The notes beneath the pieces were generated by a model. The model was given only the letters and a program-made list of their open reading frames with translations, did not search any database and was not told the origin of the DNA. A stretch of 64,000 nt of DNA from Nitrospirota bacterium. GTDB lineage: Bacteria > Nitrospirota > Leptospirillia > Leptospirillales > Leptospirillaceae. Where the stretch lies: assembly GCA_021826965.1 (NCBI GenBank), contig JAKAYA010000002.1:1-64000 (forward strand). The letters are read 5' to 3'. Within the stretch, counting starts at the first letter, position 1. Each line of letters starts with the position of its first letter. Positions 1 through 64,000 of the stretch are shown here, in pieces. The translations under genes and the position numbers were made by a program.

Positions 1-127
1 CGGAGACAACATTCGGATCAAGGTGACGTTGATTACACCGATCGCAATGGAAGACGGGTTGCGTTTTGCGATAAGGGAAGGTGGCCGGACGGTAGGCGCG
101 GGCGTTATTACCAAGGTGATCCAGTAA
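1..127 (+). CDS. tuf: Elongation factor Tu, C-terminal end (partial)
   Basis: This is the last 41 codons of EF-Tu, the GTPase that delivers aminoacyl-tRNA to the ribosome. The reading frame starts before the window and ends at the TAA at 125-127. The visible end contains the beta-barrel domain 3 signature [17 protein letters not shown], which is nearly invariant in EF-Tu. It lies 29 bp before rpsJ, the usual str-S10 junction. No promoter is apparent between them, so the ribosomal genes are probably cotranscribed with tuf. Confidence 0.95.
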
Positions 128-156
128 TTCAGTTTTTTAGATTTGGAGGAAATACC

Positions 157-462
157 TTGGATCAAAAAATTCGGATTCGTCTAAAAGGATACGATTACAG
201 ACTCCTGGATCAATCCTTGCTTGAGATTGTTTCTACAGCAAAAAGAACGGGAGCTACAGTAAAAGGCCCAATCCCTTTGCCTACAAAAATCGAAAAATAT
301 ACAGTTCTTCGTTCTCCTCATGTCGATAAAAAATCGAGGGAACAATTTGAACGGAGAACGCATAAACGACTTTTAGATATTTTGGAGCCAACCCCTGAAA
401 CGGTGGACGCATTGATGAAACTTGAGCTCCCTTCAGGAGTTGATGTCGAAATTAAGCTGTAA
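157..462 (+). CDS. rpsJ: 30S ribosomal protein S10
   Basis: S10 is a small-subunit head protein that also joins NusB in antitermination. The 101-residue product has the family core [16 protein letters not shown] and the loop [29 protein letters not shown] (quoted in parts: [21 protein letters not shown]). Length matches the family. It starts with TTG at 157, placed 6-7 bases after a GGAGGA site, and there is no ATG nearby. It is the first gene of the S10 block. Confidence 0.97.
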
Positions 463-480
463 GGTGTAGGAGCGAAGAGA

Positions 481-1104
481 TTGAAAACTTTATTAGGTCG
501 TAAATTGGGAATGACCCAGATTTACCTTCCGACTGGTCAAGCTGTCTCTGTCACAATTGTAGAAGCTGGACCTTGTGAAGTATTGCAGGTAAAAACGCCT
601 GAAAAAGAGGGATATTCCGCTGCTCAAATAGGCTATTTTCCAGTTTCTCCAAAATACTTGAATAAACCGGAACGAGGCCATCAACAAAAATATGCAAAAA
701 ATCTTTATCGATACATCCGCGAAGTTCGAGTTGATGCCCAACCCCAAACACCAGGAAGCATTCTGACTGTCGAGATATTCAAAGAAGGGGATTCTCTCGA
801 TATAACTGGTCAATCCAAAGGAAAAGGATTTGCTGGTGTCATGAAAAGGCACCATTTTAGAGGTGGTGATGCTACCCATGGTTCTATGTTCCATCGGGAA
901 CCGGGATCTATCGGTTCCTCTGCATACCCTTCTAGAGTGCTCAAAAACAAGAAGCTTCCAGGGCATATGGGTGACAAAAGAATAACTGTCAAAAATCTTA
1001 AACTTGTAGCGGTTAAACCCGAGGCTAACCTTCTTTTTATTAAAGGTGCGGTTCCGGGAGCTAACGGATCTTTCGTTATCGTCAATAAGAACAGCTTCTC
1101 CTAA
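481..1104 (+). CDS. rplC: 50S ribosomal protein L3
   Basis: L3 is a primary 23S rRNA binder near the peptidyl transferase centre. The 207-residue product begins [12 protein letters not shown], the standard L3 N-terminus. It carries the central G-rich loop [15 protein letters not shown] and the GDATHGS and HREPGSIG segments that reach into the subunit. The start is TTG at 481 behind GGAG. It sits 18 bp after rpsJ and 29 bp before rplD. Confidence 0.97.
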
Positions 1105-1133
1105 TTTTTTATTTTTTTTGACGGAAGGAAGTT

Positions 1134-1790
1134 ATGGATATTCAGATGGTGGGACTAGATGGTTCAACTCTCAAGACGATTGAATTGGCGGTTTCTTCTG
1201 AGGAAGTTGAGTTGATCAATGTGCCTCTCCTGCATGAAATCGTTAAGATGCAGCAGGCTGGTATTCGATCTGGAACCGCATCCACGAAAACCCGGGGAGA
1301 AGTTTCAGGTGGCGGAAAAAAACCTTATCGACAAAAAGGAACAGGTAGGGCTCGCCAAGGTTCAACGAGAGCTCCTCAGTGGAGGGGGGGGGCCGTTATT
1401 TTCGGACCTCGTCCAAGAGACTACTTTTATCGCCAACCTTCCAAAAAGGTCGTCCTGGCAGTTAAAAACGCCTTCCTTGCCCATCTGGAATCCAAAACAC
1501 TCTTCATCGTTGAATCATTAGACGTTCCATCAAGGAAAACCAAGGACACCATATCTCTTTTTAATAAATGGTCTTTGTTGCCTGGTGAAGAACGAATCCT
1601 TTTTATAGACAATGGATTGACTGAGAATATGTATTTTTCGTGTCGAAATATTCCTGGTCTCGAAATTCTTCTTCCTCACCAAGTCAATCCTTATGACTTG
1701 TTAATTGCAGATAAGGTTCTTGTTTCCAAAGAAGCATTCGAAAGCCTCAGCAAGCTTCTTCACGGGGAGAATAATAATGGATCTATCTGA
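1134..1790 (+). CDS. rplD: 50S ribosomal protein L4
   Basis: L4 lines the polypeptide exit tunnel and in some bacteria autoregulates the S10 operon. The 218-residue product has the tunnel extension motif KPYRQKGTGRARQGS and the RGGAVIFGPRPRDY segment. The ATG start follows a GGAAGGAAG site. Its last codons overlap the start of rplW by 14 bp, suggesting translational coupling. Confidence 0.96.
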   Translation: MDIQMVGLDGSTLKTIELAVSSEEVELINVPLLHEIVKMQQAGIRSGTASTKTRGEVSGGGKKPYRQKGTGRARQGSTRAPQWRGGAVIFGPRPRDYFYRQPSKKVVLAVKNAFLAHLESKTLFIVESLDVPSRKTKDTISLFNKWSLLPGEERILFIDNGLTENMYFSCRNIPGLEILLPHQVNPYDLLIADKVLVSKEAFESLSKLLHGENNNGSI

Positions 1791-2064
1791 AATTTTGATT
1801 CGTCCGATTCAAACGGAAAAAGCGGACCTTCTTCGAGAATCCCATAGAACTTATGAATTTCATGTTCGTAAGGACTCGAATAAAATCGATATAGCAAAAG
1901 CTATTGAATCCATTTTCAAGGTAAAGGTTCAATCGGTAAGGACTGTAACTCGTAAAGGGAAGTCAAAGAGACTTGGTCGCTTTGAAGGCCAGTATCCTGA
2001 CAGAAAAAGGGCTTACGTTACTCTTTATCCGGGACATAAACTAGATATTTTTGAGGGAGCTTGA
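1777..2064 (+). CDS. rplW: 50S ribosomal protein L23
   Basis: L23 sits at the tunnel exit and docks trigger factor and SRP. The 95-residue form starting at ATG 1777 begins [14 protein letters not shown], the normal L23 N-terminus. A longer frame from 1705 exists but would add 24 residues read inside rplD. A GGGGAG site precedes the chosen start. The gene overlaps rplD by 14 bp and its stop codon is 2 bases before the rplB start. Confidence 0.95.
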
Positions 2065-2066
2065 GA

Positions 2067-2888
2067 ATGGCAGTCAAGAAATACAATCCTACATCTCCGG
2101 CAACCAGGTATAAAACAGGATACTCATTTGAGGAAATTACCACTGATAAGCCATACAAGCCATTAACAGAACCCCTCATCTCTAGCGGTGGCCGAAATAA
2201 CAAGGGAAAGCTTACCTCTAGACATCGCGGAGGAGGACATAAGAAATCCTATCGGATCATTGATTTTAAACGTATCAAGGATGGCATTGCGGCTAAGGTT
2301 GAATCTATCGAATACGATCCCAACAGGTCTGCAAGGATTGCGCTTATCTGTTACGCAGACGGAGAACGTGCGTATATTCTAGCACCTGTCGGACTTAAAG
2401 TTAATGATACTGTCCAGTCTGGACCAGGGTCCGATATTAAACCCGGAAACACTCTTGAACTTTCGCAGATCCCATTAGGTACGATCGTTCATAATATCGA
2501 ATATAAGATCGGAGCTGGCGGAAAGATTGCCAGAACGGCGGGTTCATATGCACAGATACTTGGTCGGGAAAATGATTACGTGATTCTGAAAATGCCTTCT
2601 GGGGAAATGAGAAAGATTCACGGAAAGTGTAAAGCATCCATCGGTCAAGTCGGAAACTTGGAACATGAAAATATTTCAATCGGAAAAGCTGGCAGATCAA
2701 GATGGTTAGGAAAACGGCCACATGTTCGTGGAGTGGCAATGAATCCAGTTGACCATCCACTTGGAGGAGGTGAGGGTAAGTCCTCTGGCGGTCGCCATCC
2801 CTGTTCTCCTTGGGGTCAACCATCCAAAGGTTTCAAAACACGATCCAATCCACGAACAGACAGCTTTATTATTAGAAGAAGAAAATAG
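2067..2888 (+). CDS. rplB: 50S ribosomal protein L2
   Basis: L2 is needed for subunit association and peptidyl transfer. The 273-residue product begins [14 protein letters not shown]. It has the C-terminal signature [19 protein letters not shown] with the conserved histidine, then [10 protein letters not shown]. An in-frame TTG two codons upstream sits too close to the GGGAG site, so ATG 2067 with a seven-base spacer is preferred. The length is typical. Confidence 0.97.
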
Positions 2889-2902
2889 GAAGGGTTAGGA
2901 TC

Positions 2903-3187
2903 ATGCCACGATCTATTAAAAAAGGGCCATTTGTTGATCAACATCTTTTAGATAAAGTGAATAAATCCCAAAATCCGAACGATAGAAAAATGATCAAAAC
3001 ATGGTCACGCCGTTCTATGATAATTCCGGACATGATTGGTTTCACGTTGTCAGTTCACAACGGTAAAAAATTTGTTCCAGTATATGTTACAGAAAACATG
3101 GTCGGCCATAAGCTAGGAGAGTTTTCTCCGACAAGGCTTTTTAAATCCCATGGTGGCTCAAAGGTCGAGAAATCCACGAGAAAATAG
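2903..3187 (+). CDS. rpsS: 30S ribosomal protein S19
   Basis: S19 forms the S13-S19 bridge of the small-subunit head. The 94-residue product begins [11 protein letters not shown] and has the motifs [14 protein letters not shown] and [17 protein letters not shown], all standard. The ATG start follows an AGGAAGGG site. It lies between rplB and rplV in the canonical order. Confidence 0.97.
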
Positions 3188-3208
3188 GTTAAAGTCAAGG
3201 AGTTGAAT

Positions 3209-3541
3209 GTGGCTACAGCCATAGCAAAGTACAGGTATATCCGAATTGCTCCACGAAAAGTCAGATATGTAGCCGATGCTATTCGCGGGAAGTCTGTTGG
3301 TGAAGCATTTGCTTTATTGAATGTGACAACCCGTGGAGCAGTACGGGTCGTTGAAAAGACTCTTAAATCCGCCGTTAGTAATGCTGTAGAAAAAAAAATA
3401 GGGTCTCCATCGGATTTGAGAGTTTCAGAAATTTTTGTGGATGTCGGACCTATCGCTAAGCGTATGCAACCTCGTGCGATGGGACGAGCGTATTCCATTA
3501 AAAAGAGGACTTCACACTTAACTATCATTGTTTCTGATTAA
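3209..3541 (+). CDS. rplV: 50S ribosomal protein L22
   Basis: L22 lines the exit tunnel with L4. The product of about 110 residues begins ATAIAKYRYIRIAPRKVRYV and ends with the beta-hairpin region RAMGRAYSIKKRTSHLTI. GTG 3209 is placed six bases after AAGGAG. An in-frame TTG at 3203 touches the Shine-Dalgarno site and is less likely. Confidence 0.94.
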   Translation: MATAIAKYRYIRIAPRKVRYVADAIRGKSVGEAFALLNVTTRGAVRVVEKTLKSAVSNAVEKKIGSPSDLRVSEIFVDVGPIAKRMQPRAMGRAYSIKKRTSHLTIIVSD

Positions 3542-3559
3542 CTGCTTAAGGAGACCCAC

Positions 3560-4240
3560 TTGGGACAAAAGGTTCATCCGATAGGATTCCGGTTAGGGTA
3601 TATCAAGACTTGGAGTTCACGGTGGTATGCGCAAAAAGGTTTTGCTGACCTTCTTCACGAAGATCTTAAAATAAGGAAGATGGTTAAGAAGAAACTCTTT
3701 CACGCTGGTATAGCTAAAATCGAGATTGAACGGACAGGGAAAGATGCACTTGCAAGGATTTCTATTCATACCGCTCGACCAGGTCTGATTATTGGAAAGA
3801 AAGGTCTCGAAATTGAAAAGCTGAAGACCGAATTAGAAGAGACGACAAAATCTCATGTCTCAATCAATATTAAAGAAATTAAAAAACCCGAGCTAGAAGC
3901 ACAGTTAATAGCAGAATCTGTAGCTTCCCAACTTGAAAAGCGGATTTCCTATAGACGCGCTATGAAAAAAAGTGTATCCTCAGCACTTCGTTTTGGCGCT
4001 CTTGGGGTAAAAATATGCTGCGCAGGAAGATTGGGTGGCGCTGAAATAGCAAGGACGGAATGGTATCGAGAGGGTAGAGTTCCTCTCCATACTTTACGGG
4101 CAGATATTGATTTTGGATTCGCTGAATCTTCAACAACTTTTGGAAAAATTGGTGTAAAGGTTTGGGTTTATCGCGGAGAAATTCTTCCGGGACAAGAAGA
4201 GTCGGCACCCAAACCCAAAGAAAGACGGGGTCGCCAATAG
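3560..4240 (+). CDS. rpsC: 30S ribosomal protein S3
   Basis: S3 surrounds the mRNA entry channel. The 226-residue product begins [17 protein letters not shown]. It has the KH-domain signature [16 protein letters not shown] and the S3_C region [17 protein letters not shown]. It uses a TTG start behind AAGGAG. It is directly followed by rplP with no intergenic base. Confidence 0.97.
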
Positions 4241-4657
4241 ATGCTTAGTCCGAAAAAAGTTAAACATAGAAAGATGATGAAAGGGAACCTCAAAGGGAAA
4301 GCCTATCGAGGGTCCGAACTTGCATTTGGTGACTTTGGGTTGAAAGCTTTAGAGCCAGTTTGGCTGACCGCCCGACAAATCGAAGCCGGGCGTATCGCAA
4401 TTACGCGGTATGTCAAGCGCGGTGGTAAGGTATGGATTCGGGTTTTTCCAGACAAACCAATTACAAAGAAGCCCGCAGAAACGCGAATGGGATCTGGAAA
4501 GGGGAACCCGGAGTACTGGGTTGCAGTTATTAAACCAGGTCGTATCATTTTCGAGATGGAAGGGGTATCTCCCGAGATTGCCCAAGAAGCCTTAAGATTG
4601 GCTTCATATAAGATGCCGATGGCAACAAAGATTGTAACTAGAGGTGAAGAGGCGTGA
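4241..4657 (+). CDS. rplP: 50S ribosomal protein L16
   Basis: L16 helps position tRNA in the A and P sites. The 138-residue product starts [10 protein letters not shown] and has [19 protein letters not shown] and the family signature [19 protein letters not shown]. The ATG immediately follows the rpsC stop codon. Its own stop overlaps the GTG of rpmC by four bases. Confidence 0.97.
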
Positions 4658-4854
4658 AGGTTACCGATATTAAGACCTTATCCGAGGCAGAGATCTTAGA
4701 CAAAATCAAAGAACTGCGAAGGGAACTTTTGATGCTTCGTATTCAACGGGTGAACGGGAGGCTTGATAAGCCTCATCTTTTAAAAGAGTACAAAAAAGAT
4801 GTTTCCCGAATGTTAACGATCCTGACAGAGAGGAAGATGTCTGAAAATGTCTGA
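4654..4854 (+). CDS. rpmC: 50S ribosomal protein L29
   Basis: L29 is a small two-helix protein at the tunnel exit next to L23. The 66-residue product has the family pattern [20 protein letters not shown] and a conserved [12 protein letters not shown] segment. The GTG start overlaps the stop of rplP (GTGA arrangement). The 3' end overlaps rpsQ by eight bases. Confidence 0.94.
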
Positions 4855-5134
4855 CCGTCTCGAATCCGCTTCAGCGAATCCTAAAAAAATAGCACAACTC
4901 CAGGGTATTGTTGTTGGAAATAAAATGATGAAGACAGTTGTTGTCGAAGTTCAACGAAGAGTTTTGCATCCTCTATACCACAAAGTTGTTTCAAGACGAA
5001 CACGAATTAAGGCCCACACGGCCGAACCCATTGAAATTGGTTCAGTAGTGGAGGTCATTTCTACCCGTCCTATGAGTAAGGATAAAAGCCATCGAGTACT
5101 GCGCGTAATTTCAAAGCCTAAGTCAATTAATTGA
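4847..5134 (+). CDS. rpsQ: 30S ribosomal protein S17
   Basis: S17 is a primary 16S rRNA-binding OB-fold protein. The 95-residue product carries LQGIVVGNKMMKTVVVEVQR and VVSRRTRIKAH, followed by a standard VEVISTRPMSKDKSHRVLRVI end. It is slightly longer at the N-terminus than common S17 proteins. The ATG overlaps the end of rpmC. Confidence 0.95.
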   Translation: MSDRLESASANPKKIAQLQGIVVGNKMMKTVVVEVQRRVLHPLYHKVVSRRTRIKAHTAEPIEIGSVVEVISTRPMSKDKSHRVLRVISKPKSIN

Positions 5135-5172
5135 ATTAGATCACTTATCTTGCCTATAAAGGTGCAATCAAC

Positions 5173-5541
5173 ATGATCCAGTTAAGATCAATTCTTGAAG
5201 TGGCTGATAACTCCGGTGCAAAAAAGGTGATGTGTTTTCATATCATGGGCGGAAGTCGTAGACGGTACGCATCTTTGGGTGATACGATTGTGGTTTCAGT
5301 CAAAGAGGCGACACCTAATGCTTCTGTGAAAAAAGGGGATGTTGCTAAGGCGGTTGTGGTCAGAACTGTTAAAGAAGTTCGACGAATCGATGGCTCTTAT
5401 ATTCGATTTGACCAAAATGCTGCAGTCCTCATCAATGCACAGGGTGAACCAATAGGAACGCGAATTTTTGGTCCCGTAGCCCGTGAACTACGTCAACGCA
5501 AGTTTATGAAAATTCTTTCTTTGGCTCCAGAAGTTATTTAG
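5173..5541 (+). CDS. rplN: 50S ribosomal protein L14
   Basis: L14 contributes to intersubunit bridges B5 and B8. The 122-residue product begins [20 protein letters not shown] and has the motif [14 protein letters not shown] with the conserved C-terminal [13 protein letters not shown]. Length is exact for the family. A 38-bp gap after rpsQ has no obvious promoter. Confidence 0.97.
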
Positions 5542-5554
5542 TTCAGAGGATAAA

Positions 5555-5908
5555 ATGAAGATTAAAAACTCGGAACAATCAAAAGTTGCATTCCCTTCAC
5601 TACGGAAAAATGACAAAGTTAAAGTCCTTTCCGGAAAGGATAAGGGAAAAGAAGGTTTAATCCTCAAGGTTGACCGATCTTCAAATAAAGTTATTGTGGA
5701 AAATGTGAACCAGATTACTAAGGCTATCAAACCTGATCAAAATCATCCCCAAGGTGGTTTTGTGAAGCGCGAAAACTACCTTGGAGCCTCTCGGGTGATG
5801 CTCGTTTGTCCTGGCTGTCACAAGCCAACTCGGATTTCTCATTCTATACTCTCTGACGGGAAAAAAGTCCGCGTTTGCAAACATTGTCAAGAGCATATCG
5901 ACAAATAA
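5555..5908 (+). CDS. rplX: 50S ribosomal protein L24, zinc-ribbon type
   Basis: L24 initiates large-subunit assembly. The 117-residue product contains the KOW motif KNDKVKVLSGKDKGKEG near residues 15-32. The C-terminal part has two CxxC pairs, CPGC and CKHC, forming a probable zinc ribbon as in many bacterial L24 proteins. It starts at ATG 5555, 13 bp after rplN. Confidence 0.96.
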   Translation: MKIKNSEQSKVAFPSLRKNDKVKVLSGKDKGKEGLILKVDRSSNKVIVENVNQITKAIKPDQNHPQGGFVKRENYLGASRVMLVCPGCHKPTRISHSILSDGKKVRVCKHCQEHIDK

Positions 5909-5931
5909 TTTTCATGTTGTAAAGGGTGAAG

Positions 5932-6612
5932 ATGGAACAGAGCAAAAAGAATTCCGGTACTGGAAAAAGCAAACAGTCTGCTTCAAAACCAAAATCTTCA
6001 AAGAAAGATGCTATTCCTGTAGAGCATCAAGACAATCCAAGTGCCTCCGGTATTCGAATGGAACCTGCTCCTGTTCCTCGCCTTAAGAAAAAGTATGAGG
6101 AGTCCATTCGAGGTGCTTTGATCAACGAATTATCCCTCAAGAACGTTATGGAGGCGCCCAAACTCTCAAAGATTACAATTAATGTGGGACTTGGAGAGGC
6201 AGTGGCGAACCCCAAACTATTAGACTCAGCGGTAAAGGAGCTCGAGCTTATTTCCGGCCAAAAAGCTGTTAAGACGAAGGCAAGGAAATCGATTGCTGGA
6301 TTTAAGCTTAGAGAAGGCATGCCGATTGGGTCTATGGTGACTCTTAGAGGTAATAAGATGTGGGAATTCCTTGATCGGTTTATCTCAATAGCCCTCCCGC
6401 GGATTAGAGATTTTAAGGGTCTGAATGATAAAGCTTTTGATGGTAGAGGAAACTTTACGACCGGATTAAGAGAACAAATCATTTTCCCTGAAATAAAGTA
6501 CGATGAAGTCTCTCTTTTTCATGGAATGGATATTACTTTTTCTACTACAGCTCGTACGGACAATGAAGGCAGAGCCCTTTTAAGGCACCTAGGTATTCCG
6601 TTTAGAAAGTAA
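5932..6612 (+). CDS. rplE: 50S ribosomal protein L5 with basic N-terminal extension
   Basis: L5 binds 5S rRNA and contacts S13. The conserved part starts around [18 protein letters not shown] and includes [31 protein letters not shown] and [11 protein letters not shown]. From ATG 5932 (behind AAAGGG) the product is 226 residues, against about 180 for normal L5. The extra N-terminus of about 45 residues is rich in Lys, Ser and Pro and looks disordered. An internal ATG at codon 43 could give a near-normal protein but has no clear Shine-Dalgarno site. Confidence 0.95.
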
Positions 6613-6631
6613 GAAATCCAGGAGGATCAAA

Positions 6632-6817
6632 TTGTCTCGTAAATCTCTGATTGTGAAGTGGGGACGAACCCCTAAGTTTAAGGTTCGCCAGTATAGCAGA
6701 TGTAATCTTTGCGGAAGACCAAAAGGATATATTAGAGAATTTAAGCTTTGCAGGATATGCTTCAGGAATTTGGCACTGCAGGGTGAGATACCAGGGATTA
6801 CGAAATCTTCCTGGTAA
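6632..6817 (+). CDS. rpsN: 30S ribosomal protein S14, zinc-binding type
   Basis: This is the short zinc form of S14, 61 residues, from the small-subunit head. It has [10 protein letters not shown] and CRICFRNLA, giving a CxxC-x12-CxxC zinc site. It starts with TTG at 6632 after an AGGAGG site and lies at the usual spc-operon position between rplE and rpsH. Confidence 0.96.
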
Positions 6818-6842
6818 GCATAATTGTATTAGGAGGTATTGA

Positions 6843-7241
6843 ATGTCAATGACTGATCCGATTGCGGACTTATTGACCCGCATTCGAAATGCAAACATGC
6901 GCCTTTACGAACGAGTTGAATGCCAGCATTCTAAGATCAAAGAAGAGTTGCTGAAGATTCTGTTGGAGGAAGGGTTTATATCCGCATTTCAAACGATCGA
7001 AGCCAATGGGAAGAAAGACCTTCATGTTAAGCTTCGGTATGTCCGAGACCGCGAGCGGGTACTGAAAGGGATTAAACGCATTTCTACCCCAGGCCTAAGA
7101 GTTTACCGAAAAGCTCAAGATTACAAATCCCTGATGGGCGGGGTAGGTATCACCATTATTTCGACATCTAAGGGACTGATGACGGATTCAAAAGCTAAAT
7201 CCCTTCATATTGGCGGTGAAGTTATTTGCCAAGTTTGGTGA
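6843..7241 (+). CDS. rpsH: 30S ribosomal protein S8
   Basis: S8 is a primary 16S rRNA binder and, in enterics, the translational repressor of the spc operon. The 132-residue product begins with MTDPIADLLTRIRNAN. It ends with the signature STSKGLMTDSKAKSLHIGGE and a C-terminal CQVW. An AGGAGGT site five bases upstream supports ATG 6843; a second in-frame ATG lies two codons in. Confidence 0.97.
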   Translation: MSMTDPIADLLTRIRNANMRLYERVECQHSKIKEELLKILLEEGFISAFQTIEANGKKDLHVKLRYVRDRERVLKGIKRISTPGLRVYRKAQDYKSLMGGVGITIISTSKGLMTDSKAKSLHIGGEVICQVW

Positions 7242-7271
7242 TACTGAACTAGCAAGGGTTTGGAGAGAAAA

Positions 7272-7811
7272 ATGTCTCGTATTGGAAAAATGCCAATTAT
7301 CATTCCTTCAAATGTTCAGACAAATGAAGAGAATGGATTGTTAACTTTTAAAGGCCCTTTTGGTGAGCTTAAACATAGAATTCCCCAAGGTTTTTCTATT
7401 GAAAAGCAAGGAAATTCTATGTTTTTAAAAAGGCCGTCTGATGACCCCTCCCACAAAGCGTTTCATGGGTTGCATCGGACTTTGATTGCAAACAAGGTTA
7501 AAGGAGTTAGTGAACAATTTAAGAAAGTGCTAGAGCTGAATGGGGTCGGGTATAGGGCTCAATTAAATGGAAAAACTTTAACGTTAAATGTCGGATTCAC
7601 TCACACAGTGGAATTCGTTCTTCCGGAATCGATAAAAGCTTCTATAGAAAAACAGACAATTATCACATTATCCTCTCCGGACAAGGAACTGCTTGGACAA
7701 TTCGCAGCTGATGTAAGAAGTATACGCCCACCAGAGCCTTATAAAGGCAAAGGTATTAAGTACAGCGGTGAGAAGATCCTTCGAAAAGAAGGTAAAACAG
7801 GTAAAAAGTAA
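7272..7811 (+). CDS. rplF: 50S ribosomal protein L6
   Basis: L6 lies near the L7/L12 stalk base. The 179-residue product begins [14 protein letters not shown]. It contains the repeated L6 domains and the family signature [18 protein letters not shown] near the C-terminus. ATG 7272 follows TTGGAGAG. An in-frame TTG four codons earlier overlaps that site and is not preferred. Confidence 0.97.
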
Positions 7812-7843
7812 CTCTGCTCATCTTTAATGAGGAGAAAGAAACC

Positions 7844-8197
7844 GTGTCCAGAAGTTATCGTATTACGATTCGAAAATCAAAACATGAACGAGTAAGAAAG
7901 AAAATTAAGGGGACATCTGACCGTCCTCGGTTAACCGTCTTTAGAAGCCTTAAGTATATTTACGCTCAATTGATTGACGATAACATCGGGAAAACGATCG
8001 TTTCCGCATCATCTCTCAAAGGATTTTCTGGATCCAAAGACTCAACGGAAACTGCTAAGGAAGTCGGAAAATTGATAGGCAAGTTAGCAATAGAAAAAAA
8101 TATTCAAAAAGTTGTCTTTGACAGAAGCGGTTATCTTTATCATGGACGAATTAAGGCCCTGGCTGAAGGAGCAAGAGAGTCCGGCCTTCAATTCTAG
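7844..8197 (+). CDS. rplR: 50S ribosomal protein L18
   Basis: L18 binds 5S rRNA with L5 and L25. The 117-residue product has [20 protein letters not shown] and the C-terminal [24 protein letters not shown] block typical of L18. It starts with GTG behind GAGGAG. rpsE starts shortly after its stop codon. Confidence 0.96.
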
Positions 8198-8222
8198 AGT
8201 GTCAATAGATGGAGTGTACTCA

Positions 8223-8708
8223 GTGATTGTTCAAAAAATTGATCAGAACTCCCTGAAAGACAAAGTTGTATTTATTAACAGAGTTTCAAAGGTTGTTAAA
8301 GGTGGTAAACGGTTTTCGTTTTCCGCACTTGTTGTTGTCGGAAACGGGAATGGAGTTGTCGGATTCGGAAAAGGAAAAGCCGGCGAAGTTCCGGATGCTA
8401 TTAAAAAAGCCGTTGAGAATGCAAAAAAAAATCTGGTTTCTATTCCTCTACAGCAAACGACTGTTCCACATGAAGTGATCGGACACTTCGGTGCAGAAGA
8501 TGTATTGATTAAACCGGCATCTGAAGGCACCGGTATGATTGCAGGGGGAGCCGTTCGCGCTGTTATGGAGGTGTTGGGAGTTTCGAATATTCTTTGCAAG
8601 TCCCTAGGATCGGGAAATCCGTATAATGTCGTCAGAGCGACAATTGAAGGTTTAAAAAAGCTCAGAAGCTACCATGATGTTATGTTGGAGAGAAAAACCT
8701 CTGCATAA
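8223..8708 (+). CDS. rpsE: 30S ribosomal protein S5
   Basis: S5 affects decoding fidelity and mRNA unwinding. The product has the S5 N-terminal motif [21 protein letters not shown] followed by [21 protein letters not shown]. The C-terminal part has [19 protein letters not shown] 8223 has a GGAG site eight bases upstream and gives 161 residues. GTG codons at 8199 and 8214 are possible alternatives. The frame also extends back into rplR, but that part is not S5-like. Confidence 0.93.
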
Positions 8709-8742
8709 AGATTCAAACCCTTTTAGAAAGTAACGGTGTTCA

Positions 8743-8934
8743 ATGTCTAATGAATACGTTGAGCTTGAAATTACTCTCAAAAAAAGTCTTATTGGTACTC
8801 CTTTAAAAATTAAAAAAGTTATTTTAGCGTTGGGTCTGAGACACATCAATCAAAAGGTTGTGCATTTTTCATCTCCTTCAATTTTAGGAATGATCAAGAA
8901 GGCCCAACACATGGTCTTAGTTTCTAATAAATAA
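8743..8934 (+). CDS. rpmD: 50S ribosomal protein L30
   Basis: L30 is a small large-subunit protein. The 63-residue product has the family pattern LEITLKKSLIGTPLKIKKVILALGLR (quoted in parts: ITLKKSLIGTP, LGLRHINQKVVH), with the end IKKAQHMVLVSN. It lies between rpsE and rplO, the standard location. Sequence divergence is normal for L30, and synteny supports the call. Confidence 0.92.
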   Translation: MSNEYVELEITLKKSLIGTPLKIKKVILALGLRHINQKVVHFSSPSILGMIKKAQHMVLVSNK

Positions 8935-8957
8935 ATGAACAATAGATTGGGAGTTCG

Positions 8958-9407
8958 ATGAAAATTCACGACTTATATCCAGCGCCAGGCTCAAATAAAA
9001 GGAAGAAAAGGGTCGGACGTGGACCAGGATCTGGTCATGGAAAAACATCCACTAAAGGACATAAGGGGCAACATGCACGATCTGGTGGAGTTAAGCCCCC
9101 GGGATTCGAAGGCGGACAGATGCCGTTAATTCTTCGTATTCCCAAAAGAGGTTTCAAAAGCCCACATAAAGTTGCGACTTCAGTCTTTAATATTGCAACT
9201 TTAGAGGAATTTGACTTCCCTGATGGACTTGTTTCCGCTGAGGCTCTGTTAAATGCGGGTTTGGTAAAGCCAAGTGTACAGAGGATTAAGATTCTTGCAG
9301 AAGGTGAACCCACAAAGCCCTACATAATTCAGGACCTTGAAATCAGTAAGACGGCTCAACAAAAAATCGAGGCTGCGGGTGGTAGCGTAGTTTCAACACT
9401 CAATTGA
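8958..9407 (+). CDS. rplO: 50S ribosomal protein L15
   Basis: L15 is a late assembly protein with a long basic arm. The 149-residue product begins KIHDLYPAPGSNKRKKRVGR, then GPGSGHGKTSTKGHKGQ and GFEGGQMPLILRIPKRGF. The C-terminal part ends near IEAAGGSV. The ATG at 8958 is 23 bp after rpmD and 21 bp before secY. Confidence 0.97.
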   Translation: MKIHDLYPAPGSNKRKKRVGRGPGSGHGKTSTKGHKGQHARSGGVKPPGFEGGQMPLILRIPKRGFKSPHKVATSVFNIATLEEFDFPDGLVSAEALLNAGLVKPSVQRIKILAEGEPTKPYIIQDLEISKTAQQKIEAAGGSVVSTLN

Positions 9408-9428
9408 AATTAAACTTCAGGATTTAAC

Positions 9429-10742
9429 TTGCTCGCCCGTATACTTCATACTTTTGAAAATATAGGTAAGATTCCCGAATTGCGTCAACGCATACTTTTC
9501 ACTATTGGTATGCTTGCTGTATATCGGATTGGTGCGTATATACCTACTCCTGGAGTTAATGGGAATGCCCTTTCCCAATTTCTCCATCAAAATGGAGGAG
9601 CGCTTATTGGCTTCTTTGATATGTTCTCCGGAGGAGCCCTTTCCCGACTGACTATATTTGCATTGGGAATTATGCCCTATATTTCAGCATCCATTATTTT
9701 ACAGTTACTGACCGTTGTACATCCAACGCTACAGGCAATGGCGAAGGAGGGTGAGCGGGGCAGGAAGATCATCACCCGGTATACACGCTATTTAACTGTT
9801 ATAATCGCTCTTGTTCAGTCTTTTGGGATTGCATTAGGGCTTGAAGGTATGAATAACGGACAATTTGTCCCACATCCAGGCTGGGCTTTTCGTTTTATCG
9901 TTGTCATAACTTTAACGGCTGCAACGACCTTTGTGATGTGGATAGGGGAACAGATTACAGAAAGAGGCGTTGGTAACGGGATTAGCCTTATTATTTTCTC
10001 CGGGATTATTGCTCGTCTTCCTGCTGCAATCATTAATACATACAAGTTATATAACCAGGGTGAAATTTCAGGATTTCTGATTCTTGCCCTTCTTGTCATG
10101 ATTTTCTTCATCGTTACTTCCATTGTGTTTATTGAAACAGCAAGAAGAAAAATCCCTATTCAATATGCCAAAAGACTTGTTGGGAATAAGATGATGGGCG
10201 GGCAATCAACCCATATCCCGTTTAAAATAAACACAGCGGGGGTCATACCCCCGATCTTTGCAAGCTCTCTGATTTCTTTCCCTGCCATCATTGCAGGATT
10301 TGTTTCAGTTCCATGGATACAATCGTTTGGAAAATCATTATCTCCCGGCAGCTTCTCTTATACAGGCTTATATGTTCTGTTGATTGTTTTCTTTTGCTTC
10401 TTTTATACAGCTGTAGTTTTAAATCCAACAGACATAGCTGAAAACATGCAAAAGTATGGCGGATACGTTCCTGGAATAAGGCCTGGTCAAAAAACTGTTG
10501 AGTATCTGTATCGGGTTATGAACCGCATTACTTTTGTGGGTGCCCTTTACCTTTCTATTGTTTGTGTTATCCCGGAACTTCTCATTTATCAGTTGCATGT
10601 TCCTTTTTATTTCGGGGGAACTTCCCTCCTGATTGTAATCGGTGTTTCTCTGGATACTGCACAGCAAATTGAGTCTTATATGATGTCCAGAAATTATGAA
10701 GGAATCCTGAAAAAAACGCGCATTAAAGGGAGGACCGCATAA
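9429..10742 (+). CDS. secY: Protein translocase subunit SecY
   Basis: SecY forms the protein-conducting channel in the inner membrane. The 437-residue product begins with the amphipathic helix NIGKIPELRQRILFTIGMLA and has ten hydrophobic segments. Family motifs include IPTPGVNG, GIMPYISASIILQLL and the cytosolic loop RRKIPIQYAKR, with a final loop near MMSRNYEG. It uses a TTG start. The stop is 2 bp before the adk start. Confidence 0.97.
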   Translation: MLARILHTFENIGKIPELRQRILFTIGMLAVYRIGAYIPTPGVNGNALSQFLHQNGGALIGFFDMFSGGALSRLTIFALGIMPYISASIILQLLTVVHPTLQAMAKEGERGRKIITRYTRYLTVIIALVQSFGIALGLEGMNNGQFVPHPGWAFRFIVVITLTAATTFVMWIGEQITERGVGNGISLIIFSGIIARLPAAIINTYKLYNQGEISGFLILALLVMIFFIVTSIVFIETARRKIPIQYAKRLVGNKMMGGQSTHIPFKINTAGVIPPIFASSLISFPAIIAGFVSVPWIQSFGKSLSPGSFSYTGLYVLLIVFFCFFYTAVVLNPTDIAENMQKYGGYVPGIRPGQKTVEYLYRVMNRITFVGALYLSIVCVIPELLIYQLHVPFYFGGTSLLIVIGVSLDTAQQIESYMMSRNYEGILKKTRIKGRTA

Positions 10743-10744
10743 TT

Positions 10745-11404
10745 ATGTTTAAATCGGTAGTTATTTTTATTGGTCCTCCAGGGGTTGGAAAAGGAACACA
10801 AGCATCTTTACTAGCAGATGCTTTCTCAATACCGAAATTTGCAACAGGGGATTTGTTAAGGGAAGCTTTGAAAAATAATACGCCCTTGGGAATTGAAGCT
10901 AAAACTTACATGGACTCTGGCAAGTTGGTTCCCGATCAACTTGTCCTGGACTTGATTAAAGGAAAAATCGCAAAAATTCCTAACGGGATTGGCTTTATTC
11001 TGGATGGTTTTCCGAGAACACTACATCAAGCCGAAGGCCTTGATGTAATTCTGTCTTCTTTGTGTCATAATGTCGGATTGGCAATAGAGTTTTCTATGGA
11101 CGAAGAGGAAAGAATTGTAAGGCTAACGGGAAGAAGATTGTGTCCTAATTGTCAGCGGACATATCACATTCTATTTGCTCCACCCAAAAAGGATTCCCTT
11201 TGTGACTATTGTTCAGTCGAGCTTGTTCAAAGGGCCGATGACAATGAAGACGTTATTCGGAAACGATCTGTTATCTATTGGGAAACTACTAAGCCACTCT
11301 TGGAGTATTATCGGCAAAAAAATATTCTCATGAAGGTGGATGCCAGTTCTTCCATTGAGAATGTTTTTTCTCGGATAAAGCAAATATTTTCAGAATTGAA
11401 CTGA
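10745..11404 (+). CDS. adk: Adenylate kinase, zinc-lid type
   Basis: Adenylate kinase interconverts ATP, AMP and ADP. The 219-residue product has the P-loop GPPGVGKGTQA at residues 9-19, the AMP-site segment FATGDLLREA and the signature LDGFPRTLHQAEGL. The LID domain carries CPNC and CDYC pairs, indicating a structural zinc. It sits between secY and map, the common spc-operon order. One base pair separates it from map. Confidence 0.97.
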   Translation: MFKSVVIFIGPPGVGKGTQASLLADAFSIPKFATGDLLREALKNNTPLGIEAKTYMDSGKLVPDQLVLDLIKGKIAKIPNGIGFILDGFPRTLHQAEGLDVILSSLCHNVGLAIEFSMDEEERIVRLTGRRLCPNCQRTYHILFAPPKKDSLCDYCSVELVQRADDNEDVIRKRSVIYWETTKPLLEYYRQKNILMKVDASSSIENVFSRIKQIFSELN

Positions 11405-11406
11405 AT

Positions 11407-12165
11407 ATGATCTATTTGAAAAATAATGAAGAAATCGAAAAGATTAAAAGAGCCTCTGTAGCTGTGGCTAATGGGCTTTTGAAAATTAAGGCAGCTATCA
11501 GACCAGGAGTGTCTTTAAAAGAGCTCGACAAGATTGCAGAGGAACACGCTCTGAGCCAGAAAGGGATTCCCGCCTTTAAGGGGTATCGCTCTTATCCTGC
11601 GTCTTTGTGTGTTTCTGTGAATCATGTTGTCGTTCATGGCATTCCCAACGATTACTTATTGAAGGATGGGGATATTGTAGGAATTGATTACGGAATTGTT
11701 CTTGATGGATATTATGGGGATTCGGCTATGACGATTCCTGTTGGCGTCGTTTCGGACAGAGCTAATAAGTTAATGTCAGTCACCCAAGAATCGTTGATGA
11801 AGGGGATAGCTCAGGCCCGGCCGGGAAATAGGATAGGCGATATTTCATACGCCGTTCAGTCTTATGCTGAATCACACGGATTTTCGGTCGTTCGTAATTT
11901 CGTAGGTCATGGTATAGGTAAACGGTTGCATGAAGAACCCCAGATCCCAAACTTTGGGCCAAAAGGAAAAGGTCTCAAGCTTGAAGTTGGCATGGTTTTG
12001 GCCATAGAACCTATGATCAACGAAGGAACTTATGAGACCGAGATTCTGTCGGATGGTTGGACAGCAGTAACAAAAGATAGAAAACTATCTGCCCATTTTG
12101 AACACACGGTTGCTATTTTGAAAGATGGTCCCATTATTCTGTCTACCCCGGATATGGCCGCGTAG
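11407..12165 (+). CDS. map: Methionine aminopeptidase, type I
   Basis: This enzyme removes N-terminal methionine from new proteins. The 252-residue product has the metal ligands expected of MetAP: two Asp in GIDYGIVLDGYYGDSAM, His in GHGIGKRLHEEP, Glu in AIEPMINEG and Glu in AHFEHTVAI. The conserved substrate His is in NHVVVHGIPND. Its length fits the type Ia form. It follows adk immediately and precedes infA by 9 bp. Confidence 0.97.
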   Translation: MIYLKNNEEIEKIKRASVAVANGLLKIKAAIRPGVSLKELDKIAEEHALSQKGIPAFKGYRSYPASLCVSVNHVVVHGIPNDYLLKDGDIVGIDYGIVLDGYYGDSAMTIPVGVVSDRANKLMSVTQESLMKGIAQARPGNRIGDISYAVQSYAESHGFSVVRNFVGHGIGKRLHEEPQIPNFGPKGKGLKLEVGMVLAIEPMINEGTYETEILSDGWTAVTKDRKLSAHFEHTVAILKDGPIILSTPDMAA

Positions 12166-12174
12166 GAGGGTTGT

Positions 12175-12393
12175 TTGCCGAAGGAAGATATTATCGAGGT
12201 ACAAGGAACTGTCTTGGAAACACTTCCTAATGCAATGTTCAGGGTCGAGCTTGAAAATGGTCACAAAGTTCTTGCACATATTTCAGGCAAAATGAGAATG
12301 CATTACATTAAGATTCTTCCTGGCGACAAAGTGACTTTGGAATTGTCCCCATACGACCTGACCCGAGGTCGAATAACTTACCGCTTTAAATAG
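12175..12393 (+). CDS. infA: Translation initiation factor IF-1
   Basis: IF-1 is an OB-fold protein that blocks the ribosomal A site during initiation. The 72-residue product has [33 protein letters not shown] and a terminal [16 protein letters not shown], an almost perfect family match. It starts with TTG at 12175 after GGAGGG. It is unlikely to be anything else. Confidence 0.97.
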
Positions 12394-12404
12394 GGAGCAT
12401 AAGA

Positions 12405-12518
12405 ATGAAAGTTAGGGCCTCTGTTAAGCCTATTTGTACAAAATGCAAGATCATTCGTAGAAAAGGTATTTTACGCGTTAAATGTGAAAACCCACGTCAT
12501 AAACAAAGACAAGGATAA
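12405..12518 (+). CDS. rpmJ: 50S ribosomal protein L36
   Basis: L36 is the smallest large-subunit protein. This 37-codon frame begins [20 protein letters not shown] and ends [11 protein letters not shown]. It has the C-C-C-H zinc ligands (CTKC, then C and H near residues 27 and 32). GGGAGC precedes the ATG. It lies between infA and rpsM, where it is normally found. Confidence 0.97.
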
Positions 12519-12530
12519 AAGGAGAACGAT

Positions 12531-12905
12531 TTGGCTCGTATTGTTGGAATTGACCTTCCGAGAAATAAAAGAGTTGAGATTGCCCTAACGTACATTTTCG
12601 GTATTGGACGGTCAACTTCATTGTCGATTCTCACCAATACTTCAATTGATCCCAACCGGCGAGTGAAAGACCTGACAGATGAAGAGGTTGCCAGTTTAAG
12701 GGAGATCATCGAAAAAACATATTTGGTCGAAGGCGACTTGAGACGTCAAGTCACCCAGAACATTAAGCGGAAGATGGATATAGGTTGCTATGTTGGTTTA
12801 AGGCACAGGAGAGGCCTTCCCGTCCGCGGACAACGAACAAAAACCAACGCAAGGACACGAAAAGGTCCGAAAAAAGGTATTGGCGGAAAGAAAAAAACCG
12901 GCTAA
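12531..12905 (+). CDS. rpsM: 30S ribosomal protein S13
   Basis: S13 contacts the P-site tRNA and L5. The 124-residue product begins [20 protein letters not shown]. It has the motif [20 protein letters not shown] and a basic tail [14 protein letters not shown]. The start is TTG behind AAGGAG. The gene opens the alpha-operon part of the block. Confidence 0.97.
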
Positions 12906-12951
12906 CAGGACAATTCGTTTTATTTAGATTTTGCTGTAATTTGGGGGTTCG

Positions 12952-13338
12952 ATGGGGACAAAGAAGGTTACAAAGAAAAAAGAAAAAAAGAACGTTCCTG
13001 TTGGGATCGTTCATATTCACGCTTCTTTCAACAACACAATCATTTCCTTTGCGGACCCGAACGGTGACGTTGTTTCGTGGTCGAGTTCTGGAGCTCAAGG
13101 CTTCAAGGGATCGAGGAAGAGCACTCCCTTTGCCGCTCAAAAGGCAGCTGAAGTGGCTGCCAAGAAAGCGGTAGACTCCGGAATGAAAACGTGTGATGTT
13201 TACGTAAAAGGTCCTGGAGCCGGAAGAGAGTCCGCAATTAGAGCTCTTCAAACTTTTGGCCTCAAGATTAATCTTATCAAGGATGTGACCCCTATCCCTC
13301 ACAACGGGTGCCGTCCTCCAAAACGTAGACGCGTTTAG
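12952..13338 (+). CDS. rpsK: 30S ribosomal protein S11
   Basis: S11 shapes the platform near the mRNA exit. The 128-residue product has [36 protein letters not shown] and the C-terminal [18 protein letters not shown], all conserved. The N-terminus is strongly Lys-rich. The ATG is at 12952, 46 bp after rpsM. Confidence 0.97.
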
Positions 13339-13390
13339 AACTTATTACTTTATTGTTCCTTAAGCACTGTATTTTTTAAAGGAGAATGGA

Positions 13391-14020
13391 TTGGCTCGAT
13401 ATAGAGGTTCGGTTTGCCGTTTTTGTCGTAGAGAAGGTGTAAAGCTTTTCTTGAAGGGTGTTCGTTGTCTTTCTACTAAATGCGCCATAGACAGACGGTC
13501 TTATCCTCCGGGTCAACACGGTCAAAGTCGTGCAAAAATATCCGACTATGGCCTCCAGCTCCGAGAAAAACAAAAAGTTAAAAGAATCTTCGGTGTTCTG
13601 GAGAAGCAATTTAGAAATGCTTTTGAAAGAGCTTCCAGCAAAAAAGGTGTTACCGGAGAATCACTTCTTTCTGGCCTTGAGCTTCGTCTTGATAGCGTCG
13701 TTTACCGGATGGGACTTGGTACGTCGCGTAATGAAGCGCGGATGCTTGTTACTCACGGACATATGGAAGTCAATGGACGGAAAGTTAATATTCCCTCTTT
13801 TCAGTGTAAGGTTTCGGATGTTGTCAGCCTTCGCGAAAAGTCCAGATCTAACGATCGGTTCAAAGAAAATCTCCGTGATGCTGAAACACGAGGAGTTACT
13901 CCAACTTGGCTGGATGTTCAAAAAGAGCAATTTTCTGCAGTTGTTCGCGAACAGCCAAAGAGAGAAGAAATTAATATTTTGATTTCTGAAAACTTGATTG
14001 TCGAACTTTATTCACGATAA
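13391..14020 (+). CDS. rpsD: 30S ribosomal protein S4, zinc-type
   Basis: S4 initiates small-subunit assembly and often regulates the alpha operon. The 209-residue product begins [15 protein letters not shown]. Four cysteines (about residues 9, 12, 26 and 31) form the zinc site of C+ S4 proteins. The S4 RNA-binding domain is [20 protein letters not shown] with [15 protein letters not shown]. It starts with TTG after AAAGGAG. Confidence 0.97.
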
Positions 14021-14063
14021 CTATCTTTTGGGATCGTTTGACAATTTGATTAAGGAGTCACTG

Positions 14064-15038
14064 ATGAACAGTGTTCGGGACTTTCAGATGCCAAAGTCCT
14101 TGAGTTTTGATCGGGATACCCAAACAGACAGATTCCTGCGGGTGATTGCCGAACCATTTGAAAGGGGATATGGAACAACTTTAGGAAACTCCTTGCGTCG
14201 TATCCTTCTTTCCTCAATAAAGGGGGCAGCGATTACCGCTGTACGCTTTCGAGGTGTTTTCCATGAGTTTTCTAATATTCCAGGTGTTCTGGAAGATGTT
14301 TCGGACATCATTTTGAATCTGAAGGAAGTTCGGGTGAAGTCTCATGAAGCAGAGCCGCATTGGGTTCACCTGAAGGTGTCTGGGCAAAAATATGTCACTG
14401 CCGGTGACATTTCAACCGGTGGAGTGATTGATATACTTGATCCCGGACATCACATTGCGACTCTCGACAAAGGCGCTTCCATCGAAATGGATTTGCGCAT
14501 CGAAACCGGCAGAGGTTACGTTTCCGCTGAACGAAACAAGGCTGAATCCCTCGAGGTTGGCGTTATTCCGATCGACGCTGTTTTTACCCCGTTAAAGAAA
14601 GTAAATTTTACGGTGGATAGTACACGGGTCGGTCGCATGACGGACTACGACAAACTGACGCTTGACATAGAGACGGATGGAAGTCTGACCCCTGAAGAAG
14701 CGTTGTCTCAGGCGGCTTTGATTTTAAAAGACCACCTGGATCTTTTCGTTATTGAAGACACAGACCACCTCATTCCGGATTCACCCAAACCTACGATGAA
14801 AGTTGAAGAAATTGGGGAAGATCTCCTGACAAGGAATGTGCTGGATCTTGAACTTTCTGTTCGCGCATCTAATTGTTTAAAGAATGCGGACATCAAGACG
14901 GTGGGAGACCTTATCCAAAAGACGGAAAATGAGCTGCTTAAGACTAAAAACTTTGGACGTAAATCCTTAAATGAGATCAAGACAGTTCTTTCCAATATGG
15001 GACTGACATTAGGGATGGAACTGACCACCAAGGATTAA
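14064..15038 (+). CDS. rpoA: RNA polymerase alpha subunit
   Basis: The alpha subunit nucleates RNA polymerase assembly. The 324-residue product has the N-terminal dimerisation motif [20 protein letters not shown] and a C-terminal domain with [20 protein letters not shown] and [13 protein letters not shown], which bind UP elements and activators. ATG 14064 is six bases after AAGGAG. An upstream in-frame start at 13998 would overlap rpsD and lacks such a site. Confidence 0.97.
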
Positions 15039-15080
15039 TCAATCTCTCGGTGATTTCTTTAGACGCTAAGGACGAGGCTT

Positions 15081-15545
15081 ATGAGACACAGGATGCAAGG
15101 ACGTCAGTTCGGCAGGGATTCGCGTCACCGACAAGCGATGTTTCGTTCTATGATTACTTCTTTCTTTGAGCACGAAAAAATTGAAACAACAACAATGAAA
15201 GCCAAAGAACTGAAGCCAATGATCGAAAAGATGATTACAAAGGCTAGAGTCAAAAACATCAATAATCTTCGTGACTTGCTCAAAACTATCCGGGACAAGG
15301 ATGTAGCGTTTCACCTTCTGGACGAGATTGCTCCCCGGTTTTCTACGCGCGCTGGCGGATATACCCGTATCATCAAGACTCGTCGGAGGATTGGTGACGG
15401 AGCTGAGATGGCCATTCTCGAACTCGTAGAATCCGGGCGCTCCCTTTCGGACAAGAGGAAGGCGGTTCGTGAGAGCCAGAAGCCAAAGAAAAAATCGTCA
15501 GATGAGACAAAAGACACCAATAAGGAAGTAGCTTCACAATCTTGA
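15081..15545 (+). CDS. rplQ: 50S ribosomal protein L17
   Basis: L17 closes the alpha operon. The 154-residue product begins RHRMQGRQFGRDSRHRQAMF. It has KAKELKPMIEKMITKA and GGYTRIIKTRRRIGDGAEMA, as expected. The last 30 residues are a Lys/Ser/Thr-rich tail that is longer than in many L17 proteins (normally about 120-130 residues) and likely disordered. Confidence 0.96.
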   Translation: MRHRMQGRQFGRDSRHRQAMFRSMITSFFEHEKIETTTMKAKELKPMIEKMITKARVKNINNLRDLLKTIRDKDVAFHLLDEIAPRFSTRAGGYTRIIKTRRRIGDGAEMAILELVESGRSLSDKRKAVRESQKPKKKSSDETKDTNKEVASQS

Positions 15546-15566
15546 TCGATCTATCCCGGGGATGAC

Positions 15567-16001
15567 TTGGAACTAAATATTCAAAAGCAACTCCAGACAA
15601 TATGGATATTGTTGGGGGTTACGTTTTTGGGTATTATCCTCGCCCTTGTTTTGGTTCGAAAGTCTCTTGATTCTCAAAATCTTCTTTACAGTCGTGAGGC
15701 CTATATTCTGAATGCAAAGGGCCTCACGCCAGGCCAGATTAAAGAAAAGGCCGTCGAAGAAGAATATCGCCTCAGAAACAGTGAACTCCTATACCGCGGT
15801 CATGATCTCTTCGAGTTCCATGCACCTCCGACAATCCGACTCATCCTGATTAAAAATGCCATTCACGAAAATCAGGGGAAAATGGATTCCGTTGAAGTTT
15901 TACCCCATTATGTCCGTTATCGTTTTCATCTCAAAAATGCTCCGCCAATTACAGTGGTCACAAATGGTGGAACCTTTATCTTCAAAAAACTTCCGCAATA
16001 A
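15567..16001 (+). CDS. Small membrane-anchored protein of unknown function
   Basis: I do not recognise this 144-residue protein. Residues about 12-32 (IWILLGVTFLGIILALVLV) form one transmembrane helix or uncleaved signal anchor. The remaining soluble part is mixed alpha/beta, with a central HAPPTIRLILIKNAIHENQ segment, and probably faces the periplasm. It starts with TTG 22 bp after rplQ and may be the last gene of the ribosomal transcript. Codon use resembles the ribosomal block. Confidence 0.7.
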   Translation: MELNIQKQLQTIWILLGVTFLGIILALVLVRKSLDSQNLLYSREAYILNAKGLTPGQIKEKAVEEEYRLRNSELLYRGHDLFEFHAPPTIRLILIKNAIHENQGKMDSVEVLPHYVRYRFHLKNAPPITVVTNGGTFIFKKLPQ

Positions 16002-16102
16002 GACTACATATTTTTCAATACCGATTCTTATCGATCAGGCTCTGGCTCAGGACATATTTCTACGATTGCTTCGATCAAGTTTTCCACTCTCTCGGGGATA
16101 AG

Positions 16103-16978
16103 ATGAATATTGGTATTATCGGTACACGTGGACAACTCGGTGCAGACCTCTGCCTGAATGCTTCGGAGAAGGACAGAGTGGAAAAGCTTGATCGCCCGTA
16201 TTTCGACCTTGAAAACCCCGCACATTTAAAAACGTTGGATTCTCTTTCTCTGGATGTCCTTATAAATACGGCCGCATATAATGATGTCGACAAGGCAGAA
16301 GAGGAGATCGGGGAGGCTTTTCGTCTAAACTCCGAAGCCCCCTCCAGACTTGCTGGCTACTGTCGTAAGAAAGATATCCTTTTCATCACATTCTCGACCG
16401 ACTATGTGTTTGGCGAATATGAGGAGAAAAGGGAATTCCGAATGCCTTTTCAAGAGACGGATGAAGCTCGTCCTCTTTCCGTTTATGGAGTTTCCAAGTG
16501 GGCAGGTGAGTGTATGGTTCTAAACAGAAATCCGGATGCCCTTGTTATAAGAACGTGCGGGCTTTATGGGCGTCATCGCGGAACTCACCTCAAAAGAAAT
16601 TTCGTTGAACTGATGCTTCAGTTGGGACGTGGGGATAAGACTCTCCGTGTTGTTTCGGACCAGATTGTGACTCCAACTTCAACATGGGATTTGTCACAAA
16701 ATACATACAAATTGATTCAGTGTTCTCCAAAGGGAGGACTCTATCATATGACAAACGAAGGAGAATGTTCCTGGTTTGAATTTGCAGAAACGATCTTCAA
16801 TATGGTGAAGCTGGCTCCGGATGTCCGGGCAGTTCTTCAATCTGAATATGGCGCCAAGGCCCGGAGGCCCTCTTATTCCGTTTTGTCAAAGGAAAAGGTC
16901 GGGAAGTATGGGATCCATTTTCAGACATGGGAGAAAGCATTATCGGATTATCTGTCGACATCTTCCGTCAAGCCTTAG
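16103..16978 (+). CDS. dTDP-4-dehydrorhamnose reductase (RmlD family)
   Basis: RmlD reduces dTDP-4-keto-L-rhamnose, the last step of dTDP-rhamnose synthesis. The 291-residue product has the Rossmann start MNIGIIGTRGQLGADL. It has the family FSTDYVF and the catalytic YGVSKWAGE (YxxxK) segments, then RTCGLYGRH and VVSDQIVTPTSTWDLS. No rmlA, rmlB or rmlC lies in the window, so the exact sugar substrate is inferred. Its stop overlaps the stop of convergent otsB by three bases. Confidence 0.85.
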   Translation: MNIGIIGTRGQLGADLCLNASEKDRVEKLDRPYFDLENPAHLKTLDSLSLDVLINTAAYNDVDKAEEEIGEAFRLNSEAPSRLAGYCRKKDILFITFSTDYVFGEYEEKREFRMPFQETDEARPLSVYGVSKWAGECMVLNRNPDALVIRTCGLYGRHRGTHLKRNFVELMLQLGRGDKTLRVVSDQIVTPTSTWDLSQNTYKLIQCSPKGGLYHMTNEGECSWFEFAETIFNMVKLAPDVRAVLQSEYGAKARRPSYSVLSKEKVGKYGIHFQTWEKALSDYLSTSSVKP

Positions 16979-17790
16979 GGGTTTGAGTCAACAAGTCTCC
17001 AGGATTGTTTCAGCCATTCCCAGACATGATCCGGTGAGGAAAGTCGAGCAGGATGGGGAAGAGACGAGTCGGGCAGGTTGTCTCCAACCCAAATTCCATG
17101 TCCCCCCAGATGGATTGCCATCTTGATGGAGTTCCAGTCTGTCGTGTCATCCCCGATCATGACAGGATAAGGGCCGGATCCGGATAATGTCCTCCGGTCT
17201 TCTGGTTCATCCGAGAGGCGTTGGAGAAACCATTGCAATGCGGATTCCTTGTTGATTCCAGAATGCCGGAATTCAAAAACGCATTTTCCAGCCTTCATTT
17301 CCAGATTCTCTGGATGTACCTGTCGGAATGTTTTTTCTATAACTCCAAAAAACTCTTCATGTCGTTCGATCGCCAGCTGTCGATAATGCAACGATAGACT
17401 GAACTGCTTGATTTCCAGATAGGCTCCTGGCCATTCATCCGTTATTTCCTTGAGCAGTGTGGCAAGAGGAAGAATTTGTTCCCGGGCGCTTTCCGCGTTC
17501 GGGTCCGCATGGACTTTTCCCTTGTATATTCTGGAAGCGCCATGATCGCCGGATACGCCGGACAGCTCTTCGATCGGAAGCCTTTTGCGAAGATCGGGGA
17601 TTGATCTTCCGGACAAGACGAAAACCGGTATTTGTAAACAAAGGAATCTCAGAAGCCTGAGGCGATTTTCGGGCAGGTGGACAGAATCCGGTTTTTCCTG
17701 AATTGGGGCTAACGTTCCATCAAAATCAAGAAAGAGCGCTGCATTCTCCGGGTCGTTTAAAAGAATTTCGGAACGGATCTGTTTATCGAT
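16975..17790 (-). CDS. otsB: Trehalose-6-phosphate phosphatase, non-canonical start
   Basis: OtsB dephosphorylates trehalose-6-phosphate to trehalose. The frame has the HAD motif I DFDGTLAPI, motif II FVLSGRS and motif III GDDTTDW. Read from the ATC at 17790 it gives 271 residues, a normal length. Between the upstream in-frame stop and DFDGT there is no ATG, GTG, TTG or CTG. The ATC lies seven bases after a perfect AGGAG and 14 bp after the otsA stop, so an ATC start is proposed. The first canonical start (TTG 17616) would remove the catalytic aspartates. A -1 frameshift from otsA or a sequence error are alternatives. Confidence 0.82.
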   Translation of the reverse strand: MDKQIRSEILLNDPENAALFLDFDGTLAPIQEKPDSVHLPENRLRLLRFLCLQIPVFVLSGRSIPDLRKRLPIEELSGVSGDHGASRIYKGKVHADPNAESAREQILPLATLLKEITDEWPGAYLEIKQFSLSLHYRQLAIERHEEFFGVIEKTFRQVHPENLEMKAGKCVFEFRHSGINKESALQWFLQRLSDEPEDRRTLSGSGPYPVMIGDDTTDWNSIKMAIHLGGHGIWVGDNLPDSSLPHPARLSSPDHVWEWLKQSWRLVDSNP

Positions 17791-17804
17791 TGCAGATCTC
17801 CTGC

Positions 17805-19304
17805 CTAAAGGTTTTCAAATAGCCGGAAGACCCATCCATACAGGTTCATCTGTTCGATTTGACGATTGAGAACCTTGTTGCGCTGAACTTTCTTCCCAAA
17901 GGACTCCGACAAGCCGGTATTCAGCTGTCTTGCAGAATACACGGGATGGTAGGGATCGATCTGAAGGGCATCCTGCAGGGCAAATGCGGAACCGGTATGG
18001 CAGCTCAGGAAAAGAACCCCGTCCCCGTTGCCCTGGCATGAAAGGAATTCCTGCGCAACCAGGTTCATTCCATCATTTGTGGAGGTGATCAGTGCGCCGG
18101 AAGCCATCTTGTAAAGTGCCGAAAGATGTGTCTGGGGAAGTGTTGTCTCAATGGAATGAAGCGGGAGCCAATCTTTCGTTGTCCATTTTTGATTGAAGGC
18201 TTTGATACGTTCTCGCAGGACTTCCTGATACTTTTTGTACGTCCTTTGTCCTGATCGCGTGGGAACAGCAATCTGGACAAAGGAGATCTTTTCTTTCCAT
18301 TGAGGATAGATGGTAAAAAAACGATCCAGAATATTGAGCCGTTCAAAAAGGCCTTTGGTATAGTCCATCCGGTCGACAGAAATGACATAAGGAATTTCCG
18401 TCGGAACACCCGCATTTTCGAGAAATTTCTTGGCCGCCACAATGTTCTCCGTTTGACCGGCCATCCGCCTGAAATGCTGCGGATCGATTCCGACAGGCAT
18501 CACTACGACCTTGATCTGCCGTCCGTTCCACTGGACGACATTCTCCCGGAGAACTTCCGCTTCCGGAAGAAGAGTCAGAACTGTTTTGAAGAAAAGGTCG
18601 AGATGCAAAGGTGTCTGAAACCCGACGATGTCATGGGAAAGGATACCTTCAAGGACGGATTGCCATTCCGGAAGGAGCATGAAGTCTGCAGGGTTGGGCC
18701 AGGGAATATGGCAGAAAAAGGCGAGTGGAGGAAGATTCTCGGTGGATTCCCGTCGGATCCAGTGTGCAACCCGAGTCAGCTGATAGTCGTGGATCCAGAC
18801 GATTCCGGGGCGCTCTTTACGAAAGGAGTCCATGACTTTTTTGGCAAAAATCTGGTTCACTCGGTCATACTGAATGAAATCTCCCGGATCGTGAAAAAAC
18901 TGATCTCTGTTTCCGTGGAAGAGAGGCCAGAGCGTACCGTTCGAATACCCGTCATAGAAAGGTTTTTTTAACGAGTCCGGGATATTGACTCTTTCGAGAA
19001 GGTATCCCGGGCCTTTCCCGGAAGGAACCATCAGGGTAGCCGGGCCGGCCGAGTCTCGTGACGCGATCCAGACTCCTCCCAATCGTTCGAGAAGGGCGTG
19101 CAGAACCTGGCTGACACCACCGGCCGGTCTTTTGAAATCCTGATTTTCGGTATAGACGATAGGTTCCCGGTTCGTCACGATACAGACAGGTGCATTGCCC
19201 AAAAGGTTTCGGCTGATGGACTGGATGCTTTCGATGGTCCGGATAGCTGTTCTTTGTCCGGAAGACATCCGGACATGTCCTTGAGACTTCGTCGCTTGAT
19301 TCAC
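17805..19304 (-). CDS. otsA: Alpha,alpha-trehalose-phosphate synthase (GT20)
   Basis: OtsA joins UDP-glucose and glucose-6-phosphate to form trehalose-6-phosphate, a compatible-solute precursor. The 499-residue product has the glycine loop GGVSQVLHALLE near residue 62 (donor phosphate binding), WPLFHGNRDQF, VWIHDYQLTRV, FFCHIPWPNP, MPVGIDPQHF, VDRMDYTKGL and the C-terminal SCQGNG region. The start is GTG behind AAAGGA. The N-terminal 35 residues are extra compared with E. coli OtsA. It follows the GT4 gene by 43 bp and is followed by otsB. Confidence 0.95.
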   Translation of the reverse strand: MNQATKSQGHVRMSSGQRTAIRTIESIQSISRNLLGNAPVCIVTNREPIVYTENQDFKRPAGGVSQVLHALLERLGGVWIASRDSAGPATLMVPSGKGPGYLLERVNIPDSLKKPFYDGYSNGTLWPLFHGNRDQFFHDPGDFIQYDRVNQIFAKKVMDSFRKERPGIVWIHDYQLTRVAHWIRRESTENLPPLAFFCHIPWPNPADFMLLPEWQSVLEGILSHDIVGFQTPLHLDLFFKTVLTLLPEAEVLRENVVQWNGRQIKVVVMPVGIDPQHFRRMAGQTENIVAAKKFLENAGVPTEIPYVISVDRMDYTKGLFERLNILDRFFTIYPQWKEKISFVQIAVPTRSGQRTYKKYQEVLRERIKAFNQKWTTKDWLPLHSIETTLPQTHLSALYKMASGALITSTNDGMNLVAQEFLSCQGNGDGVLFLSCHTGSAFALQDALQIDPYHPVYSARQLNTGLSESFGKKVQRNKVLNRQIEQMNLYGWVFRLFENL

Positions 19305-19347
19305 GTAAACGGTCCTTTCTGTCTTGTCTTAAACCTGAAGATGAGGT

Positions 19348-20433
19348 TCAGGCCGAACCAGCCAGTGAAGGTTCATCCAAAAACGGTTCGTTCGAGGAGA
19401 GGGATTTTTCTTCCCGCCATTTTCGTAAAACGTCCTGGTATAACAGTTCATATTGATCAACCATTGTGGAAGTTGAGAAACGCCGGACAGCTGCATTTCT
19501 GCATGCTTCGCGATCAAAGGTGTCCAGTCGTGTGCGAATCACTTCCGCCATTTCTTCTTCCGTATCGACGAGAAACCCTGTCACGTTTTCCTCGACAATC
19601 TCCGGAACGGAGCCCCGTCGAAACGCGATGACCGGAGTTCCACACAGCATGGCTTCGATCATGACGAGTCCGAAAGGCTCAGACCAGCGTATCGGGAATA
19701 AAAGTGCTTTCGCTCCCTGCAAGAGAGAAACCTTCCGGATATGGTCTGCTTCGCCGATCCAGTTGACATGTGGAAGGGAGAGTAAAGGCCGTAACTGGCG
19801 AGTATAGAACGAGGTGTCCAGCCAATGGACGGCACCGGCCATCTGGATGGGCACTCCCGCCATTTCGGCAACACGGATCGCGGAATCGGGTCCTTTTTCC
19901 GGAGCGAGGCGTCCGAGGAATGCGACATGGTTTTCGGGATGATAGGAAGGAGGATAGCAGTTGGGGTCCAGACCGTGATGAATGACCGTAAAGTTTGGAA
20001 GATCCGCTTCCTGGCTTTTTTGGGAGTAACTGATGGAAGCGTAGTGATACTTGGGGTACTGCTGATACGTCAGCGAAAAATCCGGTGTTTTTGTGTGGTG
20101 GAGGGTGACAACTGCCGGAACGTCGATCATGTCGGCGAAGGGAAGGGCATAGGGAGAATTCAGGTGAATGATGTCGATGTCTCCGTGTTCCCGAATTCTT
20201 TTGAAGGCGAAAGAGAGATGGGTCAACTCGTCCATCGGGTTGATCGGCCATCGCCCTTCCGTGTAGAGAAATTCCAGTTCGGCCCTCGTTTTTGAGTCCC
20301 CGGTCGCGAAAAGGGTGACAGAGTGCCCCCTGTCAATCAGCTTTTCCGATAAGTGGTACAGGAAAAGCTCTGTGCCGCCATATTTTTTCGGTGGAACAGA
20401 AACAAACGGGGTCGAGATGATGGCAATTTTCAT
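19348..20433 (-). CDS. Glycosyltransferase family 4 protein
   Basis: This 361-residue GT-B enzyme probably transfers a sugar from an activated donor in the cytosol. The N-terminal acceptor domain begins MKIAIISTPFVSVPPKKYGG. The C-terminal donor domain has FLGRLAPEKGPDSAIRVAE and the family signature FPIRWSEPFGLVMIEAMLCG with GTPVIAFRRGSVPEIV. Its start is 2 bp after the MFS gene stop, with GGGAGG inside the end of that gene. It precedes otsA. The acceptor is unknown. Confidence 0.9.
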   Translation of the reverse strand: MKIAIISTPFVSVPPKKYGGTELFLYHLSEKLIDRGHSVTLFATGDSKTRAELEFLYTEGRWPINPMDELTHLSFAFKRIREHGDIDIIHLNSPYALPFADMIDVPAVVTLHHTKTPDFSLTYQQYPKYHYASISYSQKSQEADLPNFTVIHHGLDPNCYPPSYHPENHVAFLGRLAPEKGPDSAIRVAEMAGVPIQMAGAVHWLDTSFYTRQLRPLLSLPHVNWIGEADHIRKVSLLQGAKALLFPIRWSEPFGLVMIEAMLCGTPVIAFRRGSVPEIVEENVTGFLVDTEEEMAEVIRTRLDTFDREACRNAAVRRFSTSTMVDQYELLYQDVLRKWREEKSLSSNEPFLDEPSLAGSA

Positions 20434-20435
20434 GA

Positions 20436-21722
20436 TTAATCCTCCCGTACTTCAACCGGTGAAAGCTGTTGAAGGCCGATCAGATTGCGGTTGTCCGCGT
20501 TATCGGCAGGCAACTGTCTTTCGGAGCGCATCAAGGGTGCCGATACCACAATGGCTCCCGCAAAGAGGACGACTCCCATGACCAGAACGGTGCGGGAAGC
20601 TCCGAGCGAATGCAAAAGGAACGGAAGACAGGCCATTCCGATAATGAGTCCCCCAAGAAAACCGATGCTGATGGTGGAAAATGTCCTTCCCAAAAGCTCC
20701 GGAGACGTTTTTTTCTGGACGATCGTGTGAATCAAGGGGTTTGTCACGGATAAACCCATGCCGGCAGCGGCGAGAAGAACGACTGCCACAGGAAGCGAAT
20801 GGGTGACGGAAAGACCTCCGAGCAGGAGGCCGGCAAGCATGAAGGCGTTACGGATACAGACCCCCATGGAGCGAGGGGAAAAGATGGAAAGAAGAAGGGA
20901 AGAAAGAAGCATTCCTACACCCAGTGCGGAGATCAGAAGGCCGAATGCCCCGGAACCTTCGTGAAGGCTGTCTTTTGCATATATCGGAAGAAGAATGTTC
21001 AAAGGACCGGTGATAAGACCGTAAAAGGTCATCACAAGGAAAAGAGGAAGGAAATTGTGTTCCTTTCCGAATACAACCTTGTACCCCTTTGCTGTTTCCC
21101 GGAGAAAAAGACCTGGTGACAGGGGAGTCGTGGGAGGAACCCATCGGATATGGATAAAGATCAGGAAAATGGCGGAGATGAGAAAAGTGACCCCATTGAT
21201 GGCCATCACCATCGTCGGGTTCAGGAATGAGACCAGGACGCCGCCCAGGATTGGTCCCAGGAGCATTCCGAACTGTCCGACCGTCTGCATCATGGCATTG
21301 CCGGCAATCGTCTTGCTGGGGGGGACGATTTCCGGAATGCTTGCATAGAGAGCCGGACCAAAAATGCCGGACGTGACAGCGATGAGAAAAACAAGAACAT
21401 CAAGGACGGGGAGGGAAAGCCAGTGAAAGTAGTACAGAATCGGAATCAGGAGGACGATGAGTCCACGCGTCGTGTCCAGGCCGAGCATGACAGCTTTTTT
21501 GGAGGAACGATCCAGGGCAACTCCTGTCAACCACCCGAAAAGGAGAGGTGGAAGCGTCTGGAGGATGCCGATGGTGGCCACGGCGCCAGGACTGTTCGTC
21601 AACTTGTAGACAAACCAGAGGAGGGCGACCCGATTCAGATTTTCCCCGATCTGGGAGATCAGTTGGCCGCCGAGAAGCAGTCCGAAGTTCTTTTCTCTGA
21701 TCAGCGCGAGCGATTCATTCAC
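20436..21722 (-). CDS. MFS transporter (enterobactin-exporter-like type)
   Basis: This is a 428-residue twelve-helix major facilitator, probably an exporter in the inner membrane. It begins LIREKNFGLLLGGQLISQIG, a pattern seen in the MFS_3/EntS-like group. It has the loop-2/3 motif variant GWLTGVALDRSSKKAVMLG and a second-half equivalent near LSIFSPRSMG. It heads the apparent operon MFS-GT4-otsA-otsB. The substrate is not predictable from sequence. Confidence 0.85.
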   Translation of the reverse strand: MNESLALIREKNFGLLLGGQLISQIGENLNRVALLWFVYKLTNSPGAVATIGILQTLPPLLFGWLTGVALDRSSKKAVMLGLDTTRGLIVLLIPILYYFHWLSLPVLDVLVFLIAVTSGIFGPALYASIPEIVPPSKTIAGNAMMQTVGQFGMLLGPILGGVLVSFLNPTMVMAINGVTFLISAIFLIFIHIRWVPPTTPLSPGLFLRETAKGYKVVFGKEHNFLPLFLVMTFYGLITGPLNILLPIYAKDSLHEGSGAFGLLISALGVGMLLSSLLLSIFSPRSMGVCIRNAFMLAGLLLGGLSVTHSLPVAVVLLAAAGMGLSVTNPLIHTIVQKKTSPELLGRTFSTISIGFLGGLIIGMACLPFLLHSLGASRTVLVMGVVLFAGAIVVSAPLMRSERQLPADNADNRNLIGLQQLSPVEVRED

Positions 21723-21742
21723 GAGGTGTTCCCCTTTAAAGA

Positions 21743-21771
21743 ATTGTTCCGGGTTTGTCTGTTCCCGTCAA
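21743..21771 (-). promoter_or_regulatory. Candidate sigma-70-type promoter for the MFS-GT4-otsAB operon
   Basis: Read on the minus strand there is TTGACG (21771-21766), a 17-bp spacer and AACAAT (21748-21743). The -35 box and spacing are good, the -10 box is weak. It lies about 20-45 bp upstream of the MFS start in the gap between the two MFS genes. Confidence 0.4.
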
Positions 21772-21872
21772 TTCTCGAGCAAGTTTCATGCTGGGGGGAA
21801 TGATTCTTGAAAATTTATGAAATTAAATAACTTAAGGATGAATTGGTTTGGGTGACGAGGAGGGGCAGTGTA

Positions 21873-23273
21873 TCAGTTGTTTCTTTTGGATACACTGCCA
21901 AGAAAATGTGTAGAGAGGAGTAACACTCCACTGATGACGAGGAGACCCGCTCCCGCCCCGGCTATCAAGGGGTGGAGGGTGGCTCTGCCGGCGAGCAGGG
22001 ATGCCCCCCGGATTCCCGCAAGGCTCGCCAGGAGAAATATGAGCCATGTCAGAGAAAAGGCAAGTCCCAGAAGGCGTCGGGGAATTTCTTTTTGGAGCCA
22101 TTCATTGAGGAGGGGCTGGATGATGGCAAGACCGGCTCCAGCCAGAATGAATGCCAGTGGGCCTGCGAACGGAGAGGACGTCAGGGAGACCAGGATCAGG
22201 GACAGTCCGGCGATAGCCAATCCTCCCGAAATCAGTTTCAATGGAGGCAAGCCGGAAAATCGGATGATGGTCAGCCCGGCCAGAAAGGCTCCGGAGAAAT
22301 AACTTCCTGCCAGAATCGTGTAAAAACCCTTGTCCATCCGGAAAATTTCCGTGGCCATGAGGGGAAAGAGGACGGGGAGTGGTGCGTTGACCAACCCGTA
22401 AACGCCAAGGGCTACGACGGCCAATACCAGCCTGGGGCGCTCTCGGAAAAGGTGGAGGATCTGCATGATATCCTTTTGGAGAGCGGACCAATGTGTTCTT
22501 GTCGGGCTTTTAGAGGTTTGACCGGTGAGCCGTCCGTCCGGAAGAGTGGGAACCAGAACCATCAGAACGGCCGACAGGACAAATCCGGATCCGGAAATCA
22601 GGATAAGCCAGGGGGCGTTCATGTGAAAGAGGAGAATTCCGGCTGTCAGGGGGCCAAGCAAATAGCCTCCTTGACCGAAGATCAAGATCCATCCGTTGGC
22701 TTTCTTGATCCCGTCTGCTGGAACCAGAGAGGGGATCATCGCGCCGAAGGCCGGAATAAAAAAGGAAGACAGGACCGCCGTCAGGATCACGATCGAAAGA
22801 ATGGAATTCGGGGATATGGGTTCCAGGAGAGAGATCAGGGGAATCAAGGCATATGTAGCTCCTTTGAACAGGTTGACACCCGCAAGCAAAGGGGGAGCGG
22901 GAAATCGGTCCGCGAGATACCCCGCCGGAAGGATGACGAAAAATGGAATAATGGTCTGGATCAGGCCGATTGTCGCGACCAGGCCGATATGATTGTCGGC
23001 GGAGCGAAAGGCAATCCATGTCAGGGACGTTTGCGTCATTCCTTCGCTGAACTGGGAAAGGGTGTAGGCCGTTAAAAGCATTCGGAACCGGTTGTTGCGG
23101 AGGATCTTTTCCCACTTCAACCGGTAGGGATAAGGGCCGGTCCCCGGACCATTCGACAAAGGGTGCCAATCTCCTTGATGGGTTGCTGAGAAAAGAAAAA
23201 AATTTTTCGTGATGTCGTCCGGGTGAGCTGAATCGAAAAAACCGAAAGCGCCGGACGCTCTCCATCCTAACAT
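21873..23273 (-). CDS. MFS transporter
   Basis: This second major facilitator has up to 466 residues with about twelve hydrophobic segments. It has the loop motif PAGYLADRFPAPPLL and an internal GLLPLISLL-like series of helices. It resembles the neighbouring MFS protein (20436-21722) in its opening FRMLLTAYTLSQFSEGM and is probably a paralogue. The first ~50 residues are not MFS-like and have no Shine-Dalgarno support. A TTG start 11 bases after AAGGAG (near residue 39) is plausible. Confidence 0.82.
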   Translation of the reverse strand: MLGWRASGAFGFFDSAHPDDITKNFFLFSATHQGDWHPLSNGPGTGPYPYRLKWEKILRNNRFRMLLTAYTLSQFSEGMTQTSLTWIAFRSADNHIGLVATIGLIQTIIPFFVILPAGYLADRFPAPPLLAGVNLFKGATYALIPLISLLEPISPNSILSIVILTAVLSSFFIPAFGAMIPSLVPADGIKKANGWILIFGQGGYLLGPLTAGILLFHMNAPWLILISGSGFVLSAVLMVLVPTLPDGRLTGQTSKSPTRTHWSALQKDIMQILHLFRERPRLVLAVVALGVYGLVNAPLPVLFPLMATEIFRMDKGFYTILAGSYFSGAFLAGLTIIRFSGLPPLKLISGGLAIAGLSLILVSLTSSPFAGPLAFILAGAGLAIIQPLLNEWLQKEIPRRLLGLAFSLTWLIFLLASLAGIRGASLLAGRATLHPLIAGAGAGLLVISGVLLLSTHFLGSVSKRNN

Positions 23274-23363
23274 GAAGATGGGGGACTGTTTTGATTTTTG
23301 GAATCTTTGTTTAAACTACCAGCTCATTCGTATTCATCACTTGCAGACGGAAGGGGTTCGATC

Positions 23364-24275
23364 ATGCGTTATCTTGTCACCGGAGGAGCTGGTTTTGTCG
23401 GCTCGAACATTGTCTTGCGGCTGGAAAAGGACCGGCATGACGTGACGGTTATTGACGATATGTCATCCGGAACCTTCAAGAATCTCGTTTCTTTTCGGGG
23501 AGACTTTCATTGCGGTGACATCTCGCGCATGGATCTCGTCGACATCTTCCAAAAGCGCCCGCAGTTTGATGCGATCATCCATGAAGCATCGATCACGGAT
23601 ACCACCGTGTCCGATCAGCGACAGATGATCACGAGAAACGTGGACGGATTCCGCAACGTACTCTCTTACGCCACACGATACTCCTGCCGGGTGGTTTATG
23701 CCTCTTCCGCAGCTGTCTACGGGAACAACGCCAGTCCTCAAAATGAAGAACAGTCCCCGCATCCCCTCAATGTATACGGTTTTTCGAAAATGCTTATGGA
23801 CAACATGGCCCGCAAGGCTTCCCACGAGTTGTCCCGCCCGGTGATCGGGCTCCGGTATTTTAATGTTTTCGGTCCGGGGGAGGGGCATAAGGGAAAGTTT
23901 GCAAGTATGATCTACCAGCTTTACTTGCAGATGCGGGAAGGAAAAAACCCGCGGATTTTCAAATGGGGAGAGCAGGGACGGGATCATGTTTATGTCAAGG
24001 ACGTGGTGGAAGCGAATATTCTCGCACTGTCCGCCGAAGAGTCCGGGATCGTGAATGTCGGAACGGGAGTGGAAACCACTTTCAACGATATCGTCGAAAC
24101 GCTCAACCGGGCCCTTAAACTCCAGATGACGCCCGATTACTTCGACAATCCGTATGATTTTTACCAGAACCATACCCGGGCCTCGGTGGATGGGGCGAGG
24201 TCTCTCCTCGGCTATGTACCGCGATTTACCGTTTCGGAGGGAATCATGGATTATGTCCAGTATCTTGAACTATGA
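23364..24275 (+). CDS. NAD-dependent epimerase, HldD-like
   Basis: The 303-residue extended SDR resembles ADP-L-glycero-D-manno-heptose 6-epimerase, which makes the heptose of LPS inner core. It has TGGAGFVGSNIVLRLE (NAD site), YASSAAVYGN, VYGFSKMLMDN (YxxxK) and RYFNVFGPGEGHKGKFASM, the last being close to HldD. A UDP-hexose epimerase is the alternative. ATG 23364 follows GGAAGGGG. The next gene starts inside its 3' end. Confidence 0.82.
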   Translation: MRYLVTGGAGFVGSNIVLRLEKDRHDVTVIDDMSSGTFKNLVSFRGDFHCGDISRMDLVDIFQKRPQFDAIIHEASITDTTVSDQRQMITRNVDGFRNVLSYATRYSCRVVYASSAAVYGNNASPQNEEQSPHPLNVYGFSKMLMDNMARKASHELSRPVIGLRYFNVFGPGEGHKGKFASMIYQLYLQMREGKNPRIFKWGEQGRDHVYVKDVVEANILALSAEESGIVNVGTGVETTFNDIVETLNRALKLQMTPDYFDNPYDFYQNHTRASVDGARSLLGYVPRFTVSEGIMDYVQYLEL

Positions 24276-26079
24276 GTTCGGGAAAAAATTTTGGGGGCGA
24301 AAGCTTTCTTATGCCCTGATCATTTTTTGGGGCCTGATCGTTTCTTTCTGTTCGACCGCCGCATGGTCCGGGACCTTGCTGGTGGCCGATAGCGGAAATG
24401 CGGACGATACCGGACAGATTGTTCACGATATCCGGACGAAGAAAACGCGAAATGAAGAGTCGCTGAACAATCTGGCCCTCAAGTACGGTCTTGTCCAGAA
24501 TCGTTCGGTGAACGCTTCGCTCAAAAACATCAGTCTTCGTCTGAGTCCGTATTTCGATCACCCGGAATTTCGTCTGAGGGTCGTGATTCTGGACCGGGAC
24601 AAGGTGATGGCGTATCTTCTGAACAGTCAGACTCTTGTGCTCACTCGGGGCATGGTCTATTCCGGTCTTCTCGAAAACACAGACCAGGTTGCCGGAGTCC
24701 TCGCCTACCTGCTTGCGGAAAAACTCTTCGGACGGTTGGCGGAGGAAGAAAAAGGATTCCTTTCCCCGACAGAAACGAGCGTCGACAACCCACGAAAAAA
24801 ACCCGTCATGAAGCCGATCCTCTACGCTGCCCTGGCCATGGTTCAGGCCGGCTATCACTATCAGGGGATCATTGACGCAGTCAGCCTGCTCGGGAAAGCC
24901 CGCAAGGATCCGACTCTCCAGTCCATGGGAAATTATCTTCTCGGTAAAAAAAGAAAAATCCTTCGTGGGGCGGCTTTCTTTTTCGAGGGTCAGACGGCTG
25001 TTCTGGTGCACCACAACATGACAGCGATCTATGACCTCTCCCGATTCCTTTCGATTTTTCCGCTCTCTGTCGGAGGTCATTTTCTATTGGGACAGGCCTA
25101 TTACCAGTCTTTTGCGGAGACACGTCCATACTCACTCCAAAGGTTTCTCTTCCTGGTTGATCCGGTCCCGATACTGAGGACCCAGGAGACACCTCTGGAC
25201 ATCGGTGCTCTGGACGCGGCGGAGTCGGAGTGGGACCTGGCGCTGAAACTGAGTCCGGCCTATACTCCGGCACTTAACGGCAAGGGACGGATCTTGCTCT
25301 TGAAGGGGGACGAGAAGGGAGCGCGGTCTTTTTTCCGGAAGGCCGATGATCTGGCAGGGGATTCCCCGTGGTATCAGTGGGATTATGCACTTTCCCTGAT
25401 CATGGGCAACCATGTGACGCGGGGAGAACGGCTGCTCAATAAATCATTGCGGAAAGTGGACTGGGATCCCCGATTTGAGTATGACCTGGCGGTCTGGGAT
25501 GTCATCAATGGACGACTTCCTGCTTCAAGGAAAATCTTCCGGAAGCTTTCCGTTCTGTCCGGATGGCGATTCCTGGTTCGGGGAACTCATCCGGAGATCG
25601 TGTCGGACAAAAGGCAAAGAGAAGCATCACGACTCACGGATAGGAGAAAGCGGGAAAGGCCGTTTTTCCTTGACCCCGGGGAGACGATGGAGAACGTCCA
25701 GAAGAAGCTTGGACTTCCGAAGTCGCCTCCGGTGGAAATGTACGGGCGAACCATCTGGTTTTATTCAGGGAGAGGAATCCGACTCATCTTTCACGGAAAG
25801 TATCTGTATTATGCCATATTTGAAAAGAAATGGGATAATCGCAGCCTGGGCGGTTTCAATATTGGAAAAAAGTATGATCCACAGGAGCCCGGGGCTCCAA
25901 AACCAAGCTGGGTTGTTCCCTTTGGACGCTCGACGTATCTCGTATTTAAAAAATCCTTCGGGTATGTGGCTGTTACGGAAAAAGACGACCGAATTTCCCG
26001 TATATTTGTCAGCGTGTTGCCTCCGAATACGACAGTCAGTCAGGACGGGCTGAAATCTCCCTCTCTCCCTTCCCGGTAA
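24253..26079 (+). CDS. Exported M48-like, TPR-like protein without HExxH
   Basis: This 608-residue product has a signal sequence (LSYALIIFWGLIVSFCSTAAWSG in parts: ALIIFWGLIVSFC) at about residues 18-40. Residues about 70-160 resemble M48 metalloproteases: VTRG-like LVLTRGMVYSGLLENTDQ, then GVLAYLLAEKL where active enzymes have AHEIGH. The zinc ligands are therefore absent. A TPR-like helical region follows (LALKLSPAYTPALNGKGRIL). Probably a periplasmic scaffold. The ATG overlaps the epimerase gene by 23 bp. Confidence 0.7.
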   Translation: MSSILNYEFGKKFWGRKLSYALIIFWGLIVSFCSTAAWSGTLLVADSGNADDTGQIVHDIRTKKTRNEESLNNLALKYGLVQNRSVNASLKNISLRLSPYFDHPEFRLRVVILDRDKVMAYLLNSQTLVLTRGMVYSGLLENTDQVAGVLAYLLAEKLFGRLAEEEKGFLSPTETSVDNPRKKPVMKPILYAALAMVQAGYHYQGIIDAVSLLGKARKDPTLQSMGNYLLGKKRKILRGAAFFFEGQTAVLVHHNMTAIYDLSRFLSIFPLSVGGHFLLGQAYYQSFAETRPYSLQRFLFLVDPVPILRTQETPLDIGALDAAESEWDLALKLSPAYTPALNGKGRILLLKGDEKGARSFFRKADDLAGDSPWYQWDYALSLIMGNHVTRGERLLNKSLRKVDWDPRFEYDLAVWDVINGRLPASRKIFRKLSVLSGWRFLVRGTHPEIVSDKRQREASRLTDRRKRERPFFLDPGETMENVQKKLGLPKSPPVEMYGRTIWFYSGRGIRLIFHGKYLYYAIFEKKWDNRSLGGFNIGKKYDPQEPGAPKPSWVVPFGRSTYLVFKKSFGYVAVTEKDDRISRIFVSVLPPNTTVSQDGLKSPSLPSR

Positions 26080-26089
26080 CCGGGTACTG

Positions 26090-27604
26090 TTATTCAGAAG
26101 GATCGGATGGGGACCGGGACAACCCACCAATTTGAATCAGGTCAAACAATCCGTGCTGGATTCTCTCTTCCTGCGTGAACGGGATCGGATAGTTTCCCGT
26201 GAAGCAGGCGTTGCAGAATTCTCTTTCCCTGGGAGAGGCCGATGCGCTTTCGGTCTGCACTTCCAGTGAGCGCATGACTTTTTCCATGGCTGAAACGGAG
26301 AGATACCCGACGGAATCGGCTTTCAGGTAGCGGCGTATTTCCTCAAGATCGTGCGTGGCGGCAATCAGCTCTCCGCGGGTAGGGGTATCGATTCCATAGA
26401 AGCAGGGCGAGACGATCGGAGCGGACGCGACCCGCATATGCACTTCCTTTGCCCCGGCCCCTCTCAGCATGGTGACAATCTTACGGCTGGTCGTTCCCCG
26501 GACGACCGAATCGTCCACGACGATGATCCGTTTGTCCCTCAGGAGATCCGGCACGGCATTCAGCTTGATTTTGACTCCGAAATGCCGGATTGCCTGCTTG
26601 GGTTCGATAAAGGTTCTTCCGACGTAATGGTTCCGGACGAGTCCCATGTCGAAGGGGATTCCCGAAGCTTCCGCGTATCCGAGTGCGGCAGCCACTCCCG
26701 AATCGGGAACGGGGATGACAAGATCCGCGTCGACCGGATGAAGGAGCGCAAGTTGGCGGCCCAGTTCCTTTCTGGCAGGATAGACCGGAATGCCAAAAAC
26801 CTGACTGTCAGGCCGCGCGAAGTAGACAAGTTCGAAAATGCAGGGAGCGCTGTCCTTTTTGGGGAACAATCGGAAGGACTCCACTCCTCCATTCGAAATG
26901 ACAACCATTTCACCGGGTTCCACGTCCCGGATGAAACGGGCCCCGATCAGGTCAAAGGCGCATGTTTCCGATGCGAGGACATAGGCGTCCCCGAGTTGTC
27001 CAAGAGAGAGAGGCCGAAGGCCCAGCGGATCCCGGATTCCCAGTAAGCGGTCCGGCAGAAGCGCAAGGAGGGAATACGATCCCTTGACGGTGCCGAGTGC
27101 CTGGGCGATTCTGTCGACCAGACCGGTTCCGCGGGAGCGGGCGATCAGATGGACCAGAACTTCGGAGTCGACCATCGTGGTAAAAAGCGCTCCCTCATTC
27201 TCCAGATCTTTCCGGATTTCCGGAGCGTTTGTGAGGTTGCCGTTGTGGACCAGTGCCATCGATCCTTCGCTGAAAAAAGCTGTCAGAGGTTGCAGATCCC
27301 GTTCAGGGTCCCCTCCTTGGGTCGCATAACGGTTGTGCCCGACCGCGCTTGAGCCTTTCAGGTCCTCGAGCATTTCTTCCGTGTAAAACTCGGATACGAG
27401 GGACTGGGATTTGCGCAGATTGATGCGGCCATTGTCCATGGTCGCAATCCCTGTTCCTTCCTGACCCCGATGCTGGAGAGCATAGAGACCCAGGTAGGTC
27501 AGATTCGAGGCTTCCGGATGTCCAAAAATGCCGAAGACGGCACACTCTTCATGAAAATGGTCGTCTGCACTTTTGGTTGGAAGGGGCATCAGTGGGGGGG
27601 GCAC
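26090..27604 (-). CDS. purF: Amidophosphoribosyltransferase
   Basis: PurF makes 5-phosphoribosylamine from PRPP and glutamine, the first purine step. The 504-residue product has a short propeptide before the catalytic Cys in HEECAVFGIFG, then LQHRGQEG. The PRPP loop is IIVVDDSVVRGTTSRKIV. Cysteines in APCIFELV, SPCFYGID and FCNACF match the four iron-sulfur ligands of the B. subtilis class. GTG 27604 lies six bases after GGAGGA and 2 bp from the purL stop. Confidence 0.96.
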   Translation of the reverse strand: MPPPLMPLPTKSADDHFHEECAVFGIFGHPEASNLTYLGLYALQHRGQEGTGIATMDNGRINLRKSQSLVSEFYTEEMLEDLKGSSAVGHNRYATQGGDPERDLQPLTAFFSEGSMALVHNGNLTNAPEIRKDLENEGALFTTMVDSEVLVHLIARSRGTGLVDRIAQALGTVKGSYSLLALLPDRLLGIRDPLGLRPLSLGQLGDAYVLASETCAFDLIGARFIRDVEPGEMVVISNGGVESFRLFPKKDSAPCIFELVYFARPDSQVFGIPVYPARKELGRQLALLHPVDADLVIPVPDSGVAAALGYAEASGIPFDMGLVRNHYVGRTFIEPKQAIRHFGVKIKLNAVPDLLRDKRIIVVDDSVVRGTTSRKIVTMLRGAGAKEVHMRVASAPIVSPCFYGIDTPTRGELIAATHDLEEIRRYLKADSVGYLSVSAMEKVMRSLEVQTESASASPREREFCNACFTGNYPIPFTQEERIQHGLFDLIQIGGLSRSPSDPSE

Positions 27605-27606
27605 GG

Positions 27607-29820
27607 CTATTCCTCCATAAACTGGGACAGGGAACGATTAAACCGGGATTTGAGAGCCGAGAGGTTTTCTCTCCATTCTTTCCGAAGACCTTCCGGGTTT
27701 CGGAAACGGATTGTCCAGAGGCCCGGAGCGCTGTGTCCAAGAGGAAGAAAGGAGACGCCCCACTCCCGTGCGGATTCGGCCAGACGGGGTTCTTCTTCCG
27801 CGGGATAAGCCAGTACGAGCCGGCCGGAAGATTCAGAAAAAAAGAATCCGAGGGGTTCGATGGGTCTTGAAAAATCCAGGTGAATTCCCATGGATAGGTT
27901 GTCTTTCGCCATCATCAGAAGACATCTGGCCAATCCGCCTCGTCCGATTGCCCTCGCAGCCAGTATTCGGCCGGTGGAAGAGCTTGCCATCATGAAAGAG
28001 GAAAGCCCCTGGATACGAGAAAAGGAAACGGATGGAACGGCTTCCCGGATTTCTCCTTCGAGCAACCAGTCCAGGTAAGAGCCTCCGAGGGAAAGGTCTT
28101 CCATGTCGCCCACAAGAGCCAGCTTCAGTCCGAAATCCTTCAGGTGTCCGGGGATCCGGTGCCCCAGAACCGGAATCATTCCTGTGATTCCGATCATGGG
28201 AGTCGGCGGAATGCTTTTTCCGTCTGTTTCATTATAAAGGCTGACATTTCCGGAAACCACCGGAATGTCGAAAGCAGCAGACGCCTCCGCGATTCCACGA
28301 ATGGCTTCCTGAAACTCGCCCATGATGGTTGGATTTTCAGGGTTTCCAAAATTCAGGCAATCGGTCAGGGCGAGCGGGAACGCTCCGACTGCAACCAGTT
28401 CTGTGACGGCTTTCGAAACGATCAGGACGCCTCCGCGATAGGGATTCCGGGAGCAGGCATGAGGGAGCGAGACGACGGAAATGGCAATTCCGCCACCGGA
28501 CCTCGATTTCGTGTCGAGGAGGGCTGCATCGTGTCCGGGACCGAAAACCGTCCGGGTTTGCACTTCGAAATCAAAGTGCCGGTAGATCCACCGGGGATCC
28601 CCGCCGTTGGGATGATCAATCATGCGGTGAAACAGGTCGGACAGGCTGTGGGATCCTCCCAGTGAGGGCATGCCCAATGGGGCTGTGATCTCCGGGGTGA
28701 TGATGGCATCCCTCTGATAGAGAGGAGCATTTTCCGTGAGATATGCGATCGGAATGACGGCGAGTCGCGCTTCCCCTTTCCGGACCACGAAATCGGGCTC
28801 AGGGATCGTTTTCCCCACGATAGCCGCAGACAGGTGCCATTGTGAAGCAATTTCCAGGATCTTGTCGGCATTCTCCGGCTCCGCCAGCACGAGCATGCGT
28901 TCCTGGGATTCGGACAGAAGGATTTCCCAAGGTTCCATTGTTTCATCCCGAAGAGGGACCAGGGACACGTCCAGCTCCATACCGAGCCCCGCCCTTCCGG
29001 CCATTTCTGTCGAAGAGCTGGTCAGGCCCGCGGCACCCATGTCCTGAATGGAATCCGCAAGCTTTCTTCGTGCAATTTCCAGGGTGGCTTCCATCAAGTT
29101 TTTTCCGGCATAAGGGTCGGCAATCTGCACTTGCGGACGAAGGTCGGCGCCATCCCGGGTGAACCCTCTGGACGCCATGGCGGCCCCCGATACACCATCC
29201 CTTCCGGTCCGGTTTCCGATATAGATGGCCAGGAGACCTTCTCTGGAAGCCTTTGCCGACAGGATGTCCTGGTCGTTCACGATGCCGACGGCCATGACGT
29301 TGACCAGAATGTTGTGCTGGTAACGGTCGTCGAACCAGACTTCCCCCCCGACAGTCGGAATGCCGGTCGGATTCCCGTATCCAGCGATTCCTTCGACCAC
29401 TCTCTGAAAGAGAGTCCGGTGTTTGGGATGACGAAGGGATCCAAAGACAAGGCTGTTGGCCAGAGCGACTGGCCGTGCGCCCATGGCGATCACATCGCGG
29501 AGGATTCCTCCGACCCCTGTAGCGGATCCCTGATACGGCTCCAGAAAACTCGGGTGATTGTGGCTTTCCATCTTGAACGCCAGAGACAGCCCGTCGTGGA
29601 TCTGGACAATTCCGGCATTTTCACCCGGACCGGCTTTAACCCGTGGATGCCGGGACGAAAAGGAACGAAGATGAATCCGGGAAGACTTGTAACTGCAGTG
29701 TTCGCTCCACATGGCGGAAAAAACGGCTTCTTCGGTCAGGGAAGGATCCCGTCCCAGAAGAGAAAAAATCATTTCCATTTCATGTGCAGGAATCCGGAAT
29801 CGGGAAGATGTGGTTGTCAT
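27607..29820 (-). CDS. purL: Phosphoribosylformylglycinamidine synthase, large subunit
   Basis: This is the small-type PurL (737 residues), the ATP-dependent subunit converting FGAR to FGAM with PurQ. It has MWSEHCSYKSSRIHL near residue 40, KMESHNHPSFLEPYQGSATGVGGILRD (in parts: ESHNHPSFLEPYQG), and DMGAAGLTSSSTEMA. The second half repeats the AIR-synthetase fold (VSGNVSLYNETDGKSI). Small PurL normally also needs PurS, which is not seen next to it. GGAG precedes the ATG. Confidence 0.96.
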   Translation of the reverse strand: MTTTSSRFRIPAHEMEMIFSLLGRDPSLTEEAVFSAMWSEHCSYKSSRIHLRSFSSRHPRVKAGPGENAGIVQIHDGLSLAFKMESHNHPSFLEPYQGSATGVGGILRDVIAMGARPVALANSLVFGSLRHPKHRTLFQRVVEGIAGYGNPTGIPTVGGEVWFDDRYQHNILVNVMAVGIVNDQDILSAKASREGLLAIYIGNRTGRDGVSGAAMASRGFTRDGADLRPQVQIADPYAGKNLMEATLEIARRKLADSIQDMGAAGLTSSSTEMAGRAGLGMELDVSLVPLRDETMEPWEILLSESQERMLVLAEPENADKILEIASQWHLSAAIVGKTIPEPDFVVRKGEARLAVIPIAYLTENAPLYQRDAIITPEITAPLGMPSLGGSHSLSDLFHRMIDHPNGGDPRWIYRHFDFEVQTRTVFGPGHDAALLDTKSRSGGGIAISVVSLPHACSRNPYRGGVLIVSKAVTELVAVGAFPLALTDCLNFGNPENPTIMGEFQEAIRGIAEASAAFDIPVVSGNVSLYNETDGKSIPPTPMIGITGMIPVLGHRIPGHLKDFGLKLALVGDMEDLSLGGSYLDWLLEGEIREAVPSVSFSRIQGLSSFMMASSSTGRILAARAIGRGGLARCLLMMAKDNLSMGIHLDFSRPIEPLGFFFSESSGRLVLAYPAEEEPRLAESAREWGVSFLPLGHSAPGLWTIRFRNPEGLRKEWRENLSALKSRFNRSLSQFMEE

Positions 29821-29923
29821 TTTGGCTCCAAGAGGTTCCTGCGGCTCAGAACGAAAGACGTGTTTTTAATTGCCTGGGCGGTCAGATGGTATCATGGCCG
29901 GAAAAGGTCCTGTTTTCCCCGAG

Positions 29924-30691
29924 TCATTCGGAGCAGGGGGCACAGGGAGAAACAGGATGAAACAGACGGTTTCTGAGAGACATCAGGAGGGACTCGAAAA
30001 GAAAGAGACCATCCCGGGACGGGGCGGAATGCCGTACACGTCTTTCGGGATGAGGCATGAGACCCAGGACGTTTCCATCAGGATTCGAAACCCCTGCGAT
30101 GTCATGAACCGATCCGTTGGGATTGTTCACATACCGGAAAACAACCTGTCCGGCCGCTTCTATTTCCCGAAGTTTGTTTTCGGGGAGAAAGTAGCGACCT
30201 TCCTGATGGGCGATCGGCAAGGAGATTCGCGTTCCTTCTGGAAGGAGTGACGTAAAAGGGGTACGGGGAGTCAGGGAAATGATGGGAGAGTCTTCGCAGA
30301 TAAAGCTTCGTGAAGCGTTCACGAGCAAGGCTCCAGGAAGGAGTCCCGCCTCCACAAGGATTTGAAATCCGTTGCAAATTCCCAGAACGGGTTTCCCTTC
30401 CTCCGAAAACTTCCGGATAGCCTTGACGACCGGTGTTTGCGCGGCCATGGAACCGGTTCGAAGATAATCGCCGTAGGAAAATCCGCCGGGAAGAATCACG
30501 GCATCCAGTTCCCGGATCATCTCTGTCTGGTAGGAGAGCCATGAGGGTTCCAGTCCTGAAACAGAACGGACCGCCTCCCACACATCGCTGTCGCAATTGG
30601 TTCCCGGAAATTGAACGATTCCGATACGAACCAAAGGCTCGGAAAAAGATTCCGGTTCATTGGGAATGCGGGAATTGGATGGATTCTTCAC
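29924..30691 (-). CDS. purQ: Phosphoribosylformylglycinamidine synthase, glutaminase subunit
   Basis: PurQ supplies ammonia from glutamine to PurL. The 255-residue class I amidotransferase has IGIVQFPGTNCDSDV, the nucleophile in PVLGICNGFQIL and the catalytic His/Glu in MPHPERRV. The frame starts with GTG at 30691, without a Shine-Dalgarno site. The predicted transcription start falls at about the same base, so the mRNA may be leaderless. It is first in the order purQ-purL-purF; 103 bp separate it from purL. Confidence 0.93.
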   Translation of the reverse strand: MKNPSNSRIPNEPESFSEPLVRIGIVQFPGTNCDSDVWEAVRSVSGLEPSWLSYQTEMIRELDAVILPGGFSYGDYLRTGSMAAQTPVVKAIRKFSEEGKPVLGICNGFQILVEAGLLPGALLVNASRSFICEDSPIISLTPRTPFTSLLPEGTRISLPIAHQEGRYFLPENKLREIEAAGQVVFRYVNNPNGSVHDIAGVSNPDGNVLGLMPHPERRVRHSAPSRDGLFLFESLLMSLRNRLFHPVSPCAPCSE

Positions 30692-30697
30692 GGAACT

Positions 30698-30727
30698 ATT
30701 CTAACGAGACAGTGACGAGACAGTCAA
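30698..30727 (-). promoter_or_regulatory. Purine operon promoter with paired direct repeats
   Basis: On the minus strand TTGACT (30727-30722), an 18-bp spacer and TAGAAT (30703-30698) form a good promoter directly before purQ. The spacer is almost filled by two copies of the 10-mer ACGAGACAGT (plus-strand 30704-30713 and 30715-30724), 11 bp apart. This looks like a repressor or activator site on one face of the helix. Confidence 0.65.
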
Positions 30728-30758
30728 ACGAACTCCGCGGGAAAGAGCGATAGGAAGA

Positions 30759-30787
30759 TTTATATTTTTATTGTTTTTCAATATAAT
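30759..30787 (+). promoter_or_regulatory. Candidate promoter for the acyltransferase gene
   Basis: TTTATA (30759-30764), a 17-bp spacer and a consensus TATAAT (30782-30787) lie in a very AT-rich stretch. Transcription would begin near 30795 and leave a leader of about 150 bases before the gene at 30946. The remaining 30788-30945 shows no open frame. Confidence 0.5.
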
Positions 30788-30945
30788 TTTCTCAGTGATT
30801 GGCCGTCTGTCCGCCGGAAATCCAGAGTTTGTGAAAAATTGCCTGGAAATTTCATTTTTTCTGCAGAATCCCGGATGTTTTTTTTTGTAAAAGCCTGATC
30901 GGCGCCTCGGAGTGTTTTCGGACCAAAATTGAGGAGGCATGTGGT

Positions 30946-31719
30946 ATGGAATCTCCCGATGTTTCGAAACGGTCTTCCGACAATGCGTCTTCCGATCCGG
31001 AAAATCGATGTACCCCTTTGATGATGATGGCTGCTTTTTTCGCCTCTCTTGCGGTGCGTTTCCTGAAATGGACCAACCGTTGCCATTATTCCGGATTTTC
31101 CCATTACCGCCGGAGACTCGAAAGCGGGGAACCCCTCCTGATCGCTTTCTGGCACAATCAGGGACTCTTCATGCCCTTTGTCTATTATGGAAAATGGGGA
31201 AAGATCCGGATCATCGTATCGCGATCCCGGGATGGCGCGCTGATCTCAAGCCTTCTCTGGTGGTTTGGAATCCTGAGTGTCCGGGGGTCTTCAAGCAACG
31301 GTGGGATCCAGGCCTTGCGGCAGTTGCTGAAGCTCGCAAGAGATGGAAGCACTTCCCTCGTTTTTACGCCCGATGGTCCCAGGGGGCCGATCTATGAAGC
31401 GAAAGAAGGGGTGGCCTTCCTGGTAAAAAGAACCGGGAAACCTCTCTACCTGCTCTCTGTCGCCTATTCGCGGTTTCGGGAGTGCCGAAGCTGGGACCGG
31501 TTCCGCATTCCTCTTCCATTTGGCAGGGCTTATTTTGCATGCTCTCCGCCTCTGTGTTTTTCAAACGAGATGGAGGACGAATGTACGGAAGCCCTGAGAG
31601 GCAATATTGAACGTTATCTGAACCGTCTGAACGAAATTACCTCGGCATTGGCCATCGGACAGATCACCCTCCTTGAATCCGAACACCTTTTGACTCCGGG
31701 CATTTTTTTCGCTCCCTGA
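30946..31719 (+). CDS. Lysophospholipid acyltransferase-type protein (DUF374 family)
   Basis: This 257-residue protein belongs to the DUF374 branch of the LPLAT superfamily, linked to lipid A or phospholipid acylation at the inner membrane. It has LLIAFWHNQGLFMPF, where the motif is HN rather than Hx4D. It continues with IRIIVSRSRDGALISSLL, RGSSSNGGIQALR and FTPDGPRGPIYEAKEGV, the family signature. ATG 30946 lies eight bases after GAGGAGG. It is a single gene upstream of the efflux locus. Confidence 0.85.
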   Translation: MESPDVSKRSSDNASSDPENRCTPLMMMAAFFASLAVRFLKWTNRCHYSGFSHYRRRLESGEPLLIAFWHNQGLFMPFVYYGKWGKIRIIVSRSRDGALISSLLWWFGILSVRGSSSNGGIQALRQLLKLARDGSTSLVFTPDGPRGPIYEAKEGVAFLVKRTGKPLYLLSVAYSRFRECRSWDRFRIPLPFGRAYFACSPPLCFSNEMEDECTEALRGNIERYLNRLNEITSALAIGQITLLESEHLLTPGIFFAP

Positions 31720-31833
31720 CCCGCGGAAGATCCGTACGGCATTGGTCTCAGTTCGCTGCAGTAAGTCTCATCCGGACGGGAACTTTTCCGAAAGCGGGTC
31801 GACTTGACTTGGGGAGCGTCAGCTATTTACGCT

Positions 31834-31855
31834 GGACTGACTGGTCAGTCAGTCC
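31834..31855. promoter_or_regulatory. Palindromic operator, probably for the TetR regulator
   Basis: GGACTGACT (31834-31842), a 4-base GGTC centre and AGTCAGTCC (31847-31855) form a perfect nine-base-pair inverted repeat. A TTGACT hexamer lies just upstream at 31804-31809. The site is 60 bp before the first gene of a locus that includes a TetR regulator. The GACTGACTGGTCAGTC core is typical of TetR-family operators. Confidence 0.65.
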
Positions 31856-31914
31856 GATAGTCGCCTGCTTGTGTCCGTATTTCTGCTCCTTCGCCCCTGG
31901 TTTCGGGAGGCTAT

Positions 31915-32649
31915 GTGATTTCAAGTGTCCGGGTTCTTTACCTGTTGTTTGCAATCGGTTCCATTTTTCTGCCTGTCGATCCGGCCTGTGCGGAAGGGTC
32001 GTCTTCTTCCGTCCCCAATGCTTCGATCACGTCCGCTCAATCTTCTCAGACTGCGCCCGCCGGAACCCTGGTTTCCGCTCCTGTTTCATCGGATGAAATC
32101 ACGACGGAAGAAGAAAAGTTCGACGAAGAGTTTGGTCACTTTGGCATCACTCTGGGCTTCGGATATACCTTTGCGCAGACACCCGAGTCCCAGTTGCTCT
32201 ATCAGCATTCCATCGGAGGGATAGCGGAACTCTCGTATGGAATCCGGACCGGACTCCGGATTCTTGTGGGCGGAGGATACAGCTTCAATTCTCCGCATGT
32301 CGCTCCACCGCAAGGCGGATTTTCCAAGGGGCCGACTTCGGACTATACGGAAGGTTATCTGGGGACCAGGCTCGCGCTCAACCCCTTTTTCCCTTCGTTT
32401 TTTGTCCAGCAACCCTGGGTTCCTTATGTCCGGGGGGACATCGGCGGAATTTCCGCCGGCGTTTCAACCGACGGAACGCTGAACGGGAGGACAAGTGGTT
32501 TCCTTGGCGATGTGGGGGTCGGAGTGGAGGGGAGGGCACCGGAGTTTCCCGTCGGATTTTTTGCGGAAGTTCGCTCTCAATGGCTTTTTTTGGGTCCGCG
32601 CATCATTGATATCGTTCCGGTTATCACCGGAGCGACAGTCTACTTTTAG
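31915..32649 (+). CDS. Probable outer-membrane beta-barrel protein
   Basis: This is a 244-residue exported protein of unknown function. Residues about 5-25 (VLYLLFAIGSIFLPVDPACA in parts: YLLFAIGSIFLPV) form a signal peptide, followed by a Ser/Thr-rich linker. From about residue 75 alternating strands appear (FGITLGFGYTFA, LRILVGGGYSF). The C-terminus ends in VYF, the aromatic end used by BAM substrates. GTG 31915 follows GGGAGG by five bases. It is the first gene of the TetR-RND locus. Confidence 0.7.
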   Translation: MISSVRVLYLLFAIGSIFLPVDPACAEGSSSSVPNASITSAQSSQTAPAGTLVSAPVSSDEITTEEEKFDEEFGHFGITLGFGYTFAQTPESQLLYQHSIGGIAELSYGIRTGLRILVGGGYSFNSPHVAPPQGGFSKGPTSDYTEGYLGTRLALNPFFPSFFVQQPWVPYVRGDIGGISAGVSTDGTLNGRTSGFLGDVGVGVEGRAPEFPVGFFAEVRSQWLFLGPRIIDIVPVITGATVYF

Positions 32650-32687
32650 TTCGAAGGGGCTCTGATCAGAAAGACGGGAGGGGCGCT

Positions 32688-33395
32688 ATGGTTCTCCGGG
32701 GAAAGAGTCCGGGAGTCCACAAACTTGGCTCAAGCAAGAAGAGGGAAATGAAGAAAACGTTTCCCGGCAGAGCGGCACGGATTCCGGACATATCCGATTT
32801 TGAAGAGGCTCGCAACCATATCGTCGAAAGGGCCGCGAACCTTTTTGCCGGTCGACGGTACGACCAGGTGACCCTCGATGATCTGATCGCGATTCTGGGG
32901 ATCGGCAAGGGAACGTTGTACCGCTATTTTTCGAACAAGGCAGAACTTTACGCCCGGATCGTGGAAGTGGGGCACGTCAACCTGCTTGCTCTTCTCGGAG
33001 AAATCCATGGGCGGGAGGATATGAATCCGACGGAAAAGCTCCATGAAATGGCTTTTTCCATGGCCCATTTTCTCCGCCTCCATCAGGATATCTATACCGT
33101 CATGGCGATTGAGGAACCGAAAGAACGCTATTGCCGCTCGGACAAGATGATCCGTTACCGGACGGAACGGATCGGAATGATTGCCAGTATTGTCGAGCAG
33201 GGTCAGGAAAAACAGATTTTTCGTCCGGATTTCGATCCCTGGCTCTTCGCCCAGTCCTTGACCGGAGCCCTCTGGGTCGAAGCCATTTTCCCCTTTCGAT
33301 CGGAAGTAGACGAAGGGAAAAAGATTCTTCGAACGGGAGAGATCGTCTCTCTTTTCCTCGACGGGATCGGAATGAAAGTTCAGGCACCCGCTTGA
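32688..33395 (+). CDS. TetR family transcriptional regulator
   Basis: This 235-residue regulator probably represses the efflux operon. The N-terminal helix-turn-helix (about residues 40-85) reads IVERAANLFAGRRYDQVTL then IAILGIGKGTLYRYFSNKAEL, typical of TetR. The C-terminal ligand domain is helical and has no recognisable ligand signature. The ATG follows GGGAGGGG; an internal ATG at 32748 is also possible. The gene is within the locus bearing the 31834-31855 palindrome. Confidence 0.93.
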   Translation: MVLRGKSPGVHKLGSSKKREMKKTFPGRAARIPDISDFEEARNHIVERAANLFAGRRYDQVTLDDLIAILGIGKGTLYRYFSNKAELYARIVEVGHVNLLALLGEIHGREDMNPTEKLHEMAFSMAHFLRLHQDIYTVMAIEEPKERYCRSDKMIRYRTERIGMIASIVEQGQEKQIFRPDFDPWLFAQSLTGALWVEAIFPFRSEVDEGKKILRTGEIVSLFLDGIGMKVQAPA

Positions 33396-33419
33396 AAAAG
33401 CAAAAAAGAAAGTAGAGGG

Positions 33420-34862
33420 ATGAAAAGAATCCGCTGGCTCGCTCGAATCTTTCTGGTTGTCTGGGTCCTTCTGTCAGGAGAGGTTTTGTCGCTTGCCGGA
33501 CAGGCCTCGGCTTCCGGCAACAATGAAATGCCGACTCTTCCTTCGATCGACAGAAAGCCCGCTGCCGTTGTTGTTCCGGAAAACCTGACGCTCGAGGAGG
33601 CCATGCGGATCGCCATAAGGGTGCATCCGCAATACCGGCAGGCCGTGCACCAGTACGAAGCCAACAAGGAGATCATCGGGCAGGCGGTTTCAAACTACTA
33701 TCCTCATCTGTCGGTAGGAGCCGGCTACAACTATGAAACAGGCAATTTCGTTATTTCTCCGGGCATCCCTCCTTTTCTTTTCAATCTGATCGTTCCCCCC
33801 AGCAATACCGGGTTCAACTACTATCAGGCCTCGGCAACGGTCACGGAAACGCTCTTCACGTTCGGGCAGCGCGTCACCCAGGTCCGTCAGGCCAAATACA
33901 ACGCCAATTCTTCGGAGCTGCAGGCGCTCTGGACGCTCTGGACTCTTCTGGCAAACGTCGAAATCGCCTACGACACTCTTGCACAGGACCAGCTTCTGGT
34001 CGATGCGGCCGAAAAGACCGTGAAGGATTACCGGGATCAGCTTCAGGTTTCTCAAGGGGAGTACGATGTCGGTACGGCTTCGAAGTTCGATCTGTTGAAT
34101 GCCCGGGTGAATCTGTCCAATGCCGAACTGAACCTGATCACGGCAAAAAACAATGTCAAGATCGCCAGGGTCGGTCTTCTGAACGCCATGGGAGTCGTCT
34201 TTGGAGGGAAATTTCGCGCGATTCCCTCCCTGACCCACACGAATGTCCGTCAATCACTGGACACCTTGACCCGATATGCCATGGACAGCCGTCCCGATTT
34301 TCTGGCATTGAAGCAGCAGGAAAAGGCGGACGTCGAAAACGAGCTTTATTACAAAAGCACTTTTCTCCCGTCCTTTGGGGCCAACGCCAGCTATTCCTAC
34401 GCAAGCATCTTTTTTCCGCTCACGTACAACTGGTCTCTGGGAGCGACGGTATCAGTTCCGATTTTTTCGGGATTTTTGACTGTTCATCAGGTTGCACAGG
34501 CCCAAAAGACGATTTCCGCAGCGCGTGATTCGATCGAAAGCCTTCGCCAGAACCTTCTGATGGAGGTCAAACAGGATTTCCTGAATATGGAAACGGCGAC
34601 GGAGCGGATCCGGACGACCAGAGCACTCCTTTCCCAGGCGAAAGAAAGCCTCCGGCTGGCGGAAGGGCAATATCGGGTCGGGGTTGGCTCTGCGGTTGCC
34701 GTCACCCAGGCGGAGGCGGACCTGGCGTCGGCCAGGGCTCAATTTGTTCAGGCCGTCTATGGGTTCAAGATTGCCCGTGCCAATCTGATCCGGGATTCCG
34801 GCATGAATCCTCTTCGCCAATTACAGCAACGGAATAACAAAGGGGTTGTTGCGCATGAATAG
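33420..34862 (+). CDS. TolC family outer-membrane efflux protein
   Basis: This is a 480-residue TolC-like channel for a tripartite efflux pump. It has a signal peptide (about residues 5-30). Two OEP repeats follow: TLEEAMRIAIRVHPQYRQAV to about residue 240, and a second half with LLMEVKQDFLNMETATERIR and YRVGVGSAVAVTQAEADLA. The TLFTFGQR strand marks the first hairpin. The stop overlaps the adaptor start by eight bases. Confidence 0.94.
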   Translation: MKRIRWLARIFLVVWVLLSGEVLSLAGQASASGNNEMPTLPSIDRKPAAVVVPENLTLEEAMRIAIRVHPQYRQAVHQYEANKEIIGQAVSNYYPHLSVGAGYNYETGNFVISPGIPPFLFNLIVPPSNTGFNYYQASATVTETLFTFGQRVTQVRQAKYNANSSELQALWTLWTLLANVEIAYDTLAQDQLLVDAAEKTVKDYRDQLQVSQGEYDVGTASKFDLLNARVNLSNAELNLITAKNNVKIARVGLLNAMGVVFGGKFRAIPSLTHTNVRQSLDTLTRYAMDSRPDFLALKQQEKADVENELYYKSTFLPSFGANASYSYASIFFPLTYNWSLGATVSVPIFSGFLTVHQVAQAQKTISAARDSIESLRQNLLMEVKQDFLNMETATERIRTTRALLSQAKESLRLAEGQYRVGVGSAVAVTQAEADLASARAQFVQAVYGFKIARANLIRDSGMNPLRQLQQRNNKGVVAHE

Positions 34863-35988
34863 TGGAACCCGATGGGGAGTCGTCCTGGTGATTTCGGCCG
34901 TCCTGATTCTGGCAGGCTATCGGGTTTATCACCGAAAGGTCACAGAGAACCGGATCACGTCGGCCACGACGGTCAAGCAGCAGGACAAAAAAGCGCTTGC
35001 GGTTTTTACGACGCATCCCGAAAGGCGTGCTATTTCGGAAACCATCACGCTGACGGCTGACATCCAGCCGATCAACCAGGCCGCCATTTATGCCCAGGTC
35101 AGCGGATATCTGGAATCCATCCGGGTCCGCCGGGGATATCGGGTCAAAAAAGGGGAGACCTTGGCGACGATCAAGGACACGACCTATCGCGCACAGCTCC
35201 AGCAGGCGACTGCAACGCGGGATTACACCTGCCTGAACGCGAAACGGTACAAGAAACTGCTGGCGAAAAATCTGGTTTCAAAAGATTCCTACGATCTGGC
35301 GAGAGAGCAATGTGATCAGGCCCGGGCGGCGGTCGACTATGCGGCCCAGCAACTGGCCTACACCCGGATTACGGCTCCGTTCGACGGATATATCTTTAAC
35401 CGGATGGTCGACCCCGGGGCGACCATCCCTGCCTCGACGGCGGCTGTTGCTTCGAACCAGAATCCACTTTTTACCGTCGTGGATACCCATGTCGTCAAGA
35501 TTATCATCAGCGTCCCGGAAGGCGATGTCCGTTATTTGCATGTGGGAGTGCCCGTCCAGGTCATGGTCGACGCCTTTCCGGGGGAAATCTTTCCGGGTAA
35601 AATTACCCGGATGAACCCGGCCCTCGATGTCCAGACCCGGACTCTGGCCGTCGAAATCGATATGCCCAATCCGAAGGGACTTCTGAAGCCCGGCATGTTT
35701 GCCAAGTCCATCCTTCATCTGCGTTCGGTTTCCGATGCGATCATCTTGCCGAAGGACGCTGTGCTTCACAGCAACGGCCATTCGTATGTTTTTCGCGTCG
35801 ATCCGGGGAACCTTCTCCGGAAGGCTCCGGTCATCACCGGTATCGAAGGAAGATCCCATGTGCAGATCGAAAAGGGGGTGGATGTGAACGATCTGGTTGT
35901 CATTCCGGGACAACTGCATTTGTCCGAAGGGGAAACTGTTTCTCCCAAACCCTATGTTCCGGTGTTTTCGCCGGGCGCTTCTTCCTAG
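34855..35988 (+). CDS. RND efflux periplasmic adaptor (MFP)
   Basis: This adaptor bridges the RND pump and TolC. The 377-residue product has an N-terminal anchor (WGVVLVISAVLILAGYRVY). It has the biotinyl-lipoyl half ISETITLTADIQPINQAAIYA with VSGYLESIRVRRGYRVKKGE, a short coiled hairpin, then TRITAPFDGYIFNRMVDPGA and LLKPGMFAKSILHL. It is translationally coupled to tolC and followed by the pump gene after 18 bp. A 9-bp inverted repeat (GGATGGTCG/CGACCATCC) lies near 35402-35428 inside the coding region. Confidence 0.94.
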   Translation: MNSGTRWGVVLVISAVLILAGYRVYHRKVTENRITSATTVKQQDKKALAVFTTHPERRAISETITLTADIQPINQAAIYAQVSGYLESIRVRRGYRVKKGETLATIKDTTYRAQLQQATATRDYTCLNAKRYKKLLAKNLVSKDSYDLAREQCDQARAAVDYAAQQLAYTRITAPFDGYIFNRMVDPGATIPASTAAVASNQNPLFTVVDTHVVKIIISVPEGDVRYLHVGVPVQVMVDAFPGEIFPGKITRMNPALDVQTRTLAVEIDMPNPKGLLKPGMFAKSILHLRSVSDAIILPKDAVLHSNGHSYVFRVDPGNLLRKAPVITGIEGRSHVQIEKGVDVNDLVVIPGQLHLSEGETVSPKPYVPVFSPGASS

Positions 35989-36006
35989 AGTCGACCCCTT
36001 CCCCCG

Positions 36007-39000
36007 ATGTGGCTGACCCGTCTTGCCCTCAAGAATGCGATCGGCGTTTTCATGGCCGCTATGGCGCTCCTTCTTCTCGGCGCCCAGTCGATCGCCCGTC
36101 TTCCGATCGATCTGTTTCCGAATCTTGCCGTCCCGGTCCTGATTGTCGGAACGATCTACCCGGGCGCTTCACCTCTCGATGTCGAACGAAGCGTCACTTA
36201 TCCGCTCGAAAAAACCCTTTCGACGATCGACAACGTCTCCCATATCCAGTCCCAGTCCCGGGAAGGAGTCTCCGCCATCCAGGTCTGGTTCAACTGGGGC
36301 GAGGACCTGAACGGAGGGATGGTCCAGGCAGTCCAGAAAATCAGCCAGATCCTGAACCAGCTGCCGCCGGGCATCCAGCAACCCTTCATCCTCAAGTTCG
36401 ATATCGCCAATATTCCAGTCGTATCGGTGACGGTGTCGGACCCGTCGATGAGCCAGATCCAGCTTTACGATCTTGCTTATAACACGATCGAACCCCAGCT
36501 CGAACAGCTTGCGAATGTCTCCCAGGCCACCGTGAACGGCGGAAAGGTCCGCCAGATCAACATCAATGTCGATCCTCACCGGTTGTTTGCCCGCAATCTC
36601 TCGATCATGCAGGTGGTCAATGCAATCAATCAGGCCAACTTTATCCAGCCGTCCGGAGATATCAAGGTCGGGACGAAAGATTACAACCTGTTTACCAACA
36701 ATCAAATCACCCATCATCTTCTCGATACGCTGAACAATGTTCCCGTTTCGGTGCAGCAGACGCCGGATGGGAGAGCTGTTCCAATATTCGTCAAGGACTT
36801 CGCTCGTGTAACCGATTCTGCGGAAACACAGACCAACATCGTTCGGGTCAACGGTGAAAATGCCGTCTATCTGGCCGTCAACAAGCAGCCGGGCTCCAAC
36901 ACGGTCGGGGTCGTGGACGAAGTCCGGAAGGCTTTGCCAAAACTGCGGGGTCTCCCGGCCGGGGTTCGTCTCAATACGTTTTTCGACCAGTCCCTTTATA
37001 TCCGCCAATCGATCCGGAGCCTTTTTCACGAAGTTCTCCAGGGTTCTGTTCTGGCGATTCTTGTGATCTTGCTCTTCTTCGGAAGCGTCCCGGCGACATT
37101 GATCATTTCCACCGCGATTCCCCTTTCAGCCCTTGTCGCCATGGTGTTTCTCTATTTCAGCCACCAGACCCTGAACATTTTCACCTTCGGAGGTCTGGCG
37201 CTGGGCATTGGGCGCCTCGTCGACGACTCGATCGTCGAACTCGAAAACATCTACCGTCACTTTTCCGTGGACGCCACTCCACGTCCCCGGGCACTCCTGG
37301 CGGCGGCCCGAGAGGTTGCCATGCCCATCCTGGCATCGACCATCACGACCGTGGTCGTCTTTTTGCCGGTTGTCTTCATGCAGGGAATCGGACGGTTGCT
37401 GTTCACGCCGATGGCACTGACGATCACGTTTGCTCTTTTTGCCTCGTTTTTTGTCTCCCGGACGGTGACTCCTCTTCTTTGCTATCGGTTTCTCCATCCG
37501 GACAGGATCCCGCTGGCGGATCGCCGGGGCCCGTTTGCCTGGTTCCAGCGGACCTTTCACAAAGTGGAGGAGGCATACGAAAAGTTGCTTTCGTATGCCA
37601 TTCATCACCGGAGGAAGATCTTTCTGACGGTTTTGGGGACGTTCGTCCTTTCGCTTCCCCTGATCCATTTCATCGGAACGGAATTTTTTCCGGCGCCGGA
37701 CGAAAGCCAGTTCACGATCAACATCCAGGCTCCTCCCGGAACACGGATCGAACTGACAACCGAATTGGCCAAGGATGTCGAGAACGTGATCCGGAAGACG
37801 CTGCCTCCCCGCGATGTCCGTCTGATCGCCTCCAATATCGGTCTCAGAAATACCGCCGGTCGGGGAACGAACGGAGCGGCTTCGGTCTTCACAAACAACA
37901 CTGGCCCGGATACGGCTTTCGTCCAGGTCAATCTGGTGGATCCCGACAAGCGGCGGGAGTCGTCGGATGAATTGATGGATCGTGTTCGCACCGCCATGAA
38001 AGGCATGTTTCCGGGAGTCGGCATATACTTCATGCCGGGGGGATTGATCGAGCGTATCCTGAATTTCGGATACCAGGGGATCATCGATGTCGAAATTTAC
38101 GGGTACGATCTCGCGACGGGGGAACGCTTTGCCGAGGATATTGCCAATCGGATGAAAGGGATTCCGGGAATCGGGGACGTCCAGATCCTTCCGAACGATT
38201 TCCATTTTCCGGAACTCGATGTCCGGGTGGATCGTGTCAAAGCGGCTCTCGTGGGTCTTTCCGTCCAGCAGATCGCGTCGACGGTGCTCTGGAGTTTTGT
38301 GGGGAACGAAAACAACCCGTCGATCTATACGGATCCGGTGAGCGGCAACGAGTACAACATTGTTGTCCAGCTCGACCGACCCTACAGGCATTCCCTGGAA
38401 GATCTCAAAAATGTTTTTCTGACCAATGCCTCCGGTCAGCAGATTTTATTGCGGGACATCGCGCGGATTCGTGAATCGTCCGGTCCGAACGAGATTGACC
38501 GGAAAAGGATGACCCGTCTGATCACAATTTCCGCCAACCCGGTGGGACGACCGCTGGGAGCAATCGCCAGAGACCTTCGTCAGTATGTGGCCCATGCCGA
38601 TATTCCTCCAGGATTTTCCGTCGTTCTGGCTGGACAGATTGCCCAACAGAAAGGCGCTTTCCTGTCGCTTGCCCTGGCCGTCCTTTCGGCGATTCTTTTG
38701 GTCTATATGGTTTTGGCGACGCAGTTTCGCTCCTTGCTCGACCCTTTGGTCATCATGTTTTCCGTCCCGATGAGCTTTATCGGTGTTATCTGGCTTTTTT
38801 TCCTGACCGGAACCGCCTTCTCCACAATCGCTTTCATGGGTGTTATCATGACGGTTGGCATTTCCGCCAGCAATGGGGTCCTTCTGGTCGATTATTCCAA
38901 CCGTCTTCAACGGGAAGGGGGACTTTCCCTGGAAGCGGCTGTCGTCCGTGCCGGCCGGACGCGTCTTCGTCCGGTGGTGATGACGAGTCTTGCGACGATT

Positions 39001-39219
39001 TTCGGACTGATACCCATGGCGCTGGGGTTCGATGTGGGAAGCTCGAACAGCCTTCCGCTTGCCCGGGCGGTGATCGGTGGTCTGACACTGGCGACGCTGT
39101 TTACGCTGGTGCTTGTTCCGACGGCCTATCTGTCCCTGCACCGGCGTTTTCCGGTCAAGACCGGTCCATCCGGCGTCGACTGGGAGTCCGGGGAAGCATC
39201 GAAACCGTCCGGAGTCTGA
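36007..39219 (+). CDS. RND multidrug/solvent efflux pump (HAE1-like)
   Basis: This 1070-residue proton-driven inner-membrane pump has the twelve-helix RND layout with two large periplasmic loops. TM4 shows LALGIGRLVDDSIVELENIY, with the two essential aspartates. The TM10 region reads VGISASNGVLLVDYSN, lacking the AcrB lysine as in several HAE1 subgroups. Motifs FPNLAVPVLIVGTIYPGASP and IQAPPGTRIE fit the family. Its stop directly abuts the stop of convergent lysR. The substrate is not predictable. Confidence 0.95.
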   Translation: MWLTRLALKNAIGVFMAAMALLLLGAQSIARLPIDLFPNLAVPVLIVGTIYPGASPLDVERSVTYPLEKTLSTIDNVSHIQSQSREGVSAIQVWFNWGEDLNGGMVQAVQKISQILNQLPPGIQQPFILKFDIANIPVVSVTVSDPSMSQIQLYDLAYNTIEPQLEQLANVSQATVNGGKVRQININVDPHRLFARNLSIMQVVNAINQANFIQPSGDIKVGTKDYNLFTNNQITHHLLDTLNNVPVSVQQTPDGRAVPIFVKDFARVTDSAETQTNIVRVNGENAVYLAVNKQPGSNTVGVVDEVRKALPKLRGLPAGVRLNTFFDQSLYIRQSIRSLFHEVLQGSVLAILVILLFFGSVPATLIISTAIPLSALVAMVFLYFSHQTLNIFTFGGLALGIGRLVDDSIVELENIYRHFSVDATPRPRALLAAAREVAMPILASTITTVVVFLPVVFMQGIGRLLFTPMALTITFALFASFFVSRTVTPLLCYRFLHPDRIPLADRRGPFAWFQRTFHKVEEAYEKLLSYAIHHRRKIFLTVLGTFVLSLPLIHFIGTEFFPAPDESQFTINIQAPPGTRIELTTELAKDVENVIRKTLPPRDVRLIASNIGLRNTAGRGTNGAASVFTNNTGPDTAFVQVNLVDPDKRRESSDELMDRVRTAMKGMFPGVGIYFMPGGLIERILNFGYQGIIDVEIYGYDLATGERFAEDIANRMKGIPGIGDVQILPNDFHFPELDVRVDRVKAALVGLSVQQIASTVLWSFVGNENNPSIYTDPVSGNEYNIVVQLDRPYRHSLEDLKNVFLTNASGQQILLRDIARIRESSGPNEIDRKRMTRLITISANPVGRPLGAIARDLRQYVAHADIPPGFSVVLAGQIAQQKGAFLSLALAVLSAILLVYMVLATQFRSLLDPLVIMFSVPMSFIGVIWLFFLTGTAFSTIAFMGVIMTVGISASNGVLLVDYSNRLQREGGLSLEAAVVRAGRTRLRPVVMTSLATIFGLIPMALGFDVGSSNSLPLARAVIGGLTLATLFTLVLVPTAYLSLHRRFPVKTGPSGVDWESGEASKPSGV

Positions 39220-40152
39220 TCAGGAAAGACCTGAGGTAAGGCGAATCCAGCCGGAGGTGAAAATCCGGACGCCCAGCTGAATCGGTGAAGGAATAGCGGA
39301 AAGATCGTTTTTCCGGGTCAGGATTCCCAAAATGGATCCGCTCGACAGTTCGGGGACCGACAGTCCGGTCAGAACGCCCCGGTCGAGTTCTTCCCGGACG
39401 GAAGAAGCGGGCAATATACCAATTCCCATTCCGGACAGCAGGACCTTGCGGATCAGTGTAGCTTCATGCGTTTCGAGGGAAACGTTCACCTTCAGGGAAA
39501 GTCTGGTCAGGACGTTGTCGATGTAGTCCCGGAAAAACGTGTGCCGTGCGGGCAGAACCAACGGGTACTCCTCCAGAATGCGGGGATCCCTCCGCCAGTT
39601 CTGGGAAACGGCGTGGGGCGCTGCGACAACCAGAATGTTTGTCTTGATCACAGGTGTCAGGTCGACCGATCCGGTCCATTCGTCCAGATGGGGAGATTCG
39701 TCGGGAATTTGGGTGATCGCAATGTCGATGGACCGGTCTTCGAGTCCCCGCACCAGGTCGGTATCAAGGGCCTGATGTGACTGGACAGTGGCATTTTTAT
39801 ATGTTCCCCTGAGATAATTCAAAAACGGTCCGTCATCCTTGAACCCCGTACCAAAACCGATCCCGAGGTTGAGGGGATCGGTTTTGGTAACGGGCTTGAA
39901 CTGGGTAACGGCTTCTGTTGTTTCGGCCACTTTCTCGAGAACCTGACGGGCGTGTTCGAGAAACAGAAGTCCCGACTGGCTCAGGTAGACCCGTCGACCA
40001 ACCCGGTTGAACAACCGGGTTTTGAGTTCTTCTTCGAGAAGCTGGACCTGTGTGCTGATGGCAGGTTGGGTGATGCCGAGTTCCTGAGCTGCCATGGTAA
40101 AGTTGAGCGTCTGGCTGACGACGATAAATGTATGGATTTGAGATAGCGTCAT
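39220..40152 (-). CDS. LysR family transcriptional regulator
   Basis: This 310-residue regulator has the winged HTH at residues 1-60: LSQIHTFIVVSQTLNFTMAA, then GITQPAISTQVQLLEEELKT. A periplasmic-binding-protein-like effector domain follows (LGIGFGTGFKDDGPFLNYL). It diverges from the tolC-ABC locus at 40348, which it may control. GGAG precedes the ATG by seven bases. Codons around 39849-39889 carry a perfect 16-bp inverted repeat (see the repeat entry). Confidence 0.93.
   Translation of the reverse strand: MTLSQIHTFIVVSQTLNFTMAAQELGITQPAISTQVQLLEEELKTRLFNRVGRRVYLSQSGLLFLEHARQVLEKVAETTEAVTQFKPVTKTDPLNLGIGFGTGFKDDGPFLNYLRGTYKNATVQSHQALDTDLVRGLEDRSIDIAITQIPDESPHLDEWTGSVDLTPVIKTNILVVAAPHAVSQNWRRDPRILEEYPLVLPARHTFFRDYIDNVLTRLSLKVNVSLETHEATLIRKVLLSGMGIGILPASSVREELDRGVLTGLSVPELSSGSILGILTRKNDLSAIPSPIQLGVRIFTSGWIRLTSGLS
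39849..39889. repeat. Perfect 16-bp inverted repeat inside the lysR gene
   Basis: TACCAAAACCGATCCC at 39849-39864 is repeated as its exact reverse complement at 39874-39889, with a nine-base spacer. The repeat lies wholly inside the coding sequence (residues around TKTDPLNLGIGFGTG). In RNA it would form a strong hairpin. Confidence 0.9.
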
Positions 40153-40347
40153 TTGATGCTCCAGTGGCTATTTTTCATAAGTTAATGGTGATGTTTGTAA
40201 AAATAAAAATTCAGGCCGATTTTCTTTTTTAAATTGTATAATAATTTTTATCAATGAGTAAAGGAATGATTCGATTACTGTGTGGTTAAAGGCGAAATGG
40301 GAATCCTGAGGTTTTGGCGTCATCCAATCCGGCGAGGAAGACAGGGA
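40153..40347. promoter_or_regulatory. Divergent lysR/tolC intergenic control region
   Basis: This AT-rich gap separates the LysR gene (minus) from the second export locus (plus). A consensus TATAAT at 40238-40243 points toward tolC but has no matching -35 box at the right distance. That is typical of promoters needing an activator such as the adjacent LysR protein. No open reading frame is convincing here. Confidence 0.45.
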
Positions 40348-41760
40348 ATGGCGAAGCTCTTCGTTATTCTGACATTTCTCTTTTCTTTTTCACTCGGTTA
40401 TACGGGAGCGTCCTATCCGGCTCCTCTTCCGCCTGAACAGGCTGTGCCGGCTTCGGGTGAACCGTCCAGCCGGATCGTCGGCGCCGGGGAACCGACCGGA
40501 TATGTCCTGACGCTTCCGAACGCCTTGTCCATTGCCCTCCGGAGCCAACCGCAACTGGGAGCAGCCAAGGCGGGCGTGACCAGCGCAAAGGCCGGCATCG
40601 GGATCGCTCAAAGCCAGTACTACCCGACCCTTGCGGGAAGTTCGGCCTACACACGCGAAACAGGCAACTTCGGACCCCAGCCGGGTTTTCCCTTCACGAT
40701 TCCGGAATCGCCGGTTTCCTACGATTTCTATCAGGCGTCTCTGACGCTGACCCAGACGCTTTTTGCCTTTGGCCGCAGACGGTCCCAGGTTGCCCAGAAC
40801 AGGGCCTTGTACAAGGCTTCCCACCAGGGGGCTGCGAAAACGGTCACGGACGTCGTTTTCGGTGTCGAGAAAGCTTACTTCAGCGTTTTGAAGGATCAGG
40901 AGCTGCTGGAAGTCGATCGACTGACTCTGGCGGATTATCGCCTGCAGCTCCGGGTGGCCAAGGCGCGCTACAATGACGGCGTGGCGAATGCCTATGATGT
41001 GCTGAACGCCCGGGTCAATCTGTCCAACATGATTCTGACCCAGGTCCAGGACAAAAACCAGTTTCATGTGGACGAACTGTCCTTAAACCGTGCCATGGGG
41101 GTGGTCGGCCATGCCCCGTACCGGGTGGCACCCTATCATCCGGGAATTTCCATCACCTACACACCGGAACAGGTCGTGGCCATCGCGATCTCTCACCGGC
41201 CCGATCTGAAGCAGCTGGATCAGCAGACGGTCGCACAGAAACAGGCCGTCCGGTTCAATCAGGCCCAGTTTATGCCCACCGTCCAGACGGTGGGCGCCTA
41301 CAGTCTGGACAGTGAGTTTTTTCCCCTGGTCTACAACTGGTCCATCGCCACCACCGTGTCGATCCCGATCTTTAACGGTTTTCTGAACGTGGAACAGGTC
41401 AGACAATCAAGGGCCCAGCTCAAACAGGTCCGATTCCAGCGCGAAGATCTCCGCCAGGGGGTCATCCAGAGCGTTCTGTCGGACCTGTATACCCTGAGAA
41501 CGGCAGAGCAGAAAATTCGTGATGCCCAGACGCTGGTGGACCAGGCGATGCAAAACGTCGATCTTGCGGAAACCCAGTTCCGGGTCGGAACCGGAACGAC
41601 TGTGGCCGTCACCCAGACGGAACGCGATCTGGCCAAGGCTCGCTCCGACCTTGTCCAGGCCCAGGCCGATTTTGCCATCAGTCTGGCACAGCTCAAAAGA
41701 GACATGGGGATCAATTATGACTTTGATCACGGAAGCCTTCCGACGGGAGGATTGCCGTGA
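40348..41760 (+). CDS. TolC family outer-membrane protein
   Basis: This second TolC-like channel has 470 residues from ATG 40348, which gives a clean signal peptide (AKLFVILTFLFSFSLGYTGA). Earlier in-frame starts at 40282 and 40297 would spoil it. It has ALSIALRSQPQLGAAKAG, TLTQTLFAFGRRRSQVA and FRVGTGTTVAVTQTERDLAK, parallel to the channel at 33420-34862, so the two are paralogues. It begins an apparent operon with a beta-barrel, an anchored protein and an ABC transporter. Confidence 0.93.
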   Translation: MAKLFVILTFLFSFSLGYTGASYPAPLPPEQAVPASGEPSSRIVGAGEPTGYVLTLPNALSIALRSQPQLGAAKAGVTSAKAGIGIAQSQYYPTLAGSSAYTRETGNFGPQPGFPFTIPESPVSYDFYQASLTLTQTLFAFGRRRSQVAQNRALYKASHQGAAKTVTDVVFGVEKAYFSVLKDQELLEVDRLTLADYRLQLRVAKARYNDGVANAYDVLNARVNLSNMILTQVQDKNQFHVDELSLNRAMGVVGHAPYRVAPYHPGISITYTPEQVVAIAISHRPDLKQLDQQTVAQKQAVRFNQAQFMPTVQTVGAYSLDSEFFPLVYNWSIATTVSIPIFNGFLNVEQVRQSRAQLKQVRFQREDLRQGVIQSVLSDLYTLRTAEQKIRDAQTLVDQAMQNVDLAETQFRVGTGTTVAVTQTERDLAKARSDLVQAQADFAISLAQLKRDMGINYDFDHGSLPTGGLP

Positions 41761-42488
41761 AGACGTTGGGGAGCCTTTTTGGTGGGGTGGTTCTGGTGTG
41801 TGTCTGGACGGCGTTCGCGTGGAGCGATGCTCCCTTGCCGGGTCCTTCCGTTCCGCCGTCTCTTTCGGAACCCTCCGTCGCTCCGGTTCTTTCCCCTCCT
41901 CCGGATCACTGGTCGTTTGCGCCGACCGTCTCCTATTTTCTCCCGGTAGGGTCCGGTGTGGCAGATTATCTGAACGCCGGTCTGGGGGTGGGCGGCGAAC
42001 TCTCCTACTATCCGGGGCAGGCGCCAGGAAAGTTTCGATGGATTCTGTCCGGGACCTATTTTCAGATGACGCCTGGTCCTTCCCTGACGGTACCCTCCAG
42101 TTCGAGCAACCCTTTTGCGGTGAACCCTTCTTCGTCGGCCCAGCAGGTGGGTCCTATTTCCGGATCGGCCAGTGTGACCGGCTTCATCGTGAAGACGGGG
42201 GCAGCCTGGAACCTGCTGGACCTTTTACCGAAGGACATCACCGGATGGGGGACGGTCTCGCCCTATGTACGCCTGGATGTAGGGATGGTTTCGTTGTCCG
42301 CTTCGAACGCCGGGAACCTGACCGGGCATCCGTTCGGGCTCCTGCTGGATGGGGGGGGAGGAATCGAATGGCACGTTCCGTCTCTTTCCATGGGCGTGTT
42401 TGTGGAAATGGATCCGTCCGGTCTGAATGCGAACGGTTCATTCCTTTTTCTTGCGCCGTTGGTCTCCGGTATTTCACTCTGGTTCTGA
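41757..42488 (+). CDS. Probable outer-membrane beta-barrel protein
   Basis: This 243-residue exported protein has a signal peptide (LGSLFGGVVLVCVWTAFAWS). A Pro/Ser-rich linker is followed by alternating hydrophobic strands, and the C-terminus is SLWF, an aromatic barrel-type end. It resembles the 31915-32649 product in size and layout, and both sit next to a tolC gene. GTG overlaps the tolC stop by four bases. The function is unknown. Confidence 0.68.
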   Translation: MKTLGSLFGGVVLVCVWTAFAWSDAPLPGPSVPPSLSEPSVAPVLSPPPDHWSFAPTVSYFLPVGSGVADYLNAGLGVGGELSYYPGQAPGKFRWILSGTYFQMTPGPSLTVPSSSSNPFAVNPSSSAQQVGPISGSASVTGFIVKTGAAWNLLDLLPKDITGWGTVSPYVRLDVGMVSLSASNAGNLTGHPFGLLLDGGGGIEWHVPSLSMGVFVEMDPSGLNANGSFLFLAPLVSGISLWF

Positions 42489-42529
42489 ATCCGGTTTTTT
42501 TGTGATGATGTGGAGGATTGGCACAGTTT

Positions 42530-43153
42530 ATGGATGACGACCGTTCACGATTCGACTCCCTGGGGGTTTCCCATTCGGTGCCCGGACAAGGGTCCAGGAG
42601 AATCTTCTGGATTCTGGGAGGGGCAGGGGTCCTGCTTTTTCTGGCCGGGATCTTTTACACCATTTTCTTCTATATCACGCTCCCCAATCACCATACGTTG
42701 TTTCAGGAGGGGCAAAACGGGGTCAACCAGGTTCCGCTTCCGGTTCCCCCCACGACACTTTTTCCCCAGAGCCATCCTTCCAGTCTCCCCGTCACGCATG
42801 TCCAGACTTCGCGATTTGCGGCGGATGTGTTGTCGGTGCGTCAGGCGGGCTCCGGTATCGACGTCGTTCTCCGCCTTTCGTTCAACAGAGAGACCGGGCC
42901 GATTTCCCTTCTTCTCTCCTCTCCTCCGCGATGGGTCGACGGCAAGCAGGGGGCTTCCGTGGGATCTGTTTCCTGGAACCGGGACCGTGTCTTTTCTCCG
43001 GGAGAGTCAGTCGATGTTCCCATTCATTTTCCTGTTCTGCCCCGGACGCCGTCTTTTGACCTTTACATCTCCTTTACCGGAGTCAAGGGGAACACGGGAG
43101 ACCGGTATATAATGCATTTTATGAACCTGAAATCCGGGGCAGCGGGTGCCTGA
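42530..43153 (+). CDS. Membrane-anchored protein of unknown function
   Basis: This product has about 207 residues. One transmembrane helix lies at about residues 25-48 (IFWILGGAGVLLFLAGIFYT), followed by a Pro-rich linker (VPLPVPPTTLFP). A beta-rich extracytoplasmic domain comes next, with RPRWVDG-like surface loops. I do not recognise the family. It lies between the barrel and the ABC ATPase and could be an accessory or adaptor subunit of that exporter. The start is uncertain: TTG 42518 touches the GGAGG site, while ATG 42530 is 13 bases away. Confidence 0.65.
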   Translation: MDDDRSRFDSLGVSHSVPGQGSRRIFWILGGAGVLLFLAGIFYTIFFYITLPNHHTLFQEGQNGVNQVPLPVPPTTLFPQSHPSSLPVTHVQTSRFAADVLSVRQAGSGIDVVLRLSFNRETGPISLLLSSPPRWVDGKQGASVGSVSWNRDRVFSPGESVDVPIHFPVLPRTPSFDLYISFTGVKGNTGDRYIMHFMNLKSGAAGA

Positions 43154-43916
43154 ACATGTTCTGGTGGCCCATCGTCTCGCGAAACGATTTTCCCCGGAAA
43201 GGCCGCCGGCCGTGGACGGGATTTCTCTTGAGGTTTCCAAAGGAGAGGTCCTGTCCATTGTCGGTCCCAACGGTGCCGGGAAGTCGACCCTTCTTCAAAT
43301 GCTGCTGGGACTCCTTACGCCGGATGAGGGAACGGTCCGGATTTTTGGCGTCGATATCGTTCGGCACCGGCGCAAGATCGCCCATCTCGTCAACTATGCC
43401 TCCACGGATCTTTCGTTGCCTTACTCCCTGTCTGTCCGGGAAAATCTGGAAGTCTTCGCTCTTGTCTACAACCTGGCGGCACCCGCACAGGCCGTACAGG
43501 ACATGCTGGTCCGATTTTCCCTGCAGTCCCTGGCGCAGACAAAGGTGGGCCGACTGTCGACAGGACAGATTGCCCGACTGTCTCTTGCCAAGGCATTGAT
43601 TTCCCGCCCGGAGATTTTGTTTCTGGACGAACCCACCGCCACACTCGATCCCGAAGCCTCCGCCGAAGTCCGTTCCGTCCTTCGGGAACAGGTGGAGTCG
43701 GACCGACTGGCTTTGGTCTACACTTCGCACAACATGCGGGAAGTGGAACGCCTGTCAGACCGCATCCTTCTGATCGAATCCGGAAAAACGGTGGCATGCG
43801 GATCCGGGGAAGAGCTTTTCCGGCAATTCGATTGCGACAATCTGGAGGAGGTTTTTTTGCGTTCGATGGCCCGGGTCCGCGAAAGCCGGAAAATGGAGGA
43901 GTCCGTTCGTGAGTGA
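43146..43916 (+). CDS. ABC transporter ATP-binding protein
   Basis: This 256-residue ATPase powers the permease encoded next. It has Walker A GPNGAGKST (about residue 41), a Q-loop near NYASTDLSL and the signature LSTGQIARLSLAKAL. Walker B is ILFLDEPTATLDPEA and the H-loop SHNMREVERL. It is of the DrrA/ABC-2 export type. GTG 43146 overlaps the preceding gene by eight bases, and the permease start overlaps its end by eight bases. Confidence 0.95.
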   Translation: MPEHVLVAHRLAKRFSPERPPAVDGISLEVSKGEVLSIVGPNGAGKSTLLQMLLGLLTPDEGTVRIFGVDIVRHRRKIAHLVNYASTDLSLPYSLSVRENLEVFALVYNLAAPAQAVQDMLVRFSLQSLAQTKVGRLSTGQIARLSLAKALISRPEILFLDEPTATLDPEASAEVRSVLREQVESDRLALVYTSHNMREVERLSDRILLIESGKTVACGSGEELFRQFDCDNLEEVFLRSMARVRESRKMEESVRE

Positions 43917-44766
43917 TGCACCGCCGGAGCGGGTGGGAGAAGAAAATCGTCTCCGCCGGCCATCGGTTTCCCTGTTCGCGTGGCGTCCTATGGCCGGTAT
44001 CCTTCTCCGGCAGTTTTTTCTCTATCGAAGAAGCGTGCCGAGATGGATGGAAATTTTTTACTGGCCATTGCTGGACCTTCTGGTGTGGGGGTTTCTGACG
44101 CTTTACCTCCGTCAGGGGATCCTTCCGGGAACGGGAGCGGCACAAGCCCTCCTGGGCGGCCTTCTTCTCTGGGACATGCTGTACCGATCCCAACAGGGGA
44201 TCTCTGTCGTTTTTCTGGAGGAAATCTGGTCTCGCAATCTTTACAATCTTATGGTTGCTCCGGTGACACCCTATCATATTATCGCCGGCGCCATGGTCAC
44301 CGGGCTCCTGAAGATCACGCTGTCTTCGGGAACGGCCATTTTGCTGGCCTACCTGCTTTTTTCGTACTCCCTGTTCAATATTGGAATCGCACTGGTCCCG
44401 TTTGTTTTTTGTCTCGTCGTCATGGGGTGGGCACTGGGAATCATGACGACCGCACTGATCCTCCGCTTCGGCCAGGAAGCGGAGGTGCTGGCATGGGGTG
44501 TCATCTTCCTGTTTCAGCCGGTCAGTGCCGTTTTCAACCCGGTCTCCGTCCTTCCGCAGGGCTTCCGCCAGGTCGCCTTTTTCGTCCCGGCCTCGCACGT
44601 GTTCGAAGGTATGCGACAGGTTCTCGCCGGGCAGGGATTTTCATGGGAACACTTTTTTCTGGCCGTTCTGGAAGACGGCATCTATGTTGCCGGGGGACTG
44701 GCTCTTTTTTCCTGGGTCCTGAGCCGGGCGAGAAAAGTCGGATTTTCCTTGAAGTTGGGGAGTTAA
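43909..44766 (+). CDS. ABC-2 type permease
   Basis: This 285-residue inner-membrane permease has about six hydrophobic segments, for example IFYWPLLDLLVWGFLTLYL and MGWALGIMTTALILRFG. The pattern PVSAVFNPVSVLPQGFRQVAFFVPASHVFEGMR (in parts: NPVSVLPQGFRQ, PASHVFEGMR) is typical of ABC-2 exporters. With the ATPase it makes a half-size exporter of lipid-, polysaccharide- or drug-type substrates. No MFP adaptor gene is present in this operon. Confidence 0.92.
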   Translation: MSDAPPERVGEENRLRRPSVSLFAWRPMAGILLRQFFLYRRSVPRWMEIFYWPLLDLLVWGFLTLYLRQGILPGTGAAQALLGGLLLWDMLYRSQQGISVVFLEEIWSRNLYNLMVAPVTPYHIIAGAMVTGLLKITLSSGTAILLAYLLFSYSLFNIGIALVPFVFCLVVMGWALGIMTTALILRFGQEAEVLAWGVIFLFQPVSAVFNPVSVLPQGFRQVAFFVPASHVFEGMRQVLAGQGFSWEHFFLAVLEDGIYVAGGLALFSWVLSRARKVGFSLKLGS

Positions 44767-44815
44767 AGACTCGACAGAAGTTTGACACGTCGGACAGGCA
44801 GGGGGATAATGAGCC

Positions 44816-45586
44816 ATGGCTGTCCGTGAAGTCCTGCCCACCACTCTGACCGACATTATCCAGGAAACACCAAGGGTTTGCACGTTTCGGCTGGCCTTGC
44901 CGGAGCAGTCGCCCTTTTCCTTTCGCGCCGGCCAGTTTGTCATGGCGTCCATTCCCGGTTTTTTAAACACCAAGGGGCGCCCTGTCCGGAGAGCCTATTC
45001 CGTGGCGTCGTCTCCAAGGGATCTGGAAAAGGGATTTCTCGAGCTCACGATCACGCGTGTGGGGGACGGGGGATTCTTTTCCAACCGGATTCATGAATGC
45101 CGTCCCGGCGACACCATCAACATCGACGGTCCCTACGGATCCTTCATTCTTCGACCGTCCGACGAGCCGCCCCCCGAACGATATCTCTTCGTTGCATCAG
45201 GTTCGGGGATCGCGCCACTTCGCGGCATGATCCGGACAATCCTGATGGAGGACCGGAAGGTCCCGGTCAGTCTTTATTACGGTTATCGAAGTCCCTCGGA
45301 TTTCATCTTCGAAAAGGAGCTGACGGACTATGCCCTTGTACGCTCGGGCTTTGAGCTCGTGACCGCCCTTTCCCGGAGCGAAAAGGCAATGCCGGAGGAG
45401 AGTCCCGTGCCCAATTTCCGGAAAGGGCTTTCCGGTCGAATCACCCGGCTTCTTCCCGAACTTGTGCGCGAAGCGGACGGGGCTGACATCTACATTTGCG
45501 GCCCCCCTGAAATGGTTGGACAGTCGGAGACTTTCTTTCGGGAGGCAGGATATCCCGAAGAACGGGTCCACAAGGAACAGTGGTGA
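44816..45586 (+). CDS. FAD/NAD(P)H-binding oxidoreductase, FNR family
   Basis: This 256-residue flavoprotein is of the ferredoxin-NADP reductase superfamily. It has the FAD motif RRAYSVASSP near residue 60, GPYGSFILR, the nicotinamide-site GSGIAPLRGMIRTIL, and YICGPPEMVGQSETFF near the end. The C-terminus is W, as often in FNR-like enzymes. There is no ferredoxin domain, so it probably reduces a separate electron carrier. It starts 50 bp after the permease gene. Confidence 0.88.
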   Translation: MAVREVLPTTLTDIIQETPRVCTFRLALPEQSPFSFRAGQFVMASIPGFLNTKGRPVRRAYSVASSPRDLEKGFLELTITRVGDGGFFSNRIHECRPGDTINIDGPYGSFILRPSDEPPPERYLFVASGSGIAPLRGMIRTILMEDRKVPVSLYYGYRSPSDFIFEKELTDYALVRSGFELVTALSRSEKAMPEESPVPNFRKGLSGRITRLLPELVREADGADIYICGPPEMVGQSETFFREAGYPEERVHKEQW

Positions 45587-45647
45587 AAAGTCGACCCATA
45601 TCCGCATACAGGAAAGCGGCGGACTTTTCAGTGGAAAGGATGGACTC

Positions 45648-46694
45648 ATGAGCGAATCGGCAGACGATATCCGGGCGGCCCATATCCGGTCGGAAGAACC
45701 GGGTCCGGGAGCTTCAGGCGGGCGTTCCCGGGCCTGGCGATGGAATGTGGGTCTGGTGATCTTTCTGATGATGATCATTCCGAGCTCCATTATGGTCGTT
45801 CTCTATTACCGGGAGGTCATGGCCACCTATTATGTCACCCGAAATCCGCTTCCCAAATCTGCCCGGGACATGGCGTCAGGCATCAGCCGGGTCATGGTGC
45901 AGGATATCCGGGATGTCATCCTGTTGGGCAAATCCTTGTCGAACCCCGTCATTCTGGGCTCTTCCGAGAAGATTCGCAAAACCATCGGAACACTTTCCGC
46001 ATCGGGTTCCCTCGAGCATTTCGCGGGTTGGGAGGTTTACGATGCGGGAGGAAAATCTTTGGGGAGATACGATTACCGGAATCTCGAGCCCTATGAAAAA
46101 GAAGCTCTCGGACTTCTGTCACGTCTTCGGAAAAACGGCGGTCCCGCCCTGTTTTCGTCACCGATCTACAACCAGAAAAACCGTGTCTCCATCCTTCTGA
46201 TCGCCGTTCCGATCCTGAAGCCCGATCAGACGTCCGTCGACCGGCCATCGGGTTATCTTGTCGGCGTGGAAAACCTGTCGGGAGTCATCGATCCTTATCT
46301 TTTTACGCCGAGAAAGCAGGGGGCGCCGGGATTGTCCTACGTCGCTTCCTCCGGCGGGCATATTCTTGCCAGCTCCAACGCTCTTCTCGTCGGAGAAAAA
46401 ATGGACCGGATCGGACTTGGGCATGTTCTCGCCCGTTTTCACCGCGGGGAGTCCGGCGGTTTCAAGGATTCGGTGAAGGGGGACCGATACATGTTCGGCT
46501 CGGCCCTCATGAGCGATCTTCAGGGTCTTTCCACCCATGCCTGGTTTGTTGTGTTGCAGGCTCCGGAGGATGTGGTCATGGCCAAGGCCCGGAGAATGCG
46601 ATTCATTATGGATCTGGTGGCTTTTGTCGTCGCTCCGGTTCTTTTTTCGGTGGATTGTTTCTTCCTGTTCCGGAGTCTTCGTTCTTCGACATGA
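45648..46694 (+). CDS. Extracytoplasmic sensor protein without output domain
   Basis: The 348-residue product has a transmembrane helix at about residues 32-55 (VGLVIFLMMIIPSSIMVVLY) and a second at about 318-340 (DLVAFVVAPVLFSVDCFFLF). The periplasmic domain between them has a Cache-like layout (GWEVYDAGGKSLGRYDY, YVASSGGHILASS). Nothing follows the second helix, so no kinase, HAMP or GGDEF domain is attached. ATG 45648 follows AAAGGA by eight bases. Confidence 0.75.
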   Translation: MSESADDIRAAHIRSEEPGPGASGGRSRAWRWNVGLVIFLMMIIPSSIMVVLYYREVMATYYVTRNPLPKSARDMASGISRVMVQDIRDVILLGKSLSNPVILGSSEKIRKTIGTLSASGSLEHFAGWEVYDAGGKSLGRYDYRNLEPYEKEALGLLSRLRKNGGPALFSSPIYNQKNRVSILLIAVPILKPDQTSVDRPSGYLVGVENLSGVIDPYLFTPRKQGAPGLSYVASSGGHILASSNALLVGEKMDRIGLGHVLARFHRGESGGFKDSVKGDRYMFGSALMSDLQGLSTHAWFVVLQAPEDVVMAKARRMRFIMDLVAFVVAPVLFSVDCFFLFRSLRSST

Positions 46695-46701
46695 CTCGTC
46701 C

Positions 46702-47850
46702 ATGAGAGCACCTGTCCAGAAACTGGGTATCATCGGAGCGAACCGCTACAGCGCGCCCTTGGTCCATTGGGTCCTCGCCCGGGGGTATCCCGTCGTTTGG
46801 TTCGAAAAGGAATTTACTTCTCTCGAAGATCAACTCGATAACGTCCGGAACGAACTCTCCCGAGAGGTGCATGCGGGACAGATCACGGCACTGGCCCGGG
46901 ATTCGATCCTCTCTCTCCTTTCGGGGACGACCCAATACACCGATCTTTCCGGTTGCAACATGATCGTCGAGATGAACCCGGACGATCCCGAGGAGAAGCG
47001 CGAGGTCATAAGCCGGCTTGAGGAGGTTGTGTCCCCGGAGGCCGCCGTCGGAATCTCTCTGGACACCTTGACCGTGACCCAGTTGGCCAGTGGAGTGCTT
47101 TATTCCAGCCGTCTTTTTCGGCTGCGTCCCATCGGACTGCCCCCCCGGACGCTCCTCGGACTTGAAATCGTTGCCGGCAGAAAGACGGATCCGGCCACAA
47201 TCCAGATGGCTTCCGATTTCTCGCGCATGCTGGAGCTGTATCCCGTGATTGCCCGCGAAGGGCCCGGAGGTGTTGTCAACCGTCTGCTTGCGCGAGGGTT
47301 TTCGGAAGCCCGGGCGTTCACCTTCGCGGATAAAAACCGATTGGCCGAACTGGATGACGAGCTCCGCCGACGGGGATGGGAAACGGTGCCGGGAGAGACC
47401 ATGGAGAAAATCGGGAGTCCGGCGGTACGTCTGCTCCTGTCTTTTTTTCAGCGGTTTTTCGGAAACACTTTTTTTGTCGAAGAGGACGAAGAGATCCGCG
47501 GTGCCCCTTCCCGCATTTCCTCCGGAAAGGTCATCCCGGAGATCCGGTCGGCCTCCGAGATTGCGGATTTGTGGATTCTGTCTCTCCAGAACGAAGCGAT
47601 TCAGATCGTTTGTGAGAATGTCGCTGACTGGGAAACAGTGGACCGGGTTTCGGAAATGGTTTTCGGGCTTTTGCCGGGAAAGGGGGGGCTCCTGGAGAGG
47701 GGGGCCTCCCGGGGATGGTCCGTAATCCTCTCGGGAGTCTGGACTTTGTCCAATCTGACAGGAGGACGGGTATGGCCATCCCCGCTCCTTCACCTGATCG
47801 GAATCGAATCCCGGCGTTCGGGCGAAGGAAATGCTGTCCGTCCAGACTGA
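46702..47850 (+). CDS. 3-hydroxyacyl-CoA dehydrogenase-like protein, probably inactive
   Basis: The 382-residue protein follows the fold of 3-hydroxyacyl-CoA dehydrogenase: a Rossmann start LGIIGANRYSAPLVHWV, EMNPDDPEEKREVISRLEEV, then EGPGGVVNRLLARGF linking to a helical C-terminal domain. The glycine-rich GxGxMG motif is altered. The segment aligned to the catalytic GLHFFNP reads RPIGLPPRTL, with no histidine. The usual SNTSSL is SLDTL. I infer loss of the normal reaction. Confidence 0.62.
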   Translation: MRAPVQKLGIIGANRYSAPLVHWVLARGYPVVWFEKEFTSLEDQLDNVRNELSREVHAGQITALARDSILSLLSGTTQYTDLSGCNMIVEMNPDDPEEKREVISRLEEVVSPEAAVGISLDTLTVTQLASGVLYSSRLFRLRPIGLPPRTLLGLEIVAGRKTDPATIQMASDFSRMLELYPVIAREGPGGVVNRLLARGFSEARAFTFADKNRLAELDDELRRRGWETVPGETMEKIGSPAVRLLLSFFQRFFGNTFFVEEDEEIRGAPSRISSGKVIPEIRSASEIADLWILSLQNEAIQIVCENVADWETVDRVSEMVFGLLPGKGGLLERGASRGWSVILSGVWTLSNLTGGRVWPSPLLHLIGIESRRSGEGNAVRPD

Positions 47851-48214
47851 ATCCGTCCGAAGGAACGACCGGTCCGGATTTTTCTGAAAATCGGAAAGAG
47901 TGTTTGACTGGAGAAGGGGGGATTTTGACGCCGGACGAAAAAGCCGGGGTTCTCCATATGAGCGGAGGGCTGTTTCAGAAGTCGCCTCCCGGTTCGACGC
48001 GGGAGCATGAGTCCGTCCGATGTTCTCGATTCCTCCGGGGACGGATTCAAAAGCCCGCCGAATTGGCCTGATCCGAAGCGCATCGGACTCTTTCCGGACC
48101 CTACGGCTTTCGATATAAGACCGTTCTGGCGGGCTCCGGTCTTGTTTGAATTCCCTTCAAAGGTTTATTACACTAAAAAGATGAAAATTGTATGGCACAG
48201 GAAGGGGAGGTGCG
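47851..48214. other. Intergenic region with promoter and inverted repeats
   Basis: About 360 bases without a convincing gene. It contains a long-spaced repeat GTCCGATG (48015-48022) with CATCGGAC (48081-48088), and a closer one, AAGACCG (48117-48123) with CGGTCTT (48137-48143). A promoter (entry at 48146) follows. Confidence 0.6.
48146..48174 (+). promoter_or_regulatory. Sigma-70-type promoter for the 48215 gene cluster
   Basis: TTGAAT (48146-48151), a 17-bp spacer and TACACT (48169-48174) lie about 40 bp before the gene starting at 48215. The inverted repeat AAGACCG/CGGTCTT ends three bases before the -35 box and may be a regulator site. Confidence 0.55.
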
Positions 48215-48910
48215 ATGCGTTCCGTTATGGGATCGGCCAGCGAGCCCAATTCCTTTCTCATCCTATACCTGTTGCCTGCTGTGACCCTGCCTGTTTTGTG
48301 TTCTTCCGGTCCCGTCCGGTCCGTGACCTTTCTCCCCGGAAAAACGCTGGGCGGTTTTCACATATCACTGAACGAAGGGCACAGAGCGGTCCTGTCCCCG
48401 CTCTCCGGATATTTTGACTGTGGCGGTCACAAAGGTTTTTTCTGGCCTTCTCCGGATGAACAGGAGATACTGAAGTATCGGGTTTCGGAGAACGGTCCCG
48501 GAAAGCTGTTCATCGCTTTCGACTTCGGAGGACATCCGTTCGACCGGAACCAGTACTTGCGGATGCACCTGGGAACACCGTTCCCGATCCGCAAGGAGGT
48601 TCCATTCATTGAGCTTCGCCATGGCCTTCTTTATGCCCGGACGGATTTTGGATCCTTTTACCGGAAAGCTTCGATGGACGTATTATGGCCGGACAGACTT
48701 GCCGGCGGCGTCCGACGTGGTTGGAAGATTGCCGTTCTGGCGTATTCGTCGGCGCACGTCCGTTGCCAGTCCCTGTCGACCTCCAAGGAAAGACGACTGA
48801 TGGATCCGGAAATCGCCACCGGGGAGTTTCCCCATGTGCGGGTGCGGATGAGCCCGGTCAAGACCCTTTCTCCTCCGGATTCCCTCTTATCTGAAAAGGA
48901 GTGCCGTTGA
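48215..48910 (+). CDS. Exported protein of unknown function
   Basis: I do not recognise this 231-residue product. A hydrophobic N-terminal segment (FLILYLLPAVTLPVLCSSG) looks like a signal peptide. The mature part contains DFGGHPFDRNQYLRMHLG and IELRHGLLYARTDFG segments with many aromatic residues. GGGGAGG precedes ATG 48215. The stop overlaps the TTG start of the TPR/LysM lipoprotein (TTGA), so the two are probably cotranscribed and work together. Confidence 0.6.
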   Translation: MRSVMGSASEPNSFLILYLLPAVTLPVLCSSGPVRSVTFLPGKTLGGFHISLNEGHRAVLSPLSGYFDCGGHKGFFWPSPDEQEILKYRVSENGPGKLFIAFDFGGHPFDRNQYLRMHLGTPFPIRKEVPFIELRHGLLYARTDFGSFYRKASMDVLWPDRLAGGVRRGWKIAVLAYSSAHVRCQSLSTSKERRLMDPEIATGEFPHVRVRMSPVKTLSPPDSLLSEKECR

Positions 48911-51099
48911 TTCCGGATTCCTATCGTGTCGCCAATGCCAGTCGATGGGCGTTATTCCTGCTTTTCATCGGACTGGGAGGATGTTTTCAGTCCCATGCGA
49001 TTTCTCCCGTTCCGGACAGACAGGTGACGCGCATTTCATCGGCCAAGCTGGCTCCGGTCGATCCCCCCCGTCCCTGGCAGTCTTACTACCATCAGCTTCA
49101 GGCGGACATAGCCGAAGGGATGGATAACCCTTACCTTGCCCTGGATGAGGTGGACAAGGCCCTGAAGTATCGCCCCGGGTCGATCGACCTGTCGCTTATG
49201 AAATCCCGTCTCGAGGAGCAGATAGGGCAATACGGTTCGGCGTTGCGGACGCTGGATGATCTCACGCAGGCCCATCCTGGTCGCCTGAAGCCCTGGATGG
49301 AACTGGCCAGGGTGAAACGCCAGCTGGCCCTTTCGGCGCCGGACAAGGCGGAAAGGGTCCGTCGTCTGAAGGAAATCATCCCTATCTATCTCGACCGCGT
49401 CATCGCCCTCGATCCGTTGAGGGAAGATGCGTATGTTGCCCTGTTCGACCTGTATGCGCGGACAGGCCAGACTCCGGAAGGTCTCCGGACGCTGGCTGCC
49501 GGGATCGATCGGGACCCGACGTCAACCTATCTGCCTTTCTATTTGGGATTCGAATATACCCGTCTGCACCAGTATGCCGATGCCCGAAAGTACTTTGCCC
49601 TTTCAATCAAGCGTAACCCTGCTTTCGAACCCGGATGGGAATCTCTGGCGGACATGGATGCCCAGGATGGAAAATGGAAGGATGCCGAGGGTCGCTACCG
49701 ACATATTCTGAACCGGATCCAGCCCGGAAATCCCGAAGTGGAAGCCAAGCTTCTGAAAGTTTATCTGGCGGAAAACAAAATCAACAAGGCGATTTCCTTT
49801 CTGGGGGAAATCATCGAAGAACATCCCGCGAATGATCGTTTCCGACTGATTCTTTCCTCTCTTCTTGTCGAACAGAATCGTTTCGGGCCGGCCATTGACG
49901 AGATCCAGGCCATCATCCGGAAAAACCCTGGCAATCTCAGGCTTCTGGCCTTTCTGGGGAGCGTCTATGAACGGTCCCTGCACTTCAACCGGGCCATCTC
50001 GAACTACCGGCTCATGATCCGGAAATTTCCGGGAAGCTATCAGGGATATTTTTCGATGGGCGACCTTTACCGGAAACTCGGCAATCCCGAGAAAGCCGTG
50101 TTTTATCTCCGGAAAGCCCACCGTCTGGCTCCCGGAAAATGGCAGATCGACTTTTCGCTCTCCCTCACTTACGAAGACTGGAAGAAGTATCGCCAGGCCA
50201 TGGCCGCCCTGCATCGGGCGATGGTCCTCAAACCCGGAAACGCGCTTCTTGTTTTCAACCAGGCCGTTCTTCTCGATCAGTGGAACCATCGAAAGTATCT
50301 CCCCCGCGTCCGGGCCGCCCTGAAGAGGGCCATTCAGCTGGATCCGCGTTTTCCGGATGCTCTCAACTACCTTGGCTACACGGATGTCGTCGAAAACGGG
50401 AATCTCGTGAAAGCGCGCTATCTGATCCTTCGCGCACTGACTTTCGATCCGCAGAACCCGTCCTATCGGGACAGCCTCGGCTGGTGTTACTTCAAGATGG
50501 GAGACTTGAGGCGCGCCTTCCGGGAAGAGTCCATGGCTCTGGTCGAAATGCCGAAGGATGCCACCGTCCTGTCCCACATGGGAAAGATCGAATGGCGGCT
50601 TTCCAGCTTTGTGGCGAAAGGGCACCCCGATCCCGAGACCGTCAAAATCCTCCAGTCGGCAGGGCTTTCTGGTCCGGATACCGCCACAAGGCTTCGGGAG
50701 AGGGCCCGCATACATCTGCGCGAATCGGCTCTGATCCACCCGATGAAATCCCGCCGCGTCCGTTTCTATCTGAGCCGTTTCGGGAAACAGGACCGGTCTT
50801 TTGAGAAGGATCTGCATATGGCTCGCCGCCAGTGGGGACGGATGCATCCGCATCACGGCCATGCCAGCCTTTACCGGGTTCAGGACGGGGATACCCTCCA
50901 GATCATTTCGGCAAAGAGCCGGATTTACGGGGACCCTCAGTTTTGGCAGGCGATTCTGAACGCCAACCGTTCTTTGATCAAAGATCCGAACCACCTGCCG
51001 GTGGGACTGATCCTCCGGATCCCGCCTCTTCCCCGGAGAGAACACGCCCGGAGACAATCCGGCGCCATGGGGGCCCTGATGCTCCACCGTCTATCCTGA
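48907..51099 (+). CDS. TPR-repeat lipoprotein with C-terminal LysM domain
   Basis: The 730-residue product has a lipoprotein signal (ALFLLFIGLGGC) with the lipidated Cys about 22 residues in. Many tetratricopeptide repeats follow, for example KYRPGSIDLSLMKSRLEEQ and AVFYLRKAHRLAPGKWQ. A LysM domain, YRVQDGDTLQIISAKSRIYG, lies near residue 660. It likely sits at the outer membrane and binds peptidoglycan while scaffolding other proteins. TTG 48907 is five bases after AGGAG; GTG 48901 is too close. Confidence 0.82.
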   Translation: MIPDSYRVANASRWALFLLFIGLGGCFQSHAISPVPDRQVTRISSAKLAPVDPPRPWQSYYHQLQADIAEGMDNPYLALDEVDKALKYRPGSIDLSLMKSRLEEQIGQYGSALRTLDDLTQAHPGRLKPWMELARVKRQLALSAPDKAERVRRLKEIIPIYLDRVIALDPLREDAYVALFDLYARTGQTPEGLRTLAAGIDRDPTSTYLPFYLGFEYTRLHQYADARKYFALSIKRNPAFEPGWESLADMDAQDGKWKDAEGRYRHILNRIQPGNPEVEAKLLKVYLAENKINKAISFLGEIIEEHPANDRFRLILSSLLVEQNRFGPAIDEIQAIIRKNPGNLRLLAFLGSVYERSLHFNRAISNYRLMIRKFPGSYQGYFSMGDLYRKLGNPEKAVFYLRKAHRLAPGKWQIDFSLSLTYEDWKKYRQAMAALHRAMVLKPGNALLVFNQAVLLDQWNHRKYLPRVRAALKRAIQLDPRFPDALNYLGYTDVVENGNLVKARYLILRALTFDPQNPSYRDSLGWCYFKMGDLRRAFREESMALVEMPKDATVLSHMGKIEWRLSSFVAKGHPDPETVKILQSAGLSGPDTATRLRERARIHLRESALIHPMKSRRVRFYLSRFGKQDRSFEKDLHMARRQWGRMHPHHGHASLYRVQDGDTLQIISAKSRIYGDPQFWQAILNANRSLIKDPNHLPVGLILRIPPLPRREHARRQSGAMGALMLHRLS

Positions 51100-51116
51100 T
51101 CCCAGAAAGGAGTCCC

Positions 51117-52289
51117 GTGTCCTCCATCCCGTTTTTTGATCTGACCCGGCAGTATGGACAGGTGGGTGACCAGGTCAACAAGGCCGTTCTTTCGGTCCTT
51201 TCTTCCCAACAATTCATTCTGGGGGAGACCGTCTCCCGTTTCGAAAAAAAGATTGCCGACTTTCTCGGAGCGAGCCAGGCGGTGGGAGTGGCCTCGGGAA
51301 CGGATGCCCTGATCCTTCTCCTGAAGGCGGCCGGACTCTTGCCCGGGGACGCGGTCCTCGTTCCTTCCTTTACATTCTATGCTTCGGCGAGCTCCATCTG
51401 TCTGGCCGGAGGACATCCGGTCTGGGCGGATGTGGATGAAAATCTCTATGTGGTTTCTCCTGAAACGCTTGAAAATGCGCTTCTGTCACAATGCGTCCGC
51501 GGATCGGACGGCGTTTTCCGGACCCGGGAAGGAAACTTTCCTGTCCGGGGAGTGGTTGTGGTTCACCTCTATGGACAGATGGCGGATATGGCACCTCTTG
51601 CGGAGTGGGCCGCGTCCCGTGGGCTCTGGATCGTCGAGGATGCCTGCCAGTCCATCGGAGCGAGGCAAAACGGAAAAAGCGCCGGAGCACTCAGCAGAGG
51701 AGCTGCTTATTCTTTCTTTCCCACAAAAAACCTTGGCGGTGGGGGAGATGGCGGTCTGGTGACAACGGAGGATGGCCGGGTGGCGGACCGCATCCGGAGC
51801 CTGCGTGTTCATGGGAGCCGACAACGTTACATCCACGAAGAGCTGGGATACAATTCCCGACTGGACGCCATTCAGGCGGCCATTCTCGAAGCCAAGCTCG
51901 ACTTTTTGCGCGGATGGAACGACCGTCGTTGCATTCTCGCAAAGCGTTATACGGAAGCCTTTTCCGGTCAGGACGTCTTCCGGATTCCCCGGTGGCGCGA
52001 AGGAGGCGATTCCGTGTATCACCAGTATACGATCGCCTTTCGGCGGCCGGACAAGCGCGACAGAGTCAAAAAGGCTCTGTCCGAGGCGGGCATCGGAACC
52101 GAAATCTATTATCCTGTACCGCAGCACCGGCAGATGGCCTTCCATCCTTCTTCCGGGACAGGACTGGACGTCACCGACCGGCTTTCGGCTTCTGTTCTGT
52201 CGTTACCTGTTTTTCCGGAGCTCACGGAGGCGGAGCAGGCGCAAATTGTCCGGGTCCTGATGAATGTGTCGCAACAAGGAGATGTCTGA
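51117..52289 (+). CDS. DegT/DnrJ/EryC1 family aminotransferase
   Basis: This 390-residue PLP enzyme probably aminates a nucleotide keto-sugar for a surface glycan. It begins SIPFFDLTRQYGQVGDQVN and has GASQAVGVASGTDALIL, VEDACQSIGARQNG and the PLP lysine in YSFFPTKNLGGGGDGGLV. The C-terminal part has the family segment EIYYPVPQHRQMAF. GTG 51117 follows AAAGGAG. Neighbouring genes do not name the sugar. Confidence 0.92.
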   Translation: MSSIPFFDLTRQYGQVGDQVNKAVLSVLSSQQFILGETVSRFEKKIADFLGASQAVGVASGTDALILLLKAAGLLPGDAVLVPSFTFYASASSICLAGGHPVWADVDENLYVVSPETLENALLSQCVRGSDGVFRTREGNFPVRGVVVVHLYGQMADMAPLAEWAASRGLWIVEDACQSIGARQNGKSAGALSRGAAYSFFPTKNLGGGGDGGLVTTEDGRVADRIRSLRVHGSRQRYIHEELGYNSRLDAIQAAILEAKLDFLRGWNDRRCILAKRYTEAFSGQDVFRIPRWREGGDSVYHQYTIAFRRPDKRDRVKKALSEAGIGTEIYYPVPQHRQMAFHPSSGTGLDVTDRLSASVLSLPVFPELTEAEQAQIVRVLMNVSQQGDV

Positions 52290-52810
52290 TGAATCATGTC
52301 AATCTGGAGGCGCTGGAAAAGACCATCGCGCTTTTTCGCGCGGAGCCCGGAAAGGCTCGCAAGGAGAACGTGCTGGAAGGGGAATGGAATACGAAAGGAG
52401 CAGGCCCGCAGTTTCATGCGGATCTGGCCTTCGAAGGCGGGAAGCTGGCTCTGGAAATGGACAACCCCCGCGCCATGGGGGGCGAAGGACTGGCGCCGGG
52501 TCCCCTGCAGTATTGCCTGTTCGGAATGGCGTCCTGTTTCGCGGGAACCTTCATGATGGTCGCGGCCCAGCAAGGTGTCGAGATCCGGCGCCTCCGGATC
52601 CGGGTGGAAAATGTTGTCGACATGACCCGTCCCCTGGGCATCAGTCATAATCCGCTGACGGACGGAGTGCGCATCCGGTTGTCGGTATCGAGCCCTTCAT
52701 CGGAAGTCGTTCTTCAGAAAATTGAAGAGCAATCCCGGGAACAATGTCCGGCTGTCTGGTGCCTGACCAATCCGATTCCTCTCTCCATCGCGCTCGAGCG
52801 GGAGGAATAG
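52289..52810 (+). CDS. OsmC-family protein
   Basis: This 173-residue protein belongs to the OsmC/Ohr fold, which often reduces organic peroxides with two cysteines. It has GLAPGPLQYCLFGMASCFAGT, with Cys residues ten apart in the long helix, and a second conserved Cys region SREQCPAVWCLTNPIPL. Whether it is a peroxidase or a thiol-binding relative cannot be told. Its ATG overlaps the preceding stop (TGATG). Confidence 0.82.
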   Translation: MNHVNLEALEKTIALFRAEPGKARKENVLEGEWNTKGAGPQFHADLAFEGGKLALEMDNPRAMGGEGLAPGPLQYCLFGMASCFAGTFMMVAAQQGVEIRRLRIRVENVVDMTRPLGISHNPLTDGVRIRLSVSSPSSEVVLQKIEEQSREQCPAVWCLTNPIPLSIALEREE

Positions 52811-53472
52811 CAACGAATTCCCGAAAGGAAGGGCTTCTCGAATTTCCCGGATTCGATCTGGTTCTGGGGACGGACACGCACGTCGGAAAGACGATTGTCA
52901 GCGCGGTTCTGCTCAGGGAATTGCGCGCGCAGGAAAAGGTTCCGGCGTATCTGAAACCGGTTCTGACGGGGGGGCGGGGAGAGGATCCGGACAGCGATCC
53001 GTCCCGTTGTCAAGAGATGTCCGGCTTGCCCGGACATCTCTTGACATGGATGTATGCCTTTGGAGAGCCGATCGATCCGATGACGGCCGCGAACCGGGCG
53101 GGGACATCGATCGACCCTCAGGCCATTCGGGAAAAAATCCGATTTCTTGCACTTCGGCATGCGTTGGTGGTGGAAGGGGCGGGGGGGGTTTTGTCCCCGT
53201 TTTTCGAGGGAGGACATGGAATCCTGTCAGCCTTTCATCCCGAAGACCTCATTCATTGCCGGATTCACCTGGTCAGCCACCCCCATCTCGGATGTCTTTC
53301 CCAGATCCTGTGCGCCTTGCGCGCGCTGAAACCTTTTTCTGCTTCCTGCCTCCACCTGGTGCGCCGACCTGTCGGAGACGACTGGCCTCTGGCCACGTCC
53401 CTCAACCCGGATATCCTTCGGAATCTTCTTCCTGCCATCCCTCTCCGGGTCCACGAATCTCCTTCCCGGTGA
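52744..53472 (+). CDS. bioD: Dethiobiotin synthetase
   Basis: BioD closes the ureido ring of dethiobiotin using CO2 and ATP. The product has the P-loop GTDTHVGKTIVSAVLL, YLKPVLTGG and VEGAGGVLSPF, all family motifs. The natural start is unclear: ATG 52744 or GTG 52759 lie inside the osmC frame, and no canonical start follows the GGGAGGA at 52800-52806 before the P-loop. An ACG at 52813 is well placed but speculative. Codons at 53008-53046 carry a perfect 17-bp inverted repeat. Confidence 0.85.
   Translation: MSGCLVPDQSDSSLHRARAGGIATNSRKEGLLEFPGFDLVLGTDTHVGKTIVSAVLLRELRAQEKVPAYLKPVLTGGRGEDPDSDPSRCQEMSGLPGHLLTWMYAFGEPIDPMTAANRAGTSIDPQAIREKIRFLALRHALVVEGAGGVLSPFFEGGHGILSAFHPEDLIHCRIHLVSHPHLGCLSQILCALRALKPFSASCLHLVRRPVGDDWPLATSLNPDILRNLLPAIPLRVHESPSR
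53008..53046. repeat. Perfect 17-bp inverted repeat inside bioD
   Basis: TGTCAAGAGATGTCCGG (53008-53024) and its exact reverse complement (53030-53046) flank a five-base loop CTTGC. The structure is wholly coding (residues around CQEMSGLPGHLLTW) and would form a very stable RNA hairpin. Confidence 0.92.
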
Positions 53473-53521
53473 AGAGGGACGATTCTCAAGGTTCAGCCTT
53501 TCCGCTTTTCCGTTGCCTTTT

Positions 53522-53857
53522 TTATTTTTTTTCACGGAAAAAACGGAAGCGGCTGCTAAAAAATTCACGAAATTTTTCAATATCCTCCGCACCCAGTCTT
53601 TCGTCGATTTTTTCGGTCTGGAGCGGCTCGATATGGTATCCGGAAGACTTCAGAATCTTCAGGATGTCCAGAAGGGTTTTTTGGGTGAAGATCTGCTGTG
53701 CCTGCACTTCTTCCATCTGAAACACGTACGCCAGATTTTTCCGGAGGGCCGGATAGGACTTTTCGATGTACAGCTTGGCTTCCTCCGTCGTATCGAAGGT
53801 GTAGCTGATATCATCGTTATACGGGTCCAGGACCCGGTAACGAGTGCTGGAACTCAT
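53522..53857 (-). CDS. Small protein of unknown function, last gene of RHH-led cluster
   Basis: I do not recognise this 111-residue protein. It begins SSSTRYRVLDPYNDDISYTF, with a beta-rich N-terminal half, then helices with a central DTTEEAKLYIEKSYPALRKN and a charged C-terminal coil ending FRFFREKK. ATG 53857 is seven bases after AAGGAG. A longer in-frame start at 53938 has no such site. It is separated from the preceding gene by 77 bp holding two hairpins. No signal peptide is seen, so it is probably cytoplasmic. Confidence 0.65.
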   Translation of the reverse strand: MSSSTRYRVLDPYNDDISYTFDTTEEAKLYIEKSYPALRKNLAYVFQMEEVQAQQIFTQKTLLDILKILKSSGYHIEPLQTEKIDERLGAEDIEKFREFFSSRFRFFREKK

Positions 53858-53902
53858 CAGGAATCTCCTTGGAAAGACAGGACCGGACTTGTCCGGGATC
53901 CG

Positions 53903-53927
53903 GCTTCCGGGCATCCGGCCCGGAAGC
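53903..53927. repeat. Inverted repeat between cluster genes
   Basis: GCTTCCGGG (53903-53911) and CCCGGAAGC (53919-53927) are separated by seven bases. A second hairpin CCGGAC-TT-GTCCGG follows at 53883-53896. They lie between the last two genes of the cluster without a T-run, so an RNA-processing or attenuation role is more likely than full termination. Confidence 0.7.
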
Positions 53928-53934
53928 GATGGGT

Positions 53935-54138
53935 TCATCGCTTGTCAAAAACACGGGGTGCCCGACCGTTTCGGGAATAGGTCGCCCTGCGTGGACCGCT
54001 CAAGTTGGCAATTGTTTTCAGGACCTTGTCGTCGATGGACGGGTCGTCGTCGGGTATGCGGACGGGCGGACCGGCGCCATTGTCTTCTTTCCGCCGGAAC
54101 CGGAACAGGCGGAAGAATCGTTCAAGAATCCGTTTCAT
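53935..54138 (-). CDS. Small basic protein of unknown function
   Basis: This frame of 67 residues begins MKRILERFFRLFRFRRKEDN, a strongly basic amphipathic start that might bind membrane. It then has an acidic PDDDPSIDDKVLKTIANLSG stretch and a basic end. ATG 54138 is 10 bases after GAGGA. It lies two bases from the stop of the VWA gene, consistent with one transcript. I do not know the family. Confidence 0.55.
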   Translation of the reverse strand: MKRILERFFRLFRFRRKEDNGAGPPVRIPDDDPSIDDKVLKTIANLSGPRRATYSRNGRAPRVFDKR

Positions 54139-54140
54139 CG

Positions 54141-54995
54141 TCAGATGTTCCTCCCGGATGCGTCGGAGCAACTGGAGGGAGGAGGCCAGTAGAGCATGGT
54201 GTGGGCATACCGGTCAGGAGAAAACCCGGCATGAGCCTGCAGAAAGTACTGCGTCCAGAAAAATCGGATGTTCTGGAGCATCTCCAGGGACGGAGCCTTG
54301 GCTCCGACGACGTACACGCAAATCCCTTTCATGTCCGGAATCAGGCCAAGCTTTTTTTCATGGGTCAGGATGACGCTTCGGAGATGGTCATTCCAGCGCA
54401 CGTGATTGAATCGCCAGTTTGCGTCTTCCTCGATCATGTCGGAGAGGATGACCAGGATCTTTTGGTCTTTGACTCTGTCGAAGAACAGGCTGGACGCGTA
54501 GATCGCACCGAACAGATCCGTGCTCTGGGCCGTGGGTTTTGCCTTGAGGGCGGCGTCGACCTTCTGGAACAGTTCGGAGACTTTTTTCTTGCGATCATCC
54601 TGTTGCTGGGCGAGGGTATCCTTGTAGACCGCCTCGTTCGTTTCCAGCGGATTATAGGGGGGAGGTTTCGGCAGGTCGAGCGATGCCACGAAGTCGAAAT
54701 CGGCATCCGATTCTCCGGTGATCAGCGCCAACCGGAATTTGTCTCCTGCACCCAGGGAATCCACGATTTTCCGGATCGCTTCGGAAAAGACCGTGTTCTG
54801 GTCCTTGACGCTCGCGGTTTTGTCCAGCAGGATCAGAACCGTCTTGTGGTGATGGATTTCCGGTGCGACGGCGGACTTGGAGGCTCCGGAATTGCCGGCG
54901 GCCGTGGCCTTTGCTCCCTTGTCGTGATGACTGCAGGCTGCCAGAAACAGAGACACGAGCAGTGTCGGCCAGAGAATCAGGCTGTGTTTTTGCAT
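54141..54995 (-). CDS. VWA-domain lipoprotein
   Basis: This 284-residue exported lipoprotein has the lipobox SLFLAAC with Cys at residue 21. A von Willebrand factor A domain starts at about residue 51. The metal site (MIDAS) is intact: LLDKTAS (Asp58, Thr60, Ser62), TDLFGA (Thr159) and LSDMIEE (Asp186). Such domains bind partner proteins through a metal ion. It lies between the four-helix membrane gene and the small basic gene. The natural partner is unknown. Confidence 0.8.
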   Translation of the reverse strand: MQKHSLILWPTLLVSLFLAACSHHDKGAKATAAGNSGASKSAVAPEIHHHKTVLILLDKTASVKDQNTVFSEAIRKIVDSLGAGDKFRLALITGESDADFDFVASLDLPKPPPYNPLETNEAVYKDTLAQQQDDRKKKVSELFQKVDAALKAKPTAQSTDLFGAIYASSLFFDRVKDQKILVILSDMIEEDANWRFNHVRWNDHLRSVILTHEKKLGLIPDMKGICVYVVGAKAPSLEMLQNIRFFWTQYFLQAHAGFSPDRYAHTMLYWPPPSSCSDASGRNI

Positions 54996-55015
54996 GGAAA
55001 TGTCTCCTCTAATCG

Positions 55016-56068
55016 TCAGATATCGTCAGGATTCTCGGTGACTGCGTCCCAGAGTTTGGCCTGCGGAAACTCCGGCGGTCGGTTGAAGACAAGAGGGACC
55101 GGATTGGGGCTTCTGGCATTGGAGTTGGCCTGTCGATACAGATAAATCAGGGATAGCGTCCGGGCACGCTCCGCTTCGATGCGGGCCGAAGCCACCCGGA
55201 GAACGGCGTTCAAGCGGCTTGCCGTTTCCGAATATGTAACCAGAAGGGGTTTCCGTTTTTGCTCCAGCGTGATGATGGAGCGGCGAAGATGGTCGAGCTT
55301 CTCGTCGGGGTCGTGCGACATGTACGAAGTGACCAGAGCGGCCGAGAAGACCAGGAGATTCAAGGCGAAAATCGAATACCCCAGGGCTTTCGGATCCGAC
55401 CCCATGGCGTTCTGGATATGTCCGCCGGTTTCGAGGTAGACGGAGCGGACGTAAGTCACGGCTCCGAGGGCTCCTCCGATGGAGACCGGCATCAGGCCGC
55501 CGACGATGATGTTTCCGGCGAGCCTTGGCACGCCGTGCCGGAGCTGAATGCCGCTGTACATGGCCAGGAGAGGAATTGTGACGGCCAAAGTCGAACTCAT
55601 GATGTAGGTCATCAGTTCCGGTTCGCCGAACATCCGGAAAACGATGGCGTTCAGCGGAAACTCGCCAAACCCCAGAAAAATGATGATCCCCCAGTGAAAA
55701 ATCTTGTTCAGGGGAACGATGAAATCCCGGTCGAGCTGCTTTTTCCGGTCTTCTACACGGTCCCGGACGTTGCGCCAGCGGGTGTTGATGTTGGAGAGCC
55801 TCGAAATGATCGGCTGGAGTGACTTATTGATTCTGGCCCTGGACTCCTGGGCGCTTTCCACAACCCGGTTGACTCTCTGCTCGCCATAGGAAAGCAGTCC
55901 GAGTTCAAACTGGGAAGGAGCGTAGGCGGTAATTTCCGGAATGCGCTCCTTTCCGTCCTTTTCTCCGATTTCCCGGGCCTTGGCCTCCGAAGAGAAGGAA
56001 GACTCTTCCGGAGGAAGAGGCGGGAGAAGTTTTTCCGGATCGAATTTGTCCGATGAAAAAAAGTTCAT
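55016..56068 (-). CDS. Four-helix membrane protein with coiled-coil arms
   Basis: I do not recognise this 350-residue protein. A Glu/Pro-rich N-terminus is followed by a coiled segment (VVESAQESRARINKSLQPII). Four hydrophobic helices then lie at about residues 127-252 (e.g. PVSIGGALGAVTYV, LLVFSAALVTSYM). A second charged helix (DEKLDHLRRSIITLEQKRKP) follows. Both ends are probably cytoplasmic. It starts 11 bases after the coiled-coil gene stop and could pair with that protein and the VWA lipoprotein. Confidence 0.65.
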   Translation of the reverse strand: MNFFSSDKFDPEKLLPPLPPEESSFSSEAKAREIGEKDGKERIPEITAYAPSQFELGLLSYGEQRVNRVVESAQESRARINKSLQPIISRLSNINTRWRNVRDRVEDRKKQLDRDFIVPLNKIFHWGIIIFLGFGEFPLNAIVFRMFGEPELMTYIMSSTLAVTIPLLAMYSGIQLRHGVPRLAGNIIVGGLMPVSIGGALGAVTYVRSVYLETGGHIQNAMGSDPKALGYSIFALNLLVFSAALVTSYMSHDPDEKLDHLRRSIITLEQKRKPLLVTYSETASRLNAVLRVASARIEAERARTLSLIYLYRQANSNARSPNPVPLVFNRPPEFPQAKLWDAVTENPDDI

Positions 56069-56079
56069 GAGAGTGTCTC

Positions 56080-56403
56080 CTATTCTTCCAGACCTTCGGA
56101 CAACTTGGCCAGAATGGCCTTCGTGTCGTCCGAAATCATCCGGACACGGTCCATGATGGATTGCTCAAGGGCTGCGAGTTCCCGCTCCTTGGTGACCATG
56201 GCCTGCTGGCGCGTCTTGATTTCCGCCAGCAGGGAATGGGTATCTTCCAGTCCCTTGACGACTTCCAGCCGCTGGGTCGTGATTTCGACGCCACGGCGCT
56301 GCAATTCGGACATCTGGTCGTTGTTCTGCTGGAGATGCGCCAGCATCTCGTAATATTCCTCGACCGACCGGGATATCTGCAGCAGGGTTTTTTTGGTGAT
56401 CAT
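56080..56403 (-). CDS. Coiled-coil protein of unknown function
   Basis: This 107-residue product is predicted to be almost entirely helical with heptad character (VEEYYEMLAHLQQNNDQMSE, VVKGLEDTHSLLAEIKTRQQ). It has no signal peptide or membrane helix and is likely a cytoplasmic dimer. AAGGAG lies before the ATG. It follows the RHH gene after a 170-bp AT-rich gap and precedes the membrane protein by 11 bp. Confidence 0.65.
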   Translation of the reverse strand: MITKKTLLQISRSVEEYYEMLAHLQQNNDQMSELQRRGVEITTQRLEVVKGLEDTHSLLAEIKTRQQAMVTKERELAALEQSIMDRVRMISDDTKAILAKLSEGLEE

Positions 56404-56573
56404 CGCGATTTCTCCTTCCGGGGTTCTGTCGTTTTCGTCCTCAAAGCCCGACGCCCCGCTTGAACCAGACTCCGGTTCTTCGATCTTGAGAGCCTGGCGG
56501 GACAGATCTGCTTTTCATTAACAATCAATAAATATGTTCATGAAGTTTCTTATTGAAAAAGTTTTAAGGTTTC

Positions 56574-56753
56574 TCATTCGGCATTCTGCTTCTCCTTCCG
56601 TTGGGGTTGTTCGACGAGGATCGCTTCGCTGGATTGCAGGACCTCTTGCAGGAGGAAGCAAATCTCGTTGTTCAGGGAGCGCTTGTGCTTTCGGGCCAGC
56701 ACCCTTACTCGCCAGTAGATGTTTTCATCCAGACGCAGCGTGAACCTTTTCAT
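56574..56753 (-). CDS. Arc-like ribbon-helix-helix DNA-binding protein
   Basis: This 59-codon minus-strand frame encodes MKRFTLRLDENIYWRVRVLA followed by a KHKRSLNNEICFLLQEVL stretch. That is the Arc/CopG pattern: one beta strand (FTLRLDE) and two helices around RSLNNEI. It is probably a dimeric autorepressor of the downstream genes. The ATG at 56753 has no Shine-Dalgarno site, in line with a leaderless transcript. Chance is unlikely because the whole length fits the fold. Confidence 0.8.
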   Translation of the reverse strand: MKRFTLRLDENIYWRVRVLARKHKRSLNNEICFLLQEVLQSSEAILVEQPQRKEKQNAE

Positions 56754-56787
56754 GGTGTAATAGTAGCACCATTGTGACGTACGTCAA
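56752..56787 (-). promoter_or_regulatory. Palindrome-covered promoter of the RHH-led cluster
   Basis: On the minus strand TTGACG (56787-56782), a 16-bp spacer and TACTAT (56765-56760) form a promoter whose start would fall on or next to the ATG of the RHH gene. The perfect palindrome TGACGTACGTCA (56775-56786) overlaps the -35 box. The inverted repeat ATGGTG/CACCAT (56752-56757 and 56767-56772) overlaps the -10 box and the start codon. Both are candidate autorepression sites. Confidence 0.6.
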
Positions 56788-57256
56788 GCATTATTTTTGA
56801 TAAATTAAATTAATAATAAAATTAAAATATAAAATTATTGAAAAATATGAATTTTATCGGGAGGAAAATCAGGGATGAACTTCCCTTGCGGATTTTTCAA
56901 GGGAATGCCTGAATTCACCGCACCCGACAAGGACTTTTCGGTTTGTTGCCCATTTTTAATGATCGGGAACACAGGAGAAAATTTCGGATCCGGAATGAGA
57001 AAAGAATTGACTCGCCAGAATATTCGGGTAATCTTAAAAAATACTGAGAAAATACTGTGATCCCAGTGGAGAAATGGAACCTCCCGGTCCCTGAAGGCTG
57101 GCCTGGAGGGTTCCCGGGATCGTTCTGATTCACCGGATAGGTCAGAGAGTGGAGGGCGCCCGGGTTGAAGTCCGACTTATCTCTTTTCTTTTTGGTAGAG
57201 CCTTTCTTCCAGAGGCTTTTTTCCGGAGGACGGTCGGCCGGGCGGTGTTTTCGACG
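56788..57256. other. AT-rich intergenic region
   Basis: This is about 470 bases between the RHH cluster and the histidine kinase gene. The first 80 bases are strongly AT-rich and likely hold upstream promoter elements of the divergent RHH gene. A small frame lies at 56875-57060 (separate entry). The rest shows an imperfect inverted repeat (GGAACCTCC and GGAGGGTTCC) near 57075-57120 and nothing else that I can support. Confidence 0.5.
56875..57060 (+). CDS. Possible small protein
   Basis: A 61-codon frame starts at ATG 56875, eight bases after a strong GGGAGGA site. It encodes NFPCGFFKGMPEFTAPDKDF and a basic C-terminus. I recognise no family, and the base composition is lower in GC than the flanking genes. 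The ribosome site is the only positive evidence, so this may not be a gene. Confidence 0.25.
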   Translation: MNFPCGFFKGMPEFTAPDKDFSVCCPFLMIGNTGENFGSGMRKELTRQNIRVILKNTEKIL

Positions 57257-59044
57257 ATGACCTCCTTTTTGTTGAACATCCGCCGTCTTTCTCTTTTGAT
57301 GATTCTTCTCGCGATCGGCATCCTGTTCTGGATGGGGGTCGTCTCTCTTCACTTTCTTGAATCATTCTTGCAGGAATCCGACAGGGTCGAGCACTCCTGG
57401 ATGGTCCTGACCTCGGTCGACCGACTGTTTTCCGAACTCCAGGATGCCGAAACAGGAGAGAGGGGATATCTCATCACACGCATGCCGTCCTTCCTCTCCC
57501 CGTACGAGGCGGCGGTGACGCGGGTTGAGGGGCATGTCCGGGACTTGTCGAATCTCGTGTCCGACCGGCCGGAGCAAAAAGCGCGTGTCGACAAGCTCGG
57601 AAAACTGGTCGAACAACGTTTGTTCCTTCTGGAGAACGGGGTGGCTCTCGGAAGAGGGACGCTTCCTCAAAATCGGGAGGCTCTCCAGACGGTCATGCTC
57701 AGGGGAAAAAACGTGATGGACCGGATTCGGCAGGTGACACAGTCCATGAAGTCGTCCGAATATCGGAGGCTCAGACGGCGTTCCCTCCAGTTTTTCAAGG
57801 CGAAGAAAAAGATTCTCCCCTTCGTCGGAAGCGGTTTGGCCGTCAGCGTTCTGATGATCGGATTTTCCGCCGTCTTTCTGTCCCGCGAGATCGACCGGCG
57901 ACTGCGTGCGGAACAGAAAGCCCGGCAATACGGAGACGAAATCCGGGACCTCTACGATTACGCACCGTGCGGCTACCATTCGGTCGACGAGAATGGGACC
58001 TTCCTGCGAATCAACGAAACGGAACTGGAGTGGCTCGGTTACCGGCGGGAGGAAATCGAGGGGGTAAAGAGCATTTTCGACCTGGTTTGCCCGGAAGACC
58101 AGTCCCGTTATCGGGAAGTCTTCCAGGGCATGCTGCGGGGAGAACCGGTGCGGGATCTCCGGCTCCGGTTCGTCCGGAAGGACGGATCCCTCCTTCCGGT
58201 GTTGCTGAACGCCAGCGTGCTCCGGGATGTCTCGGGAAAATTTCTCTCCACGCGCGGGGTTCTCCTGGACATGACGGAAAAGCTGGGAGACGAGGAGAAG
58301 ATCCTGGATCTCAACCGGACGCTGTTGGAGAGGAATATCCAGCTGGAAGTCACGAACGGAGAACTCGAGGGCTTCTCTTATTCCGTTTCCCATGACCTGC
58401 GGGCCCCTCTCCGGGCCATCGACGGGTTTTCCCGCATTCTCGAAGATGACTATGCGGGAAAGCTGGACGCCGAAGGGGAGAGGGTGATCGGGGTGATCCG
58501 GAACAATACCCGGAAAATGTCCAACCTGATCGACGACCTTCTGGCTTTTTCCCGGATGGGAAAGAAAGCGTTTTCCTGGACTCTTGTGGACATGAACGAA
58601 CTGGTCCGGGAGATCCTTTCCGGGATTCTGTCGGCAAGGGAGAATGAGACGGCCGTCGAGGTCTTCACGTCCGATCTTCCCCCGGCCTGGGGAGACAGGA
58701 CTCTCCTGACCCAGGTCTGGACGAACCTTCTGTCGAATGCGGTCAAGTTTTCGGGGAAATCGGACAAGCCGTCCGTTCATGTCGACGGGACCACGGAGTC
58801 GGAGGAAATCGTGTACACCGTCCGGGACAACGGTGTCGGGTTCGACATGCAGTATTACGAAAAGCTTTTCAAGGTGTTTCAGCGTCTGCACTCCCAGGCG
58901 GAATTTCCGGGAACGGGCGTCGGTCTCGCCATTGTCCAGCGGGTAATTTCCCGGCACGGCGGACAGGTCTGGGGAGAGAGCGTGCCGGGAGAAGGAGCCA
59001 CTTTTCATTTTTCCCTCCCGAAGCGAACCGGGCCGCCTGTTTGA
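57257..59044 (+). CDS. CHASE3-PAS sensor histidine kinase
   Basis: This kinase of about 595 residues has a transmembrane helix near residues 10-30, a CHASE3-type periplasmic domain (FSELQDAETGERGYLITRMP) and a second helix near 195-215. A PAS domain (YDYAPCGYHSVDENGTFLRI) follows. The HisKA phospho-site is SYSVSHDLRAPLRAIDGFSR (His at about 380). The ATPase boxes are NLLSNAVKFSG, DNGVGFDMQYY and GTGVGLAIVQ. It probably signals to the response regulator encoded next. The start is uncertain between 57149 (GTG) and 57257 (ATG). Confidence 0.92.
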   Translation: MTSFLLNIRRLSLLMILLAIGILFWMGVVSLHFLESFLQESDRVEHSWMVLTSVDRLFSELQDAETGERGYLITRMPSFLSPYEAAVTRVEGHVRDLSNLVSDRPEQKARVDKLGKLVEQRLFLLENGVALGRGTLPQNREALQTVMLRGKNVMDRIRQVTQSMKSSEYRRLRRRSLQFFKAKKKILPFVGSGLAVSVLMIGFSAVFLSREIDRRLRAEQKARQYGDEIRDLYDYAPCGYHSVDENGTFLRINETELEWLGYRREEIEGVKSIFDLVCPEDQSRYREVFQGMLRGEPVRDLRLRFVRKDGSLLPVLLNASVLRDVSGKFLSTRGVLLDMTEKLGDEEKILDLNRTLLERNIQLEVTNGELEGFSYSVSHDLRAPLRAIDGFSRILEDDYAGKLDAEGERVIGVIRNNTRKMSNLIDDLLAFSRMGKKAFSWTLVDMNELVREILSGILSARENETAVEVFTSDLPPAWGDRTLLTQVWTNLLSNAVKFSGKSDKPSVHVDGTTESEEIVYTVRDNGVGFDMQYYEKLFKVFQRLHSQAEFPGTGVGLAIVQRVISRHGGQVWGESVPGEGATFHFSLPKRTGPPV

Positions 59045-59105
59045 TCGGGATTTACCAGTTGGGTGACTTGATGGGAAAATAGGTGAAAGGACAAGGAGAA
59101 ACAGG

Positions 59106-59552
59106 ATGGGCGAGGGTGTCGAAACTGTCGAAATCCTTCTGGTCGAGGACAGTCCGGACGATGCGGAACTGACCCGGAGAGCGCTCCAGAAACACCATTT
59201 CATCAACAAGGTCACCTGGGTGCAGGACGGGGAAGCGGCGCTGGATTATCTCTATGGGAAGGCGAAGTTCCCGGATCAACCGGACCGTCCTCCGCGTCTG
59301 ATCTTGCTCGATTTCAAGCTCCCGAAACTCGACGGGATTCAGGTTTTGCGGAGAATCAAGGCCGACGAGAATCTGAAGCAGATCCCCGTGGTCATGCTGA
59401 CCTCGTCGAACGAGGAACGGGATCTGGTGGAGGCCTATCGCCTGGGTGTCAACAGTTACATCGTGAAGCCGGTCGAGTTTGAGGAGTTCGTGAAGACGGT
59501 GTCCGGGATCGGGTTCTACTGGATCCTGACCAACCGGGTTCCGGAACAATGA
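59106..59552 (+). CDS. Single-domain response regulator (Rcp1-like)
   Basis: This 148-residue receiver protein has no output domain. It begins VEILLVEDSPDDAELTRRAL, with the acidic pocket. The phospho-acceptor Asp is in LILLDFKLPKLDGI (about residue 68), followed by VVMLTSSNEERD and IVKPVEFEEF. This style matches receivers paired with bacteriophytochrome-type PAS kinases. It lies 61 bp after the CHASE3 kinase gene and is a likely partner. Confidence 0.95.
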   Translation: MGEGVETVEILLVEDSPDDAELTRRALQKHHFINKVTWVQDGEAALDYLYGKAKFPDQPDRPPRLILLDFKLPKLDGIQVLRRIKADENLKQIPVVMLTSSNEERDLVEAYRLGVNSYIVKPVEFEEFVKTVSGIGFYWILTNRVPEQ

Positions 59553-59618
59553 AGGCGTTTTCGGGAGATTCCGGAGGAACCGCTTCTTCGTCCTATGCCA
59601 TGAACCAAAGGAGACGGG

Positions 59619-62246
59619 ATGATTTTTGACGATTTTTCCGACCGGAAGGTGCGGGTTCTGTTTCTGGAAGATGTTCCGGAGGACGTCGAGATCGAGGTCC
59701 GGGAGCTTTCCCGGGCCGGCCTGTCTGTGGAGACGCTTGTGGTGGCGGAGGAGGCGGATTTCAACAACGCCCTTCATTCCTTTCTGCCCGACGTCATCCT
59801 GTCCGACTACACCCTTCCCACCAATTTCAACGGTCTCAAGGCTCTGGGCATCACCCGACAGGAACTTCCGGACACTCCCTTCATCTTCGTGTCCGGGACG
59901 ATCGGCGAGGAACGGGCGATCGAAGCGATGCGGGACGGCGCCACCGACTACATCCTGAAGGAGCACCAGGACCGGCTCGGACTGGCCGTCGTCCAGGCCA
60001 TCGCCAATGCCCGGAAGAAAAAGCTTCTGAAAAAGGCGGAAGAAGCCCTCCGGGAAAGCGAATCCCGCTTTTCCGCCTTCATGCAGAACTTTGCTGGCGT
60101 CGCCTATATCCGGGAGGCAGACGGCCGTTACCAGTACGTCAACGACTTCTGGTTCCGGACCTTTTCCAAAAGACCGGAAGAGGTTCTGGGGAAGCACATT
60201 TCGGAAATCTGGGAACCGGACATTTGCGAGGGCCTGTGGGGGAATGACCGGAGGGTCCTGTCGACGGGCCATTCGATCCAGACGGTCGAGGTGACCCGGA
60301 TGAACGGCGTTACGCGGTATTGGCTCGCCAACCGGTTTGCGATACCGGGGACGGACGAAGAACCTTCCCGCGTTGCCGGGGTGTCCATCGACATCACCAG
60401 CCACCACGAACAGGAGCTGCGCATTGTCCGCATCAACCGGAGCCTGAGGCTTCTGAGCGGCATCAATGCGGTCATTGTCCGCATACGGGAACGGGAAGAC
60501 CTGTATCGGGAATTTTGCCGCCTTTCGATCGAGGACGGCAATTTTCCGGCCGTCTGGATCGCGGGACTCCATCCTTCGACCGGTATGTGCCGGGCCGTCG
60601 CCTGGCAGGCGAAAAATGCGGAGATCCCGAAAAGCGGGAGCTGGACAGACCGTTTCCTGGAAAAAGATTCCGAGATTGTCAGGACTCTTCGAGAAAAGCG
60701 GGACGCCGTCTTTTCCATCCCTCTCGTTTCCGGGGACCCGATCCTTCCGGAAGAGCCAGGCGTTCACGTGGTGGCCGCTTTTTCCATCCGCTTGGGTGAG
60801 TCGGAAAACGGCGCCCTGGTTTTTCATTCCGACGACCAGCGCACTTTCGATTCGGCGGAGAGGGAACTTCTCCGGGAACTTGCGGACAATCTGTCCTTCG
60901 CCCTGGAAGCGATTGAAAAGCGGGAAAAACTCGATTACCTTGCCTACCACGACAACGTGACCGGTCTTGCGAACCGGGCCCTTTTTCTTGACCGGCTCCG
61001 TCAGTCCCTGGATTTGCCGGAAGATCTCTCTCCCCTGACCGCTGTCGTGGTCTTGTCGATCGAACGGATGCAGTTCATATACGACACCCTTGGCAGAGGG
61101 GCCGGCGATGAGATGATCGCACTGTATGCTTCCCGGCTTTCCGGTCTCGTTCTGAATGCCAACCGGGTCGGGCGGATCGGGGACAACCTTTTTGCGATCA
61201 GCGCGAATATTTTCCCGTCGGTGGAGGATGTCGTCCATTTTCTTCAGGACCGCCTGATCCCCAGGCTTTCGGATCCGTTCTCCATTTCCGGCCAGGATGT
61301 CCGGGTCCTGACGCGCATGGGGATTTCCCTGAGCCCGGAGGATGGCCGGGATGCGGAAACGCTTCTGAGCTCCGCGACGACGGCTCTTTCCAACGCCCAG
61401 AAGGACGGAGAGACATTCCGGTTTTACACGCGTGGAATGAATGATCTGGTCCGTGAACGGTTATCCCTGGAATCCCGGCTTCTCAGGGCCCTTCGAAACG
61501 GCGAGTTTGTCCTGTATTACCAGCCGAAAGTGCATCTTTCGACTGGAACGCTCGAAGGGGTCGAAGCGTTGATTCGCTGGAAGGATCCCGAGTGGGGAAT
61601 CGTTTTTCCCTCCCGGTTCATTCCGGCGCTGGAGGAAACGGGATTGATCCTGGAGGTCGGGGAATGGGTGGTCCAAAAAGCCCTGTCCGATCTTTCCGGA
61701 TGGATCGAACAGGGCCTGCCGGTCCCCCGCGTATCCGTGAATGTATCCTCCATTCAGCTCCGTCACCGGGACTTTCTGGAGATGCTCGTCCGGGTGTGGG
61801 GGCCCGAAAATCGGTCCGGTCTTCTGGAAATCGAGATCACGGAAAGTCTGATCCTCGACGACGTGCCGGGAACGATTGCCAAGCTCGAAGAGATCCGTTC
61901 CCGGGGGATCACGGTTTCCATCGACGATTTCGGTACCGGTTATTCGTCTCTGAGCTACCTGGCCAGCCTTCCGGTCAATGCACTCAAGATCGACCAGTCG
62001 TTTGTTTCGCAGCTGGGAGATCGTCCCGAAAGCCTGTCCATCGTGTCGGCGATCATCTCCCTGGCCCACTCCCTGAACCTTTCCGTCGTGGCGGAAGGGG
62101 TCGAAAAAGAGACCCAGCTTTCGATGCTGAAAAATCTGAAATGCGATGTGGTCCAGGGATTTCTGATCAGCGAAGCGTTGCCGTCGGACAGTTTCGAGGC
62201 GTTCCTGCGGTCGGGAAAAACCTTTTTGCCGGCTCGGTCAGGATGA
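59619..62246 (+). CDS. REC-PAS-GAF-GGDEF-EAL cyclic-di-GMP protein
   Basis: This 875-residue multidomain protein has REC (about 10-130; acceptor Asp63 in ILSDYTLP), PAS (about 150-270), GAF (about 285-430), GGDEF (about 440-600) and EAL (about 620-865). In the GGDEF domain the active motif is replaced by RIGDNLF, so cyclase activity is unlikely. EAL motifs are intact: EALIRW, EIEITESL, IDDFGTGYSS, KIDQSFV, AEGVE and QGFLIS. It probably hydrolyses cyclic-di-GMP. ATG 59619 follows AAAGGAG. Confidence 0.92.
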   Translation: MIFDDFSDRKVRVLFLEDVPEDVEIEVRELSRAGLSVETLVVAEEADFNNALHSFLPDVILSDYTLPTNFNGLKALGITRQELPDTPFIFVSGTIGEERAIEAMRDGATDYILKEHQDRLGLAVVQAIANARKKKLLKKAEEALRESESRFSAFMQNFAGVAYIREADGRYQYVNDFWFRTFSKRPEEVLGKHISEIWEPDICEGLWGNDRRVLSTGHSIQTVEVTRMNGVTRYWLANRFAIPGTDEEPSRVAGVSIDITSHHEQELRIVRINRSLRLLSGINAVIVRIREREDLYREFCRLSIEDGNFPAVWIAGLHPSTGMCRAVAWQAKNAEIPKSGSWTDRFLEKDSEIVRTLREKRDAVFSIPLVSGDPILPEEPGVHVVAAFSIRLGESENGALVFHSDDQRTFDSAERELLRELADNLSFALEAIEKREKLDYLAYHDNVTGLANRALFLDRLRQSLDLPEDLSPLTAVVVLSIERMQFIYDTLGRGAGDEMIALYASRLSGLVLNANRVGRIGDNLFAISANIFPSVEDVVHFLQDRLIPRLSDPFSISGQDVRVLTRMGISLSPEDGRDAETLLSSATTALSNAQKDGETFRFYTRGMNDLVRERLSLESRLLRALRNGEFVLYYQPKVHLSTGTLEGVEALIRWKDPEWGIVFPSRFIPALEETGLILEVGEWVVQKALSDLSGWIEQGLPVPRVSVNVSSIQLRHRDFLEMLVRVWGPENRSGLLEIEITESLILDDVPGTIAKLEEIRSRGITVSIDDFGTGYSSLSYLASLPVNALKIDQSFVSQLGDRPESLSIVSAIISLAHSLNLSVVAEGVEKETQLSMLKNLKCDVVQGFLISEALPSDSFEAFLRSGKTFLPARSG

Positions 62247-62873
62247 CCGGGAACGGGAAAACGCTTCCAGGACGGCAAGCGGATCCCCAGAGGCGGTGAT
62301 GGCACCCGAGACGGCCAGGGCGTGGCTTCCGGCCTGGTAGAGTTCTCCGGCCCGGTCCGGGGTGATACCGCCGATGGCGACCAGCGGAAGGGAGGTCAGA
62401 TGGCCTGTTTCCCGGATGGCTTCGATCCCCCGGGGCGTGATTCCCGTGTCCTTCGTCGATGAGGGGAAGATCGGTCCCACGCCCAGATAGTCGGGTTTCA
62501 GAAGAAGCGCTCGCCGGACCTCGTAAAGATTGTGGGTCGAGATTCCCAGGTGCAAGGTGTCCGACGGAAAAAGCTTGCGGAACTCCCGGACGGAGGGCAG
62601 ATCGTCCTGTCCCAGATGGACACCGTCGGCTTCGGAAAGGAGGGCGATGTCGGGGCGATCATTGATTGTCAGAAGAGTTCCGTGCTGCCTGGTCAGCTCT
62701 CTCAAGCGGTCCGCCATCTCGAGAAAGAGAGAGTCCGTCAACGCTTTTTCCCTGTACTGAAACCATTTCAGGCCCGCCCTGCAGACCCTTTCCACATGGG
62801 CGAAAAAGAGTTCGGAAGAAGGGAAGTCCTGCGTTCCGGCCAGGTACATCAGGGTCGGGAAAGGGAGGTTCAT
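62238..62873 (-). CDS. thiE: Thiamine-phosphate synthase
   Basis: ThiE joins the pyrimidine and thiazole halves of thiamine. The product of about 211 residues has WFQYREKALTDSLFLEM, LLTINDRPDIALLSEADGVHLGQDD (in parts: TINDRPDIA, DGVHLGQDDLP), GVGPIFPSSTKDTG and PLVAIGGITPDRAGEL. ATG 62873 gives the usual length. A start at 63014 would overlap accC and lacks support. No clear Shine-Dalgarno site is seen, so coupling to accC is possible. Confidence 0.93.
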   Translation of the reverse strand: MNLPFPTLMYLAGTQDFPSSELFFAHVERVCRAGLKWFQYREKALTDSLFLEMADRLRELTRQHGTLLTINDRPDIALLSEADGVHLGQDDLPSVREFRKLFPSDTLHLGISTHNLYEVRRALLLKPDYLGVGPIFPSSTKDTGITPRGIEAIRETGHLTSLPLVAIGGITPDRAGELYQAGSHALAVSGAITASGDPLAVLEAFSRSRSS

Positions 62874-62931
62874 GCGGAGGCGTCCCGTCCATCGCGAAAG
62901 AAGTTGCGTCGGACGGACTTTTTTCGGTCCA

Positions 62932-64000
62932 TCAGGAGGGGCGTTCCCATGGCCGCCGGGACAGAAAGTGTTCGACGAATCCGGTTGAGTAGGTTCCTTT
63001 CCGGAATGCTTCATCCTGCATCAGGGCGATGTGGAAGGGGATCGTCGTGCGAATCCCCTCGATCTCGAATTCGGCCAGAGCTCTCGCCATGCGGTCGAGA
63101 GCTTCTTCCCGTGTCCGCCCGTTCACGATCAGCTTCGCGATCAGGCTGTCGTACTGCGGAGGGATGGTGGCGCCTTCGAAAAAGGCCGTATCGATCCGGA
63201 CGCCGGGTCCTCCCGGGACAAGAAACCGATCCAGATGCCCGGGGGAGGGGGCGAACGTCCAGGGATCTTCGGCGTTGATCCGGCACTCGATCGCATGTCC
63301 GGCGGATTTTCCGGGAGGATCGACCGGAAGACCTGCGGCGATCCGGATCTGGGCCTTGACAAGATCGTACTGGAACAGCGTCTCTGTGACAGGGTGTTCG
63401 ACCTGGATACGGGTGTTCATTTCGATGAAAAAGAAGTTTTTGCGGTCGTCGACCAAAAATTCGACCGTTCCTGCGTTGACGTATCCTGCCGCGCGTGCCG
63501 CCCGGACCGCCGCGTCCGACATTTCCTGACGAAGTCTGGATGACAGGACGGGCGAGGGGGACTCTTCGACAAGTTTCTGGTGGCGCCTCTGAATCGAACA
63601 GTCTCTCTCTCCCAGGGCATAGACGCGTCCCTCGGTATCTGCCAGGATCTGGATCTCCACGTGGCGGGGATTCTGAAAGTACTTTTCGATGTAGACTTCC
63701 TTCGAGCCAAACGCCTGGAAGGCTTCCGTCTGGGCGGCGTGGAGGGCGTTGTCGAACTCGCTTTCCTGATGGACAATCCGCATTCCCCGGCCCCCCCCTC
63801 CGGCAGAAGCCTTGATAATCAGGGGATAGCCGATTTCCCGGGACAGGGTCATTGCCTCCTCTTCGGAAACAATCGCTCCCTCGCTCCCCGGTACAACGGG
63901 AACGCCGGTTTCCTTCATCAGGGATTTTGCTCTGGCCTTGTCGCCCATGAGTGAAATACTGTCCGGGGAGGGACCGATGAAGACGACCCCGGCCGACTGG
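62932..64000 (-). CDS. accC: Acetyl-CoA carboxylase biotin carboxylase subunit (partial)
   Basis: The 5' part lies beyond the window, and 356 codons are visible. The frame reads PAGVVFIGPSPDSISLMGDK, ASAGGGGRGMRIV (ATP-grasp), ERDCSIQRRHQKLVEE and FIEMNTRIQVEHPVTE, then GHAIECRINAEDP. These fit the ATP-dependent carboxylation of biotin for fatty acid synthesis. The product ends SRRPWERPS. ATG 63948 is internal, not a start. thiE begins after the stop on the same strand. Confidence 0.95.
   Translation of the reverse strand, partial: QSAGVVFIGPSPDSISLMGDKARAKSLMKETGVPVVPGSEGAIVSEEEAMTLSREIGYPLIIKASAGGGGRGMRIVHQESEFDNALHAAQTEAFQAFGSKEVYIEKYFQNPRHVEIQILADTEGRVYALGERDCSIQRRHQKLVEESPSPVLSSRLRQEMSDAAVRAARAAGYVNAGTVEFLVDDRKNFFFIEMNTRIQVEHPVTETLFQYDLVKAQIRIAAGLPVDPPGKSAGHAIECRINAEDPWTFAPSPGHLDRFLVPGGPGVRIDTAFFEGATIPPQYDSLIAKLIVNGRTREEALDRMARALAEFEIEGIRTTIPFHIALMQDEAFRKGTYSTGFVEHFLSRRPWERPS

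Follow-up and report, generated by a model that had tools for sequence, protein, structure and literature searches.

A probable AUC start codon for otsB and predicted family-wide AUU starts for csrA in the Leptospirillum family

The trehalose-6-phosphate (T6P) phosphatase gene otsB in the window, the whole 64,000-nt stretch of DNA analysed here, raises a simple question: where does its translation begin? The features that pose the question are as follows.

16975..17790 (-): otsB, T6P phosphatase, 271 codons from the proposed ATC plus a TAA stop
17814-16975 (-): the open otsB frame, running from just after an in-frame TGA to the TAA at 16975
17815..17817 (-): the in-frame TGA that closes the otsB frame upstream, from codon reading
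17713..17727 (-): DFDGT, catalytic HAD motif I, which any otsB start must precede
17614..17616 (-): TTG, the first canonical in-frame start, internal to otsB, at which the ORF listing opens

By family profile OtsB is classed as a trehalose-6-phosphate phosphatase, matching PF02358 over positions 1-196 of 235 with 101 bits and TIGR00685 with 119 bits (cut-off 68), and the match includes the DFDGT motif I. From the TGA at 17817 to DFDGT, the frame reads AAA CCT TTA GGC AGG AGA TCT GCA ATC GAT AAA CAG ATC CGT TCC GAA ATT CTT TTA AAC GAC CCG GAG AAT GCA GCG CTC TTT CTT, in which none of ATG, GTG, TTG or CTG occurs. Initiation at TTG 17616 would delete motif I, the nucleophile motif with its catalytic aspartates, and an in-frame ATG at 17835 is cut off from otsB by the TGA. 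The lack of an NTG codon before DFDGT implies that otsB has a non-standard start, that the sequence is wrong, or that the gene is dead.

A non-standard start is the preferred reading, with otsB probably translated from a near-cognate AUC at 17790. The features at this position are listed below.

17788..17790 (-): ATC, the proposed otsB start codon, identified by AGGAG spacing, a coding-score maximum and a shared alignment column with the ATG starts of relatives L007 and L009
17798..17802 (-): AGGAG, the putative Shine-Dalgarno (SD) sequence of otsB, spaced 7 nt from the ATC and within the 5-9 nt at which AGGAG mostly lies before called starts of this genome
17805..19304 (-): otsA, trehalose-6-phosphate synthase by profile match, with a TAG stop 14 nt upstream of the ATC

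An earlier note on this DNA had described the absence of NTG codons before DFDGT and both distances, 7 nt from AGGAG and 14 nt from the otsA stop, and all three agree with the present reading. An AGGAG precedes 13.5% of called starts in this genome at a distance of 4-11 nt, versus 0.8% of internal ATH codons. Three ATH codons lie between the TGA and DFDGT and only that at 17790 is preceded by an SD. The hexamer coding score, accumulated upstream from the stop, reaches its maximum of 57.0 exactly at ATC 17790 and stands at 51.3 at the frame opening. In a retrained, stricter model otsB scores weakly and its overall maximum falls inside the gene, with a local peak of 31.0 at 17793 versus 30.9 at ATC 17790. 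When OtsB N-termini are aligned, the ATC shares a column with the ATG starts of L007 and L009, each start standing nine residues ahead of LLxDP.

The same genome contains a further near-cognate start in infC, which encodes IF3. This gene reads AGGAGG AATTCT ATT AAT CCA, a spacing of 6 nt from SD to ATT, and no NTG start is present at its 5' end. Among relatives the infC start is ATC in three genomes (G001, G002, G004) and ATT in the others, with the ATT of G008 preceded by a CTG codon. The near-cognate start of infC is present in distant bacteria and is autoregulatory, whereas the ATC of otsB occurs in one genome only. In E. coli infC starts with ATT and in Streptomyces with ATC, and IF3 represses such starts (PMC5472188); these genes resemble otsB in placing ATT or ATC after a strong SD. 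Streptomyces sigR is, like otsB, a single non-infC gene relying on a near-cognate start, and IF3 repression sets its ratio to its partner (PMC5472188). Its GTC start is experimentally proven, whereas the ATC of otsB is predicted.

As in infC, no NTG codon precedes the essential N-terminal motif of otsB and a strong SD (AGGAG, 7 nt) stands at normal spacing from an ATH codon. A non-NTG start conserved in related genomes, which both infC and csrA display, is not seen for otsB. Its start is ATG in every family relative whose otsB 5' end could be read, so the conserved ATC for which the earlier note proposed to look is absent, the nearest OtsB (L002) being only 53% identical. The N-terminal extension of OtsB is poorly conserved among relatives, and in L002 and L015 the start is 8 residues ahead of DFDGT. 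No second genome of the same species or genus was found among the genomes searched, and the base at ATC 17790 is therefore unconfirmed by a second strain. Searches with otsB peptides yielded no second copy of the locus in the genome contigs or viral contigs, and plasmid OtsB homologues are only 31-35% identical among the best records listed. The ATC initiation put forward in the earlier note thus gains from SD spacing, the score peak, the alignment and the ATT/ATC starts of infC and csrA, while the lack of conservation and the possibility of a base error weigh against it. On sequence grounds, otsB is a probable rather than an established near-cognate-start gene.

The comparison with csrA gives a larger and stronger result than the otsB ATC and raises the interest of the whole. 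Two csrA copies are present in the source genome (loci L164 and L183), both reading AAGGAGG TCTGAC ATT TTA ATC CTG ACG.

G000:C40:16842 (-): csrA copy of the source genome, ATT start
G000:C6:1867 (+): csrA copy of the source genome, ATT start

The N-terminus of CsrA proteins is MLILTRK or a close variant, with the ATT falling exactly at the invariant Met. Across the family, 17/20 csrA loci (L164-L183) carry ATT, usually after a purine-rich SD, with one ATA and two ATG; counted by genome these are 16/19, 1/19 and 2/19, respectively. A second, named collection was searched with a pattern allowing I or M at the start position. Its Leptospirillum-family loci start with ATT in 10/12 cases and ATG in 2/12, and all 68 csrA of other bacteria among the 80 matches listed start with ATG. 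Elsewhere in the phylum, outside this family, each readable csrA starts with ATG, TTG or GTG. As ATT is present in nearly all family loci and NTG in those read outside, the predicted csrA ATT start is a conserved trait of the Leptospirillum family. Sequencing error does not account for it, since it recurs in many independent assemblies, including the single-contig G004. In the part of the literature searched, no report of a csrA AUU start or of a near-cognate start in Leptospirillum was found.

The csrA loci also differ in their surroundings. The family's largest genus (L170-L182, e.g. L175 from 1498) carries an in-frame csrA-fliW fusion, with PF02599 and PF02623 in a single protein of about 230 aa. 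FliW is a known antagonist of CsrA. No report of a CsrA-FliW fusion was found in the literature covered by a partial search. Several L170-L182 loci have a flgL-like ORF ahead of csrA, separated from it by 25-29 nt. In the source genome the flgL-csrA segment exists as two diverged copies (G000:C6 and G000:C40), reflecting either paralogy or a bin that includes a second strain.

For otsB, the alternative that survives best, itself fairly unlikely, is an error in sequencing or assembly, or else a minor strain variant. The true codon at 17790 may be ATG, which a single change of C to G at 17788 would place at exactly the right position, or a one-base error may hide another start, for instance within GGAGAATGCAGCGCTC near 17743, if a single G is missing after its ATG. 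The draft state of the assembly (107 contigs, 89% complete) and the ATG starts of otsB in relatives favour such an error. However, a start near 17743 would have its SD only 1-2 nt away, and near-cognate codons are by themselves no sign of error because the ATT starts of infC and csrA are genuine, confirmed by many independent genomes.

It is very unlikely that the start codon was lost in a decaying otsB that is no longer made, with trehalose supplied by TreY/TreZ. TreY is present in the genome (872 bits) and offers another trehalose route, and the low codon score of otsB in the retrained model would also fit decay. Against this, the frame is open over 271 codons with intact catalytic motifs and a strong family match, and the SD and its spacing are preserved. 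Moreover, otsA is intact and no second T6P phosphatase was found in the searched part of the genome (1.95 of 2.22 Mb, taken as regions), so the loss of OtsB alone would trap T6P.

The earlier note also offered a -1 ribosomal frameshift from otsA, which would occur close to its 3' end and yield an OtsA-OtsB fusion. The open otsB frame reaches 17814 and overlaps the final otsA codons, and fused OtsA-OtsB enzymes exist as family NF011071; this route is nevertheless highly improbable, as any slip is confined to GAA AAC CTT TAG (17814-17805) with no X XXY YYZ heptamer there, the coding score drops upstream of ATC 17790, OtsA ends at its normal domain end, and otsA ends in its own stop in the relatives where both genes were located. 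Use of another in-frame codon, whether ATC 17778, ATT 17766 or ATG 17835 with readthrough of TGA 17817, has a next to negligible probability, as none of them has an SD within usable range, the coding-score peak lies at 17790 rather than at these codons, and readthrough of this TGA is without support.

Initiation at AUC 17790 can be placed in the context of the otsA-otsB junction. The 14-nt spacing is ordinary, since relatives with both genes located range from a 4-nt overlap to +58 nt, and it is compatible with translational coupling. Immediately after termination, ribosomes can initiate again at a start lying downstream, and an SD aids them (PMC2268962). The coupled pairs of relatives have the same gene order, but their otsB starts are ATG and mostly lack an SD, whereas otsB here has ATC with AGGAG. 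In the proposed mechanism, AGGAG 7 nt upstream would place ribosomes at AUC 17790, probably helped by otsA termination 14 nt upstream through coupling or re-initiation. The initiator tRNA would read AUC with a third-position mismatch, and IF3, known to disfavour codons of this type, would keep the level of OtsB low relative to OtsA. From these features we infer that otsB is really initiated here, is coupled to otsA, yields little protein and is controlled by IF3, and csrA may likewise be held down by IF3. A species-level, low-efficiency, otsA-coupled start is hence a plausible description of otsB.

A first genome-wide list of genes without an NTG start consisted mostly of antisense shadow frames and was discarded. 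In a genome-wide count of SD-preceded codons with the retrained model, ATH was not enriched over other codons, so individual near-cognate cases are claimed here and not a global excess. Several further genes have unusual 5' ends. At G000:C51:100177 (+), a 174-aa protein with a signal-peptide-like N-terminus and homologues in most relatives lacks an NTG start, and has ATT (or ATC just before it) closely after AAGGAGG. In dnaG (G000:C30 (-), about 22759) no NTG precedes the zinc-binding domain, and the candidate codon is an ACG located 6 nt after GGGAG, with a GatB/YqeY-like gene just upstream. Probable CTG starts after AAGGAG are present at G000:C20:25987 (-) and G000:C58:19274 (+), the products being a CcsA-like membrane protein and one whose N-terminus resembles a signal peptide.

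True ATT- or ATC-start genes are very rare and often mis-annotated (PMC5472188), and in a survey of start-codon changes one of 61,358 ancestral AUG starts had switched to AUU (PMC5622118). By itself the otsB ATC is a modest, single-genome case that adds one likely example to this small number. For the family as a whole, we tentatively suggest that the AUU/AUC starts form an IF3-sensitive set comprising infC, csrA (fused to fliW in one genus) and, in this genome, otsB, in which the output of CsrA and OtsB may be tied to the level of IF3. Annotation software that accepts only NTG starts will shorten Leptospirillum csrA or overlook it. A family-wide csrA ATT alongside the ATT/ATC of infC would allow control of a global RNA-binding regulator by IF3 to be tested.

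Follow-up and report, generated by a model that had tools for sequence, protein, structure and literature searches.

The window analysed here is a stretch of 64,000 nucleotides on contig G000:C44 of a Leptospirillum-type genome, and bacteria of this type are acid-loving. It contains a cluster of six open reading frames, all on the minus strand, in the order RHH regulator, coil protein, membrane protein, VWA lipoprotein and two small proteins. The features of the cluster, in the direction of transcription, are as follows.

56754–56787, minus strand: promoter-like site with a putative operator.
56574–56753, minus strand: Arc-like RHH regulator of 59 amino acids, matching PF03869 above the Pfam cut-off.
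56080–56403, minus strand: soluble coil protein P0001, 107 amino acids, near-invariant, with homologues upstream of the membrane-protein gene.
55016–56068, minus strand: membrane protein P0002, 350 amino acids, of no family, described from hydropathy and low-confidence AlphaFold2 helices.
54141–54995, minus strand: exported VWA lipoprotein P0003, 284 amino acids, assigned from a fold match, PF13519 in relatives and the MIDAS residues.
53935–54138, minus strand: small basic protein P0004, 67 amino acids, starting 2 bp past the VWA stop codon, with a better ATG at 54138.
53522–53857, minus strand: lineage-restricted small protein P0005, 111 amino acids.

From 5' to 3' along the cluster the intergenic gaps are 170, 11, 20, 2 and 77 bp, and GGAG, GAGGAG or AAGGAG sequences lie upstream of the coil, membrane-protein and VWA genes and of the sixth and last gene. 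For P0005 this favours the ATG at 53857, behind AAGGAG, over the start at 53938. The cluster is flanked on one side by a gene resembling bioD and on the other by one resembling a histidine-kinase gene (both named by eye), and the GC content of the region is ordinary within the window. A first-pass annotation of the window had listed these six genes in this order, and the open-reading-frame positions agree with it.

The RHH protein matches PF03869 with an E value of 4.4e-6 (26.9 bits against a Pfam cut-off of 20.4), so the earlier proposal that an RHH regulator heads the cluster holds. It is also the first gene of the operon in genera g1, g2, g4 and g5, as well as in four genomes of f10, a different family of Nitrospirota. 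Upstream of it in the window lie a −35 element TTGACG (56787–56782), a 16 bp spacer and a −10 element TACTAT (56765–56760), followed after 6 nt by the ATG. An inverted repeat CAC-AATG-GTG (56776–56767) sits inside the spacer, and the palindrome TGACGTACGTCA covers 56786–56775 of the same promoter. The other genomes compared have an A+T-rich stretch with a −10 element six or seven bases before the RHH start codon, and most have a TTGAC −35 element. In genus g4 the near-identical sequence TTGACA..CACCA..AGTGTTARAATGACAyyATG precedes the gene, its spacer again holding an inverted repeat (CACCA..AGTG). As the −10 element lies only six or seven bases from the ATG, the RHH mRNA is predicted to be leaderless. 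We infer from this layout that the RHH protein binds and represses its own promoter. Membership of the RHH family, position as first gene and an inverted repeat in the promoter are shared with Arc-like repressors of PF03869; the difference is that here the RHH gene heads an envelope operon and that the operator is putative. The gap between the RHH and coil genes is 170 bp in the window, compared with 0–56 bp in g2 and g5, and the gap of the window yielded no further promoter-like site.

The coil protein P0001 exceeds no family cut-off of Pfam or NCBIfam, and PHROGs and PADLOC give no convincing match. Its homologues lie upstream of the membrane-protein gene in g1, g2, g4 and g5 and in families f10 and f43. 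The coil of L061 is 100% identical over 110 residues to those of L053, L057, L060 and L063, while the third codon positions of these genes are only 59–69% identical, which points to extreme purifying selection. In the same comparisons the membrane protein is 87–97% and the VWA protein 72–85% identical, and the identities between L061 and L063 are 79% for NAD synthetase, 64% for an alcohol-dehydrogenase-like protein and 46% for RecD. With no residue changed in genomes whose housekeeping enzymes have drifted to 46–79% identity, this small cytosolic protein must be central to some important assembly. The coil of the window is 97.2% identical to that of G095, where ribosomal protein S3 is 92% identical. 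Its identity to the coil of L047 is 90.7%, so the invariance is uneven across genomes. The coils of g1, g2 and g5 share only about 18% identity with those of g4, but the two sets can be aligned over their whole length, gap-free up to the tail, and occupy the same gene position. Judged from these alignments, the coil protein is exceptionally constrained and old in these genomes.

The membrane protein P0002 shows four hydrophobic segments, in agreement with its initial description as a four-helix membrane protein. From hydropathy and a low-confidence model, an N-terminal coil (about residues 51–122) continues into the first of four transmembrane helices (about 123–145, 150–171, 183–210 and 228–250), and a second coil (about 254–318) lies towards the C-terminus. 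The invariant residues are Asp38, Gly39, Glu136, Asn140, Phe144, Pro166, Gly173, Arg208, Tyr311, Arg319, Pro325 and Phe328. Asp38 and Gly39 form a DG motif near the N-terminus, Glu136 and Asn140 lie within the first transmembrane helix and Arg208 is at the end of the third. The outer loops are short with few positive charges, which suggests that both coils are probably in the cytosol. No Pfam or NCBIfam family exceeds its cut-off, PHROGs and PADLOC return nothing convincing, and a profile of the protein has no match beyond chance among PDB sequences. The predicted models are weak (pLDDT 52 for the membrane protein and 60 for the VWA protein), their quality being limited because the prediction used three sequence rows, from the window and related loci.

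The VWA protein P0003 carries a lipobox, LAAC, with the cysteine at position 21 followed by a serine, as read from the protein sequence of the window. This cysteine is also found in g2, g5, G362, G014, G275 and copy 1 of G331 and is absent from g4, the f19 group and G336. The MIDAS (Asp58-x-Thr60-x-Ser62, Thr159 and Asp186) is intact. Every aligned relative keeps Asp58, Ser62 and Asp186; most rows have Ser or Thr at position 60, with variation in rows of the Gly-Ser type, and Thr159 is near-invariant in one alignment and replaced by Ser in some distant rows. Towards the C-terminus an FWxxYF motif has Phe246, Trp247, Tyr250 and Phe251 invariant. No family model fires on the protein of the window itself; PF13519 matches four of 18 relatives, and VWA domains head the Foldseek matches of the predicted model (E about 5e-5). 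Taken from these fold matches, PF13519 in relatives and the invariant metal-site residues, the predicted VWA assignment is sound, and the initial call of a VWA lipoprotein with an intact MIDAS is borne out. The fold and the DxS/TxS...T...D metal site are those of known VWA proteins (PF13519; among Foldseek matches, CLCA1, VWF A1, integrin I domains and BatB). The protein differs from these in being small and exported, in its own FWxxYF signature and in having a coil-bearing partner with four transmembrane helices that belongs to no known family.

Single-sequence searches of 296 Nitrospirota genomes found the VWA protein in 19 and the membrane protein in 17. With profiles and 396 genomes the numbers are 29 and 22, some matches being weak. 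G306 has a match of 77 residues to the membrane protein, and that of G130 is weak. All strong membrane-protein matches adjoin a VWA gene except for the second copies in g4 (L054, L056 and L058) and a contig-end fragment. G098 and G103 have a strong VWA match without the membrane protein, the match lying at the edge of a contig of less than 4 kb. The coil profile, searched within Leptospirillaceae, matches 15 of 21 genomes, from genera g1, g2, g4 and g5, mostly beside the membrane-protein gene. Coil and membrane-protein genes adjoin at the loci of the coil-bearing clade, except at two of the three second copies; all three second copies lack the VWA gene and those two also lack the coil, so a three-part complex may not be obligate. 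Coil, membrane and VWA proteins are all absent in profile searches from genus g3, one of whose genomes is a single contig, and the system is thus dispensable there.

Outside Leptospirillaceae, the coil gene lies directly upstream of the membrane-protein gene in G336 (f10) and G362 (f43), and f43 has the order coil, membrane protein, VWA. A membrane-protein search in the class of G336 added three f10 genomes, each with RHH, coil, membrane protein and VWA in order. These genomes were found by the membrane protein alone yet carry the full order, which makes the search a test that the hypothesis could have failed. The four-gene order is therefore common to Leptospirillaceae and four f10 genomes, and its recurrence across genera and families is more than chance. 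P0004 has no family match and relatives only in g1, g2 and g5. P0005 has no Pfam or NCBIfam family over the cut-off and nothing convincing in PHROGs or PADLOC; it is present in g1 and g5 only, two g5 genomes having relatives of about 55% identity in the same place. By this distribution the two small proteins are lineage-restricted extras. Of the six-gene system that had been proposed, the first four genes (RHH, coil, four-helix membrane protein and VWA lipoprotein) are the conserved system and the last two fall outside it.

The trees of the membrane and VWA proteins both separate a coil-bearing clade (Leptospirillaceae, f10 and f43) from a coil-less clade. The groups of the coil-bearing clade agree between the trees. 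Among the coil-less rows the trees disagree over a single one, G331 copy 1: the membrane-protein tree places it with G014 and G275 (99/98), the VWA tree with the other G331 copy and the f19 group (98/99). A link to type III CRISPR systems is seen at three coil-less loci. At L120 a Cas10 gene with a GGDD motif lies about 280 bp past the VWA gene together with several RAMPs; at L065 bPH2, Cas10 and RAMPs follow the VWA gene and an RT-Cas1 gene lies further along the contig; at G014 about 1 kb separates the membrane-protein gene from a Cas6-RT-Cas1 gene, which is followed by a 68-copy repeat array and Cmr genes, with a Cmr2-type Cas10 within about 16 kb. The f19 loci adjoin XRE-type regulators, and Xre/MbcA-type regulators are also among the coil-less neighbours. 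The genome of the window has no match to Cas10, so the version found there does not qualify as a type III CRISPR accessory. The coil-less relatives beside CRISPR genes suggest another use of the same pair of membrane and VWA proteins.

None of the known systems compared accounts for the operon. The vWA genes with transmembrane partners reported near CRISPR loci (the UAS series; PMC10910872) resemble, by their description, the coil-less pair beside type III CRISPR genes and, on that description, may include it; the coil-bearing version of the window differs in having no CRISPR link. In VWA-MoxR systems a VWA protein likewise works with partner proteins, but an AAA+ MoxR ATPase was recognised neither in the operon nor among the neighbours scanned. 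Zorya (ZorA/ZorB) and MotA/ExbB-type systems also have a membrane protein with cytosolic coils, whereas the operon lacks a MotA/ExbB or OmpA domain and the partner is a VWA protein; the PADLOC matches of Zorya type are weak (E 1.7e-3) and fall on coil regions of P0001, with none on the membrane or VWA protein, and this reading was rejected because the similarity is confined to the coil.

A link to mobile elements, raised in the first-pass annotation, or to conjugation is likewise not supported. The membrane protein has no match among plasmid, phage and viral-contig sequences, the g4 cluster occupies a fixed chromosomal site beside recCBD, and GC in the window is ordinary. The same search returned one distant match, to the VWA protein only, in an Aeromonas record, where its neighbours are a protein with an OmpA domain and a large membrane protein that is unrelated to P0002 by hhalign.

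Our literature searches turned up no study of these genes in Leptospirillum. As neither the coil nor the membrane protein falls into a family of the libraries searched, and none of the known systems tested matches, the system appears to be new relative to those libraries, both in its gene families and as an operon; others may have seen it. This agrees with the original view of an operon-like, undescribed membrane/VWA system with the RHH gene first, and both the family searches and the conserved neighbourhoods point the same way. Neither outcome that the annotation had named as refuting its view, genes nowhere conserved as a group or all belonging to a single known system, was observed.

Sequence alone does not separate envelope-stress, surface-assembly, structural and defence-linked roles. 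A housekeeping role in structure or sensing is suggested by the constraint on the coil and membrane proteins, the fixed site beside recCBD in g4 and the wide occurrence across four genera. We therefore favour, with confidence about evenly balanced by doubt, an envelope-spanning scaffold or a binding or tension sensor, built as a three-part complex and autoregulated by the RHH protein. The membrane protein would be the hub. Its coiled arms would lie in the cytosol and bind the near-invariant coil protein, the invariant Glu136/Asn140 pair and Arg208 would sit in its membrane core, and on the outer side it would meet the exported VWA protein, the metal site of which may bind either loops of the membrane protein or an envelope ligand. 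By repressing its own promoter the RHH protein would set the dose of the operon. Such a scaffold or sensor would tie a cytosolic coil assembly to the envelope as a housekeeping device rather than an accessory weapon.

The CRISPR-side relatives make a defence-linked role the main rival, which we consider unlikely. The membrane and VWA proteins would then be the membrane arm of a defence or stress effector triggered by infection signals, with coil and RHH proteins replacing the CRISPR trigger in Leptospirillaceae. The three loci beside type III CRISPR genes, the XRE-type and Xre/MbcA-type regulators beside other coil-less loci and the published modules (PMC10910872) are consistent with this. The coil-bearing clade, however, is widespread in four genera, keeps a fixed site in g4 and shows extreme purifying selection, features not typical of defence genes; the missing Cas10 and the coil-level nature of the PADLOC matches also argue against it.

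It is improbable that the operon serves surface assembly or attachment, with the VWA lipoprotein as adhesin or assembly factor and the membrane and coil proteins as anchoring helpers. VWA adhesins are common, and an exported protein with an intact MIDAS and a serine after the lipobox cysteine would suit such a task, but among the neighbours of the copies read we recognised no secretion ATPase, pilin, usher or outer-membrane channel, and the coil, the most conserved part, has no signal peptide. A scaffold for cell shape or the cell wall, in which the coil polymerises under the membrane like bacterial coiled-coil cytoskeletal proteins, is about equally improbable. Leptospirillum cells are curved or spiral, invariance of the coil fits multi-contact assemblies, and in several g4 genomes a coil paralogue precedes a def-fmt-rpe-mre type cluster (named by eye); in L115 and L118, however, 230–260 bp separate the paralogue from the next gene and several kb separate it from the mre genes, which makes the link loose. 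A toxin–antitoxin-like pair of RHH antitoxin and small toxic partner, suggested by the leading RHH gene and by an RHH and coil pair standing alone at L113, was rejected as very improbable on the conservation of the coil above ribosomal protein S3, and the operon is shared with two envelope genes and has no known toxin family over the cut-off downstream of the RHH gene in Pfam, NCBIfam, PHROGs or PADLOC.

A bolder and rather doubtful extension of the scaffold or sensor reading is that an ancient envelope machine of Nitrospirota, with a near-histone-invariant coil, lent its membrane–VWA core, in a separate event, to type III (RT-Cas1) CRISPR systems as their membrane arm. If the CRISPR-side relatives do use the same core, an envelope complex would be linked to adaptive immunity. 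The operon itself is a compact system in which to ask how an exported VWA domain that depends on metal might signal across the membrane to a cytosolic coil. Extra coil paralogues lie elsewhere in g4 genomes, and G074 has only such a paralogue.

Type III CRISPR genes adjoin or neighbour three pairs of membrane-protein (memb) and VWA genes from the clade lacking an adjacent coiled-coil (coil) gene, namely in loci L065 (genome G275), L120 (G331, contig C62) and L064/L124 (G014, contig C1), and in two of these three coil-less loci RT-Cas1 fusions lie on the same stretch. The gene that adjoins the memb–VWA pair in locus L119 (6390-6977) resembles an ADP-ribosyltransferase by eye; its product has no Pfam match.

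Second copies of memb without VWA occur in genomes of the Leptospirillaceae genus g4 (L054, L056 and L058), and those in L054 and L056 are without an adjacent coil gene as well. An RHH–coil pair (L113, 7844-8423) and a coil gene (L112, 3491-3832) each stand without memb or VWA. In g4 genomes (L114-L118), genes of the def, fmt, rpe and mre type, named by eye and not by profile, have a coil paralogue in their vicinity.

A distant relative of the VWA protein is encoded in Aeromonas caviae (NZ_AP026896.1; L067, 4280-8375), 3' of two genes, one for a protein with an OmpA domain and the other for a large membrane protein that shows no relationship to memb in hhalign. Two overlapping ORFs appear to divide the VWA reading frame in L062 (10354-11209), which could reflect a frameshift or an assembly error.

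Immediately upstream of the RHH promoter, the window contains a very A+T-rich stretch (56790-56870) that is common to the other genomes compared.
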